NCBI GenBank assembly: GCA_033439295.1
Contig: JAVTLE010000023.1
Coordinates: 682,001-746,000 of the forward strand
Origin: Deuterostichococcus epilithicus
Lineage: Eukaryota; Chlorophyta; Trebouxiophyceae; Prasiolales; Stichococcaceae
DNA length: 64,000 nucleotides
Reading direction: 5' to 3'
Shown here: in pieces, positions 1 through 64,000 of the stretch
Layout of the letters: every line of letters starts with the position of its first letter
Position numbering within the stretch: position 1 is the stretch's first letter
Translations under genes and position numbers: made by a program
The notes under the pieces: generated by a model
What the model was told of the DNA's origin: nothing
Databases searched by the model: none
What the model saw: only the letters and a program-made list of their open reading frames with translations

Positions 1-1
1 G

Positions 2-1432
2 GCGCTGACACCGCCAAGTGGCGACGGCAGGACGGCGGCGGCGCGGCGGAGCGAGACGCGGATCCACAGGTGCATGCCGCAGTCAGTGCTTCGCACTGTA
101 TAGAGCTGGGCGGGCCGCCAACACTAGGACGACGCTATCTCCCTTGCCCGATACCGCCCTGCATTGCCAGACAACAGTTGCAACGAGACAAAAGGCCAGG
201 CTGCCCTTGCTTTTGATGGAGCCACCGGCTGTCCAACCGATTCCGTGTTGCCGTACCGCCTGGGTCGCTCATCCTCAGATCCTTTGCATGGCCCTCGCTG
301 CAGGGGAGGCGGCCGGCGATTGGCGCGGCGGCCGCGACGCGGGACACCGATGCCGTGGCGCCGGCCGTAGGCGGCCAATGCGGCTGGTTGCTGCCGCACA
401 TCGGCGTGCGCATCATCGACAAGACCCCGGCACAGGTCTGTCATTCGATCTGCCGCCCTCTGCGCATTGCGGCTGCGCATGCGCCTGCGTGCATTCGATG
501 GCGCTGAGCCGCATTGCCGCCTCAGTGCTCAGCACGCAGGGAGGTGGCTGTGTGTAGCGGCAACCTGTGCGCTGATTTGTGGAGCTGAGTGGCTGGGGAA
601 GCATCTGCATGCGCATGCGCTTCATCCTGCGCCTTGGGCATCCCTTTTGCCGGATCAGAGCCGCAAAGTCGGCAGAGCCAGGCAGGGCTCGCGCGATCGG
701 GCGCCTCCCGCCTGCCATTGCGCACTCTGTCAGCTGGCGCGACATCAGATTGTCAACCCTGGACTCATTGATTTCCCACTTGATCACCCAATTCTCGTGC
801 CGCTGCAGGGCCGCCTGTACCTGGAGAAGGCGGCAATCGTGGACCTGGCGCATCCCACGGTGTGCGATGTAGTTGTTGACGATCCCTGGCAGCATGTCAA
901 TGGCGTGGCGCAGCGGCAGCTCGAGTCCATCGTGCCAAAGGCCAATGGCGCCAGGGTGAGATATTGAGAGCCCCGCAAAGAAGCGATTGGTCGGCAGGGG
1001 TGGAGAGCTTCCGAGGCTGCTGCGACGGCGCTGTGCCAAGTACCGTCGCAGCGGCCTCAGAGGCTCTATGCAGGAATGCTAGAGCCGCCCCGTGCAAGTG
1101 GCAATGTGCACCATGAACTTCATGTCGGGCGCAAACCGTACAGTGGCACTGAGCACATCAGCCCGGCTCCAGAGTTGGAATTGGATTTCCACGCATCAGA
1201 TACCACGACATTGGCCTCATCTGCCGCAGTCCTCAGGATGGCAGGGGATCGTCACTTGGCAGAGCATGGCTCGATGTCGCGCCGGTCCGCATGCGTGTGA
1301 GCGTAGCTGCAGCGGCTGTACCCTGATCACTGTTGCCTGCAGGTGATCTTCTTGGCAGGGGAGCATGGTAGGCAGCGCGCCAAGCTGCTGCACCGCAATG
1401 TCAAGGCCGGCGCGGCGGCAATGCAGCTATGA
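2..1432 (+). CDS. MOS2/GPKOW-like KOW protein, 3' exons (copy 1, 5' end outside window)
   Basis: C-terminal part of a spliceosome-associated G-patch/KOW protein (MOS2 of plants, GPKOW of animals, Spp2 relatives), which acts in the nucleus on pre-mRNA splicing. Exons seen: 2-69, 304-435, 809-955 and 1343-1432. Exon 304-435 ends with GWLLPHIGVRIIDK, the lead into the last KOW domain. Exon 809-955 has GRLYLEKAAIVDL and QRQLESIVPK, which fit the family's C-terminal KOW core. The last exon, VIFLAGEHGRQRAKLL, continues the KOW strand but stops at 1430-1432. An 11-base deletion relative to copy 2 changes the frame there and removes about 13 C-terminal residues. Exon 2-69 ends in phase 2 and the next exon starts in phase 0, so a small exon is missed or the gene is damaged. 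The G-patch and first KOW should lie left of the window. Convergent with the GON gene that ends at 1866. Confidence 0.72.
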
Positions 1433-1865
1433 GGTCGTCAAGGTTGCCTTTGACGACATTGCCATAAATGTGGGGAATGCGCACAAGGAGGAGTACTCGT
1501 CAGTGGATCTCTCGTGTGTCCAACACCTCCTTAACAACTATAGATATCGAATCTAGGTATGCAAGCGCTGCTTCGGGTCTATGGCCGGGCAAAAGTTCGG
1601 CAGCGCCGCTCGGAACCATATTTCTACCTGCACAACTCACACACAGCAGCTCCTTGCCGCATGATTGAGCTGCGGTACTTGAACTCGAAAAGTGAAAGTA
1701 TGCTGAGGACGGAAAGGGCATCCGCACAATATGCGGTAACATATGTTCTGGGATGGAAAGAGAATTTTTTGATTCCAACTGCAGCTTCTTGCAGCAGCCG
1801 CATGGCCAGTGCTCACACGCTTTCTCACACACTTGAATCTTCTCAACTGAACGAATCAGGTCAGC

Positions 1866-4800
1866 TCAATTACAAGTCGGTCTCAACAGAATTGTAAAGG
1901 TCAGCACTACCACTCCCCACACCAGAAGCACACGTTTGCAGCTTCTTGTAAGACAAGCCACTTGCGGGGTATTGGCAGGTGCCATTGTTGGTTGGTCCGC
2001 CACAGTCTCAACGGCTGGAAGAGGCAGGGCCAATTGTACTGAGGATGCTGCCAGCGGCAAAGCTATCGGCGGAGGCATGTTGTCGCCCATTGAACGGCTG
2101 GTGCAAAAGTGCACCAAAAGGGTCAGAACTGCTTGAGCGGCCAAATACACTATTGCAGATTGGCCATCGGTCCATCCACAATCGAGTCGTTGAAGAACAT
2201 GTGCACAAAAATGCAAGCAGTAGGAAATCTACATACCTAGCATCTGCGTTGCGGGCTACCAGCACCAGCTGCAGTCCGGGATTGGTACCGTTCTCATTGG
2301 CATTCGCAAGACCAATACCGCCGCAGAAGGGGCCGACTCCACCGGCACGCAGCGTCACCACCTGTGCGCCCACATGGAAAACGCGGCATGAAAGCCAACA
2401 GTGCTGGGGTGCAGCTCGCTTCGTGCATCAGGCCCACACCAAAAAACGGTGTTTCTCCCCAACCATAAAAGATCGCGCACGAGTAGACAAAATGCACCCG
2501 AATAACCTATGCAATCGGATGCCATGAGCTTGCCTGATTGTCGTTGGAGAAGGTAGCGCCGGTGCCGAATGCACCTATGCCCTGAGGGATAGGCGGACTG
2601 CCAAATGCACCTGTGACATGTAAATATAGCCCACGAATGGAATGACATGACGGCAATCGCCGATTGGTTTTGAGGAAAACAACAAGCAAGGAGTTCTCCC
2701 TTTGCTTCCAAGATTGCGGCATTGAACGACAAGAGTTGTGCATCAGCACCTGGATGCACGGCAAACTGCGTGCTCCGTAGATCGATCTGTCCGAGCCCTG
2801 GCTTACCGCCGCTACCAGCGCAGCTGCCGACCACCGCATATGGCAAAACGGCCTGTTGCGCAAATGCCGTCCCACCGCCATTACTACGTGCAAATGCTCG
2901 ATCCCCACAGTCCACCACCAAGTTGTCTGGGTTCAATCGAATCTGCAGCCGATTGTAATGTCACACTCGAGCTTGTGACACATGCACGATGATCTGCCAG
3001 CAAGCAGCAACACCGGTAGCACTGGGACTTTTAGCTCAGCACATTTCGTGCCTCAATCAATGCTTTCGCCAGCTGCCCTTGACTCATAGCATATTCGCAG
3101 GGACATTGAGCGGGCTGAATATGGCACCTTTGTGAAGTGGGTGTCTGTCGGTCGAACGTTATTCTTAGTTCCATCGCCCCACGAAAACACGTTCGACAAT
3201 CTTGTGGTTGATGTCGAAAACTCCCTTTCAACACGCCGCAAAGTGAGGTACTCTCGCGGCGTTCGTGTTGTCATGTTGGCGCAATATATGGACACTTGTT
3301 GTGCTGCTGGTCCAATAGAGAGTGTGCGCTGTCCGTCTTTTCCATCGTTGGCGCCGTTTTGGGCTTGAACACCGCTGCAAGTCGCCGGAGGTGGCTTCGG
3401 ACCGGAGGCGGGAATCGTGGGCAGCAGTAGTACCTTCAATAGATAAGTTCTCTCTCCGGGCACGGAATCAAAGTAGTTTGGGTAAAGTTGCCCACACGTT
3501 CCGCTGGCTTGTAGCGCAACTACCTGGTGTCACACAACTATACATGGGTGTTGGAAGCACGCTGTAGAGGTGGTGGCTACATGCAAGTCAGATGCTCAAG
3601 CCTTCTTCAAGTCAGGGAGTATGAGCTTGCCTGGTTGTTGCTGGAGTAAAGTGCTCCAAAGCCGAATCTGCAGCAAAAGTGAAATGGTAAGTGATTGAGT
3701 TCGTTGAGCACTGCTGAGTGATGAGAACAGCACAACGAGCAGCGCAGCAAGACGCAGCAGGGTTGCAAAACCGTGCGTACGGCAAGTAGGCGTAATCATG
3801 ATCGATGCCATCGACTGTGTCCGGGTACGCAGCGGGATCGACAGCAAAAGGGGTGCCTGCATGATCAGGCATCAAGCCGTTTGTACACTGGAATGGATTC
3901 GCCAAGTACGCGTTGATCACGACTACATCGGACGCACCTCGCAAATCAATGTTCCCAGATCCAGTAGTTTGTTTATGTTGTTGGCAGGCACCAACCGAAC
4001 CAAATGGGAAGAACCGACTTGGACGGAGTCCTTGTGTCCCATTAATGCTTGTCGAGAAGGTGTTGTCAGTGCAATTCACCGTGAGATCCGTCATGTTGAT
4101 TCGAACCTGGCATGAATCCGCAAAGAAAGGTGGGCCAGGCAGTACAAGGATTAAATGCTGCCATGCGGAAATTGCTCGGGTCATCATGTCCAAGCTGTCT
4201 AGCAAGTCAAGAGGGGTGCACCTTTGTATAGTAGGTCGCAACGGGCTTGATGGTGGCAAGAGCGTCGGGGTCACCATTGCCAAGAGTGCCAAGAGTGTCG
4301 AAGTCAGCGTTGCCGTTGGTGCTGCAAGCGGCGGGCACACCATTGACACCGCAAAATCGTCAACCACCCTTCTTCGATGGACAGGGCAAGAGACTAGAGA
4401 CTGAGAACAACAAATTTCCGGGAAACACGCACCCCCACGACGCAAAATTATAGAGGCGTGGCTCTGATAACCCGCTCTCGACATGGTGCAGCGTCAGGTA
4501 CTCTCGTGGCGTGGCTGAGCGCATGCCAGCGCAATATATGGAGACACGTTGTTGCAATGGCCCACACGCCAACAGGTACTCCTTGTCCTCGGTGCTGCCC
4601 CTGGCTTTTGCCGACGCACACGAGGACACGGGCTCATCTGCACAGGATCAGGCGAACCTACGCTTTATCAGCCGCTATGCTGACCACGACATCAGAGGAC
4701 AGCGAGAAAAGAATGCAGAGTACGTTCAATGGCATTCATTGTGTTTGCTTGGTGCCTATTGCAGCGTTTCCCCACTTCGTTTCACGATGATGATAGCATT

Positions 4801-5281
4801 GCAGCAGCACTGTATAAATTACATGGAGGTGGTGGGCGACAGCCACCTGTGCTGTTCATCTGCACTAGCTTGCGGCTGGTGATGTTCCATAGTGATGTGT
4901 GCCCAGCAGCCTTTGTCAGACCTGATCCATATGTAAGCACAGCGCACCTTAGACCCGGTGCTTAAACAGCAGCGCAGCGCATGCCAGGGGCGACAACTCT
5001 GAGTGGCTGTAAGTGCGTGCTGCAATACGGTGTAAGCGCTGGCCAGCACCATGACCGGCAGCACCGGCAGCACCATTCAAGAATCAGGAACATGAATTCA
5101 CAGAGACAGCACCTTGGTCGACTGGGCGGGACATTCGTTCATGGGATAGATCAGCAACCGATGATGCGCTGGCGAACACCGCCGCGGCCACCGCTAGAAA
5201 ACCCAGAGCAGAGATCCTCCATCGGCGCATTAAAAATCCCGACCGCTGAGGCGCCTGCGGATGCAAGAAGGGGTGCAACAT
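1866..5281 (-). CDS. Secreted protein with two GON domains and hydrophobic C-terminus (copy 1)
   Basis: Eleven exons, read on the minus strand: 5281-5113, 4637-4433, 4321-4222, 4106-3938, 3856-3781, 3667-3631, 3523-3128, 2942-2750, 2610-2534, 2361-2237, 2097-1866. They join in frame to 592 codons. The N-terminus has a signal-peptide-like stretch, LGFLAVAAAVFASASS. GON domain 1 (about residues 62-285) shows VSIYCAGM, TPREYLTL, TYYTK, VRINMTDLTVNCTD, GNIDLRGTPFAVDP and a closing VVALQASG. GON domain 2 (about 310-510) repeats the order with VSIYCANM, TPREYLTL, LVVDCGD, GQIDLRSTQFAV and VVTLRAGG. The tail after a Pro/Ala-rich linker is hydrophobic (VLLVWGVVVLTFTILL), suggesting a GPI signal or membrane anchor. 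GON domains are best known at the C-terminus of ADAMTS9/20 proteases; no protease domain is present here. Introns after exons 6 and 9 use GC donors. Start at 5281 because that Met is shared with copy 2; an in-frame ATG at 5302 is possible. Confidence 0.82.
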
Positions 5282-5940
5282 CAGTTTTGTGGTGTTTTTC
5301 ACTCAGCCATCGAGATGGGGAAATTGCGGAGGTATACACGGCAGCAATGATGTTGCCGCCGCACACATGATGTGCACGCATGCGCACAAGGATAGAGCGG
5401 GTTGCTATCCTTGGCAGGCGATTGCTGATCAGCATTCCGCATTTTACATGAAACCATTTGACGTTTAGCAAAGCACAGAAAGGTTAAATGGCTTGGTGTG
5501 ATATTAATTGGCTTGGTGTGATGCTGATGTGGACTGGGTCATGGGTGCAAGTATGGCTGCGCACGCAGCCTCTGATTGCATTCGTAGTACTTGGTCCGCC
5601 GCTCCGAGCAGAGAGCAAAATCTGAGAGTTGTACGCTCCCACCGCCGCACCCGCCCGTACAGACAAGGCGACGAGGCCCGTGGCCCGTGCTGGCGGCAGC
5701 TGATGGGATTCAGACCTCGGCTGCTTGCCGCTGCTGCAGGCAATGCAAACCGCTCCGACGCCTGAATCAGCCGGTAAGACGCATCTCGTGTTTTCTGCTG
5801 GACTCACTCACCTGGGTGTTGTGTACGGAAGGCTGCTCAGCCGGGCACGTGAAAGGCTATTCCACACTGATTCCAGCCTCACTGTCTGCTCGCTGACACC
5901 GCTGCATCCTGGATCTTCAAAAGAGTTGAGATTTGCAAAT

Positions 5941-7436
5941 TTGACGCCTTCTGCAGTTCTGCACCCACGGGAAGCGGCAGGATTCCCAATGGCAGACTTG
6001 TCAGACAAGCACGTGGGTTTCCCACCCCTCGCGAGGTCATGCCCGCTAATTTCGGGCAGAGTCGCACTGGGAATAGCACTCAACGGTCAAACACAGCCCA
6101 CGGACCCAGGTCACGCTGCTGCGGGGCCGTTCGCTTCTGTCCCCCTTCTGATGATCTGCCTGCCACTGTCAAAAAGCAGCCCAGCACCATTTTGAGTGGG
6201 GTCTACCGGGGGTCCCCCCCTCACAACAGACGGGCTGAGCATCTTGGAATGACAGTGGTTGACCTAGCTCTGCGGCCAGCAGTCGGCGTCGAGACATCAG
6301 ACTTTGGGACGACGGTGCCGATGCGGCCATCAAATGCCGCTGGTGCTGAGGCCTGCGCATTGGTCGTCCGGGACGAACTGGAGGTTTGTCATTTGCCGGC
6401 AGCCCCTGCGTGTCAGAGACTGACAGGAAGGCAGTCTGGTCAAACCGGGCAGGGGCCACCTGGCGTGGTCGCTGGCTTGTCTCCTTGGCGCCGTGCAATT
6501 GCAACTCACTCCAGGGGGCGGCGGATATGCGGCGGCAGAATCATTGGACAGTGGTGTGGAGGGAATCTCCTGTTTTAGCGTTGCAGTTGGCCTTCGGGTG
6601 CGGGTCTTCCTGCGCTTTGTCCGCTGGGCGGTGTCGGATGCAATGTCCAATGCCCTCGTGGCATCCCGCTTGGGGCCGGCGCTAGCGCCGCCCACGTCTG
6701 AAACCGATGCCGCCGTCTCTGCAGCTCTGCTGCTGGGTGTACGGCGCCGTGTGCCCCGCCGTACACGGCCACTTCGTGGCCCTGGCTGTTGTCCCTCATC
6801 TCCTGCGCAGGCTGGATGGTGCCATCAGCCCTGTCACTGATCTGAAGTGGCTCAAGTTTCAGACGCTTGAGGCTTTCATGCAGTGGGGCGGAAGCTTCGC
6901 CAGGACCACTTTCCTCCACCTCCTCCTCGCCGCCGAAGGCTGCGCTATCCAGGTACCTGGCAGGTTGCGAGCGCTTGCATCTAGGGCGCCCCTGCAAAGA
7001 GGCGCCAGCGCCTATGTGAGTGAGGCCTTGAACGCCAGCATTCGTTCCTTCGGCACTCTGCTGGGTAACAGGTCGCCACGGCATGGCACCACGGATGTCG
7101 GTCTTTACACCGCACTGAGCCACAGCTGCCGTGCATACCAAAGCATCTGCCCTGCTGGTCAGGCGCGTTGAGCGTCCACTGCTGCTGTGCATGACGACTG
7201 CAGGCGGTGCAAGCTCATCAGGGGGCAGGCCTGCGGCGGCTAGGTGGGCGCGAAGGGCTGGCGGCCGCGTCCTTGGGCACCAGCCCCGGCGCTGCCGGCC
7301 GCCCTGGTAGCTGGAGCAACTCCAGCGCCTATGCTGGAGGCGCCGCCGCCCCGCTGCGACCCAACATCAGCGGCAGGAATGTCTGGTCCGGCCTCCTCTG
7401 CTGGTAGCGCAAGGTGTGGCCGCCGACTTTCGAGAT
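5941..7436. other. Spacer between duplication copies, no gene recognised
   Basis: No open stretch here gives a recognisable domain on either strand. The longest, on the minus strand at 6575-7192, is open for about 200 codons but shows only mixed charged and Gly/Ala sequence. It lies downstream of the decayed retroelement at 7437-9002 and may be part of that element or of other insertions. A run of Cs occurs near 6212-6220. Confidence 0.5.
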
Positions 7437-9002
7437 TTAGCGAAATTTGGCAGATGCTTTGACACGGAGGTCAGCCAGCAGGGGCGTGGTGGCAGCTGGC
7501 GCATTTTGGGCGTTCTCCTGCCTTATCAAACGTACGCTGCCAACAATAAACGGGTGGATGTAGACTCTGCCCCACTTCACTCGGAGTAGCTCGGCCGGCG
7601 CTGTGTGCTGCTCAAGCGCCTGCGGCACCAGAGCGTGCAGACCCAGTTCACCTCCACTTCACCTCCACGAGGTGGAGCGTGACACGCTGGGAGACAGTTG
7701 GATGGGCATCCTAGGAGTGAAACTCTGGCCGCCACTTGTGCGCCATCATTGTATATCCAAGGGCGTCCATGCGAACGAAGTCAGCCGGCAGCGTCACAAC
7801 GATGTCAGGGACGCTGTGAAGAGCCGTGTGCTCCAGGAGGGAGGAAGGCAGCTTCCTCCGCCAGGCTCCGCGCCACGTGGCTGCAGCCTGAAAGCGAGTC
7901 TCATCGTCAATCCACATCTGGAAGCTCCCTAGGCAGCCGTGTTTCATGCCACGCCACAGCGCCCCCACAGCGTGGTGCCTGGCCTTAACAATTTGCATGA
8001 CGCCTGTGTTGGCACACTCAGCACTCAGGGCGTGGTGTTCGGTGGTTGTAGCCTGCTAGCAATGCGCGCACCAGCAAGTCCAGCTTCGCACCTCCCTGGC
8101 GAGCCCGCCTAGCGTCTCTGCATCGTATGTGCAGGCGGTGGGCGTGGACCCAGGAGAGCGTGCCTCATCTCCATCGGCAACAATGCGCGGTGCCACCAGA
8201 AGGCGTTGCTGGCGGGCATATCGACCCCGACGTGCACCTCGAGCAGGTAATGGATCTGCTTCAGAACAGATCGTTTCAAAATTTGCAGCACCTCCAAAGC
8301 GTGGGCTGCAACTCCCAGCGCTTTGGAGGTTCTGCAAATTCTGAAACGCGAGCACATGTGCATTGAGGTTGGCTGCCCTAATTTCGCGGGGGTGGTGCAG
8401 ACCTCTACCGGGATGCGGCTCTGGCTCGTATGTGACCCAGTCCTGTCCCCTCCCGGCAGGGCCTGCAAGGCTAAGGACATGCGCCGTGTGCCCACCGTGT
8501 GCCCAGGACGCCAGCTCGTGAGCTTTTGGTGCTGCCGCGCACATCGACATGTGCGCGGACCTTCAGCAGCATGAGAGGCCTGCCCCACAATGCGATCACC
8601 TGTGCCGACTGTCTCACATTGTCCCTGTGCTTGTTTGTTCTCAGTTCCTCGGGCCTGTGCACTGCAATCAAGATCAGGTCGATGGTAGTTTGGCTGTAAG
8701 TCATGTTGACATCTTCCTGCCTGTGTATGGACCGGAGTCTGACCAGCGCCTCGAAAACGCCTTTGACTCCTTGCAGGGCCGTGTTCTGCTGGCCATCATG
8801 CCGCTCTAGCCTCATGTCGACCGATATATGTTTTCAACAGAGAGAGCTGCACACCTGGTGAGGGAGGTGTGCAGCTTGCTGCCATCTGTGTATGCAACCT
8901 CAGCGGGTGCATGCACCACGAAGGTACTCATGTCCACAGTCGTCTCAGCTGCTGACCTGTGGGTGGTCGCTGTAGGGGGCTCCTTGGGGGCGCTCTGGCA
9001 AG
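7437..9002 (-). mobile_element. Decayed LINE-type retroelement (RNase H and 3' end domains)
   Basis: Minus-strand reading frames, broken by shifts and stops, give pieces in the order of a non-LTR retrotransposon ORF2 tail. First is an RNase H start, AYTDGSKL (near 8890-8870). Next is TIDLILIAVHRPEELRTNKH (about 8700-8640) and KVRAHVDVRG (about 8560), which resemble the RNase H IYTDSQ..IDLI and KVKAHVGIRGN motifs. A segment with FWWHRALLPMEMRHALLG follows, then a tail at 7998-7711 beginning IVKARHHAVG and GRVYIHPFIVGSVRLIRQ (7628-7437). No intact reverse transcriptase is seen. The right end abuts the 5' end of the duplicated MOS2-like exons at about 9003, so it marks, or created, the duplication breakpoint. 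Confidence 0.7.
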
Positions 9003-10688
9003 GCCACAATGCGGCTGCAGCCCTCTGGCCAGGCGGTCAGCGTGCGCTGCGCTGAGCTGGGCGAGAAGCACGAGGCGGACGCTGCAAAGCGGGACAGGGC
9101 GGCGGCAGCGGAGGAGAAGCGGCAGCGGAGGAAGGAGAAACGCGGCGGCGGTGGCGGCGGGACAGCTCCGGCCGGGATGCTTACGGCCGGGACGGCTCCG
9201 GTCGGGGCTCTGGCGCCGACACTGCCAAGCGGCGACGGCAGGACGGCGGCGGCGCGGCAGAGTGGGACTCGGATCCACAGGTGCCTGCGGCAGTGTCTGC
9301 TCGCAGTCGGTGCTTCGTACTGTAACAAGCTTGGCGGGCCACCAACACTAAGAGGCGCTCCTGTGGCTGGTGTGGCCTGCAGTGCCAGAGACCAGTTGCA
9401 ATGACGCTACAGGCCAGGCTGCCTTTCTCCCCATGGAGGCACCGGCCGTCCAACCGATTGCGTGTTGCCATACCACCTGGGTCGCTAAGCCTCAGATCCT
9501 TTGCATGGCCCTCGCTGCAGGGGCGGCGATCGCCGCGGCGGCCGCGACGCGGGACACCGACGCCGCGACGCCAGCCGCAGGTGGCCAGCGCGGCTGGCTG
9601 CTGCCGCACATCCGCGTGCGCGTCGTTGACAAGTCCGTGGCGCAGGTCTGTCATTAGGTCTGCCGCCCTCTGCGTATTGCGGCTGCGCATGCGCCCGCGT
9701 GCATTCGATGGCGCTGAGCTGCATTGCCGCCTCAGTGCTCAATGCGCAGGGAGGTGGCTACAGTGTAGCGTCTCCTTGTGCGCTGCTGTGTGGAGCTGCG
9801 GGGCTTAGGAAGCATCTGCATGCGCTTGCGCTTCATCCTGCGCCCTGTGCATCCCTTGTGCCGGATCGGAGCCGCAAAGTTGGCAGAGCCAGGAAGGGCT
9901 CCCGTGCCAAATCCGGCGTCTCCCGCCTGTTGCGCACCTGTCAGCTGGCGTGGCATTCGACCGCCCACCCTGAACTATTTGATTCTCCCTTGATCACCCA
10001 TTTTGCGTGCCGCTGCAGGGCGGCCTGTACCTGAAGAAGGCAACAATCCTGGACGTGGCGGAGCCCAAGGTGTGCTATGTTGTTGTCGACAATCCCCGGC
10101 AGCGTGTCAACCGCGTGGCGCAGCGGCAGCTCAGGTCCATTGTGCCGAAGGCCAATGGCGCCAGGGTGAGATTTTGAGACACCCCACGCAACGAAGCAAC
10201 TTGGGCAGGTGTGGAGAGCTGCCAGGGCTGCTGCGGCGGCGTTGTGTCAGGCGCCGTCGTAGCGGCCTCGAAAGCCCACTTTACGGGAGTGCTAGAGACT
10301 CCCCGCGCAAGCGGCAATCTGCACCATGAGCTACACGTTCTGCGCAGATCATACTGTTTCGGCAAAAGCATTGAGCACGTTAGCTCGGCAACAGAGTTGA
10401 AGTTCGACTCATCGGATACCACAATAGCTGGCCTCATGTAGCCCTCAGAATGGCAGGGGATCGTCACTTGGCAGAGCATGGCTCAAGATGTTGCACCAGT
10501 TTGTATGTTGTGAGCGTGGCTGACAGTGGCGCCACTCTGATCGCTGCTGCTTGCAGGTGATCTTCCTGGCTGGCAACCCAGGCCAGCGCGCCATGTTGCT
10601 GCACCGCAATGTCAAGGCCAGCGCGGCGGCAGTGCAGCTGTTGGCTGACTGCGAGGTTGTCAAGGTCGCCTTGGACGACATTGCATAA
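9003..10688 (+). pseudogene. MOS2/GPKOW-like gene, 5'-truncated copy 2
   Basis: Exons seen: 9003-9280, 9521-9645, 10019-10165 and 10557-10688. The first begins inside the first KOW domain (RLQPSGQAVSVRCAELGEK) and continues into a charged linker (RDRAAAAEEKRQRRKEKRGG). The second ends GWLLPHIRVRVVDK. The third has GGLYLKKATILDVAEPKVC and QRQLRSIVPK. The last has VIFLAGNPGQRAMLLHR and ends ALDDIA with a stop at 10686-10688. The last three exons join in phase and keep a full KOW C-terminus, unlike copy 1. The first junction does not: exon 1 ends in phase 2 and exon 2 needs phase 1. The G-patch and promoter are gone and LINE debris sits directly upstream, so a truncated copy is most likely. A hidden small exon is the alternative explanation for the phase gap. 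Confidence 0.62.
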
Positions 10689-10918
10689 CTTGTGGGAGAT
10701 GCGCACGAAATGGAACAGGCACAACGGAACAGGTGGATCTACCGTGTGTCAACTATCGCTTCGACGAATCGAATAGGTATGCAAGTAGTGGTGCTAAGGG
10801 TTTATGGTCTGGCAGAAGATTGGCAGCACCGCTCGGAACCAGTATGTATGAGGCTACATCTCGATGCTGCTGCAGAGCAAGGACCTGGTATCTTCTCAGC
10901 TAGATGAACCAAGGCAGC

Positions 10919-13900
10919 TCAAGTCGGTCCCAGTAGAATCGTGAAGGTCAGCATCACAGCTCCCCACAGCGGGAGCAAGCCTTTGGAGTCTCTTGAAAGA
11001 TACGCTGCTTGCGGGGCAGCATTGGCAGGCGCCATTGCCGGTTGGTCCGCCACATTCTCGACAGCCGGTGGAGGCAGCGTCAGCTGCATCAAGGATGCTG
11101 CTAGCGGCGCTGCCACTGGCGGTGGCATGTTGTCACCCACCAAGCGGCTGGTGCAACAGTGCATAAAAAGGGTCAGACAAACTTACCGTCAGAAACGCTA
11201 TCAAACATTTCTCAGCCGCCGTTCCACATCAAGTCGCATGGCCAACATGTGCACACTAATGCAGGCAATAGCAAGTCTATATACCTGCTGGCATTTGCAT
11301 TGCGGCCTACCAACACCAGCTGCAGTCGGGCGTTGGTGCCGTTTCCGTTCGCATCTGCAAGGCCAATGCTGCCGCAAAAGGGGCCAGCTCCACCGGCCTG
11401 CAATGTGACCACCTGTGCGCCCGCAAGCAAGACGTGACATAATGAAAGCAGCTGTGCTGGATGCAGCTCGCTCACTTTGTGCATCCGGCCTGCACCGGCA
11501 CCAGTGATACCTCCCAGCCATAAGCAATGCATGACTAGATGAAAGGCACCAAAAGGCCTACGCATTGAAGTACCACGAGCTTGCCTGATTGTTGTTGGAG
11601 AAGGTAGCGCCGGTGCCGAATGCGCCCGGGCCCTGAGGGATCGGCGGAACGCCAAATGCACCTGTAACATGTCAATACAGCACGCGGATGGAATAATACG
11701 ACGACCATCGCCTCTCGGATTCGAGCAAAACAACTTGCAAAGGATTCTCCCACTGCTTCCAAGAGTTGAGGCGTTTCAACACAAGAGATGTGCACCAGCA
11801 CCTGGATCCACAGCAAATGGAGTGCCCCGCAGATCGATCTGTCCGAGCCCTGGCTTGGCGCCGCTGCCAGCGCAGCTGCCGACCACCGCGTATGGCAAGC
11901 CGGCCTCTTGCACGAATGCGGTTCCGCCGCCATTGCTGCGTGTGAACGCTTGATCCCCACAGTCCACCACCAAGTTTTCCGGGTTCAATCGAATCTGCAG
12001 CCGATTGCAAAGTCGTATCACACTTGAGGTTCTGAGACTCGCATGACGACATGCAGGCAACAACAACACCGGTGACACCAAGAGTCCTAGCTCAGCTCAA
12101 ATCGAGTGGCTCAATCAATGCCAAAAAGGCCAGCTGCCCTTGACATGGAGCAGATCCAGAGAGATATTGAGAGGGCTAACTGTGGCACCTTTCTGAATCG
12201 GGTCTTTGCCGGTCGAACGTTGTTCTTAGTTCCATCGCCCCAAGCAAATACATTCGACATTCTTGTGGATGATGCCGAAAACTTCCTTTCGACACGCCGC
12301 AAAGTGAGGTACTCTCGCGGTGTCTGTGTCGTCATGCCAGCGCAATATATGGACACATTTTGTGCTGCTGGCCCGATGGAAAGTGTGTATTGTCCGTCTT
12401 TCCCATCGTTGGCGCCGTTTTGGGCTTGAACATCGCTGCAGGTAGCCGGAGGCGGCTTTGGACCGCTGGCGGGAATGCCGGGCAGCAACACTACCTTCAA
12501 TAGATAGGTTCTCTCTTGGGGCGCAGCGGCATCAAAGTAGTTTGGGTATAATTCACCACAGTTTCCGCTGGCTTGTAGCGCAACCACCTGGTACCACACA
12601 AGTACACCTGAGTCCTGGAAGCATGCCTGTCGAGTTGGCGGCTACTTGCAAGGCAGATGCTCGAGTCAGGGTTGGGAGTGTGAGCGTGCCTGATTGCTGC
12701 TGGAGTAAAGTGCTCCAAAGCCGATCCTGCAGCCAAAGTAGGCACTTGCACATGATCCACTTCGACGAGCACTTTGGGCAAGTGCTGAGAGATGAGAACG
12801 GCACAACGAGTAGCGCAGCAAGACGCAGCAGGTTTGCAAATGGTGCGTACGGAAAGTAGGCGTAAGCAGGATCGATGGCATCGACTGTGTCCGGGTATGC
12901 AGAGGGGTCGACAGCAAAAGGGGTGCCTGCATGATCAGGCACCAAGCCGTTGTGTACACTGGAATTGATTCCCCACGTATGCGTTGATCAACATGCCAAC
13001 AATGACTGCGCCATGTTGCACGAATATGATTGACGCACCTCGCAAATCAATATTCCCGGACCCAGTGTTGTTCAGTAGGCAGCCACCAACTGAACCATAC
13101 GGGAAGAATCGATTTGGGTCAGGTGGGTCAGGTTTGATGCCCTTTCCCGTGGTCCCGTTATTGCTTGTTGAGAAGGTGTTGTCGGTGCAATTCACTGTGA
13201 GATCCGTCATGTTTATTCGAACCTGGCATGATTCCACAACGAGAGAGGTCTACAGACTGTTTTTCGCACAAGCAAGGCAGCGCAAGGACTACATGCTGCC
13301 ATGCGGACATTGCTCAGTATCATCATGTCCAAACGACAGTCTAGCAGGTCGAGAGGGGTGCACCTTCGTATAGTACGTCGCAAGGGGCTTGATGGCGGCG
13401 AGCGTGTCGAGGTCAATGCTAGTGCTGCAGGCGGCAGGCACACCACAATGCCGTGAATTCGTCAACCACCCTTCTTTGATAGACGGGGCAAGAGACGAGA
13501 ATAACAAATTCTTGGGGAATACGCACCCCCACGACGCAAAGTTATAGAGGCGCGGTTCTGAGAACCCGTGCTCGACGTTGTGCAGCGTCAGGTACTCTCG
13601 TGGCGTGGCTGAGCGCATGCCAGCGCAATATATGGAGACCCGCTGTTCTGAGGGCCCATACGCTAACAAGTACTCCTTGTCCTCGATGCTGCCCCTGGCT
13701 TTTGCCGATGCGCACGAGGATATGGGCGCACGCTCATCTGCACGGAGTCAGACGGACCCAGGCTTTGTCAGCTGCCACATGAAATGAAAGAGCAGAGCGA
13801 GAAAAGGATGCAGAGTTACGCTCAACGAATTGTGATGCATTCACATGGCACCTATTGCAACAATTCCCCGCTTCATTTCACGACAGTGATCACATTGCAG

Positions 13901-14372
13901 CAGCACTAAGAAAGACGCATGGAGGCGGGCGACAGCCACCTGTGCTGCTCATCTGCATTAGCCTGCGGCTGGTGATGTGGTTCCGTCGTGACGTGCGTCC
14001 AGCAGCTTGTGTCAGACCTGTTCCAGAGGCAAGCAGGGCACAACTTAGACCCAGTGCTCAAACAGCAGCGCAGCGCATGCCGGGAGCAGCCGCCACACTG
14101 AGCGGCTGTAAATAATGATCCAATATGGTGTGTTGGCTGGCACCATGACCGGCAGAAACGCATCAAAAATCAGAAACACGAAAGCACAGAAGCAGAGCAC
14201 CTTGGGCGAATGGACGGGACGTTGGTTCATCGGATGATTCAGCGACCGATGATGCGCTGGTGAACACCACCGCGGCCACCGCCAGAGCATATAGAGCGGA
14301 GATTATACCCCAGCAGCGCATCATACGCCCCGCGCGCCGAGGCGCCTGCGGATGCAAGAAGGGCTGTAACAT
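10919..14372 (-). CDS. Secreted protein with two GON domains and hydrophobic C-terminus (copy 2)
   Basis: Paralogue of the gene at 1866-5281 with the same exon layout: 14372-14201, 13737-13527, 13424-13364, 13222-13039, 12926-12851, 12726-12690, 12587-12189, 11994-11802, 11661-11585, 11412-11285, 11147-10919. Phases join to 588 codons. Residues 17-45 form a signal-peptide-like segment (IISALYALAVAAVVFTSASS). Domain 1 has VSIYCAGM, TPREYLTL, VRINMTDLTVNCTD and IDLRGTPFAVDP. Domain 2 has VSIYCAGM, TPREYLTL, LVVDCGD, IDLRGTPFAVDP and VVTLQAGG. The tail ends PLWGAVMLTFTILL. It differs from copy 1 by small in-frame indels, mainly in exons 2, 3 and 4, which suggests both are under coding constraint. 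Introns after exons 6 and 9 have GC donors (GCACGC and GCAAGC). Two domains with identical internal intron positions imply an internal duplication before the gene duplication. Role unknown; cell-surface binding is inference. Confidence 0.83.
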
Positions 14373-14797
14373 CAGGTTGTGGCTTCTTTACCAAGCCATC
14401 GAGACGGGAAAGTAGCCGGAGGCACGCACAGCAGCAAGGCTGCCGGCGTGTGCGCACAAGGAACGAGCGGGTCGCCATCCTTGGCAAGCGATTGCTGGTT
14501 AGCAGTTTCGACAGTTGATATGAGCCCATTCCACGTTGAGCAAAGAGTTCACGGGTGGTGTGATTCCGATGGAAATGGGTCTTGAGTGCAAACTTGGCTG
14601 CGCGCACAGCCTCCCAGGCACTCGAAACTTTCGCGCCGCCATCATAAGCAGAGAGCACTCTCTGGTGGGATGTACGGTCCCGCCGCAGAGAGAAATTCTC
14701 GCCCGTACAGGTAAGTCTAGGCGACGAGGCCCATGGTATGCTAGCGGTAGCTGATGGGGTGTTTGCTTGCTGCTGCGGCACACAATGCATACTGCCG

Positions 14798-15282
14798 TTG
14801 CAAACCGATTGGCGGGTTGCGGTTTTCGAAAAGGCGGCCAAAATTTCAGTAAGGCTTTTTCCGAAACCGCTGTCGCTCAGCTGGCTGACTGACCGACGCT
14901 TTTTTCCAGAAAGCCACACCCCAGGGCGGCTGGGGCCGCGCAGGCCCACGCGAGCGCATACATCGCTTCGAAAACAATACGGAAGCCTCCGTTGGGATGC
15001 CTTAATGTCCGCTGGATGCGTTGGACGGGCACAGAAGGTATCACGGCAAAGATCGCTTGCATGTGTTGGCTGAGGCGACCAGGCTCAGCCTCGCACAGGC
15101 CCCTCTGAAACATGTATCGGCAGTGCCTAGAGGCGTTCCTGAGTCCTCAGAGGCACCTGGCACGCCACTGCGCGTTCTGCATCTCTGCCCGCCAGGTTCC
15201 GGAACAGGCATCGATCGGCTGACCGGAACAAAAAAATTCAGAGCTGCCTTTTCGGAAATCGAAACCGCCAACCGGTTTGCAA
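14798..15282. mobile_element. MITE-like insertion with 36-38 bp terminal inverted repeats
   Basis: The left end 14798-14835 (TTGCAAACCGATTGGCGGGT...) and the reverse complement of 15246-15282 (TTGCAAACCGGTTGGCGGTT...) match over about 36 bases with few mismatches. The interior has no coding frame that looks like a transposase. The block is absent at the matching point of duplication copy 1 (near 5745-5760), so it inserted after the duplication or was lost from copy 1. A possible imperfect 8-base target duplication is TACTGCCG before and TACCGCCC after, a few bases beyond the repeat; an 8-base duplication would suit hAT-type elements. Length and structure suggest a non-autonomous DNA transposon. 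Confidence 0.7.
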
Positions 15283-15470
15283 ATCGAAGTACCGCCCGAC
15301 GCCTAGACGCCTGGCCGGAGAGACACATCTTGTGTTTTCTGCTGGACTCAACTCACCTGGGTACTTGTGTACAAATGTGTGCCAAGCCGCCGGCGGTTAA
15401 TGGCTGAGTCACACGGTGTCAGCCTCGCTGTGTGTGCTGAAACCGCTGCATCATGGAGCTTCAGTGCGCG

Positions 15471-16210
15471 TCTAATCCGGACTCGTGCTTGTAATGCTGC
15501 AGTCTGGCCTTATCCGGCCCCCTTAATTGCGAACCAAGTGAAGCATGCCCGGGCGCAATCAGATCAATGCTAGGCCGGAAGGCAATGACGCAGTTTCATC
15601 CCGCAACCTGGATGGCGCAATGGCAACAAGCGGATCGCCGCCACATCCTGCACCTTCGTCTGTCATGCATGAGGTCACGCTGACGTGGCTCACGATTGTT
15701 CACAGCAGCGCAGCCAGATAGACTCGTCGGCAGCAGAGGACATGCAGAAAGGTTCTGCTGCATTTCTTTCCGGATGGTGGTGTTTAAAAACACCGTTTTC
15801 GAGGCCTGCATGGTGCGCGATGCAGACATGTGCAGGCAGATAAATACCGAAGGTACACGAGGTCTGTACAAAGGTCTTATGTACAGAAGAATCAATGCGG
15901 CGCTGACAGAAATCAGATGCAAGCTGCCTGAGGAACAACCACATGCTGGCCAGAGCAATTGCGAAATTCGAACGCCCCACCTGACGGAGCACCTACCTGA
16001 TGTTGACGCTGCGCAGCATGCTGTCGCTGTGCTCAGACGCCTTCTTCTGCCGGTAGCAACAACACACCGTCAGAGAGAAGCACGGACGGCGCACCCCAAC
16101 CAACATTTTGGTGAACAGCAGCGGACACGAGGCCCTTCCATGTCAAAGGTTACCCAGGGCACCGGGCCTCCGAAGGCATAGGGTGTCAGCACTCAAGTCA
16201 GTGCAACACT
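15471..16210. other. Intergenic, no gene recognised
   Basis: Lies between the upstream side of the second GON gene and the stop codon of CDC20, so it should contain GON copy 2 upstream DNA and the CDC20 3' untranslated region. No open frame resembles a known protein. A short palindrome, GGTGTTTAAAAACACCG, sits near 15779. Confidence 0.5.
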
Positions 16211-19200
16211 TCAGCAGCTCTGCCGCAGCACCTTGGTGGCAGTGGGCGCCTCGCCAAAGCACTTCCAGAAGTGCAGCGTCTCGTCGGCTGCCGCGGAGCA
16301 GACGGTGCTGCCGTCGGGCGACTGCGCCAGGTGCAGCACCCGCGCCGTGTGGCCCGTGAACTCGGCCACCTGCAGGGCGGACAAAGGGCTGTGCTGAGAG
16401 TGTCCGGAAAGACGGTCAAAACAACAGGAAGGCTGGAAGGTAACAGACCTGCTAGCAGCGCAAGACCGCATATAATGCTGCGACAACCCGCATGGATGAC
16501 AGCAGGAGCGGAGATGGAAAATGCGCGGCATCGCGGGAGCCTTGGCCAGTGAAGGGGAGGCAGGGGCGTGCCTTGGTCATGGACGGGTAGCGCCACAAAC
16601 ACAGCTGGTTCTGGCTGAAGCCGTGGCTGGACAGCAGCTCCCGCTCGTGCCTGTTCCACTGCAGCGCGCACACCTGCGGCCGAGAGAGGTGACAGGATGA
16701 GAATCTGCTCCGCCGGTCGGCTGAAGTACGGCAGGATGCTGCCACGTCATACAATGATTCGAGCAAGGTTGTCGACATGCCATGCACTCAATGAAGCTCC
16801 TGCGGCTCTGTCGCCGCAGCATTCTGCACTGCGCAGTCACAATGCAGCATGAGGGTCACGCTGACCTGGGACTTGGTGTCGACGGAGTTTAGCAGGGCGC
16901 CGGTGTGCGTGTTCCACGTCTTGATGCACCGGTCGGCCGTGCCGCCGCCGCTGGCCAGCAGGTTGGACTGGAAGGGGCACCATGCCAGCGCCTGCAGCAG
17001 CACTTTTGAGGTTCAGAGCACCGCACGCAAGCAAGACGCTGGCCTTCGTCACCCAGCACTCTCTTGCAACACCAACCAGCAGCAGGCATGGTTGTTGCAG
17101 CTGCTAATATTGCGACCAGATGCAGGTCGGCAGAACACACATTTTGAAAATGGTGAGCTATCCATTGATGGATAGCCGCACCTTGACAGCGGCCTGGTGG
17201 GAGGCGAGGCGGTGCAGCGGCTGCGTGGCGCCAGCCTGCCAGATGTGGAGCAGGTTGTCGTTGCCGCCAGACGCCAGTTGCGTGCCAGAAGGCGACCACT
17301 TGAGGCCGCACACCTCCTGCGTGTGCGCCGTCAGCCGCCCCTGCACGTGCTCCTTAATCCTGCGCGGCGTGAGCGGAGAACAGGTCATATACTGCAGCAC
17401 GGCGCATTACGTTTGAAAGGTGCTGCTGACTTGGCATCGCAGCAGACATCAGATCGCACAGCAGGCTGGGGGTTGAGCGAGCCGCCTCGCAGGAAGTGCA
17501 GCTTGCGGCACAACCAACAGCAGTCACGTAGCATGCACGACGTCCAGCATCAGAGGTGGTGTATGGGTGGTGTCCTTGTGCACACCGGACGTCGTGGTTG
17601 AGGATGGATGTGTCGCGGCCGCCGGACGACAGCGTGGACTTGTTCCACGCGAGCGCCGATACGCGCGCCGAGTGGCCCCGCAGCTGCCGCACCTGCTTCA
17701 CGCGGTCCGCGTCCCAGATCTGCACCTGCAGCCAGCAATACGCAAGAGGCCTTGGTTCCAGGCGAAGCCCTGCTTGAGCCGCTGCTGCACGCACGAGCGT
17801 CGAGCCCGCTTGCCTGCACAAACTGGCAGACTGTCCTGACACTGGCGGAACCAATCCAAGCCCCTCAAGCCGCAAATCCTCAAGGACTCGCTCGCACGAC
17901 CGCTCTTGGCACTGCTGGTCTGCAGGAGCTGATGCGGCAGAGGCACCTGGGCGCTGTATGTGCCGACGGAGATGTGCTTGCCGTCTGCAGCCCAGGCGAG
18001 GGAGGTGATGTAGTCGTCCTCCGTGCTGGTGGTGCACAGGTGCGAGATGGCGCCGCTGCCGGCATTCCACAGGTACACGGAGCTGCCCAGTGCCACCGCC
18101 ACCTGCAGCGCACGTCAGTTGCAGACATTGATCGTGAAGCTCTGCCTCGAATGCGCAAGCTGTCAGTGTCCCGACTGCTGCACAATGACAGGACTGGCGC
18201 ATGTGGGGTTGTCCTGCTGCGGCAGTGGCGGCACTGAAGCATTGCAGCACAAAGGGCCCCTGCTGCTACTGCAACAGCAGGGCGTCCAGCTGTGGCGTGC
18301 AGGGTCTTGCCTGATGCACGCCGACTGGAGGATGTGGGCAGAAGAGGGCCGCGGAAACGAGAACACACCACATTCTGGGACGACCAGTCGAGCAGGTTAA
18401 GGTAGTAGTCGTCCGTCAGATCTGGCGCATCCAACACCCGCTCTGGCGCCTGCGGCAGATTGGAAGAAGATTTATCTTACACAGAAGTTGACAAGATGAA
18501 CCCACAGCGCCGACGGGTCACTTGTCGAGCTCAGGTGCGTCCGGGGCATCTCAGGAGCATCAGTTGCGGCCTTGCAAACTGCTGCTTGGCGTCTGGAGGC
18601 AGCAGGGGCACTGTGAATTGCTGTCGCCAGGCCAGAGCAAGGTCCATAATGGCAAGGATTGAGCGACCGCTGTGTAGCACGTAACATGCCAGCAGAGGCA
18701 TGCACGCTGAGAGGGAAGAAGCGCGCCTGGGGCAGATTGCGGGCGGTGCGTCGCGACGGCTTCGGCGCCGCGTTGCGTGAGTACAGCGCCGTCATCGCAT
18801 TTTCGTAGCCCTTGGGCTGCTCTGGCGCCTGCGACGCATGGTAAAGCACCGCGATGGAGTTGCAGGCGCGTAGGCTCTGATCAGGTGCAAAGTGGGAGAC
18901 TGCTGCGTGATGTTGCAGGCGCTGGCGAGCATGCTTCCTTGACCATCATCCGACAGAAAACAGCTGCTTCGGTTCCTCGGTGCATGCATATGTGCCGACT
19001 CAATCCTGCTGCAAGGAGAGCAGGCCGTCCTTCTCATACCACTACACCCACCTTCTTCTTGAAGGACAGAATGCGTGCCGGCCCCGTGGGCCGGATAAAG
19101 CTCTGATCGAGCAGCTTCTTGTATTCTGCCTGCAGGAGGGAACGGACTCAGAGAGTCAGTCCTTGAGCGGTGACGAGGATCGGGGGATCATGATCCGTGA

Positions 19201-19669
19201 CTGTGTCGGGGCGGCTGCGGTTCCCTCGCAAGGCACCAGAGGATGCATGGATGTGTTTTGAAGGATGAAGATACCCATTTGATGCATGTGCGAGGCTCAG
19301 CAAACATGAGCGCGGGGCATGGCAGCGACCAACCTTGGATGGCGACAGCAGGCCGTCTGCGTCGCAGCTGCCGGCGATTTCCTTCGCGCCGAGATTGTAG
19401 CTGGCGACGTCCATGTTCATGCCGCCACGCGCCGGAATGAACCTGTCCATACCCTGCACGCAGGCGCGCAAAGCTTCAGTGCAGACATTTTCGTCGCGAT
19501 CAGCAGACATGACGGCAAGCCGCTCTTCGCAAAACAGTGTCTCAGACGGCTGGTGTCGCATGAAGCTTACCGCAAGCTTGTTGCTGGGCGCCTGGCAGGC
19601 GAACCTCGCCTGTAGCGGCGTCTGAGAGCCGCTGGTAGGCCGGAGGGCCGTGCGTGTGGGGGTCTGCAT
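16211..19669 (-). CDS. CDC20: CDC20, activator of the anaphase-promoting complex
   Basis: WD40 activator that brings substrates to the APC/C in mitosis. Eleven exons: 19669-19571, 19453-19334, 19129-19052, 18828-18727, 18449-18369, 18102-17947, 17725-17586, 17359-17182, 16991-16866, 16673-16572, 16369-16211, closing to 446 codons, a normal family length. The C-box is [13 protein letters not shown] (exon 2). Then come [98 protein letters not shown] and [12 protein letters not shown], covering the seven-blade propeller. NHDVR favours CDC20 over the CDH1/FZR branch. The end is VLRQSC, without the usual C-terminal Ile-Arg tail. Introns after exons 4 and 10 use GC donors (CAG|GCGCGC and AAG|GCACGC). 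Divergent from the TLDc gene. Confidence 0.93.
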
Positions 19670-20069
19670 GTTTGCTGGTGCGTCGTGTGAGAAGGTTGAG
19701 GCAGTATGTGACCGTAGAGCAGCCGACGAGCGCTGGGCACTTCTGGCAACGGTCGCGCGGGACGCGTGCCGGGGAGTGCGGAGCCGCGAGGGTGAAAGCT
19801 GTTCTGACAGCTGAGGCAGCCGTTGGCGGCTTTTGAATCGTTCGTGGCGGAATCTATTCTGCGAGCATTACCAAGTCCCGCACATGCAAAAGCATGGTGC
19901 AGCGGTCAGTGGTGGCGTGTTGTCCATGTTCTCCTGCTGCAAATGACCTTCTGATACCTGCCAAAGGCCCTCGCTCGGTATTGATGTGGTGTTTGCGTGC
20001 TCGAATTTTCATGATATCTTTAACCACGATCTGATCTGAGTTTCGAGTGCCACATTTTGTGCACACAGC
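19670..20069. promoter_or_regulatory. Shared upstream region of CDC20 and the TLDc gene
   Basis: About 400 bases between two divergent start codons, so both promoters and 5' untranslated regions must lie here. No TATA box or other defined element can be assigned with confidence. Confidence 0.45.
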
Positions 20070-21989
20070 ATGTCGAACCTGCTTGCACACGCCCAAGCGT
20101 CATGCAGCCGAGATCGCAATGCACTGAAAATGCCACACAGCAACATGCCGCAAAGCATCGGTCTGCGGCCATTCACGTCGCATGCGTGGCACCCTTGCTG
20201 CCACGCTAGGCACCCTCGCTGTGGCAACCGCAGCGTCCGCGTGTCGGCAGAGGAGCAATCCAGCCATCAGCAGTCGTCAGATCAGCCAGACTTCGTTGAG
20301 CGCTGGTACGGCAGAATTTTCGGCAAGAAGGCCCTGGAGGACCGCAACCCCTTCGGCATGAAGCGCCTGGGCGCCGACGAGGCGCCGGAGATGTTTCAGG
20401 CGACGACTGATCGCATGGCGGGACCCCTGGAGGGCGACGACGTCGACGCGGCGCTGGTGCGCCCACTCATGGCAGGCACACGTCTGGAGAAGGCACCGCT
20501 CAGGTGCTGAGTGCAATTTCATTTCGTGTCATCTCTTCGAAATCTGCCACGCCAGACATCCCAGCGCAATGCCATTCGATCCTCCAGTCTGCTTGCCGAA
20601 CGATACAATTTGGCGATCCACCCTGCACTCGAGACTACGGATGCGAACGCAGAGGCTGCCAATTAGCTGCTGACACCTTGCCGTTGCCGCCGCCGCCGCT
20701 GCTGCTGCTGCTGCTGCCGCCGCCCCCGCCGCTCAATGTATCAGCGCACTTACATGCATGTGCTGCGTTACCATAGGCTGACATACTCGGCCAACAAGCA
20801 CGGTTGGACGGCGCAGGCCTTCCACTCGCGAGTCAACACCCTAGGTGCCGGGGTGCGCTCAGTACACCTGCCAAATCGATGCTGTGCCTTCCGACATTCT
20901 TTTACGCCTGTATAGGTGATCCGGCCAGGCTGGCCTGCTGGCAAATGGCCAAGCACGCTGGAGCAGTAGCCACCCACCGATACATACCATGGCAGTTGCT
21001 CCACGCAGGTGGTGGTGGCGACCACAGAAGGGGGAGCGGTGTGCGGCGGGTACAACCCTGCAGGCTGGATCGGGCTGGGGGATGATCGGGACTCCATTGC
21101 AGCATTCCTGTTCACCTGGCCTGATGGCGACACCCGCAAGGATCCCATCAAACTAGAAAAGGTGACACACTGCTGGACCTCGCTGACCTAACGCACTGTG
21201 TGTCCATTTAGTACTGCTTGACGGACCAGAACCCGAGGTTCTGGCAATTGAAGCAACTGGATTGACTGCCTGACTCGATGACGCTCTGCGAGATGATGGA
21301 CTGCAACAGGGACGCAAATTTTAGCTCAGTTTCATTCAGGTGGGCGGGTCCAGCCTGGCTGTCGTGGACAGGGCGGACTTGGGACCGCAGTTTGGCGCCG
21401 ACGGCCTGAAAATTTTGCTTAAAGGTTCCGGCGGCAAGGAGCGCACGGCTCAGGTGAGGGCTGGTGTACATGACCTGCAATGCTAGCAGCAGGTCCACAT
21501 CAGCCCTGAGAGTTGCCACCCTAAAGCATCAATGCACTATCCGCAAGCTGCATGCATGGGAAAGAGGCAGTGAACGTCCAGGGATGGTGTACGGACTGCT
21601 GTCAACAGGACCGGTCAAGCATCAGCATAGCGGTGTTGACAGATTCGTGACACCTCATTTTCTTGGCAACACCTGACGCGCAGTCGAGGCTGGGCAGCTA
21701 CTATGCGAAGCTGCCCGGCGGTGGGCGGTCGCTCTTTGCAGAAGGAGAGGACTGGAAGGCTGCCACGCTCACAGATCTGAAGGTAATGTTGGTTGGACGC
21801 TGCAGCTGCAAGATTTGCACGATCTACTGCTGGGAATTCCTCCCAACCTGCAAGACGTATTTGCAACGCATGAGATCAGCGGCAAGGACGTGTGCAGAGG
21901 GCAAACATGATCCTGGCATGCAGGTTTTGGTCGCCGACGGCGACCCCGAGAGTTGGGAGCTAGACGGTATCGTGTGGAAGACGCAGTAG
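20070..21989 (+). CDS. TLDc-domain protein, possibly organelle-targeted
   Basis: TLDc proteins (OXR1/TBC1D24 family) are linked to oxidative-stress protection and V-ATPase regulation; plants have a related stand-alone class. Exons 20070-20503, 20777-20852, 21009-21161, 21340-21453, 21684-21782 and 21924-21989 join to 313 codons. The first 75 residues or so are rich in Ser, Arg, His and Ala, as in a transit peptide, then FVERWYGRIFGKKALEDRN and NPFGMKRLGADEAPEMF follow, as in plant relatives. The TLDc domain (about residues 145-312) has YSANKHGWTAQAFHSRV, GGYNPAGWIGLGDD, AAFLFTWPDGD, PIKLEKVGGSSLAVVD, GPQFGADGLKI, SRLGSYYAKLPGGGRSLF and the closing DPESWELDGIVW. Start at 20070 is the first ATG; 20130 is an alternative. 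The first intron holds a CCG/CTG repeat. Confidence 0.9.
20682..20735. repeat. CCG/CTG trinucleotide repeat in TLDc intron 1
   Basis: An imperfect run of CCG, CTG and CCG units just upstream of the 3' splice site at 20776. It is in the intron, so it should not affect the protein, but it forms much of the region before the acceptor. Confidence 0.8.
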
Positions 21990-22232
21990 AGTAGCATCTG
22001 TGACGGCACGTGGCATGAAATTTTGGCAACTGGTACTTTGTGTCTCTCATGTTTGATGCCTGTTTCCCTCTCTCCTCACAGTCTTCCAATGCCGCCGCTG
22101 CAAGAGCAGACCCTGAACCACAACACCACAATCACCGCATGCCTGGCGCCCCCTGACGCCCTTTGCGACAAGGTCGCGTCCAAGCCCGTCCGGCCGTCCT
22201 CTGCGGCAAGACGCTCGATCGACAGCCGCGCG

Positions 22233-25010
22233 TCACAGCCCGAACACAAACTCGTTGACCTTGGCCCACATGCCCTGCGTCGGCGGCGGCACCCCGCCGC
22301 CCCCGCCGGCCTGCATGACCATTTTGGGATGCGCAAGTCGGATGGCGTGTACGGGTCAGGGGTGGGGGCACGCGGTGCAGAGCGAGCGTTCCACTCCTCG
22401 GTGGGAGCAGCAAACGACGGGCACAGCCAAATGAGACCTGCGAGCCTCTGACCCCGAGCGCACCTGCTGTGTGCCAGGGTCGATCATGTAGCGGCGCGCC
22501 AGAGCCGGCTTCGGCGCCAGGGACTGCTGCGCCGGCCCCTCAGCATTCAGGTGCTCGCGGATCGCCGCCCTGCACGGGCACCCAGAAGTTCAACTACTGG
22601 ATTTCCCGAGCTGAACGGCGAATCTGTCACTGTCTCGCCCCACGAGGCTGCCCAGGACCCTCTGCAGGGATGACCGTGCACCCTCAAAGGAGTGCACTCC
22701 AGACATGGGGCTGCTGCCGTGGCGTACAGCTAGGAAGCGGCAGGCATCGCATTATGCGGGACGGCTGCAAACGTGCAGGTGTAGAACGGCGATTAGACCG
22801 ATCGCCACCACTGGGATATACTCTGGGAGCGCGCCGGTACACGGCGTGCAGCGGCCGCACGCCGACCGCGGGCAGCACTGTCACATCGCTGCAGCAACAT
22901 GGGCGCCTTCACAGCAGGGATGTATATCCAGTCTTGCGAGAAAACCGCCCCTTACCGGTGCACGGCGTCCAGGGGCCGCACGCCGACCATGAGGCTGGTG
23001 CTGAGCTGCTCGCCATCGCGGTACAGCGCCCGCTGCGCCGCCCACTTGTCCTGCGGCAGGGCTTTTCGGCATTATTTCTCACATCATATTGTAAAATTGG
23101 CATGGTGTTGCAGATGGGGCCTTTGGCACTTACTGCTCGTCGACGCGGTGCAGCGCTCGCTGCTTCGCCCCCACTTATCTTGCGGTGGTTTGGGCAGTGG
23201 ATGTTGAGTGTCTGAGGCTGCAACGCTGCGCAACGTCTGAGGCTACAATGCTGCACGTTGTCACATCTCAGATGGAGTGCCGCAGAATGGATGCAATCGC
23301 AAGCGGCGTCGCCGCACAGCCCAGAAATTGGGTGCAGATCGCTGCAGATCAAAAATCCTGCCAGAGTGCGCCGTTTCTGCACGAGAGCTACACACCTCGA
23401 ACTGGATGTACACCCAATTGGCAGCGGGCGGCGCGCCAAAGGCGCCGTGCTGCACGATATTGCCGCACTTTCCAAACTCGTGCAGCAACGAATCCAGCTG
23501 CCCCGCCTTGAATCCGTACACTATGACCCACTGCATAAGTATGACAGGAGAAGGTACATAGCATAAAATCACATGCCAAAACAGGCTGCAATCAGAGGTG
23601 TTCAGACAATCGAGCTGCCCCATCTTGAAACACTACACCATGACCAAACTGCATGGCAATTAGCAGGCAGAGGAGCAGAATGAAGACACGGCGACAGGGG
23701 GTGTAATAGAGAAAGCACTGTAGTTGGGCAGTCAGATTAACAGGCGCGCAGCGGGAGGTGCGCGAGCAGCGTCCTACTGCATGACATCGCCGTTTTCTCC
23801 CTTGCACAGCTTTGGCAGAGGCGCTCTGCAGGCCTGTGCGACCTGGCGGGTGCACACATCAGCAAACCTGGTCACTGTTGTCGGTGGATGGCGGTTCGGC
23901 CTCCTCCTGCTGCCCACCATCCGCATCTGCACATAATGACAGCGCACATCCACGAACCTGACGACAGCAATGCAGCACAGCAGCTCTCATGCTCGGTGCA
24001 GGAGCGGGGTGGTCGCCTCGATCAGCTGTCCACAGCGGAGTCACGCAGAGGTCGCATTGAATGTACGGCACCATGACAAGAATGCAACAGAGCCTCAGCA
24101 TTGTCATTGGGGCGGCTGAACAGCCATGGAGCTCAGGGTTTGACCCCTGAACCCTGAACGCAGCTCACCCTGTCCGGCTCTGGGTTCAGCAGTCGTTGGC
24201 GTCGCCCACGCCGCACCAACTGCAGTGTTGACATGTCACTAGCTCAGCGACCAACAAGCATGATAGCGGCTTGGATCCCCGCCCCCGCCTCTGCACAGCA
24301 CCCCTGAACCCTGCCTGTGGCCACCGCACTCCCTGCCATGGGGCTTGAAGCTGCCCTTGTACATACTGCAAACAGCTGGGAAAGAGTTGCGGACCAGCAA
24401 CGGCGGTCCCACCTGCCGAGTCGGACAGGCTGTCCGTCGGCGGCGGTGGCGGCGCCTCCTGCACCTGTGGCTGCGGCGTGGTGCTGCGGCGCCGCCCCCG
24501 ACTCGTCGCCAGGCTGGGGCTGTAGCTGCGCCCGGGCGTGCCCCGAGTCGCCTGCGGCAGCGATGGAGGCAACATGATATAGAGAGTTCTTCACTCAGCC
24601 TGCAATCATGAAGTGGCAGGGACCCACCCTACGCAGAGGAGCTCAGATGCCTCCAAGTCAAGGCGTGTGCGCCTTGGTGGCATGTTGCTCATGTGCGCAG
24701 CAACACCCAGTTCCTTTGCTGGAAGACATAGCGCGGACCGGCTCGGCGGGCGTCTGGCCGAGGCGGCTCCGCTCGCCGACAGCGCCGCTGCGGGCGTGCC
24801 GTGCGGCAGGTGTGTCAGGCTGCGCCGAGCCCTCGCGGCTGAAATGCCGGCCGCCGCCGCCGCCGCCGCCGCCGAAGGCCCCGCTGCCAAGGCTGACGGA
24901 GCCCTCCCGGAAGAAGGATCCGTCCCGGTGCTGCCGGCCTGGAATCGAGATCGGCCAGTGCTCGCATCTGTGTTTTGTGCTGGACCAAGAAGTTGCAAAG
25001 CTGATGCATC
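22233..25010 (-). CDS. NUP35: Nucleoporin NUP35/NUP53 (MPPN-RRM)
   Basis: Membrane-proximal nuclear pore protein. Exons placed with matching phases: 24551-24413, 23926-23868, 23530-23396, 23050-22956, 22569-22464, 22310-22233. The RRM-like Nup35 domain runs WVIVYGFKAGQLDSLLHEF, KCGNIVQHGAF, NWVYIQFE, DKWAAQRALYRDGEQLS and SLMVGVRPLDAVH. The linker before it is Pro-rich (QEAPPPPPTDSLSD), then acidic (EEAEPPSTDNSDQ). The C-terminus GMWAKVNEFVFGL is the family's amphipathic membrane-binding end. At least one more 5' exon lies about 24739-25010 (SIPGRQHRDGSFFREGS, then a Gly run), but its frame and the start codon are not settled. Introns on both sides of exon 23050-22956 contain broken copies of that exon. 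Convergent with TLDc, with stops about 240 bases apart. Confidence 0.85.
22834..22867 (-). repeat. Partial copy of a NUP35 exon (3' part)
   Basis: Minus-strand reading gives VGVRPLHAVY, close to VGVRPLDAVH at the end of the exon at 23050-22956, and the bases match over about 33 positions. It lies in the next intron and is not followed by the GTAAGG donor of the real exon, so it is a decayed duplicate. Confidence 0.7.
23133..23180 (-). repeat. Partial copy of a NUP35 exon (5' part)
   Basis: On the minus strand, AAGATAAGTGGGGGCGAAGC and the bases after it follow the first 45 bases of the exon at 23050-22956 (GACAAGTGGGCGGCGCAGCG...). The frame has shifted by insertions. It sits in the intron upstream of that exon. 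Confidence 0.7.
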
Positions 25011-26033
25011 GCGCTCGGGCACGCTGCCGCTGGCGGGCAGCAGACAGGCTCAACACTCGGCATTCGAGCGGCCTACATGGCGTCCTGCTTAGCTATCACT
25101 TGGTCTCATCCTGCTGGACGCCATCGCATGCCGCGCAGTCGTTGTTCAACAGTGTGGCGCACCCTGCTCCGGTGACGGTGAGCGGGTCGCAGTCTGGCTG
25201 GTCTTCTGCAGTCGGTACTCTGAACCCGAGCCGCGGTCGTCCGCGGACCGTGGCGTGAACAACAGTGAGGTGGCGTACCGCCCCTCGGTTTGAGGCGTCA
25301 TGCTGCCAGGTGCCGCTCAGCAGCGCACCAGGATGCACACCGATTTGTGGACCCTTACCGAAGCGACGGCTCGCACACCTGGCTGGGAGCGTTCTTTTCA
25401 AGGCCAGCTGCCGTTTTATGGTGCACTCTCACGACGGGCGGTGAGCAACGGCAGCTGCAGAGATTATCGTCTTCGAAAGATTTGCACGAGTATCAGCTTG
25501 CAGCAGTTTCAGGTGCCGAAACGAGCCACGATATGACGAAAGACACATCCACGCTGCAGCTGAAGGCCAGTGGCGGGCGACAGCTACCCAGCGCGACAGC
25601 CAAAATCAGTTATGAAACAGCAATACCGGGTTTCCGGCAACCGGCCACTGTTCATTCCTATTCAATCGCTAGTCGGTGTTCTGCGCGACTGCACTTCCAC
25701 AGAGAGCACATTCGACAGTTTCACTAGTCAGGTTCGTGCATGACAGACGTTCTTAGACGACACGGACCTCAGCCTTGCAGTGTTCTGACAAGTTCCAGCT
25801 CAGTTTCGGAAGGCAGCGCTCAGGCTGTGACGACTACGAGGACCGGATTGTGATTCTTGCAGGAATTTGAGCTCACACAGGAGCCACACAAGTGCGCCAC
25901 CTCTCATCCGTGATGCGTCCCTCCATGCGCACCAGATGCATGATGTCCACCGTGTGCGCACCTCATTACGCTCTGCCCTTGACTTTTGCCATATCTCCAA
26001 AGCACATTACTCTCAAAGGAGAAGAAATAAGAA
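25011..26033. promoter_or_regulatory. Region between divergent NUP35 and KLHDC4-like genes
   Basis: About 1 kb between the 5' ends of two divergent genes. It should hold both promoters and perhaps the unplaced first exon of NUP35. No protein-like frame or defined promoter element was recognised. Confidence 0.4.
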
Positions 26034-29000
26034 ATGGGTGGAGGACGTGACAAACGGAAGAAGGCGAAACCCAAGCAGCCGGGCGCCGGCGCCGATAAGA
26101 CGGCGCGCAAGACGGAGAAGAACGAGCAGAAGGCCCAGCAGCGGGCGATCAAGAAGGCACAGGTGCTCCCGGATGCGTTTGCTGGTGCATACTGGTTCAT
26201 TCAATATTTCATGACGCTGCCGAAGCGACACATGCGACAACTGTCTTGGGAGACGCTGCAGGGGCCCCTTGTGCATCTCAAATCGCTCAGCTGTACGTCA
26301 AAACGCTTCTCGTATCTGTGTATGTGGAGCAACCAATTGACTCACGGTGGGATGCGCAGGGTGGCGACGACGACATTGACGCTTTGCTGGCGGCGATCAA
26401 GGTGCAGGACGTGAAGAAAGTCGTCGTCGAAGCCGACTGCCCGCCGCCGTCAGCCCGCAGCTGCGCCTGCCTTGTGCCGCACAGTACGAAGGTACTGTGC
26501 GACTTACGAAAGCGCTGTCAGGTCCCTGCTGCAACGCATGAGCAGCAGACGATGGCTGCGGGCTGCAAGGTCAGCCCGCTGGTCCACTTGTGAGAAGACA
26601 ACAAGGAGTGGGCCGCTGCAGGAGGCACACTGGCCGGCGGCCGGTGCGCTCTACACTCAGTGCGCAAGCCAGCATGCATGCGCGCCAGTAGCCGCTGGGG
26701 TTTGCTTTTTTTTGCCGAACTTGCTGAGTTTCATATTCGAACCTCCGCAATCCTGCAGAAGGACCTGCTCATCCTGTACGGCGGCGAGTGGTTTGACGGC
26801 GCCAACGACAAGACCTTTGTGTACGGCGATTTGCATCTGTACGACGCCGGGAAGGATCGCTGGAAGAGGATTACCGTGCCGAACGGGTGTGCTACAGGCA
26901 ATGTGTGTGTACATGTCGATCCATGCATTTCCAGTGGCACTTGCAGTGCATCTGGCAAGCTCTGGAGGTAAGAAGGTGAAGCGCGTCGTCAGGCGGCGCA
27001 TCTCAACACTAAGCTTCAATATGTGCTTGTGATGTCTAAACGAAGCACTGACACGTACTCGTGGGATGCTGGGTGCAGACCGTTGCCGCGTAGCTCGGCG
27101 CAGGCCGTGGTGCACCGCAACTTCCTGTACGTGTTTGGCGGCGAGGTGCGCTGCAGGCCACCAACCCTTATGGTTGCTGGCAAGCGAGAGTCGCAGGTAT
27201 TGCGAGGCTGCGACAAGGTCCATCACCACTGCTTGCTGTGCAGTTGTGTATCCTGCCGTGTGCCAAAGTCGCACCCGGCAGGATCGTGCAGCAGGCACAG
27301 CGGCAGCTACCACGCTCTCCAATTCATGTCCTGGACCACAATGCAGCTTGTGCGCAGGTGTGCTCGCCCAGCGGGCGCAACTTCAAGCACCACCGCGACC
27401 TGTGGCGCCTGGATCTGGACAGGTGATCACCCCTGTCCGAGGTCTCTGGCCATTTGGAAATCCGCTTGAAGATGATCTGGCGAAGTTGGCCTGCAGCCTG
27501 ATGCACTGGCATGGACAGCCGATGCCACAATGCGAGGCTCCGCTTGGTGAGGCTGATTTCCCTGCGTTGCACCTGCGCATTCAGGGTCATGTTCTGATGC
27601 GCTGATCGAACAACTGTGCTGCATTACCCATGCAGCTATGAGTGGGAGCAGCTGCCGGGGCGCGGCGGCCCCTCGGCACGCTCAGGCCACCGCATGGTGG
27701 TATACAAGAACCGGCTGCTGCTTTTTGGAGGCTTCTACGAGACCGCAACCGAGGGCAGCCGGTGCGGGCCGTCATCATCGCTCTGCAACCTCGATCGCCT
27801 GGCGCCAGTTGCATGGCTCCTCTCCTGAACCGCCTCTCACCCTGCAACACGGAGACGGCTGCTGCTGTACAAATCCTGCAGCATGGCGTAGAGTGACGTG
27901 CTGCGGATGTGGAGCTCGCGCAGGGCAGCATGGAACTTTCACCCCCAGCTTCAATGATGCACACCGCAGGTACTTCAATGACCTGTGGGCATTTGATCTG
28001 GAGGAGCTGAGCTGGCAATCTGTCGGTGGCGCCGGGGTCGGGCCCCGCCCCCGTGGCGGTTGCCAGATGGTCGTCCACCAGGTGTGTGAAAGCCTCTGTA
28101 TGGTGCTGGAATTACTCCTTGGAGGTTCCCTGCGCTGAAATCACACTTGACACCACACTCGGGCTCCGCAGCGGCTGCCGGATGGCCCTCCTCCAGGTGA
28201 AGTCCCATGGATCGAAGCTCGACGCCTGTGGTGTAGTGGCACATCTGATGTGGAGGTTTCGTGCCCTCTGCTCGTGTCCTGTTTGCTCGAGTTGCGTCCC
28301 TCCGCTGCTGAAAGAACCCAAAATGAAACCAGAAAGGAAAACCTGCCCAACGCTAGCACGAGGGCCACGTCCGACCTTTTTGAACCGCACCTTCTGCTAC
28401 GAGCCTGCTCCTGTGTGCTTGCTGCTGTAGAAGCCGCAATTCAGGCAGAGTGCTGCAGCGGAGCTGGCATCGCATGTCGCGATTGCTCAATGTGCAAGAA
28501 CTCTTGACTCGTTCGCCTGAGTGGCTGTTGCATGCGCGCAGGTGAAGGGCAGGCGTTACGTGTTTGGCGTGCATTGCATTAGAATGTGATCCTCTGCATG
28601 AGAGTTCGTCTCATCCTCGCAGGAGTCGGGCAGGCTCTACCTGTTTGGCGGCCACTGCGTCGAGGTGGTGGACAAATCGGAGAAGGAAACTGTCTACAAT
28701 GACCTGTGGCAACTGGACCTTAAGACCTACCAGGTGACTTCTGTCATAACAGTCTCTTCTGACTATGACAGCCGCAGGTCAAGCGTTCCAGTCTCACCCT
28801 CACCATGGTTCGTGTCCGTGACCAAACCTACGTTGTGTCGTGCACAGCCGCAGCAACAGCCTCGAATGGCATGGGGACTGACGATCGTTGGGTGCCGCAT
28901 TGAAAGCGGGTCAAGGCGGTGGGGCATCGCGCCGGCCTGCACTGATTTGCATCGAGCCTGTCACAGCATCCTGACCTTTGGGTCGCGAGCTGACCCCACG

Positions 29001-31557
29001 CCTGAGTATGTCTGGGGGATGCAGCTGGGAATGGCGAGCGTGGCGCTGGGGATGTCCACTGTGCAGTGACCCTACCTGGGCAGGCTGCTGACAGATCGGC
29101 ACGGAGCTGACCCCTGCGCGTGTGTGCAGTGGGAGCGCCTGAAGATGGCGGGCATGGCGCCTGGCCCGAGGGCGTCCTTCAACATGGCAACGCACCGGCA
29201 GCGCGCGATCCTGTTTGGCGGCATCACCGACCAGCCCGGCAAGGTGACTTGACAGTGCGCTATAGGATGGAAGACTTTTCTCAGGCGTCAGGCGCTGGCA
29301 CAGTGGCTGGGTCGTGACTGAACGGCTGCCGTTGAGGGTATATGCTTTGTGTTTGGCCATTCAGGGCAGCAGAGCACAATTTCGTTGTCAGCGCCATCTG
29401 TCTTGACTCCTTTGAACCACAACAGACGCTGGCGTTTCACTTGCCCGCTCCCTGCGCACGACGACAGTTCCAGCTTCATGTTGTGTCTGCATCGCGGCAG
29501 GGGGACAGGCTGTTCTCTCAGGCGCATGATGACATCTACCAGTTCAGTTTCGAGCGGCAACGGTGGGGCCCCCTGGCGCTGCGGCCGCCCAAGAAGGGGA
29601 AGCAGGATGCAGCAGCGGGCAAGCAGGATGCAGCGGCTGCAGCAGCAGCGCCGATGGCGAGTCCTGATGCGGCAGCGGCGCCAGTCGGTGATGCGGCGCA
29701 TGGCGCCGCGGCAGAGCCAGCGGCGACCGGCGCCCCCTCGCGGCCAGACGATGCAGCGCAGGCGCAGCCTTCAGGTGAGCAGCTCTGGAAGCCTGACGCC
29801 TTGAGCCAAGTCCCAGCCCATCTACTCGCAGCGTTCGAGACCACATAGTGCTGTCGGGTCCGTGGCAAGCAAGGCCAGACTGCGTCTGCAGATAATCAGG
29901 CCAGGCGAGCGTTATCATGTCTGGGTCTTGCTTGGGATGAGCATCTGACACAAAGGCGCATTGCTGCACCAACGCAGGCGAAGACAGCGGCGCAGCGGCG
30001 CAGGCATCGGCGGTGCTGCGGCCGCATATCGACGCCTTCCTTCAACGTGGCAACCCGGACAGCAGCTCAGCGGCAAGTCCTGAAAGCGAATTTTTCCTGA
30101 AGTAGGAGCAAACCCCAGCAGCGCGGCATGGCAGCAATGCGCGTCATGGCATGGACCCCTACCCCCCGCAAGGCCACCTGGACAGCAGCTCGACTGTGGA
30201 CATTGCATCAAACGGCAGCCGGCCGCAGAGCGGTGTGCACCGCATGGCACGGCGCTGTGTCCTGCACTCCTCCCTAAACCCTAGACCCTACATCCTCGAA
30301 CGAGTGTCACACAGAAGCTGTTCCATTTGGTGCTGCCAATGGACTTTTTTCTGAAAGTCTGCGGGAATGGTGCAAGACTGTGACGTGTGATTCTTTTCCA
30401 ATGCGCAGCTGCACAAGGCGGTGGTGCGCATACAGTCGCGGTACCGGGGCTACGTCGTCCGCAAGGTGCTGTTTCCTGGCTTGACACACGCCGCGTGCTC
30501 TCACATTGGACCCTGCTCATGCGTGCCCCTGCATCAAAATGTCTAAGCTGGACTGCATGGGACGGAACCTATTATTAAAGGCAGCACGCTGAGCGAGCTG
30601 CGTGATGTTGAATCATTCCTAGAACTATGATGACAGGGAATCACTTTGCAGGCGTTTAAGACATACAAGCTTGGCGGATCCCTCAGCGAGCTGCTGTACT
30701 CGCCAGCGCTGTATGGCGTGAACCTAAGTGGCAAGGTCCGCTTTGCATTGCATTCCATTCCACCACAAGCTCAGCAAAGCACGTGCAACTAGTTAGGGGT
30801 TCAGCGATAAGCTGGCCGGCAAGTGCATGCTGCAGAAAGCTTGATGGGCAGAAGCTGGGCAGTGGCGGCTGTGGCGGCGGCGGCGCCGGCGTCATGCAGG
30901 GCTCAGCAGGCAGCCAGCAGGCGATATGTTCAGTTTAGCTGGGACCGCTCTGTGCGCTCATGCTGACCAAGGCAGTGGCGAACTGCCCATCCGCATCGGC
31001 TCGAAAAGACTGCCTGACAGACTTCTCTGGTTGTGGCAGGACATGCCCAAGCCGCGGGCGCGGTCCAATGCCATGATGACGGTGTCCGGAGACACCCTGT
31101 GGCTCTTTGGCGGCATTGTGGAGGTGGCTGGCCGCCCTGTGAAACCTTTGACGTTCTCTGAAGCGCCGCCACAAATGCTGCAGCCGTCTGTGCATGCATG
31201 TCAGAAGCGACTGCAACGCAGTGGAGGCAGTCGCTCGTGACGTGCGGCAGTGGCATTGAGAGGCCTTGTCGGCGCAGCTTCCCAAATCCCAGCGCTGCCT
31301 CTGCATCGCTGGCACTGTATACAGCACTCTGTGGCATGAAAAATTTGGTCCTAGTGACCGAGCCCACCATGGCACTGCAGGTGGCCCTGAACGACATTAC
31401 GCTGGACGACCTGTGGAGCCTGGACCTAAAAAAGCTGGACGGCTGGCGGTGCGTGCGGGAAAACACCGCCGGCGAGGACGTATTTAAGGATGAGGGCTGG
31501 GAGACGGGATCCGACGATGAGGGTGGAGCCGCAGGCGACGGCTCCGACAGCGACTGA
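26034..31557 (+). CDS. KLHDC4-like Kelch protein with an inserted IQ motif
   Basis: Kelch beta-propeller of the KLHDC4 family; its cellular role is poorly known. Exons: 26034-26162, 26360-26491, 26759-26886, 27079-27145, 27358-27422, 27636-27761, 27970-28081, 28623-28733, 29130-29243, 29501-29774, 29978-30072, 30409-30465, 30652-30735, 31040-31123, 31381-31557; total 584 codons. The N-terminus is basic (MGGGRDKRKKAKPKQPG), as in KLHDC4. Kelch blades follow: LLILYGGEWFDG, FLYVFGGE, ARSGHRMVVYKNRLLLFGGF, YFNDLWAFDLEELSW, GRLYLFGGH, RASFNMATHRQRAILFGGI, DDIYQFSFERQRWG and NAMMTVSGDTLWLFGG. The tail is acidic (GSDDEGGAAGDGSDSD). Between blades there is an Ala-rich insert (29590-29770) and then AVVRIQSRYRGYVVRK, an IQ calmodulin-binding motif absent from human KLHDC4 as far as I know. 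Exon 29978-30072 is the least certain: it needs a GC donor and resembles a decayed copy of exon 9. Confidence 0.85.
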
Positions 31558-31960
31558 GGTTGCGATGATGCACATGATACACATGTTCGACGGTCGGCTG
31601 GTGGTTGCGATCCACTTCTATTTGCATTAATGGAAGCCGTCTTGCTGCCGCTGCGTCCATGAAACCTGTATTTTGCGGACATTCTGCTGCTGCTTGCAAC
31701 GTTCAGTATCGCAACAGCAAACAGTTATCCTTCCAGCAATCTGTCCACAAAAGAGCACCTCCTCTTCTCCGAGCATGGGCATTGATCTGGACATCTGGAC
31801 CGGTGCCCGCCGCTGCATCATTTCATGGACCATCAACTCCAACGGTCAGTGTTTGCATCGTTCATTGACTTCCGCGATATCCTGCTCGTTCATCGCAGCA
31901 CGAGCTTCATTGCTTTACTTGGCCAGCTCCGCTTCAAACGCAGCACGGAATTGAAGGCCA
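31558..31960. other. Intergenic between KLHDC4-like and Rpr2-domain genes
   Basis: About 400 bases between two tandem + strand genes; contains the 3' end of the first and the promoter of the second. Nothing else recognised. Confidence 0.4.
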
Positions 31961-34816
31961 ATGCGTACGAGCCGTGTGCAACCAGTCCGAAGCCCTGCGC
32001 ACAAAGTCGCCGAGCAGATCGAGCCACGGGCGGCCAAGGTATCGTTTCTGCTGGAAGCGGCTCATCTCCTGGCGGACACCGCGCCTGTGGTCTCCAGGCA
32101 GCTGGGCAAACGGGTCCAACAGGCAAGTTGCACATTCTGCCAAGAAAGCGCAGCAGCTGTGGATCTCCGGCCATACGTTGTCTTTGCGTGCAATTATGAT
32201 GAGATGCAGTGTCTCCGTGCAGGCGTGCAAGGGCCAAGCCGGCGTGCCATCGAAAAACCTGCGTCGCAATCTGTGCAGCGGCTGCGGCGCCACCCTGCCA
32301 GCGAGGGCGCCGGAATCAGGGTGTGTCTGACAACCCTGCACTGTGTTTAGAAAGCGTGATGAATGCACGCTTCAGCATCAACTTGTAATCAGTGCTGAAG
32401 CAATGCTGCCCATGCGCAGGGTTGAGGTGGTGCACATCTCGCATGGCGCGCGGCGGCGGCAAGCGCGGCGGCTGCCTGTGCAGAGCCGCAATGACAACAG
32501 GTGCGCTTGATGTCGGTGTTCAGGCGAAGCCCTGCGTGCGACAGACGGAGCCATGCCTGGATGCCGCCACACGGCATGTACATTCTGAGATTTCAGATGA
32601 ACTAGCTCACAGGGCCTACTCTTGCGCAAACCCCCTTTGCAATCTATGCCGGACCTTGTTCCGGCAGCTGCAGAAAACTCTCTCGTTCCGCACGCAGGCC
32701 AACAAAGCAGACCGCAGCGATGGTGCAAATTTGCTTGGTGCGTGTCATGCTTTCGATTGCTGGTACTCTTGTTTGTCCTTCAGGCACCACTTCTGTCAGG
32801 CCGCGACTGACTAGCTTGAGTCAAAAATGCCATTTCGCTACTGAATCACATGAGCCCATGGCCTGCCAGGTGTGCGGCACCCGCAACTGGTGGAAAACCT
32901 TTCCAACGGCGGAGGCAGCAGCCTGCGCACTGAGCCGCAGACCGGACTCGACAGCATCGGCAGCGGCGGCGGCACAAGCTCCAACAGCAGCGGCAGCACA
33001 GCCAGCGAAGGCCGGGCAGCCTGTGGCACCTTCCGATTCAGCCGTGCAGCAGACACTTCAACTCTTAGAGGCAACAGCAGCGGCTGAGCCCGCTGCAGGC
33101 CAGCTGGCGCCAGCGTCGTTGGTGTTGGATACTGGCGGGCATGCCGCACTGCAAGCAGCCGCAGCCGTCCCCGGGGCACCGCTGAGTCCATCCGCACCTG
33201 GGGCGGACAGTCCTGGGGCGGACAGTCCTAAGCCAGCCACATGTCAGGTGGCCATGGCGTCAATATCCCAGCCGGAGACAGCAGAGACAGCGGGTCCTGA
33301 GCCAGAAGCTGCCACACTGTCAGCAGCACTGGCAGCAGTCGGCGCGCTGTCAGCACCAGTGGATGTTGCCGCCCCGGAGCAGGCCGCAGCTTTGGCAGCC
33401 GCAATGCAGCCTGCGGCGAGCCAGTATGCCGCCACTATGCCAGCACTGGCGACGCCGGCAGGCCAATTGCTGCAAGAGGCAGGGGCGCCGTTGCAGCGGC
33501 CCGGCGCCGCTGCGGCGGCTGTCACAGCAGCCTCAAAATCCCAGACAGTCGCCGCTGCGTCGGCGCTGACGCCGCTGGCAGGCACAGGCGCGCAGCTGCA
33601 TCTGGCAGGGCTGCAGCTAGCAGGCATCAGCGGATCAGAAACTGGCGGAGCTGACACTGCTTTGTGGGCCGCTTCCAGCGCACCGGCCATTCCTCAGGCA
33701 GCGCCGGTGCCTGCTGAGGCTGCACGAGCGCTGCCGCCGTCGGCCGTGCCACCCCTGGGGCATGCAGTGCCCGCAGGAACACACGCCGCGGGCGCCGCTG
33801 CTGCGCCCGGCAGCTGCCTGTTAGCTCCGGCAGCGGGTGCCCAGCCGCTGCAGCCTGCCGATGCCACAGCTCCGCAGCAGACTGGCCTGGCAACAGGGCC
33901 GCCGGCGGCCGCGGCTGCCGCTCTGCAGCTCACTGCGAGTGTGAAGGAGGCTACAGGATCCGACATGGGCCTGCAGCTGGCGTTCGGCGGGAGTCGGGCA
34001 GCTTCGTTTGGCACAGGAGTACAGCATTGCGCAGCAACGCTGGCAGAGCCGGCGGCAGCATTTGATGGCGCCTCCATGATGCTTGTGGCAGCTGGCAATA
34101 GCACGGCTGCACCTGCGGATGCAGCGCCGGCAGCAGCACTGGCGGCGCCAAAAACAGCGACGGCGGCCGCCGAATTGCTGGCGGTGGCCCTGGCGCCGGA
34201 AGAGCCAGTGTCGCTGGTAGAAGTGTCAGCAGCGGCGCCAGCCGGAGAGAACATGTCAGACAGCGACCTGGCTGCTGCTGCATCTGCGCCCGACTGCGCG
34301 GACACACCGGCACCGCCGCCTTTCCTGCCGTCGCCGCAGCAGCTCGTGCCACCAGCTGTTTCGCCGCTGCACAGCACGCATGTGCCCGGCAGCGAGCCGA
34401 CGGCTGCACAGCCCGGCCACGATCCCACACAACAGCAGGACTCGGAGTCGCGCGCAGAGGCAGCCACACAGCCGCCGGCAGCAGCACAGGCATTTGCAGG
34501 CGACGCACCCACAGCAATGCGTCCTGAGCAGCAAAACGAGCGAATGGAAGGTGGCGGCGCCGCACAGGTGCAGCATCCCCCAGCGCCATTGTCCAGGCAT
34601 GCGACGGCAGACAGCGGTGCGATCGCAAATGATGCGATGGCCGGCGGGGCCGAATTGCGCGCAGACAGTACAGCCGGACTGCCAGCGGGGCGCATCGCCC
34701 CGAAGCGTGCGCAAGCCGCATCCGACGATGAGGCGGTCGACGACGAGGTGCTGCCTCGGAAGCGCAAGCGAAAAGGCAAATGGGTCAGGGTCGGTCGGAA
34801 GTGGGTGTGCATCTGA
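31961..34816 (+). CDS. Rpr2/Rpp21/SNM1-domain protein (RNase P/MRP type) with a long Ala-rich tail
   Basis: Rpr2-family proteins are zinc-ribbon subunits of RNase P and RNase MRP, which process tRNA and rRNA precursors. Exons 31961-32122, 32223-32320, 32420-32500 and 32800-34816 join to 785 codons. The domain is in the first 130 residues or so: helix KVSFLLEAAHLLADTAPVV, then NLRRNLCSGCGATLPAR (first zinc knuckle), a basic strand (GARRRQARRLPVQSRN) and MACQVCGTRNWWKTFP (second knuckle). About 630 residues of Ala/Pro/Gln/Ser-rich low-complexity sequence follow, ending with a basic cluster, PRKRKRKGKWVRVGRKWV, a likely nuclear or RNA-binding tail. Normal relatives are about 150-200 residues. 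Intron 1 has a consensus GC donor (CAG|GCAAGT). The acceptor at 32799 was chosen because it keeps phase and has a pyrimidine tract; the ATG at 31961 is the first in the exon. Confidence 0.78.
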
Positions 34817-34822
34817 GCCTGT

Positions 34823-34827
34823 TGTAA
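34823..34827 (+). terminator. TGTAA poly(A) signal candidate
   Basis: TGTAA is the usual polyadenylation signal in green algae. This one lies seven bases after the stop codon of the Rpr2-domain gene, which is close, so a later signal may be used. Confidence 0.3.
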
Positions 34828-35196
34828 ATCAGCACTTTGGTCAGTCTGGGATGTCCAGACACTCTTGCCACGGCTGTCAGTAAGGCCGTATTGGTCACGT
34901 GCGGTCCAGCAGTGCGGAGTTGTAGTGAAGCCGGCGGTGATTGGCAGCAAGGATGCGCGTGTTAGTCCTAGAATGGAACCACAACAGCGAGCACGATGTC
35001 CGTGCTGCATTGCACACTGTTGCTGACCGTTGACCAGCCCACATGATCGCTTGTCATATGTCGGCCAGTTGACCATCTCGGCGATCGGACCCAGTTGCTT
35101 GCTGGTGACACGGGGCAAACTGCTTCCGGCGGATTGCTTTGATCTGAGCCCTGAACAACAGCCCCTTCTTGACGCCCGCTGCCGGGCACGGGTGCC
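34828..35196. other. Intergenic between Rpr2-domain and CCCH-WW genes
   Basis: About 370 bases between tandem + strand genes; holds the 3' untranslated region of one and the promoter of the other. No element recognised. Confidence 0.4.
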
Positions 35197-37141
35197 ATGG
35201 ACGGCAGCTTTCCTAGCCAGCGCGGCAGAGGCTTCGAAGGACCGGCGTACGGGGGCCGGGGGGGAGGCGGGCGAGGAGGCTTTAGGGGTAGAACATCCTT
35301 CCTGCATTTGGTCGTATGCCTTGCGTGTCATTTGAACACATGTCCGCAACACTCGGCGAGGGATATGTGGCCTACGGTGTCACTTCGTATCAATAGCGGA
35401 TCCTTGTGCATGCCTCTGCGAAGCACCTACTGGCGCGGCGCACTCCTCTCACTGTGGCGCTGACCTTCCCTGCCCTCGGATGCCTGACTTGAGTGCTCTG
35501 TATCCGCAGGAAATGAACAGAACGCGAAAACGCGGATCTGCATGAGGTACGGTCTAGCCGCTGCTATCTTCTTGATGTGCCTTGCTGCTGCCCGCTGGCC
35601 TTGCCGCAAGCGGTGCAAAAGTAAGCGGTGCGCGCCCACTGCTGTGCTGCGCCCCGGTGGCGCTACAGGATAACTCATTTCACGCTTCACTCTCGCACTC
35701 AAGCGTGCAAAGCATACATATGTATAGGTGGCAGAGCGGCGAGTGCCGCTTTGGGGACATGTGCAATTTTGCACACGGAGAGGCTGAGTTGCGCGCGGCT
35801 CCGCCGCGCGGAGGGCCAGGCGGCGGCCGTGGGCGCTACGATGACCGGGGCGGCGGCCCAGGCGGCAACGGCGGGTGCGCCCACTCCTCACGCGCTGTGC
35901 TCCCACACATCCGTGCTGGAACCACATGAAAGATTGCGTCTGGATTCCACCTTGGCTTCATTGGCGCCTGCTCTCGTTGCACTGGCCTCACCATGCCGCC
36001 GGGGCAGACGCTGTTGCTGCAGGAAGGTCCGATGCGGCACTCGGCATGACTGCAGCATGACTGTCTCCTGCACACAGGTACTTCCAGGGTGGCGGCGGCG
36101 GCCCGGGAAGCTATGGCGATCAGTACGGCAGGCAGCAGGGCGGCTATGGCGGTCCGCCCGGTGGCGGCGGCGGCTACAGCGGGTGGGCATCCACTTGCGC
36201 ACCCCGCTGCCATGCTACTTGCGTCATGCTGCTTGTGCAGCTGCTGCACGAGATGCACCCTGCGCAGATGCTCTGGCAGTGCAACTTCCCATACAACTGC
36301 ACCTTGGTCGGCATCCCCATGTGCCTTCGAGGAATTTTTTGTTGAGGAGTCTGTAGGCCACATGCTGGTTGCCTGTTGACACAGATATGGCGGACCACAG
36401 CCGGGGCCCTACGGTGGTGGCCCTGCGGCAATGGGCGGTGGCCCCCAGGGCGATGGCAACGCTGAATGGGCATCCCAGGTGGGGTGCTTATCAGGGATCC
36501 GGAGGGTTTCATCAGGGATCTGGAGGGATGCACCAAGGATGCTGTTCAGCTTCTGTCGCTTGACATCATTGATTGACAGTGTTGTCCCCAGCCGAGCTCT
36601 AAGATGTCGCAACTGAACCTTGCTGGCCATTGCACCTTGATATCGCCCTGGTGATCCCATTATGAGAAAATTGCTTCTGAACCACAGGGCTGCCCGGTGC
36701 CAGGGCCGGGAGACTGGGTGCAATACCAGACACAGGACACACATGAGGTGAGGATGGCGATATTGGTGATCGTGCTGCCACTGAGCTTGCCGAAGCAGCA
36801 TCTGCAACCAGGCCTGGTCAGCTTGCATGGTGACTGCCACCGCAGCAATGCTCTTGGCTCGTCATCATTTTGGCCCATTCTCACGTTGACAAGGCTTTTC
36901 GTGCTGCTGTCCAGCTCTACTACCACAATCACCGCACGGGAGAGACTGTATGGGAAAAGGTAAGTGTTGCAAGGCGCCCAGACCGCGTTATGGATTGGAC
37001 AATGGATGTCTGTCGTCTACAAACTGTGTTGAGATGCTTCTCAGCAATTGCGACTCCTTGAAATTGGTCCATCTATTGGACACGATGTACAGTCTTTCGC
37101 TGACACGGTTCTGAACTGCGCAGCCCCCCGGCTGGCAGTGA
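35197..37141 (+). CDS. CCCH zinc finger, RGG/Gly-rich and WW domain protein
   Basis: Small predicted RNA-binding protein of 198 codons. Exons 35197-35287, 35510-35546, 35728-35874, 36078-36182, 36385-36478, 36688-36747, 36915-36959 and 37124-37141 all join in phase. Residues 1-30 are RGG-like (GRGGGGRGGFRG). The CCCH finger is CMRWQSGECRFGDMCNFAH, spacing C-x7-C-x5-C-x3-H. A long Gly/Tyr/Gln region follows (GGGGGPGSYGDQYGRQQGGY). A WW domain closes the protein: PGPGDWVQYQ to LYYHNHRTGETVWEKPPGW. The pairing of an RNA-binding finger with a WW domain suggests a role in mRNA processing, by inference only. Gene ends with the typical WW proline, so the C-terminus is complete. Confidence 0.85.
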
Positions 37142-38148
37142 TGGCGGCGGCTGCTGCAGATGCGCGGGAGCCCCTGCAGCACCTTCGGAGCTCAGATGGC
37201 CTCTTGTGATGAAGCCCTAGCCCGTGCGGCAAGCGTGCTGCAACGACAGCAGTGGCTCTGTTGTGTGCACACGTGTGCTGCTGCTGGTTGACCGGTTGGC
37301 AGGCGCAAATGCGCCTGCATGTGTGATGCGGACAACAAGCTGATCCGGCATTCTCACTTCGCGTCGAGTGGGTACCTAGGTATCATTGAAAGCAACCCAT
37401 AAACCGGATTCAGGCAATGAAAGAGTGCCAGGAAACCAGTAAATGGAGGTGCCAGGAGGTAGTGCAGACTGCCGGCGCCAGGTGATGGGAGCATTTCGAA
37501 GGGCGCAGGATCACCAAACATTCCATTCGGCAGAGCTCGAGCAAGGCTGGCATAGCCAACAGCGGAGATCTTGCATGGCCAGCTCCTGTCTGATGTTGTC
37601 TCTCGGTGCTTGCACTCACTTTTGTCGCCATCTATCTGGGTAGTTTCGCTAAGCATGGCCACACTACCGTTCCTGGAGGGCAGTCTCAAGCAGGTCCCCA
37701 GTTATGCAAAGACCAGTATGCAGTTGTACAAAGCTTGTTCTCCTGTGAGTCAGGCACCGTGTGTGGATCTCTAAGCGGCACAACCGTGCACCTGAGAGTG
37801 AAAGGCCAATCCCTGCAACTGAATAAACTACTAACACTTCTTTCAATGTAACAAGCCAGAGCGGGCGCGGTCCTGAGCGAGGCGGTCGACCCCGCCGCCC
37901 GGCAATAGCAGCAAAACACAGCAGCAGCCTGCAGCCGAATCTGAACTGCGAAACAGCCCAGTCTTGCAGATGTAGCAACACCATGCTTTGAAGAAGCGCC
38001 CGCACCAAGCCTAGTGTTTTCATGCTGCCGCCTCCGCTGCAATGTCCAGAGTTCGGTCTTCGACTGCCTGGTCCTGAGAGATGTCCGCAACGTGGTCGCC
38101 CTCATCTTTCAGGTCACCTGCACAAGTCAAGGTGGTCACACGCACTTC
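37142..38148. other. Convergent intergenic region
   Basis: About 1 kb between the stop of the CCCH-WW gene and the stop of the coiled-coil gene on the other strand. It should contain both 3' untranslated regions. A TGTAA at about 37848 could be a poly(A) signal for the + strand gene. No coding frame recognised. Confidence 0.4.
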
Positions 38149-41100
38149 TCAACCTGGCAGATGTTGCACCTGATGGAAGGACCCAGTCTGCACACACTCT
38201 GCACCGCCTCTGTAAAGCAGGGCATCTGTGCAGGATATGTTGCACGCGGGTCTGTGGTGCTGGTGTCTTGGGCTGGCGAGCAGGCGATGAACAGACAAAG
38301 ATGAGGGCGCAGTCGGAAGCGGAAGCGCACTCATGCTCAGCCGGCGGCGCATCTTGACAGGCGACACCCCATTGTCAATGGAGGGAATCCTTGCGCCGCC
38401 CGGCGAGCAGCCCCCATCGTCCATGACAGACCAGTCGGACAGTGCGTCCTCGTGGTCGCTGCCCAGCTGGGAGCCTGTGACGTGGTGGCAGGCAGAGTTG
38501 TAGCGAGGGTCAAAGCGTGGCTGTCGTCGCCATCTATAAACGAACGAGTGGGAGCTTGCGTCATCGTGGTCAATGCCGAGGTGCACAGGATTCGAGCTGG
38601 GGTACATCATGTGGCTGGCGCCAACAACAGCCTTTCAAGTGCATCCTCGCTGCCCGGCTGTGTGTCTGCGCAACATGCAAAAAGGGATGCGCATTACTTT
38701 GTGCACGGGCCAGCATTCGCCAGGCAACTGGTTCGAGCAGTCCACACAGCGCGACTCCTTGGCCGCAGGCTGATACGGCGGCGGCAATGACAGAGACCCA
38801 GCCTCTGCGGGCACTGCCGAGCGGCACGCGTGTATGTGCAACCTGTGGCAGGTGGCGGCACGCCATGGCGGCATGCAGCACTGCGGCTCGCGGAAAACTG
38901 ATCCCACCTGGTCCCGCGGCGTTGTTCATGGTGTAGGACAGCAGCTCCTGAAGGCCGCAGTTCTCGCGCTGCAGTCGCGCGTTCTCCTGAGCCAGCGCTG
39001 ATTTCTCGGCCACCAGCGCCTCCAGCTGGCTGCGCACCTGGGGAAGTGACACGACCAGACTGACTCATTGTGATGCACGTTTGCAGATTGGCTCAGTAGC
39101 GCCTAACGCAGCACAGCCCTCTGCATTACTGCCGGCGCCATCGCCCTTAGCTGGCTGCGAACCTGTCAATCGTCGACATGTATGTTTGGCACTATGTACA
39201 CTTGTGGTTTCCCTCACTCCCTAAGGCAGCTATGGCGTCTGTGCCGGCCCGCACCGGCTTCACCACCACCGAAGCCTCCAGCTGGCTGCGCACCTGTGGC
39301 TGCCGGACTCGGACGATCCCTGAACACGAACAGGCCTTGCCTGCTCGCTGATGGGGTCGGTGCCGGGAGACCGCGGCGCCACCAGCATCCTCTCTGCCGC
39401 CGGCCGCACCGGGCTGCCGCAGCAACCGCCTGCTGTGCCGCCTGCCGCCTGCACATCCTGCTGTCCTGGCCCCGCCTCTGAGGCGGAACCCTGCGGCTGT
39501 TCGCCGTCCTCCTCGCCTGGCGACGGAGCGTCCGGCTGCTGCTGCTGCGGCGTCGGCGGCTGCAGCGGAGAGCCGAGTGAGGCCAGTCGCACGGGCGGTC
39601 GGCCCTCGCCGCCGGCGCTGCCGCAGACCGAGGAGGCGCGGGAGCCGGAAGCCGGCTGTAGCACCTGCCTGTCGCCTGCGAGACAAGGCATACGCTCGTT
39701 TAGTCACAGCTTCTGACATGCCAGCAGCAAGTCGACACCAGAGCTTGCTCGGGATCATAGCCGGAGGGTGGGACAAGGCAGGCAGCCGGCTTGCGAAGGC
39801 AGATGTCTTCCAGGCGCATGTCTCGAACAGCCATGAGGAACCTTTCTGGGGTGGTGGCCGGCCCGCCGCACCTGACAGGAAGTCCTCCCAGTCCACAGTG
39901 CTGGCCTGCTGCTTCCGGCTTCCGTCTGCCGCAGCGCCCCCCTGATTCTCCTTGTCTGCCGTTGGGCTGCCCGCCACCTGCCCGCCCTGATCCGTGCCAA
40001 AGTTCTGGCAGCTGCTAATCTGCCTGCGCTGCTGCCTGTCCCCGGATATGGCAACCAATGTTGCAGCGCTGTCTGCGAGGCTGTCCGCCAGGCTATTTGC
40101 CAGGCTGCTGTCCCCGCCTGCATCGCCGCCGACACTGCTGAATGCGCCACTGTCAACACCCCACTCGGCCAGCTCGTGGTGGGGCGCCGCCGCCCGCTGC
40201 GCCGCCCTGTCGCTGGCACGGCAGCTGCGCTGCCGCCGGTGCTCCGGCTGTCGCGGCGCTGCCTCCAGGCTGAGGCCGCTGCCCCACACCTGGTGGCAGC
40301 ATCGTGCTGGTTGGTGGCGCTGAACCAGCATGCGGGCAGCGAAATTACGCAGTGTGCACACCAATTGTGTGTCTGGCACACAGCGCAGAAGAGACACGTG
40401 GCATGAACCTCCAGCAGCGCACAGGCACCTGGCGGTGTCTGGCTGCATCTCGCTCCCAACACTGAATGGGTCCCGAGGTTCTATCCTCAAGTTCACTGGC
40501 ATCTCCCGGGCCTTCTAAATTGATTCTTGAACTTGAAGTGTGCATTTGGCACCTCCGACAGGAACTCAGAGACGGACTCCTTAGGCCGGAAGGCCGGCAG
40601 CATCGCCGCCACAGTGGCAGCCGCCTTTTCCGCCAGTCCCGGCGACGCAGGCTTTGTAATGGTCTGCTCCGCGGCGCCACTGCGCCCCGCGGTGGGCCTG
40701 CCGCCGATGGCAGCGCCGCCCGGCTCGCCGCCTGCCTGCCGCTGCTGCCCGCCGCCGGCAGCACTGCGATCCATCCGGGCAACCGCTGTGGCGGCACCGC
40801 CGGACAGCGATCCGCCGCTGTCAAACTCCTGGAAGTCCAGGAAAGAACTGCCTGCGTAACTTCTGCCGCCGCCGACGCCAGGAGATCGCGCCGCCAGTGC
40901 GGCGCTCTTGGCGGCGGCTCGGTCCGCCCAGCCGTGCTGCTCCATGAGCTGCTCGATGTGTGAGTCCAGGCTGGTAGCGACGCCCACCGCGGCGCGGCTG
41001 ACTGCATTGAATGCGTCCAGTCCCTGCGGTGACAAACGGTCTCAGCTAAGTGGGTGTCCTTGAAGATGGCCTGGTAGCAGGGCACTAATCAAAGGCTGCT

Positions 41101-42200
41101 GTTCAGGCTGTTCAGGCCGTCCTGGCCGTGCAGTTGGGTGCTTGCCCGTTCCCTGGACAAGAGCAATGCCGGGACACAAGCCTCTAACTTCGTATTGAAC
41201 AGGTATCAAAGAGTCAGCACCTTGTTCAGGAAGGACGGCTCGGGTGACGGAGATTTGTTGCCGCCTGCGCCTCGGCCATGCTCTGACACATAGGCCTCGC
41301 TTTCCAGCAGCGCCTTGAAGCTGCGCTGCACGTTGGTCAGCAGGTTGGGGGACTGCGGCTTGACGCCGTGCTTAGCAGCCTGCGGCTTCGGCGGCGGCCC
41401 TGCGTGCGTGCGAACTTTTGTCTGACTCAGGGGCAACAGGCAGAATGCCGGCCAGAGCTGAGTGCTCGGCCTGCTGCCGCCGCCTCGCGCTTCAGGATGT
41501 ACTGGCCTTACTAGGTATTTCAGCCAAGTGCATTTGATGCAGCAGTTGACAATGAGACGACTCACCTGCGGCGCCGCGAACCGGCTTGTCAAATCCAAAG
41601 CTGCTGTCGGTCCAGTCCATGAGCGCGCCAAGCCCATCGGATTTGGACGTCGCAGCCAGCTGGCCGGTTGACTGTGCGTCTTTTTGAGACGCTGGCTGGT
41701 GCAGCTGCCGTGTGCAGGCAGGCTGCTGGTGCTGCTTTGATGGCACCTGCCAAAAGAGATTCCGACGAATTTTGGTATGCGTTGAATCGCTGAAACCGGC
41801 CGAGACTCCGTCAAGCAATCAAATCTTTGTGTTTCGTGCTCTTGCCTGTTGTCCGGCGTCCAGCTGTCCTCCGGGATCTGCTCCTGCAGATCAGGCAGGG
41901 TCGCCTTAACGGTCGTTGCTTTTGATCTATGTCAAGGACCTCCCGCAGCCGCTGACTGGGTCTTAGTCGATTGCAACATCAGCTTGCGACGTCTGCGGCC
42001 AGGCGGGGCGACCAGACGGTCACTGTGCCACGTTAGGGCCCCGACAGCTCGCCATGCCTTTACACAATATCCCCAGCCCAAGCTCTACCTGATGGCGTCT
42101 GCCCCTGCGCGGTCAGCTTGACGGCCCCGAGCTTCGATCCCTGTCGCCTCAACAGGGGCCGAGGGCGATCAGCCAGCACACGTTTTCGTGGCGACCCCAT
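38149..42200 (-). CDS. Unrecognised protein with a short coiled coil and acidic motifs
   Basis: I do not recognise the family. Nine exons, 42200-42089, 41883-41846, 41671-41566, 41399-41221, 41023-40553, 40289-39872, 39675-39341, 39037-38908 and 38474-38149, join in phase to 704 codons. The N-terminus is basic (MGSPRKRVLADRPRPLLRR). Next come an acidic-aromatic motif (MDWTDSSFGFDKP), a Leu-rich helix (SPNLLTNVQRSFKALLES), long Ala/Gly/Ser/Gln-rich stretches, and a second Trp-acidic motif (TVDWEDFLSG). Exon 8 is a leucine-zipper-like coil (VRSQLEALVAEKSALAQENA, then RLQRENCGLQELL). The C-terminus has SDWSVMDDGG and basic clusters. Two donors are GC (CAG|GCAAGA after exon 2 and CAG|GCAAGG after exon 7). 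Intron 7 holds decayed copies of the start of exon 8. An upstream exon before 42200 cannot be excluded. Adaptor or regulatory protein is a guess. Confidence 0.7.
39147..39168 (-). repeat. Decayed copy of exon-8 start in the coiled-coil gene
   Basis: On the minus strand GACAGGTTCGCAGCCAGCTA repeats the acceptor and first codons of the exon at 39037 (CCCAGGTGCGCAGCCAGCTG). It lies in the preceding intron. Confidence 0.6.
39252..39300 (-). repeat. Second decayed copy of exon-8 start in the coiled-coil gene
   Basis: On the minus strand CACAGGTGCGCAGCCAGCTG and the following 25 bases track the first 45 bases of the exon at 39037-38908, keeping VRSQLEA but losing the heptad register after it. It retains a usable-looking CAG acceptor. 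Confidence 0.75.
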
Positions 42201-43527
42201 ACTGCTGCTATCCCTCGAGGTGTCCCTCTGCGACACGAGGCGAGCAACGCCTGGCGCTCCAGCACCCGTAACAGACAGTACCGGCGATGGGAAAGCTGCG
42301 GACAAATGAGGTGCTGCAGTAATGGGTAGTGCAGTGCTGCAATTGCTCAGTACAGGTTCCGGAAGGAGTTGTCAGCTGCCAGTGGGGTCGTCGGTTCGTG
42401 GTCGACAGCTGGCTTCATCAACCCCCTCCTCTCAAGGTTCAAAATTCAATTTGATCAGCAAATGCTTCCTGAACCGGCGCTAGCGCTGTCGTCCGCGTCG
42501 GTCGTCTTGTTGCCAAACGTAAGGGGCGAGATTCCGACGTATCAAGCACCCGTTGAAGGATGTAGTGTTCCCGGCCCAACTTTCCCAATCTCCGGCAAGG
42601 TACTACACACGTCCCAGTGCGCCCCTTTCGGCGCGTGTTCTGAGCAAGGGCTGTAAGAAGTCACTCGGCAAAGGACATATTGTAGGCATGGGTCACAGCG
42701 ATCGCTTCATTTGAACCAGCTGGAATGCACCATATGGTGTGTGACAGCTGCGGTGGCAGCATGAGTGGAAGTTGCAGCGCCGCTGACGGATCGCAGCGCC
42801 GCCGCTGTGAGCGCTGTCCACAACCCATGAGTGGGTCGTTGGTGGGACGGCGGGCTCCATATGTCACAGGCAGCTCTTCACTGGAGGCGGCAATGTCCGA
42901 CACGGTAATTTCATTGCTCGCCCACAGCAAAGCGCCGTAGTCATGTATCAGGCGGCACGACTGGCGGCACGCCTGCGCTGCGTCAGTGATGCCGAGGCCA
43001 GTCTACTATATGCTGTGCACCCAGGTGATCCGTGCGTGGCGGCATATCTCTTTGGCGCGCATGGAAGGTGGCTAGTGCGTGGCTGCTGCTTTTGGGCAGC
43101 CGTACTTCTCCAGGAAAGGAGCGTGTCTGAACCAGTGACAGTAGGGCCACTGCTACAGCATCTAGCAGGCAGTGGCCACTGCTGCTGCTGCTTTGCCAGT
43201 CGGCGCAGCCGAGCAAATAGGCTGCGGCAATTATTGCAGGCATCACACTGCAACACTGGCTCGTCTGAAAGTCGGCGCTTGTGTAGTTGACGGACTCAGC
43301 AGTAGTTTGGCACACGACAGCACTCGGGCTGGCTGAGGCACAATCAGCGATAGTAGTGGAGTGTCAGTCATAGGGCCTGCTCGCTGGTGCTTGATTAGAC
43401 GGCGGCCGGCAGCAACTAAGCGGGGGCGGCCGGGCGGCGGTGGTGGAGGACGTGCTATACTGCCTATGCCTACTAGCTACGTATTAGCTAGCCGGCCGCT
43501 GCACCACAAAGCTAAGAGGCGCATTCC
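42201..43527. other. Upstream of the coiled-coil gene, no gene recognised
   Basis: Contains open frames of up to 115 codons on both strands, but none shows a known motif. The first few hundred bases should include the promoter of the - strand coiled-coil gene. Confidence 0.4.
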
Positions 43528-44540
43528 GTGGCAGCCGCCAAGGCAGCGCGGAAGCGGGCAAAGCGGCAGGCGGTGGCTGCCCTGCCGTTCAGGCTCGCGA
43601 AACCTGACCCTGCCGCTGCTGCCGTCCCATTGGAACAGGTGCTGCCTCCCCAGCCGCAGGTCAGCTATGGTGACAGAACCGCAGTTGCGGTCCATGCTGA
43701 GCCAGTATGGCATTCGCAGGATTTAGCTTCCAGTCTCAGGCAGCATCGAGCTACTGTCTCCAGTGCACATTCGTTGGACTCCATCTCGCCTGCTGACTTG
43801 AAGCAACCCCGGCATCGATCGCCAGCACATTGTGCAGCAGCTTCAGCACACAGACGACACAGCAGGTCCAATGATCTGGAGTCGACAGCACCACAAATGT
43901 GAACTCGGACACGTCTCTGCTGGGGGGAGCGGTGCTGCAGGGTGGATGCGCCCGACCTCGGATGCAGCGCCCTCAGCGTGGCAGGCGGCCGTACCAGCTG
44001 CCGGACATTCTCCCTCAGCCGTGCGCTGCGGATGCAGCCAAAGCTGCTGCTGTGCCAGCAACAGCGGCCCTGATGATGCAGGCGCCGCCCATAACTGCAC
44101 CTGCGGCCGCATCAGTTGGCGAAGTCGAGCCGCCGCTTGAGCTCTGCTGCCCGCTCACACTGGTGCGGTGCCCACAGTCTTCCAGTGTCACGATGCTTTT
44201 GCCATGCTGCCTCTTGCGCGTTGTTGATGCTAGGTGTTAGGGGAAGTGCGAGTTGGCATGTTGTATATATGTGTGCTGCCTGCCTGATGAGTGCCTGACT
44301 GAGCACTCGACTCAGGGCGCCCTTGCAGGAAATTTCATGGAGGACCCTGTCCTGGCCGAAGACGACGAGACATATGAGCGCGCAGCCATCGAGGGGTGGC
44401 TGTCTGGCCATGCACATCGCCGATGCAGGGATTCAAGCTCAGCAGCAAGTACCTGCGTCCAAACACGCATGCAGGCCCATTCGGCTGCAGCGTCATGGAT
44501 GAAGCAGGCAAATGGGCGGGACTGCAGTTCTTGAGCAGCA
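43528..44540 (+). pseudogene. U-box ubiquitin ligase gene, frame-broken
   Basis: U-box domains bind E2 enzymes. Around 44329-44415 the frame reads GNFMEDPVLAEDDETYERAA and IEGWLSGHA, which matches the family core (MEDPV.A.DG.TYERAAIE.WL). The expected continuation, SSKYLRPNT, is present at about 44430-44456 but in another frame. The upstream CPLTL (44146-44160) also does not join in phase with the core. Earlier exon-like pieces are 43528-43659 (AAKAARKRAKRQAV) and about 43899-44160 (Ala/Pro-rich). Two frame breaks around one domain indicate a pseudogene; unusual small introns are the alternative. Confidence 0.5.
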
Positions 44541-45231
44541 GTAGAACCATACAATACAGCTGAAGCACGAGTGCCTCGGGAAGTGTTGTGCCGCATCTGT
44601 CATATCTGTTGTGTAAGCAATTTTGCGCACTCGAGATGCCAATTGTGGTGGGTCGTGGCCTGCGGGCAGCGTCGCCGCCGAGGCGGGGGGTTCGGCAACG
44701 CTCTTGAACTCCTTTCGGTGGTCAGGGCTATGTGTCAGCCTGCTGCGATTCATGCTTTTAACCAAGTTGGAAAGCACCATGTGACACTAGGCTGATGTTG
44801 CATAATCCACTCGCTTGCTGGCCATGAAGCGCGCACGCAGTGTGTGAGAGTTAATTAATTGCTTCAGGCATAAAGTTTTCAGGCGGAGAAGAACCAAATC
44901 GCCGCATTTTCGCACCTGTTTTCACGCTTCATGGAACTTTTCGGGGCGGGGGGAGAGATCGTAGGTATGTTTGCTCTCCATACAATTCCGCAATGTAGGT
45001 ATCGAGCCGGACTCCTGCAGAGACTCGCTATGACACGAATGCCACCATAATTTTGAATGCAACCAGCCGGTGCAACGACCCCGTTCATCATCAGACGGAT
45101 TCCACAGGGGTCTTGGACATCCCGGCGCATATAGAAATGCCAGCCGCCACGCTGTCCCATACGGCCGCCAAGCAGCCGCTCGCTCCGCCCAGAACGCGTT
45201 TGTGTCGCACTGGTGATGCGTATGTTTGGCG
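44541..45231. other. Intergenic downstream of RBM25
   Basis: Convergent space between the U-box remnant and the RBM25 stop codon. Should contain the RBM25 3' untranslated region. Nothing coding recognised. Confidence 0.4.
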
Positions 45232-48200
45232 TCACACGCGGCCCAGCTTGAGCAGCTTCTGGATGTCGAAGATGATGGCTCGGTACAGCCGGATCACGAA
45301 ACCCTCGGCGTCCTCATCGAGGATGGGCTGCAGCTCGTCCAACATCTCCTGGCCGCTGACGTGCTCCGCAAGTTTGGACATGATGTGGTTGACCTGCCAT
45401 GATGGACAGAGAGTCGTTATCCAGACTGTGCAATGCTCGCTCTGTGCTGCTAGCCGCTGAACGAGCTCTGCAGCTGGAAAGTTTTGTCCCTTTGAACCCT
45501 GTAAGGGACCAGATAGATGCTAGCGACCTGCTGTATTGCAAGTGGACATGGCGAATTTGTGTTTGCAGCTCGCAATGCTTGGTCCTGCTGAACTGTGCTC
45601 TCACCCAGCTGGCTGAGGACCCTCGCTGGCTGGGCCTCAACTTCCAACCGCTCAACAGCTCAACAGCTCAAAAGTCGCGGCAGCTCCTCAAAGGCCGCCT
45701 TCATAAACAGGTCTCTGATGATAAGGCGAGAAGAAAAAAATTGCCTTGTGCAGATGCAGGTCAGTGGAAACAACTCACCATCGAGTCCTCCTTCTCGCCG
45801 AGCATGTCCTGGATTTTCTTGTCGACCCAGCCGGACAGGCGCGGCTGCAGCGTCGTCCGCGCGGCGTCAAACATGGCCCAGTCGATGGGGGCCGCGAAGA
45901 CAGCCTCCCGGCTGCTCGGCAGCGCCGCAGCGATCTTCTTGGTGACCTCTGCCGGGTCCTCTGTCGGCGCCCCATCTGCGTCACCCTGCACGAGAAGGAA
46001 AGAGATGCACTTGAAGTTGAATCAATGGAAATGCTTTTGACTGGGGACCTCGGCAGGATCCCCCGCTGGCGCGTCGTCCCCCTCCCCTTGCACAAGCATT
46101 GATGAATGCCTTGAGTGTTGCAACACCTACATTGAGTATGAGTTTGTAATTTGGAAGCCAGATGTCTGCTGGGTCTGCTGGCGTCCCATCTGCAGCAGGA
46201 CCCTTGCGCACGACCAAAACCACATCCATTGTGCAGCCCGACATGTCACACTGCCAGACATCGACATGAGCAAGCCTGACAACAACAGGCTGTCGGCTGC
46301 GAACTTGCTACGGTACGGCCCCAGCTCCCGACCAGATCTATTTGCATTGCAATGCCGGGTGTGGCATCATGCTGCGAGTCTGAATCGAGTTCTACGCACC
46401 CGCGCCGCAGCCAGCTCTGCCGGAGTGTACTGCAGCGGGATGAGCCTGCGCTTGGGCTTATCGTCTTCCTCATCGTCACCAAAGGCCGCCGCGAGCGCCG
46501 CATTCTTCACCGCTGCGCGGACCGGCGGCACCGCCACCGGCAGCGGCTGCGTCGACGCCGGCGAGGCCGTGGATTGCCGCCGCGGCGGTGAGGGCAGCAC
46601 CTGCGGCAGCTGCTGGGCGTTTCAGCTGTGTCTCACCAAGATATATCGAGGCATTCACAGCATTCGAAGAGGGGGATGGCCCACAACAGGCTCTGCCAAT
46701 GTGAGCCACCGTATACATGGCTCGACAGATGAACGAAGTGGTAATTGGGAATGCAGCACGAAGCCGTTGCTCGAAAGCAGAAAGCATAGGCACATCGGAT
46801 GCTAATGTCTGGCATGGATGCTGATGTAGCACAGAGAGGCAAGCAGATGCACATGTGGAGTGACCTCCAGCGGTGCCAGGGACGCAACAGATCCGTTTGA
46901 CAGAAGCAGATGCACACCTCGGGGGCTGGAACCACCTTTGGCGGCGCATTGGCAGCCGCCATCATGGCCTGGTAGATGGGGTCCGCGGGATCGAAGAACT
47001 GCTGCTGCTGCTGCGGCGGCGGCGGCGCCTGCTGGGCTGCGGCCGGCGACGCAGTCTGGTGCCCGTTTGCACGCTCGTCCCCTGCAGCACAGGGGTTTGT
47101 GTGAATCTGAACCGGCCTGTGGAGGGGCCACAACACGGTGCCGCACAGTTCGCATTCATAGTGCACATGCAAGCGTTCAGATGAATCTGCTGATGCACGG
47201 CGCCACTGCAAACCCTGACCTGCGGTAGGGATCCAGTTGACAGCCCGAGGAGCATTGCAGAAAGTATTTGGGAAGGTAGCGGCTGGAAAACCCTCCAGAC
47301 ATCCTCAGCCCTGTTAGCCGTCAGGCCAGCACGAGGTGCCGCGCACACTCGGCGACAAACACTTGGCGCGGCAGCCGCGGCACAGCAGGTACAGCAGGGT
47401 TGCAGTAGCAGTACGCACCTAGCTCCGGCGTCCCAGCCTGCTGCTCTCGCCGCTGCCGCTTTGCCTCCTTTTCCGCCTCCCGGTCTGCCGCGTCTTCTGC
47501 CTCTTCCCGCTGTCGCCGCCTCCGCCGCTCGTCCGCTCTCCGGCTGCGGGCAGCGCCAGCATGTTAGGAGGGGTCAGGCGAACGAGCTGGTACCAACCAG
47601 CCATGCAAAGGGTGCCGCAAGCCGAAATGTTGCAACTGCCAGCTGCTATAGTCGTGGCTTTGCTGCTGTGCTCAACTGCGTGCGCTGCGCCCGCGTCCAT
47701 GATTGGAGGACTGGGGAGCTGTTGCGGGCCACCTGCAGCTGGCAGTGCAACGTGTACAGCAGTACAGCGCTGGCCATCTGCAGCCTCAGCTGTCGCCAGC
47801 ATAAAAGGTGCTTCACCAAGCGTGCACTTGCAAGCTCTGCACAAGAGTCGCCCTGCAGGAAGGAAGTCCCAGCACCATGCGCCACAGGACGGGAAGAAGC
47901 GCACTTGGAGGCGAGGGGCTGGCGCCGCCACAGCTCGAACTCGTCCTCGCTGTCATCCGCCCCGGCCTCCTCTGCGCGGATCGTTCGAGCCCGCTCCTTC
48001 ACCGCCGCCGCCGCTCGATCGGCCTCCTTCTCGGCTTCCCGCTGCCGGTCCCTGTATCAGGAAGGAAGCCGCTGTGAGCACAAGCATGAAGCTGTGTGGC
48101 ATTCAAGGCTTGAGCAGGCCGCAGCGCTCTTGCTGCCAGTACGTCTCGTGCACTGCAGCATTGCGGAGGACAGCAGGGTACTGGGGCTGCAGCATGCCCC

Positions 48201-51200
48201 AGCCGCGGCAAGCAAACGTCCAGAATGTGCAGGGGGAAAGAGGTGGCAGGCAAGTCGACGGACATACTGCATACAAGCTCCATGATCCAGCATACCGCAT
48301 CTGAAGCAGGCGCTTGACACGGCAGGGAACCCCATTTCTATACTGGGATCCCCTGCCAAGTCTGGTTGTTTGATGGTGCTGCTGCTGAACCCAGGCCGCC
48401 AGCGCTAGATCATGTCTTTGCAGCATGAATTTGGACACACTTTGCAGCTCTAACGGTGTGCGCAGCAACACAAGGTGAACGAGAGACGACAGAGCCAACG
48501 ACGTGGTTGGGAGACACGACCATGCACGTGGGGGACAGCATCTGGCAGGTTCGGGACCTAGGCCGCCTGGCTCAGGAAAGTGTTTTCGGGAGCAAGCCGC
48601 ATGACAAGAAGAAGGCACTCACCGCATCAAGAGGGGACACGGTGGGGGTTCATGCGCACGTGCAGACACATGCACCCAGCGTGCGTCTGCGGGGGGCACG
48701 CCAGTCTGGAATCAACGCCGGGCGTTGCGACGTCGCTGCTGTCAGGCCCGGCGAGCCGCAGTCGCAGCCTCGGCTCGGAGGGACGAGAGTTCCCTCATCA
48801 AGTCAGCCAAGGAGGTACTGTCTTTGTCTCGAAAGCAGCATCCTTGAGTTTGAGGACTGGCACAGCGACGCACCGTTCCTCCCTCTCCCACTTCCGCACG
48901 TGCTCCCGATATATGCGCTCGACTTCTACAGCTTTCTCCTCCGCCGCCCGCCGGTCCTTCTCCCGCTGCCGCTCGAAGGCCGCCTCCACCTCACGCACCC
49001 GCCGGTCCTATGCCAGAAAAAGGAAAGGCATCATATGCAGCAGGCGTCGTATGCAGCGAGCCAATCTGTGTTGCCTTGTCCCCCCCTCACCACCACCAAT
49101 CAAGCTGTGCTGGACGCCGCTTCGGCTGCTGCCAAAGAGCAGGTGCCGGAGAGCGTTGTAGACATAACCTGTCCAGGATTGAGAGCGTGCATCTGTAGAC
49201 AGCCGTGCCATCCCGCAGCCTCGTGTCCGTGCCGCTTCTTCTATAGCTTGCGGCAGGAGTCACTGCTGCAGAGGCACCGAGCGTCGCCTGCCTGGCTGAG
49301 ATCCACCAGCATACTGCAGACATGATCTGACAGCAGGCAGGATCTAATAACTGCCACTTGATTGGGACAGGAGGCACTGCAGTGTGGGGCTCACCTCGGC
49401 CACGTCCAGGCGGCCGCCGCTGTCGCGGTAGGAAGAGCTGCTGTCCCGCTCGTGTCGCCGGGCCTCCGGCTCATGCCGCCGGCCGCCGCCGTCGCCTCCG
49501 CCCCCACTGCTGCCCCCACCGCCGCCCAGGCTGCCCAGAAACTGGTCTGCGGCAGCAGAGGCGCCCCGCGGAGCGCGCTCGCTGACGATACCCATGATGG
49601 TCTCCTGCCGCATCACCACAGGTCGCAGTTTAGCATGGATGGAGCGCGTCCGAGCACCGTGATAGCCTTGAGGTTCTTCACCCAGCGGCAGATGCCACAG
49701 CGCTGCGATAGGCAGGATGTAGGTTAGGTGCATGCCAATTCAGCAAACATGTGTGCAGCTCACCAGGACCCTGTCGAAATGCAGCGCGGAGGGCGATTAC
49801 ACTCCAATTAATAACGCAAACTGCTCACCAAGACCCTGTTGTCATTGAAGGCCTCGGGGTCGCCTGGCGGCGGCGGCAGCGGCAGTGCGGCTTCGCCGCC
49901 CTTGCCGTCGTCCCCGCCGGCGTCGCTCCCGTCACCGGCCTCGCCACCCGCCTGTGCCGGTTCCGCCGCTTTCGCCGCGGCCTCTGCCGCCTCCTCCTCT
50001 GCGCGTGCCTTGGCGGCCGCCTGGTCCACCGCCTGGTCATGTCGAGTGCAGCGTGTGATTTTTGCCCTGGCAGGTGGATAGCAAGTGGTATGCGCGACGG
50101 GAGGACCATGGTGGATGCAGACCCAGCAAGCCCTCTGGCTTCGGTGATCGGCAGAAGCAGCAGGGCTATGGCGGCGTCCTGCCACACAGTCACGCGTCTT
50201 TGCACATCTGCGCTACTGTCCACGGGCAGGTCTGCGCTGAGCTACTGCTCATCGCCTCTCCCATATCACATCAATGGTCCACCAGGTGCAGCTTGGAGTC
50301 GTCAAAGAAGTCTTGCGTCAAAACAAGAAGAAGGATGGACAGAGAAGGTAAAAACCTTTCGCAGCTTGTAGTCATCTATGTACTTTTGCGTCGCGACGTT
50401 GCACTTGAGCAGCAGCTCCTGGCCGTCCACTGACAGGTTGCTCAGATGCGCCAGCGCTCGGATGACGCCGTCGGCCTCCTCAAACTCGCAGAAGCCGAAG
50501 CCCTTGGGCTGGTTCGTCTCTGGGTCCTGGAGTTGAGCGCAGCGGCGAGATGTAGGTCAAGTACAGTTGGCGAGGACTTGCAGGCGGACGCGCTTCATGA
50601 GTCAGCGCCCAGCTTGATAAAGCAGCGCCCCGCGGCCGCAAAGCCATGCAGAGTGCAGCTGCGGTGGCAGCGCTCTTTGAGGCGTGCAACCTGTTATCGA
50701 ACGGGCTCTCAAAAGGCGGCAATGGTGCTGGACGGGTACCACAGGACAAATGGAACGAGGGGGTTCACTCAGGCGGCATCGTGTATTTCCTGGCCCTCAC
50801 CAGCATTCGCTTGCACAGCTTGATGGGGTCGCAGGCTACCCACTGCTACCGCTGGTGAAACTCGTCAAGTGGGAGTGATGCTGCGATAGATATGAAGGGC
50901 TGGGCTGAATCCTCACCATCATGCGCTTCCACTCCTTGACCGGCCCACAGGCGTCCAGCAGCTGCCGCACGACCGAGTCCTGCAGGCTGGGTGCGATCTT
51001 GCCGACGTACACTGTTGTGGACTTTGGCGCGGCGCCCGCCGACGGCAGCTTGCGCTGCTGCTGCGGCCGCGGCGCTGCAGGAGGAATGAAGACATGTAGA
51101 CTGAGAATGGGATGCAACTCCTGCAAACGCTTGCTATAGCACATTCAGCATGCAGCGGCAACGAGTGTCGCATAAGCGGTCAAAGGAGGCGATGAGTAGT

Positions 51201-51583
51201 GTATGGCGATTGAGTAGGGTAGACTGACCTTGGCCGGGCTTCGGCAGGATCACGGGCGGTCCCGATATCGGCGGCCGCATCATTGGCGGCGGGCGCATCA
51301 TCACCGGCGGTGGGCGCATCATGCCTGCGCGAACATACAATACCACAGTCATCGTCCGCGTCACAGACGTGCTTGCATCAACAAGAGTCCTTCCAGGTAC
51401 CGGGAATTGAGGACCACAACCGGCAACCGTCCGCCATGACCTCCCGCGCAGATGTGCACCTGGCAGCATCATGCCAGGAGGCATCATGCCCATCGGCGGC
51501 ATCATTCCCGGCGGCGGCGGTCCATAGGGCGGCGGGAAGCCAGGCCGAGGCGGGCCCATGTAGCCCGGGGGTGGCTGCTGCAT
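45232..51583 (-). CDS. RBM25: RBM25, RRM and PWI splicing regulator
   Basis: RBM25 (yeast Snu71 relative) associates with U1 snRNP and controls 5' splice-site choice in the nucleus. Thirteen exons: 51583-51460, 51324-51229, 51074-50917, 50526-50356, 50032-49829, 49604-49395, 49007-48874, 48051-47905, 47543-47419, 47081-46918, 46600-46400, 45985-45779, 45393-45232; phases close to 700 codons. The N-terminus is Pro/Met/Gly-rich (MMPPMGMMPPGMM). The RRM has RNP2 TVYVGKIAP and RNP1 KGFGFCEFEE. The centre is an Arg/Glu/Asp-rich coiled region (EVEAAFERQREKDRRAAEEK; RADERRRRRQREEAEDAADR). Before the PWI domain stands KPKRRLIPLQYTPAELAAAR. PWI covers the last 100 residues or so: FAAPIDWAMFDAA, LSGWVDKKIQDMLGEKE, VNHIMSKLAEHVSG and LDEDAEGFVIRLYRAIIFD. 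The domain order is that of the family, so the model is complete. The start at 51583 is the first Met of the Pro-rich exon. Confidence 0.93.
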
Positions 51584-52129
51584 CCTGGTGTAAAGAGGCC
51601 TCGGCAGAGACTGGCGTCTCAGGCCGGGACCTGCCTTGGAGCTGCCAGATCTGTGAACGAGGATATGCGGGTGACGAGACTGAGGCCGAAAACGTGCACG
51701 AGGTAAGCGCGACTGGCGGTTGCCAGGTGTGTCGATTCGACGTTGGACTGCAAGACCGCAAGAGCGCGCACAACTGCAGCTCTACATGCCTTCCGCGCTC
51801 GACGTGGCTGCTTCAAATCAAAGATGGCTTTTTCACGACACAAACTTCAGGAGAAGAGTGTGAGGAGAGGACAGAGGAGCACAGAAGGGTGGATGATGAG
51901 CAAAAGGTTTGAGTGTGCGCCCATGCGTGCACGCTCCAGAACTTTGTGTGCACTGCGCCATTGCATCGACATCTCGACTCGTGCCTCGCCGCCTTGTGCT
52001 TGCTGGTTGGGCCCATGCGTTGAAAGCAGTTTCGGAGGTCGATCACTGGTTTATATTTCGTGAGACATGAGGTGCCGCACGCTCCACAGCGCCTGATCGA
52101 TGGTTAGATAGGTGTTCCGTGAGGCTGAC
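51584..52129. promoter_or_regulatory. Shared upstream region of RBM25 and LSM12
   Basis: About 545 bases between divergent start codons, so it carries both promoters. No specific element can be named. Confidence 0.45.
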
Positions 52130-53990
52130 ATGGAAGATGCAGACGTGCAGAAGCAAGTCGCCAGCTGGGGAGCCGGTTTTAATGTTGCCATCACCACAGG
52201 AGCTGGCGAGGTGCGGGCTGATCTTGGGCGCTGCTCGCCGAATTGCGCGCTGATGAGCACCACGCCGCTGTATACATCTTCAAGTCGCATGCGCTGTGTT
52301 GTTTGCCCCCAAACTGTACAGGAGGTCAAGGGCGAAGTGTTGGCGCTAGACGTGGCGAGCGGCCTACTGACATTGAAACAGCCCGGCTCGACCCCCTTCC
52401 ACAGCAACCTGCGCGTTCTCAGGATCGATCTGATAACAGTGAGCAGAGTGCACTACGTCCGATGCTCTATGCTGAAAATGGTGCTGGTCGCCAATGTGGT
52501 GGCCCTGGAACATGCTATCGGTGGCATCATTTTGCTTTGGCACAGACAATGCTACATGCGGCCCCAACGCTACCCTTCTGCGAGCCATTGCTCTTATCTC
52601 TGCAGTCAGTCAACTCGGCGGCGCCAGGTCAGGGCGAACCCGACGGCAGGTTGCCATACATCGATCTGCAGCGGTGCAAGGAGCGGGAGACCCGGGCGGT
52701 GCTGGTGAGCAAGTCAGATGACTTCCCGGTTCTCACACACTGCTGCATCGATCAGGCCCCGTCACGGGCGTGTCGAGATCCGCATTGCTTGCCAGTAGAG
52801 TGCAGGGGTGCCGTCTGGCCTGTTACCAGCTCAATGTTTGCAGGTGTCAAAGCAGCATTTTTCTGACGAAATGATTTGAGCTTGTGCCTTCCGTATATGA
52901 GCGCTAACAAGGCGTTGCCAGGCGCCATTTCCACGGTCGGGGAGGGCATGACTGAGAACCCATGAGAGCGCCCGCCTCTCTTGCACCGCGGCATTTGCCA
53001 TGCGCTGCTGGAAGTCTGGGAGAAAATTTCGTGGTGTCTTCCTCCACCAGACGCGGAGCTTGAAGCCGCAAGATGGAGCATCAGCATGATGCCAGAGCAT
53101 CTCAACAGCGTGGTCTTATGTCTATCAAAAGAATTTGCGTGGGTCTATGTGGCAGGCAGCAGAGCTGCAGGCTGCAGGAGTGGACGTCAGTGTGACACCG
53201 GAGGCACAGGGCATCTTCAACAGCCTGGCTATGTAGCGATTGATAGGCTTTTTGGTTTCCTTGTGCACCAGGCAGCGGAGCTGGAGGCCGCAAAGGTCGG
53301 TGTCGATGTGACGCCAGAGGCACAGGGCATCTTCAACAGCCTCGCAAAGACAATGCCGTGCCAGTGGCGCGGCAGCACCATCGTCGTGCTGGACGAGGTG
53401 GGCGTGCTCCCAGATGCAGATTTGACTCAGTTGCGTGAGGACATTCCATGGGGCGGCGCTCGTGTGCAGTCGTGTGGCTCTCCGGCGCATAGCACAGCGC
53501 TGCCGACGCTGCGGCAAGCGAATGGCAGCCTGCACAGATGTGCACAGAGCTGTCAATGCTCAGGCCAGTGAGCTGCCATTTTATACGTCGCTGAGCCTGA
53601 AATCAGACCCTCTGGGCAGCACCGTGGCTTTTCTCAAAATTCTTCTCTGCTTGCCTGCAGGTGTCGATTGCACCGCCATACAATGCCTCCAGCTGCAGCC
53701 AGCTGGCGCCAAATGCGAAGCTGTTCGACAGGGTGCTGAAAGTGGTGCGTCTCCATTTTGAACAACCGCCTTGGATGGCCAGCAACTGCTTGCTCAGTTT
53801 TTCAATTAAAATCAATCCCCAAGAGAGGCAGCATTGTGGCGGACCGTTCTGCAGGCTCAGACAAGGAGAATACCAGGTCGAACACACATACCTGCGCAGG
53901 GCGCCAGAAGAGACGGATTTGATTTCAACACCTTGTCTCCATCCCTTGCAGCTCTCGGCAGAGAGGAGCAAGCTGGGGCTGAGCGCATGA
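52130..53990 (+). CDS. LSM12: LSM12 homologue
   Basis: LSM12 combines an Lsm fold with an anticodon-binding-like (AD) domain and works with ataxin-2 type proteins on RNA. Exons 52130-52210, 52322-52438, 52606-52704, 53272-53397, 53661-53744 and 53952-53990 join to 181 codons, close to the usual length. The Lsm part has [20 protein letters not shown] and [10 protein letters not shown]. The AD part has [63 protein letters not shown] and LFDRVLKV. The ATG at 52130 lies in an exon open upstream to a GTG at 52112. The intron before exon 4 contains two diverged copies of the first part of exon 4, one still in frame up to a stop, so an alternative short product is possible. Convergent with the expansin-FAS1 gene. 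Confidence 0.88.
53051..53110 (+). repeat. Oldest decayed copy of LSM12 exon 4 start
   Basis: After a CCACCAG acceptor, the sequence reads [18 protein letters not shown], following [18 protein letters not shown] of exon 4 with several substitutions and a small deletion. Confidence 0.65.
53156..53236 (+). repeat. Younger copy of LSM12 exon 4 start, in frame to a stop
   Basis: After a GGCAG acceptor, it reads [19 protein letters not shown] then IFNSLAM and a TAG stop at 53234-53236. About four of five bases match exon 4. If used, it would end the protein inside the AD domain. Confidence 0.75.
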
Positions 53991-54508
53991 CGCTATGCGG
54001 CGGCCGAGCATTGGAAAGGTCATCAGGGCATCTGCCAAGCTTGGACCTGAGCGCCTGTGTATGGTCGGCTCGGCGCAAAGAGCGAGCCCACTGGCCGCAC
54101 AGCTACCGCAGTTCGAGGACTGTGGCGGCTTGTTTCAATCTCGCTGTTGTAGATTGACTGGTGCCGCCATATTGATGTTGGGTATATGTGCAAATCAATG
54201 CGTCAGCTAATATGCTGCGGAGCTGGTAGTGCAAACTCGCCAACTAAGGAAATGCCACGATAAGCAAACCACTACAGGCATTGCCCTGTGTCTGATGCGT
54301 AGACGGAAATTCCACCTACCAGGCTGCATTCGAGGCATCAAAACCAAAATGCACCAAAGCGGAACTCTTCAATAAAAGCCTGATTTGCTGAAACAGGGGT
54401 GTGTACAAAACAGCCTTCAACGACGCACAATAGATCATGACATGGGTGTAAATTCTTTGTTCAAACATGCCTGTCACCAACTCCGGTCTGCCCTCAGAAA
54501 TATTGTTA
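53991..54508. other. Convergent intergenic region, LSM12 and expansin-FAS1
   Basis: About 520 bases between two facing stop codons. It holds both 3' untranslated regions; no gene recognised. Confidence 0.4.
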
Positions 54509-57500
54509 TCATGGCAGGAGGACGTGGTCGATGATGTGCACCACGCTGTTGCAAGTCAGCAGGTCGGTTGCCACGCTCGTCGCGTCAGAGTTGCGGCCAA
54601 GGAAGCGGAGTTCGCCTGCCATGATTCACACCCAGTTGAGGCTTCGATGATCAGGACGCAGCGATGCGGGGCGAAGCAAACCGCTAGTGAGTTTATACAC
54701 ATGCACTTGTTATGGTGCTGCTGCATCTCAGTACAATATTTTGGAGCCTTTGCAGTGTGAGATGAGAGAAATTACGTTGTGAACACAGCACGTGCCCAGC
54801 TCACCAGGAGCAGCAGGGCCGGAAGCGACGACGCGGATGCGCAGACCATTCACCTGGACATCCAGAGATCAGATTTCACAGGGTGATCGAGGTCAGAGCG
54901 CACCCTGCTGCTGCAGCAGCAAATCGAAGGAGGGTATGCATATTGCAAAAGGTTTTGTCGATGGAACCTCATGGAAATGCGCTGAGAGCGTAATCCAAGC
55001 AAACGCTAACATCAACACACCGTGTCCGCCATGATCGAAGGTGCGCCACCAACCAGGTCCTGTGCCATTTGCGGATGTCAGATGCCAAACGCAACACTTC
55101 AGCTGCACTGATGGCATCGGAGAGGAACAACACGTCAATACCTGGCACTCGATACTCAGGGACCAAGGGCGCTCTGAACCACTGGCCATGCACCTCCGGG
55201 AGGATGGGGCCACTGAAGCCGCCAGATCCCACGTTTGCGGCGCGCAGCTGCCCAGGAATGATATGGTAAAGGAGCACCTGACCACAGGTAGAAGCCTCAC
55301 TGCGAAGAAAAACATGGCCCGCCAAGTTTCGAGTGCATGCTGAGCAGCACGCACATGCGAGGGGCCACTCACAGGAAGTTGGAAGCTGTGGTCGACAGTG
55401 TGCCACGGCAGCAGGCACTCACCAGCCGCAGCGCACTTATATCCGAGGTGTTCAGGACGTTAGCCGAGAGGATGGCAAAGGCAGCATTCGTTGGAACGAG
55501 GACGGTGTAGGTGGCATTTGCATCGTTGAGCGCCGGTAGGAGGCCTGTGTCGGCAGCAAGTACACGTGATGAGCATGGCGATCAATTGCGTCGAGGTCAC
55601 AGCTGAAGAATGTTTCCAGCCCTGGCCTCTACAGGCCAGGGCAGAGACTGTAGAAACGATTGCTTCAAGCAGAGACGCACCCCCTCTCCTGATTATGCTG
55701 ATCAAATATTCAGGTAGGAGCGGTCAGTCCGACCTGTGCGATTGGCCAGCATGAGGAAGGTCGTCGCGTCAGGCCGGCGCTGGAGCAGCTGGTAGACAGA
55801 CGGCGTGCAGTTAGCCTGCACACAACATCGAGGCCGCGAAGCGGTAGTAGAACATGCCAACCCAGGAGCATGAAATGCGCCAAGTTCTGCAAGATCGTCG
55901 GTTCGTCAGGACCTGGGCAGCGGCCTGAGGTGCGCCTGCGCGGCCGCCAGGAGAGGCGTTGCCAAGGGCGGTGGCGTTGATGCCGGTCTCTGGCGCCAGC
56001 GTGGAATTGGGCTGCGACAGCAAAATTAACACTTAACAGAGATGTCAGTGAGAGTGGGAGGATTGCATTTTGCAAGGCTGTACCGTGAAAGGACTATGGC
56101 AGAGCATATCATGTGCAGTTACAGCAATGCTTCAGAGCTGCCTGATGCTCGCTCCCCTGATGCCGTGACCGGCCAGTGCGCATGTTGCAGACATTGATCA
56201 GGCAACTGATTTGTCCGAAGAATTCTCGTCGTGCAGTCAGCAGACCCACCTGTCCGAGGAACGCGGGCGTGGTTGTTGTGGAGAACTGGACGTTGGTGGG
56301 GTACTCCTGCCCCTTGACAACCGGTGCCGTAATGGCGCTCCTGCGGCAACGGTTGCTCCGTCTATGAGGCTGCTCCGGCGGCTCGTGTGCACTACCCAGC
56401 ATTGTCAGTACTCACCGTGCCACGAGCTGCTCAGGTCTGAGCGCATTGGTGATGCGGAAGTCCCATGGCAGCGGCGGCAGTCCGGACAGCTGCCACACGG
56501 CACCTGCAGACTCATTGCCGCAACTGCTTCGAATCAGCTAGGGTGTCGTAAGTGGCGAGCCAAGGTCCGTTGCATGCCTGTCAGCTCATACCAGTGGCTG
56601 AGACACACAGCAGAGGACAGCACGTTTCAATGCATGGCTGCAGTGCTGCCAGGACATGTGCACCTCACCATGATCGTTATCCAAATTAATCCAGGTGCCG
56701 GCAGTGGAGTTGCCACCTGTAATCGCTTGGGTGATGCTGGCGTTGTTCTGCGGGCGAAAAGCACATGGCAGTGTTTGGGTGGTTGTTTGATGACACCTGC
56801 TGCAGGGGCGGCAGTGGCAGGCCCACTGATGCAAGGAGTGTGATGAATGCAGGCACAGCCATGCACACATTTGGACGGTGTTTGGTGGCCTGCTCGAAAC
56901 ACTGAGGGGCCTCCTCGGAACCAGCATCTTACTGCCACACCTCAGGAGACGTGCGGATCTCCAGGGTGCCGATGGCGGCGTTGCCGGCGACCATGGTCGG
57001 CGCCACAGCCAGGAAGCCGCCGCCAGACTCTCGGTAGTCCACCACCTTGAGGTTGATAGGCCCCGGCGGCTTGCATTCGACCTGCGCGCGTCGGCACACA
57101 GTCCGTGATTCGCCACACATACATACTCTGACTCAGCCAGCAGCTTAACACACATGCAGGCAGCGACGTGCACAACTGGAACCGGGCAGCCGACCGAGCT
57201 TGCAGCCGCCACTTCACCTGCCAGTGAGATAGATGCTGGCCATGTCATAAGCCGCTCCAAAGCGATTGCTGTGCGAGAAGATTGACATCATTGTCGATGC
57301 CTGGGTGGAGTAACAAATGGCAGGTTTCCACAGTCATTGCTGGCACCTGCTGGAAGGTGACGTTGGCCTGGCCGAGGGCGCCTCTGGCGATGTGAAGATT
57401 GAAGGTGAGGTAGTGCAGCACCAGCTGGTTGGGCGCGCAGCTGGGGCAGGAGTCCACCACCTGGACAACCGTCGGCTGCGGGTTTGCCGGGCAATGCACC

Positions 57501-58804
57501 TACAGAGGAACAGATCATTTCACTCTGTGCGGCGGCTGTGTCGTAACAGGTCAGTCAAGGGCTGCAACCAACGGCACCGGATTCGAAGTGGACGAAACAC
57601 CCAGAGCAAGCATGCGGGTCACATTCAGGAACAGGTGTCCATGTGTTCAACACACGGCCGTCGTCAAGACGTTTTTCGAAGTCAGCGGGAGGAAGCGCAG
57701 CACCGGGTCGAGGGCGCGGTTGCACTGGACCTGGATGCACACGCCGCAGGCGCCCTCTGGCTTGACCTGTACGCATTGGGAGTATAATATATGATGCATG
57801 ATCAGGCTGCCCAGCTGACGAGTCGAGAATGCATGCTTGTCCATGTGTGAGCATGGTCTCGATGCAGACACAACTTCATACAACCCGCAAGCTGCTCACA
57901 TGGCCATATCGTTCCTCTCTTTGCATAGGACTTGGAACCCAATTACAGGATGCGCACAGGGCAACTGGCAGCACACAATACGCACGCGTCAACTGGCGAC
58001 AAGTGAATTTCGAGTTCTGCTGCACTACGGCAGTGGCAGACACCTGCTTAAATGCAATGAACTTCTGCACAGTGTCACCTCAGCAGCGGATCCGAGACCA
58101 GTGGCGCTACTGTTGGAGCGCAGCAGCGTGGCTCCCTGCGGGCTGATGCTGGTGACGGCCCAGTAGGGCCACTCATTCGACATCAACATGCCGTAGCCGC
58201 AGGCGCCGTCCACCAGGCCACCTGATGGCATGAATGGATTCTGCTGATTCTGCGGCCAGAAAGTAGTATGATCAGTAGATGACTGAGGCGAGCCAGCAAG
58301 CTGCATTCACCAGCACCCTTTATTCGCCTGCACAAGGTTGCTCGATGAATGGCGTGTGTGCGTCAGTCCCTCCATGGCTTGTTTTGTTGCCGCATGCTCC
58401 CCTGATCTGTTCGAACAGGCCATAGCTGTGCTGCATGAAGCCGAATGTTGGTCCAGTGATGAGCAAGTGAGCTGCAGCATCGTTTTGGCGAGTCTGATAC
58501 GTGAGAGCCGACAATGGGCTTTTGCCAGCCCGTCGTCGTTGCAACCTTCAAGTCGCCCGTGGGATCCTTACAGTAGCGCAATTGAAGCCCTTGGACTTGA
58601 GCAACGCAACCCAGATTCTGCCACATGCAGCTCATACAGATGAGTTTGCCAGACCTGCGGGCCGCCGAAGGTCGTGGCCGTGCCGTTAATAACCGGCCCG
58701 AGTGCAGCACCGGACTGCTGGCTGCCTGGTGCTGGCGGTTGGCCCAGTACTGAGAGGCAGCACGCTGCCATCAGGCTGACCAGCAGCAGGCGACTGGCGT
58801 GCAT
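54509..58804 (-). CDS. Expansin-fasciclin (FAS1) fusion protein, secreted
   Basis: Expansins loosen cell walls; FAS1 domains mediate adhesion in extracellular proteins. Fourteen exons, 58804-58655, 58249-58079, 57766-57704, 57499-57347, 57081-56941, 56747-56669, 56503-56416, 56340-56250, 56011-55913, 55815-55734, 55544-55423, 55277-55194, 54853-54805 and 54615-54509, join in phase to 492 codons. A signal peptide (ASRLLLVSLMAACCLSVLG) starts it. Expansin D1 (about 38-179): NGTATTFGG, GLVDGACGYG, WPYWAVTSISP, ACGVCIQVQC, VVQVVDSCPSCAPNQL. D2 (about 180-312): INLKVVDYRESGGGFLAV, GTLEIRTSPE, WQLSGLPPLPWDFRITN, EYPTNVQF. An Ala/Asn linker with N-glycosylation sequons follows, then FAS1 (about 346-492): SVYQLLQRRPDATTFLML, YTVLVPTNAAFAIL, LLYHIIPGQLRAANV, NGLRIRVVASG and VVHIIDHVLLP at the end. 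The D1 HFD motif is missing (LVLHYLTF instead). There is no C-terminal membrane anchor. Every junction keeps phase, so this is one gene, not two neighbours. Confidence 0.88.
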
Positions 58805-60844
58805 CGTGGCTGCGAGAAGAAGAGCAAGCTTTCGAGAAGCAAGCAGACTGTTCTGACGGAATGCCGGCTGACAAAGGCAGCAACTTTGTAGATGGTCACC
58901 CTGGCAGCCGAGGAGCATCCAAGGTCTCACTGTAATCGAGCTAGATCGGCTGTGCACGGTGCAGAGCCAGTGTCTGCTTGATGCTGGAAGGTGTGTCAAG
59001 GCGACTTAGGTTTTATTATTGCCCAACCATTGTCCTCCACACCTGCCCCATGCTCTCCTCTTGCTTTAGCTTGCGCCAAATTATCCGCCGCTGCTGAGCT
59101 CTGTTGTCATCAACAGATGGAGACGAATCCCAAAGAGCACACGCGGGGACCTACCTTATCAAGTTCACGCTGTGCTGACGAAGCTTATGATACATCATTA
59201 CACCAATTTTTCATGCTGCTATTGCAAATTGAGCTGGCCAGCAGAAGCTGCATGCGGCCATGCATGCGGCAGGCAGCAGCTTCAGAGTGACAGTACACTC
59301 AAGCGAATCTATTGATGCAAAGGCTGACAAGCAGGCACAATGCCACTGCATCATGCTGATGGTGTACGATGCGACGATTTGCCAGGCATCAGGGCTGTCG
59401 GAAGACGTCATGAAGTGAGTCCCCGCCACCTCGGCGGCATTGCGGATGACCTCGCGTCGAGGCCTCGACTCGGACTGCTTCCGAGCCTTGGGACTGTATA
59501 CTGTATGCAACTTGCTGCATCTCGAATGCAGCTTAGTTTTGCTTGACTCGCGCAGGAACGCAGATGCTGCGGACCGTGCGTGCTGCCTCTCAATGGGTCG
59601 CCGGGTTTGGCACGCTGCCGTTATGAGTAGCACCCTGCTTGATGTGCAGCCAGCGGCGCTGCCGGATGCAAGCAAGTGTCGCTGCAGCTTCGCCGGCGTC
59701 TGGTCACTCGACCGCTGTTCTGCCTAAGCCCACTGGCGGACGTTCAAGCAGTGGACAGGGGCTGTCGGATGTCCAGCGGCTGACATTGTTTCCGGCGCAA
59801 ACGGCGATCCTGCTGGAAGGCTTTTGGTGCGTTACGGGGATGTTTCCATGTTGTCAGCGCATACTCCGTCAAAAATTTGAGGCACACTGCTAGGGCAGTC
59901 CATTTTCCATCCCCAGTACATTGTCGTCAGGCCGTCAGCACGCCAGCAATGCACCTACCGCTATTACGCTGACAGGCGGTTGAATCTTTGTTCCACATAT
60001 CAGGGGTGTCCGTCCGATGAGTTCATTCGAAAAGTGCTGTGCAGGCTCGACTTGTCAGCCCTCACACACCTCTCAAAGCTCGATCAGCTATTGCTTGCGG
60101 CGACCCGCTACAAAGGGCTACGGCCTGTGCCGCCGGCGCTGGCGCCATGCATGACTCATCTTGGCCTTGTCAGATGGCTTGGGGCCAAGGCCAGCCGCGG
60201 GGCCACTACTGACTCCCTGGCGCAGCTGCAACACCTGCAAACGCCGCACCTGCCGAGATGGTTGCAAAGCTTCAATGAAGCAGGTGCGGCGCTTTTCACG
60301 CAATTTGCACCTCAAGTGGACGCGGAAACTTCTGTATGCGCATGGTGCCTATGTGGTGTCTTCGCGCGGCCAATGCCACAACAAGGTGGACAGATCCTGC
60401 AGCGCCGCCCGTGTGGCGCAGCAGCCATGGCTGCACGTGTTTTTGAGAATGAGAAACCACCCTTCTAAAATATATGAAGAGGTTGTTGCAGAGTTACGCT
60501 GCCTGGCACTGCTGGGGCGCGGCTTGCGCCACGTGAATAACCTCGCATAGCTTAGATTCGGCGGGCGAGGCCTAGGCTCACTAATGGGCCTGTCCACACT
60601 CTATTGGGGTCCTGCCAGTTTGTTGGCTACTACCCCGCCGTGGGTCGCCTGCTACGCCTGCAGCGGCCCGTTCTACCCAGCGAGCTCGGCGATTCCTCTT
60701 CCTCACGTGCGCTTGTTGTCCCCCATCTTCCTCGCTGGTTATGAGGACGACAGAAACAAAGCTGCTCAGGTCCAATTGTGGCTCACTCAGCAGCAACTTG
60801 GCAAGGTATTTGCGTCCCTCTAGAACACAAGTTTTAGTGTATAA
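58805..60844. other. Upstream of expansin-FAS1, no gene recognised
   Basis: About 2 kb holding the expansin-FAS1 promoter and then degraded sequence. A minus-strand piece near 59480-59380 (EVIRNAAEVAGTHFMTSSD) and a + strand frame at 60161-60550 ending LRCLALLGRGLRHVNNLA look protein-like but have no known motif and no clean splice partners. Confidence 0.4.
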
Positions 60845-61500
60845 TTGATCTTGTTGCCAGGTAGCGTCTGCTGCAAGGCCAATAACATGGAGGGTTGTGA
60901 AAGGGTGCAGAGGCGCCCCTTGCGGGCTCTCATTGGTGTGCATACGGGCATGCTCAAGGCAGTGCTACTCGGCGAGGCGGGCCGCTTTGCGGTTGGGCAC
61001 ACGGCAGCGCCGTTGCTCTGCCGCTTCTGGAACCGGGTGATGGAGATGCTTGACGTGCGGCTCACCAAGCAGGCGTGATTGGAAAACGTCAGCACGGCCA
61101 GCCGCAGTGGCGGCATCCGCTCAGCCTGCTAGGCAGCCCAGGTGGCCTCGTTCCTGACTTCAGGTCTCCCATTGATGACGATGTGCTGCAGCACCGATGC
61201 GGCACTGCAGCGCTGCCACTTTGAGTCAGTGGACTGCAGCGACGCCCGCAAGGTACTCGAGTGGCCGCATATCCGGGGCACTGTGCCTTGTGGTGCCTAC
61301 GAACCGCCTGTGTATCTGCAGGCGGTGGCCTCCGGACCAGTGTTCACTTAGCGCAAGCACCAGCTCCCACTAGCGACTGGTGAGACGGGGCGGTGGGCCA
61401 GGCTGTTGCGCGAGCAGCGCAGCTCCAAGCGCTGCGGCAGTGCCGAGCTTGATGACGCCGAGTACTTGGGGGTGTTTTGCTCTACTAGATCAGCGCCTAT
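60845..61500 (+). mobile_element. Decayed LINE-type retroelement, ORF2 3' part
   Basis: Plus-strand frames give RRPLRALIGVHTGMLKAVLL, GEAGRFAVGHTAAPLLCRFW and NRVMEMLDVRLTKQA (about 60905-61075), typical of the segment after reverse transcriptase in algal LINEs. Further on come TGETGRWARLLREQRS (about 61378-61425) and KRCGSAELDDAEYLGVFC (about 61427-61480), a CCHC-like knuckle. Frames are broken by shifts and stops. No intact polymerase is present. It belongs to the same general class as the relic at 7437-9002 but covers a different part, on the other strand. Confidence 0.65.
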
Positions 61501-62479
61501 TGCACGTGGAGTTGTTCCGCCAAGGCGGCGCCACGGTCGAGGGCCAAGGAGGTCATGCAGCAGGAGCCTTACTAGCTTGATGTTGTTGTCTACGCGGAGC
61601 TTGGGGGGTGGTGGAGCGTGAAAAGTGAAAGAACCTTTGACCGGAAGGTTGGTTGTGAAAGTGGGGTTAAATCCACTTATATACACAACCAAGAGATGGT
61701 GGAGTGTCACCCGAAGGTGATCGATAGCGATGGGTGATTGCCGAAGCAATGCGAAAGCAGTGCAGTCATATGTATGACTATGACCCAATTCACTCCTTTT
61801 TTTGTCCGCATGAGGAATCGAACTCGAGACTCCATGGGTATTTTTCCGTTTTCCAACCACTCGAGCCCCAGCTAGAGGGCTGGGGCTCGAGCTCCAGTGA
61901 AGCCGCACACCATATGCTCTTGACAGGGGCGCCTTGCATGCGAAATATTTTGGCTTCGGCATCAATCGTTCTTCATTTCAGTGTTTGGTCTGGGAGTGGT
62001 ATGTCTCAATGCTCGCGGATGCCTACCATGGGAGGATTGGGAGCGGCTAGGTCAGATGGTTGGGGCCCTCCACACACGTTGCGCAATCAAACATTCCGCC
62101 CTCAGTTTTGGTGTAAGGTTGCTTCCACCAGCTTGCAAGGCGCCTCTATGTGAACCCGTTCCCAAGCAAGCCAGAGAGCTTGTGCGCCTGCTGCGCGCCA
62201 GCGGTGCGCCAGTCCTTGCAAGGCCTGCGTGGGATTTTCACGTTACCCGCGGGGGCTTTGGCATATAGCATTAAGAGTTCACCTGCATGGCGAGTGATCC
62301 CATTGGCACCACCTCTATGTTTGGACATTCTTGACGATGTCGTGCCACATGAGGGGGGAGACCGCCGTGTGCGTCTATGGACATCATGGACGTCGCTCTT
62401 GCTTTGCAGAGGCAACCAGTTGGCTTGTGCTAGACAGTGGTCTAGTAGACAGCCAAGCAGTTCGTTGAAGATATGGTGA
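61501..62479. other. Repeat-rich non-genic stretch
   Basis: Follows the LINE relic. It contains a run of short related units near 61620-61750 (GAAAGAACCTTTGACCGGAA; GGTGATCGATAGCGATGGGT), a perfect hairpin at 61860-61891, and a GTTCGATTC string on the minus strand near 61825 that resembles a tRNA T-loop. No coding gene recognised. Confidence 0.4.
61860..61891. repeat. Perfect 13-bp inverted repeat, 6-base loop
   Basis: CTCGAGCCCCAGC, then TAGAGG, then GCTGGGGCTCGAG. The arms are exact reverse complements. Confidence 0.9.
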
Positions 62480-62758
62480 TGGTAGGTTCCACCACAATGT
62501 AATTCCACCAGTTTTGGGAACACAAATCCCACCACTGGTTTCCACCAGCATTCCATGGAATTCACTGCAGCGTGAATGGTGGAATCCATCAATCCGATCA
62601 TAATTCCACTGCACGCAGCTCATGGTGGATTCCACGAGCGGCGATGGAATTCCACCGTTACCACCGGTGGAGTTATTGGTGGAAAATTTGGGGTTCCACC
62701 AGGACGTTCTGCGGTGGAATTCCACCGTTTCCAGCAATGGATTCCACCAGAAAATGAT
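62480..62758. repeat. Cluster of TGGTGGAATTCCACCA-like palindromic units
   Basis: Within about 280 bases, TTCCACC or GGTGGAA words recur well over a dozen times in both orientations, often joined as GGTGGAATTCCACC or GGTGGATTCCACG, for example at 62482, 62501, 62575, 62622, 62646, 62676, 62693 and 62733. Spacers are short and unequal, so this is not a plain tandem array. No protein frame explains it. Confidence 0.85.
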
Positions 62759-62780
62759 TCAGCATTTTCCGACGTTGCAG

Positions 62781-63359
62781 GGGCAACAGTACGCCACCTC
62801 GGCAGTGCAGCGCGCGTCGGGCTCGCTGCACCCCAGTCGTAGGAGACTGGCCTCCACCATGCACGCCACTAGCGCCGGCGATGACCCTATGAACAAAGAC
62901 CTGCGCAGCCTCCTGGTGTGCTGAGCTTGTGCATACTAGCACATGCCGTTCACAGCATGCACACTGTGTGCTTTGGAGTGCATGCCCACCTTTGTATACT
63001 CTGTGCACATTGCCGCACCACAAACACATGCACAGGCAAACCATGTCAACATTTTCAGCTGACTTGCGTGATGCTTGCATGAGTGATGGGCAAGCTCGCA
63101 TCGCTCCTGCAGCTCTTGCAGTTAGGGATCAAGTTTCTCACTGCACTATGATTTGCACTTGCGTTGCCCATTGCTCGCAGGCGACCTGTGCGCCAAGCAA
63201 GGCGGCTTCCCAATGCGCAAGCCTGACGTCCTGCGCGGCATGGCAAAGAGCTTCAACGCGGAGTCGCTGACCGCCAACAACCAGCTGGCAGCAGGCTCAA
63301 AGCCGCATGTGCAGCTGGACGAAGCGGCGGCCTTCCTCGCAACGATTCGCATCATGTGA
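62781..63359 (+). CDS. Two exons of an unrecognised small protein
   Basis: Exon 62781-62915 follows a GTTGCAG acceptor and reads GQQYATSAVQRASGS to MNKDLRSLL before a GTGTGC donor. Exon 63181-63359 follows CTCGCAG and reads GDLCAKQGGFPMRKPDVLRG, MAKSFNAESLTANNQL and DEAAAFLATIRIM with a TGA stop. Composition and codon use look coding, but I recognise no family. The phases differ by one base, so a micro-exon is missed or the gene is damaged. Start codon and upstream exons are unknown; ATG at 62860 is one candidate. Confidence 0.45.
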
Positions 63360-64000
63360 TGACCGTCGAATTTGTGCACATAGTGAACCCGAGGGCCCCT
63401 CGAAAATAATGTCGCCCCACAATCGGTATTGCATGCCGCTCATACAGCCGTGAGAGGTGGTCTCCTTCCTATACAGGTGGACGCGCGCATGAACACCCCT
63501 AAGACGATGGTGTCGACAGCGAAGGCGACTCCGTTCTATGAACATGTGTGACAAGCTGTTGAAGGTGCGATGGGCAAGTGCTTTGGCTTTCTTGTACAAC
63601 ACCGCTTTGTGGGTATGGACTTGGACTTGGACTTGGTTACATACTGTGCAGTCAAGTGGCTGACTATAGCACAGGCCCGAAGGCGGTCGGAATGCGCAAC
63701 AGCAAGCGACAAGCTGAGGGAACAAACGGAAAGGGCGTCGAGCAGACCAAAACGACATCGGCAATCATGTCCAGTCATAGAGTCATGTGCCACAGCACCC
63801 GCGGGTACACCCAGTAAACCCCGCGCAGACATACAGGACCAGTTGCGCACAAGGCGCCGAGCTCTCTGGCTCGGTGGGACCGGAAACGCCGTAAGGCGCC
63901 CTGCATGCTGGTGGAAGCAGACCAAACACAAAGGCCAAGGACTGAAAGACACCTGCTAAGCCTAAACCTCCCGCTGCCAAGGCTGCGGGATGTCTGACTG
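63360..64000. other. Window end, no gene recognised
   Basis: Downstream of the small unrecognised gene. Contains a three-unit GGACTT repeat at 63617-63636. Open frames on both strands have no recognised motif. Confidence 0.4.

Follow-up and report, generated by a model that had tools for sequence, protein, structure and literature searches.

A predicted expansin-FAS1 fusion gene of Deuterostichococcus epilithicus in which the functional Asp of expansins is replaced

Introduction

Does one gene at this locus join expansin domains to a fasciclin (FAS1) domain in a single leader-bearing protein, and would the expansin part of such a protein still loosen the wall? The mode of action of the fasciclin-like arabinogalactan proteins (FLAs) of plants is unclear, and a tie between FAS1 and expansin bears on how FAS1 domains are placed. 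The window, by which we mean the whole stretch of 64,000 nucleotides that was analyzed (C19:682001-746000), belongs to a genome of 46.8 Mb in 21 contigs. An initial annotation had placed a fused gene at 54509..58804.

Results

Gene structure

When positions 58804 to 54509 of the minus strand were re-spliced by hand, 15 exons, 14 GT-AG introns and one open frame of 505 codons plus a stop codon were obtained (Table 1). The encoded protein consists of a leader (read by eye, without a predictor), expansin domain D1, expansin domain D2, an Asn/Ala-rich linker and a complete C-terminal FAS1 domain, in this order. The frame, coordinates and order of parts given by the initial annotation, as well as its C-terminal VVHIIDHVLLP, are borne out by this re-splicing. 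Its single frame stands, but its counts of 14 exons and 492 codons do not: the gap of 13 codons between 492 and 505 is the size of exon 13, which the earlier reading thus appears to have skipped.

With the window protein as query, two close paralogs were found on the same contig, P2 (49% identity) and P3 (56% identity). Exon 13 is supported by P2, in which LPEDL is followed by VNGGASTTVDTLNG at the same place, and is recovered by the P2 protein as query. This query returned exons 4-14 of the window gene with exact ends (11 of the 15), together with the acceptor of exon 15, in a comparison of two models that are not independent, because the window protein served as a partial guide in modelling P2. 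Less confidence attaches to exons 2 and 3: when guided by P2, the alignment divides exon 2 and begins exon 3 at another place, and by eye there are several phase-0 GT options for the end of exon 3. In addition to the three N-glycosylation sequons of the linker exon, a fourth lies at residue 347, in exon 10.

Table 1. Exons of the expansin-FAS1 gene model, in window coordinates
Exon	Coordinates	Strand	Content
1	58655..58804	-	Start codon, hydrophobic leader (MHASRLLLVSLMAACCLSVLG), beginning of D1 (NGTATTFGGPQ); donor recovered with P2 query
2	58079..58249	-	D1 (GACGYGML); 3' portion variable among paralogs; donor less certain
3	57704..57766	-	D1 (ACGVCIQVQC); 5' and 3' boundaries less certain
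4	57347..57499	-	D1 core (VVQVVDSCPSC...QLVLHYLTF); Asp144 retained; Val155 at HFD/LDL Asp position
5	56941..57081	-	D1/D2 boundary and first portion of D2 (CBM63-like)
6	56669..56747	-	D2
7	56416..56503	-	D2 (GAVWQLSGLPPLPW)
8	56250..56340	-	Final strand of D2 (YPTNVQF) and start of linker (STTTTPAFLGQ)
9	55913..56011	-	Linker (PNSTLAPETGINATALGNASPGGRAGAPQAAAQ); three N-glycosylation sequons
10	55734..55815	-	Beginning of FAS1 (ANCTPSVYQLLQ)
11	55423..55544	-	FAS1; TVLVPTNAAF, H1-like motif
12	55194..55277	-	FAS1; LLYHIIPGQL, YH-like motif
13	55021..55059	-	FAS1 (DLVGGAPSIMADT), 39 bp; apparently overlooked in the earlier reading
14	54805..54853	-	FAS1 (VNGLRIRVVASG)
15	54509..54615	-	End of FAS1, H2-like VVHIIDHVLLP, stop codon; acceptor recovered with P2 query

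Domain assignment

The window protein contains a complete Fasciclin domain (PF02469) at residues 361-505, which scores 68.8 bits against a Pfam cut-off of 22 and covers profile positions 2-123 of 123. H1, central YH and H2, which a section of an FLA survey gives as the named motifs of FAS1 domains (PMC6514703), are present as TVLVPTNAAF, LLYHIIPG and VVHIIDHVLLP (assigned by eye). Expansin_C (PF01357; residues 199-285) reaches 21.7 bits, below its cut-off of 24.6, and DPBB_1 (PF03330; residues 112-175) reaches 19 bits, below its cut-off of 28.8. Of the three Pfam domains named in the initial annotation, Fasciclin is therefore recovered, and Expansin_C and DPBB_1 are not recovered from the window protein alone. 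Expansin_C passes its cut-off in P2 (37.2 bits) and P3 (38.4 bits), and DPBB_1 stays below its cut-off in these paralogs too (13.6 and 17.5 bits). A profile of the three paralogs matches the beta-expansin EXPB1 (2hcz) with an E value of 1e-10 over profile positions 75-258 of 268, from the middle of D1 to the end of D2. Because P2 and P3 pass Expansin_C and the paralog profile matches EXPB1, we regard the window protein as related to expansins, and it is through the EXPB1 match that D1 (DPBB, GH45-like) followed by D2 (CBM63-like) is recognized. A search of NCBIfam gave a single weak match, EXLX1, at 26.2 bits versus a cut-off of 100. By eye, no hydrophobic tail of a GPI-anchor signal, which is frequent but not universal in FLAs, was found after VLLP in the window protein, and by composition, without a predictor, no Pro-rich AGP glycomodule was seen in its linker.

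The paralogs P2 and P3

P2 (L042; modelled extent C19:587200-582955) has a leader, an Ala/Pro/Thr-rich stretch, expansin domains, a linker and FAS1, whereas P3 (L043) has expansin domains without FAS1. Re-splicing and the architecture common to P2 together support the earlier claim that expansin and FAS1 parts occur in one leader-bearing protein. An AG is missing from P2 at the place where the window gene has the acceptor of exon 11; with an alternative GT-AG intron the frame of P2 stays open and gains 32 residues, and P2 may use this alternative or be imperfect there. In the model with the alternative, which is provisional in its final residues and stop, the Fasciclin domain of P2 still scores 44.8 bits, above the cut-off, over profile positions 13-118. 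The Ala/Pro/Thr-rich stretch near the N terminus, 175 residues long as delimited here, contains 52 A, 29 P and 21 T. It lies between the leader and the expansin part (minus strand of C19:580500-588500, about 1301-1930 of the reverse complement) and is arabinogalactan-protein-like. Intron 1 of P2 is apparently a GC-AG intron.

In a midpoint-rooted tree of five expansin parts, two genes on C14, the models of which were built by an aligner with P3 as guide, stand apart from the C19 genes. The latter are arranged as (P2,(window,P3)) with support of 89/90, short of the firm-support mark of the tool. If this tree is right, the fusion predates the split between the window gene and P3, and P3 lost FAS1.

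One gene or two

The junction between the expansin and FAS1 parts can be compared with both paralogs. In P2 the final strand of D2 and the linker (STNVKFSTAVTPAAFGQPGSTLAP...) lie in a single exon, without an intron at the place of window intron 8, and a phase-1 GT-AG intron leads from this exon to FAS1. The position and phase of window intron 8 are shared by an intron of P3, whose next exon reads PGSTLMLPTAGM and stops after 12 codons. Because the D2-linker exon of P2 splices into FAS1 and the intron of P3 matches window intron 8, we prefer a single gene; from the exon structures of P3 and P2, exon 9 is part of the expansin gene, and the linker of P2 continues into FAS1. The FAS1 part of P2 aligned to the window downstream of exon 8 with a score of 330.5 (60 shuffles: mean 53.3, maximum 73.8), and a 48-residue junction peptide of P2, with 28 residues from the linker and 20 from the beginning of the FAS1 exon, scored 70.3 versus a maximum of 49.5 in 200 shuffles, these controls being a measure of similarity and not of splicing. 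Differences between the window gene and P2 at codon positions 1/2/3 amount to 0.40/0.30/0.60 for FAS1 and 0.39/0.32/0.53 for the expansin part, a pattern as would be expected of a selected protein in both parts; it is less apparent in the linker, which is weakly conserved, with an identical residue at 19 of 45 codons and a position 2 difference of 0.47.

An alternative is that adjacent expansin and FAS1 genes were wrongly merged in our model. It would agree with P3, which is a natural expansin-only version ending in a linker exon, and with the presence inside intron 8, at 56123, of TGTAA, the usual chlorophyte poly(A) signal. The minus strand of the window carries 13 copies of this motif, including one each in introns 1 and 2, and none was found between the stop codon and 53800. 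Two genes are difficult to reconcile with P2, which retains the order of parts with an unbroken D2-linker exon, with the frame of exon 10, whose closing stop ends at 55906 with no ATG from there to exon 10, or with a junction peptide that is conserved beyond shuffles. We judge a wrong merger highly improbable and, in view of the P2 and P3 structures, have set it aside as the main account. The locus might instead yield two products: besides the expansin-FAS1 protein in full length, a short expansin protein terminating in intron 8. P3 would then represent this short version fixed in a gene of its own, read-through from exon 8 does reach a stop inside intron 8, and the TGTAA at 56123 would again fit; we nevertheless consider a second product improbable.

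The functional Asp of expansins

In a profile alignment to solved expansins, the position of their functional Asp (D82 of BsEXLX1; HFD in EXPB1 and LDL in EXLX1) is occupied by Val155 in the window protein, and both P2 and P3 have Asn there; all three therefore lack it. Asp144 and several Cys of D1 are retained in the window protein. Among the five solved expansins aligned, four by visual count have Asp in this column (2hcz, 1n10, 7wvr and 9ms5), and 7xc8, a solved 'beta-expansin', likewise lacks it and has Val. The BsEXLX1 variants D82A and D82N are named as inactive in a passage of PMC5072189, and the same passage mentions simulations where D82N is compensated by a further change at Tyr73, as well as a bacterial expansin of S. 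aurantiaca with a natural Leu at the Asp position. Since the change at Tyr73 offsets D82N in simulations, Asn in P2 and P3 need not equal complete loss, and other residues could assume the role of the Asp.

Other expansin-like and FAS1 genes in the genome

At least 12 expansin-like genes, the window gene included, were found in the genome by exon-by-exon searches, which provide a lower bound. The Asp is kept in six of the 12 (one gene each on C4, C12 and C18, two on C7, and one on C14 near 1217 kb). It is absent from the window gene, which has Val; from P2, P3 and two genes on C14, at about 879 and 882 kb, all with Asn; and from a gene on C13, a looser relative in which Lys was placed by eye. 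The occurrence of Asp-bearing and Asp-lacking genes in one genome would permit a within-species test of the role of this residue in algae.

The FAS1 parts of the window gene and P2 were searched against L042-L049, eight loci that together cover every other expansin-like gene except that on C13 (10 of 11). The P2 locus was matched, and beyond it one chance-level stretch was found (E 0.61, at the P3 locus). The Pfam Fasciclin model matched two exons across the genome, on C9 and C14, an undercount given that it missed the window gene itself; the window FAS1 query recovered both the window gene and P2, and beyond these gave weak matches at one place on C12 (E 0.23) and one on C10 (E 0.25). Among 38 long neighboring ORFs, 10 were tested and none had a Pfam match at E 0.001; for one of these 10, no PDB match was found either. 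Scans for relatives confined to bacteria, archaea and viruses gave 39 pattern matches among genome contigs and 33 among viral contigs, none of which was confirmed.

Discussion

Comparison with paralogs and solved expansins shows, at the level of predicted proteins, a 15-exon gene structure, an architecture shared with P2 and the replacement of the functional Asp. The initial annotation had proposed a wall-loosening module anchored by FAS1; the fusion is upheld, but the loosening is called into question by Val155, by Asn in P2 and P3, and by the inactivity of D82A and D82N in BsEXLX1. Because the residue needed for loosening is changed, sticking to the wall is more probable than loosening it, and on balance the window protein is probably a wall-matrix linker or adhesin and not a loosener. 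One gene would give rise to a protein of about 505 residues with a leader, expansin D1 and D2, a short linker rich in N-glycosylation sites and one C-terminal FAS1 domain. We infer that this protein would be secreted via its leader, that D2, with D1 no longer loosening, would anchor it on wall polysaccharide, and that FAS1, extended on the linker, would bind another matrix partner as its ligand and so link wall and matrix.

The fused protein might instead contain an expansin part that still loosens the wall, with FAS1 merely targeting it, as in the mechanism originally proposed. Other features of D1, for example Asp144 and several Cys, are retained, and according to the cited passage of PMC5072189 an expansin of S. 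aurantiaca has Leu in place of the Asp and D82N can be offset by a second change in simulations. Set against these points are the Val155 of the window protein itself and, in the same passage, the inactive D82A and D82N variants of BsEXLX1. As judged from residues at aligned positions, a targeted loosener is unlikely, and we prefer the linker or adhesin. More tentatively, and with slightly less than even confidence, we propose an algal family of wall adhesins derived from an expansin by loss of the loosening residue and acquisition of FAS1, the fusion preceding the split between the window gene and P3, after which P3 lost FAS1; a formerly loosening module would thus have been recruited to anchor an adhesion domain to the wall. 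FAS1 on an expansin scaffold suggests a direct route for placing FAS1 on wall polysaccharide.

The window protein resembles plant and algal expansins (EXPA/EXPB; Expansin_C PF01357 and DPBB_1 PF03330) in having D1 followed by D2 behind a leader and in the EXPB1 profile match, but differs from them in the replaced HFD/LDL Asp, the additional FAS1 domain and DPBB_1 scores below the cut-off in three paralogs. With FLAs it shares a leader, one FAS1 domain and many introns, the last of which are described for green algal FLA genes in a section of PMC6514703, and P2 further shares an Ala/Pro/Thr-rich stretch; unlike FLAs, the window protein carries expansin domains, and neither a stretch of this kind nor a GPI tail is visible in it. 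FAS1 domains of plants occur almost only in FLAs according to an excerpt of PMC12820192. Modular microbial expansins are similar in that expansin is joined to a further domain (GH5, CBM, dockerin or discoidin), but FAS1 is not among the partners named in the passage of PMC5072189.

In agreement with the initial annotation, which knew of no such fusion, no description of an expansin-FAS1 fusion was found in titles and abstract starts of the open-licence literature, among the matches listed, and no open-licence paper was found in which 'expansin domain' and 'FAS1 domain' occur together. The word 'fusion' is absent from the text of a 2024 expansin survey (PMC11547041), a portion of which gives expansin counts of four for C. 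subellipsoidea and one for Volvox; the word expansin is absent from a FAS1 review (PMC6032426) and occurs once in an FLA survey, in the reference list only (PMC6514703). Separate expansins and fasciclin proteins are mentioned in parts of other algal studies: in Trebouxia 'A48', two of the three secreted expansin-like proteins have an RlpA-like domain (PMC12712428), two fasciclin-domain proteins are among the genes of Asterochloris induced by co-culture with its lichen fungus (PMC6652019), and Micrasterias has a 179-residue leader-plus-fasciclin protein and a separate expansin (PMC3191482).

Some further observations concern the genome at large. Light-harvesting genes are numerous (39 exon matches), and one exon matches chlorophyll a-b binding proteins of solved photosystems, the chains of which we take to be from green-lineage organisms; by its light-harvesting matches, the genome is of the green lineage. 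For plant-type cellulose synthase (PF03552), no exon match at E 1e-3 was found in an exon-by-exon search in which one candidate was scored, a soft negative. This lack of matches in a genome with at least 12 expansin-like genes pertains to plant-type synthases only. At about 2995-5850 of L052 (C13:1980000-1986000) lie the Lys-type expansin-like gene and, further along, a frame that encodes GLPVGAIIGIAVGAAVLLALA; this could be a membrane-spanning tail and may be separate from the gene. One of the Asn-type genes in L044 (C14:874500-884000) is followed on the minus strand, at about 3749-3537, by a Pro/Ala/Thr-rich open stretch, perhaps a hydroxyproline-rich tail.
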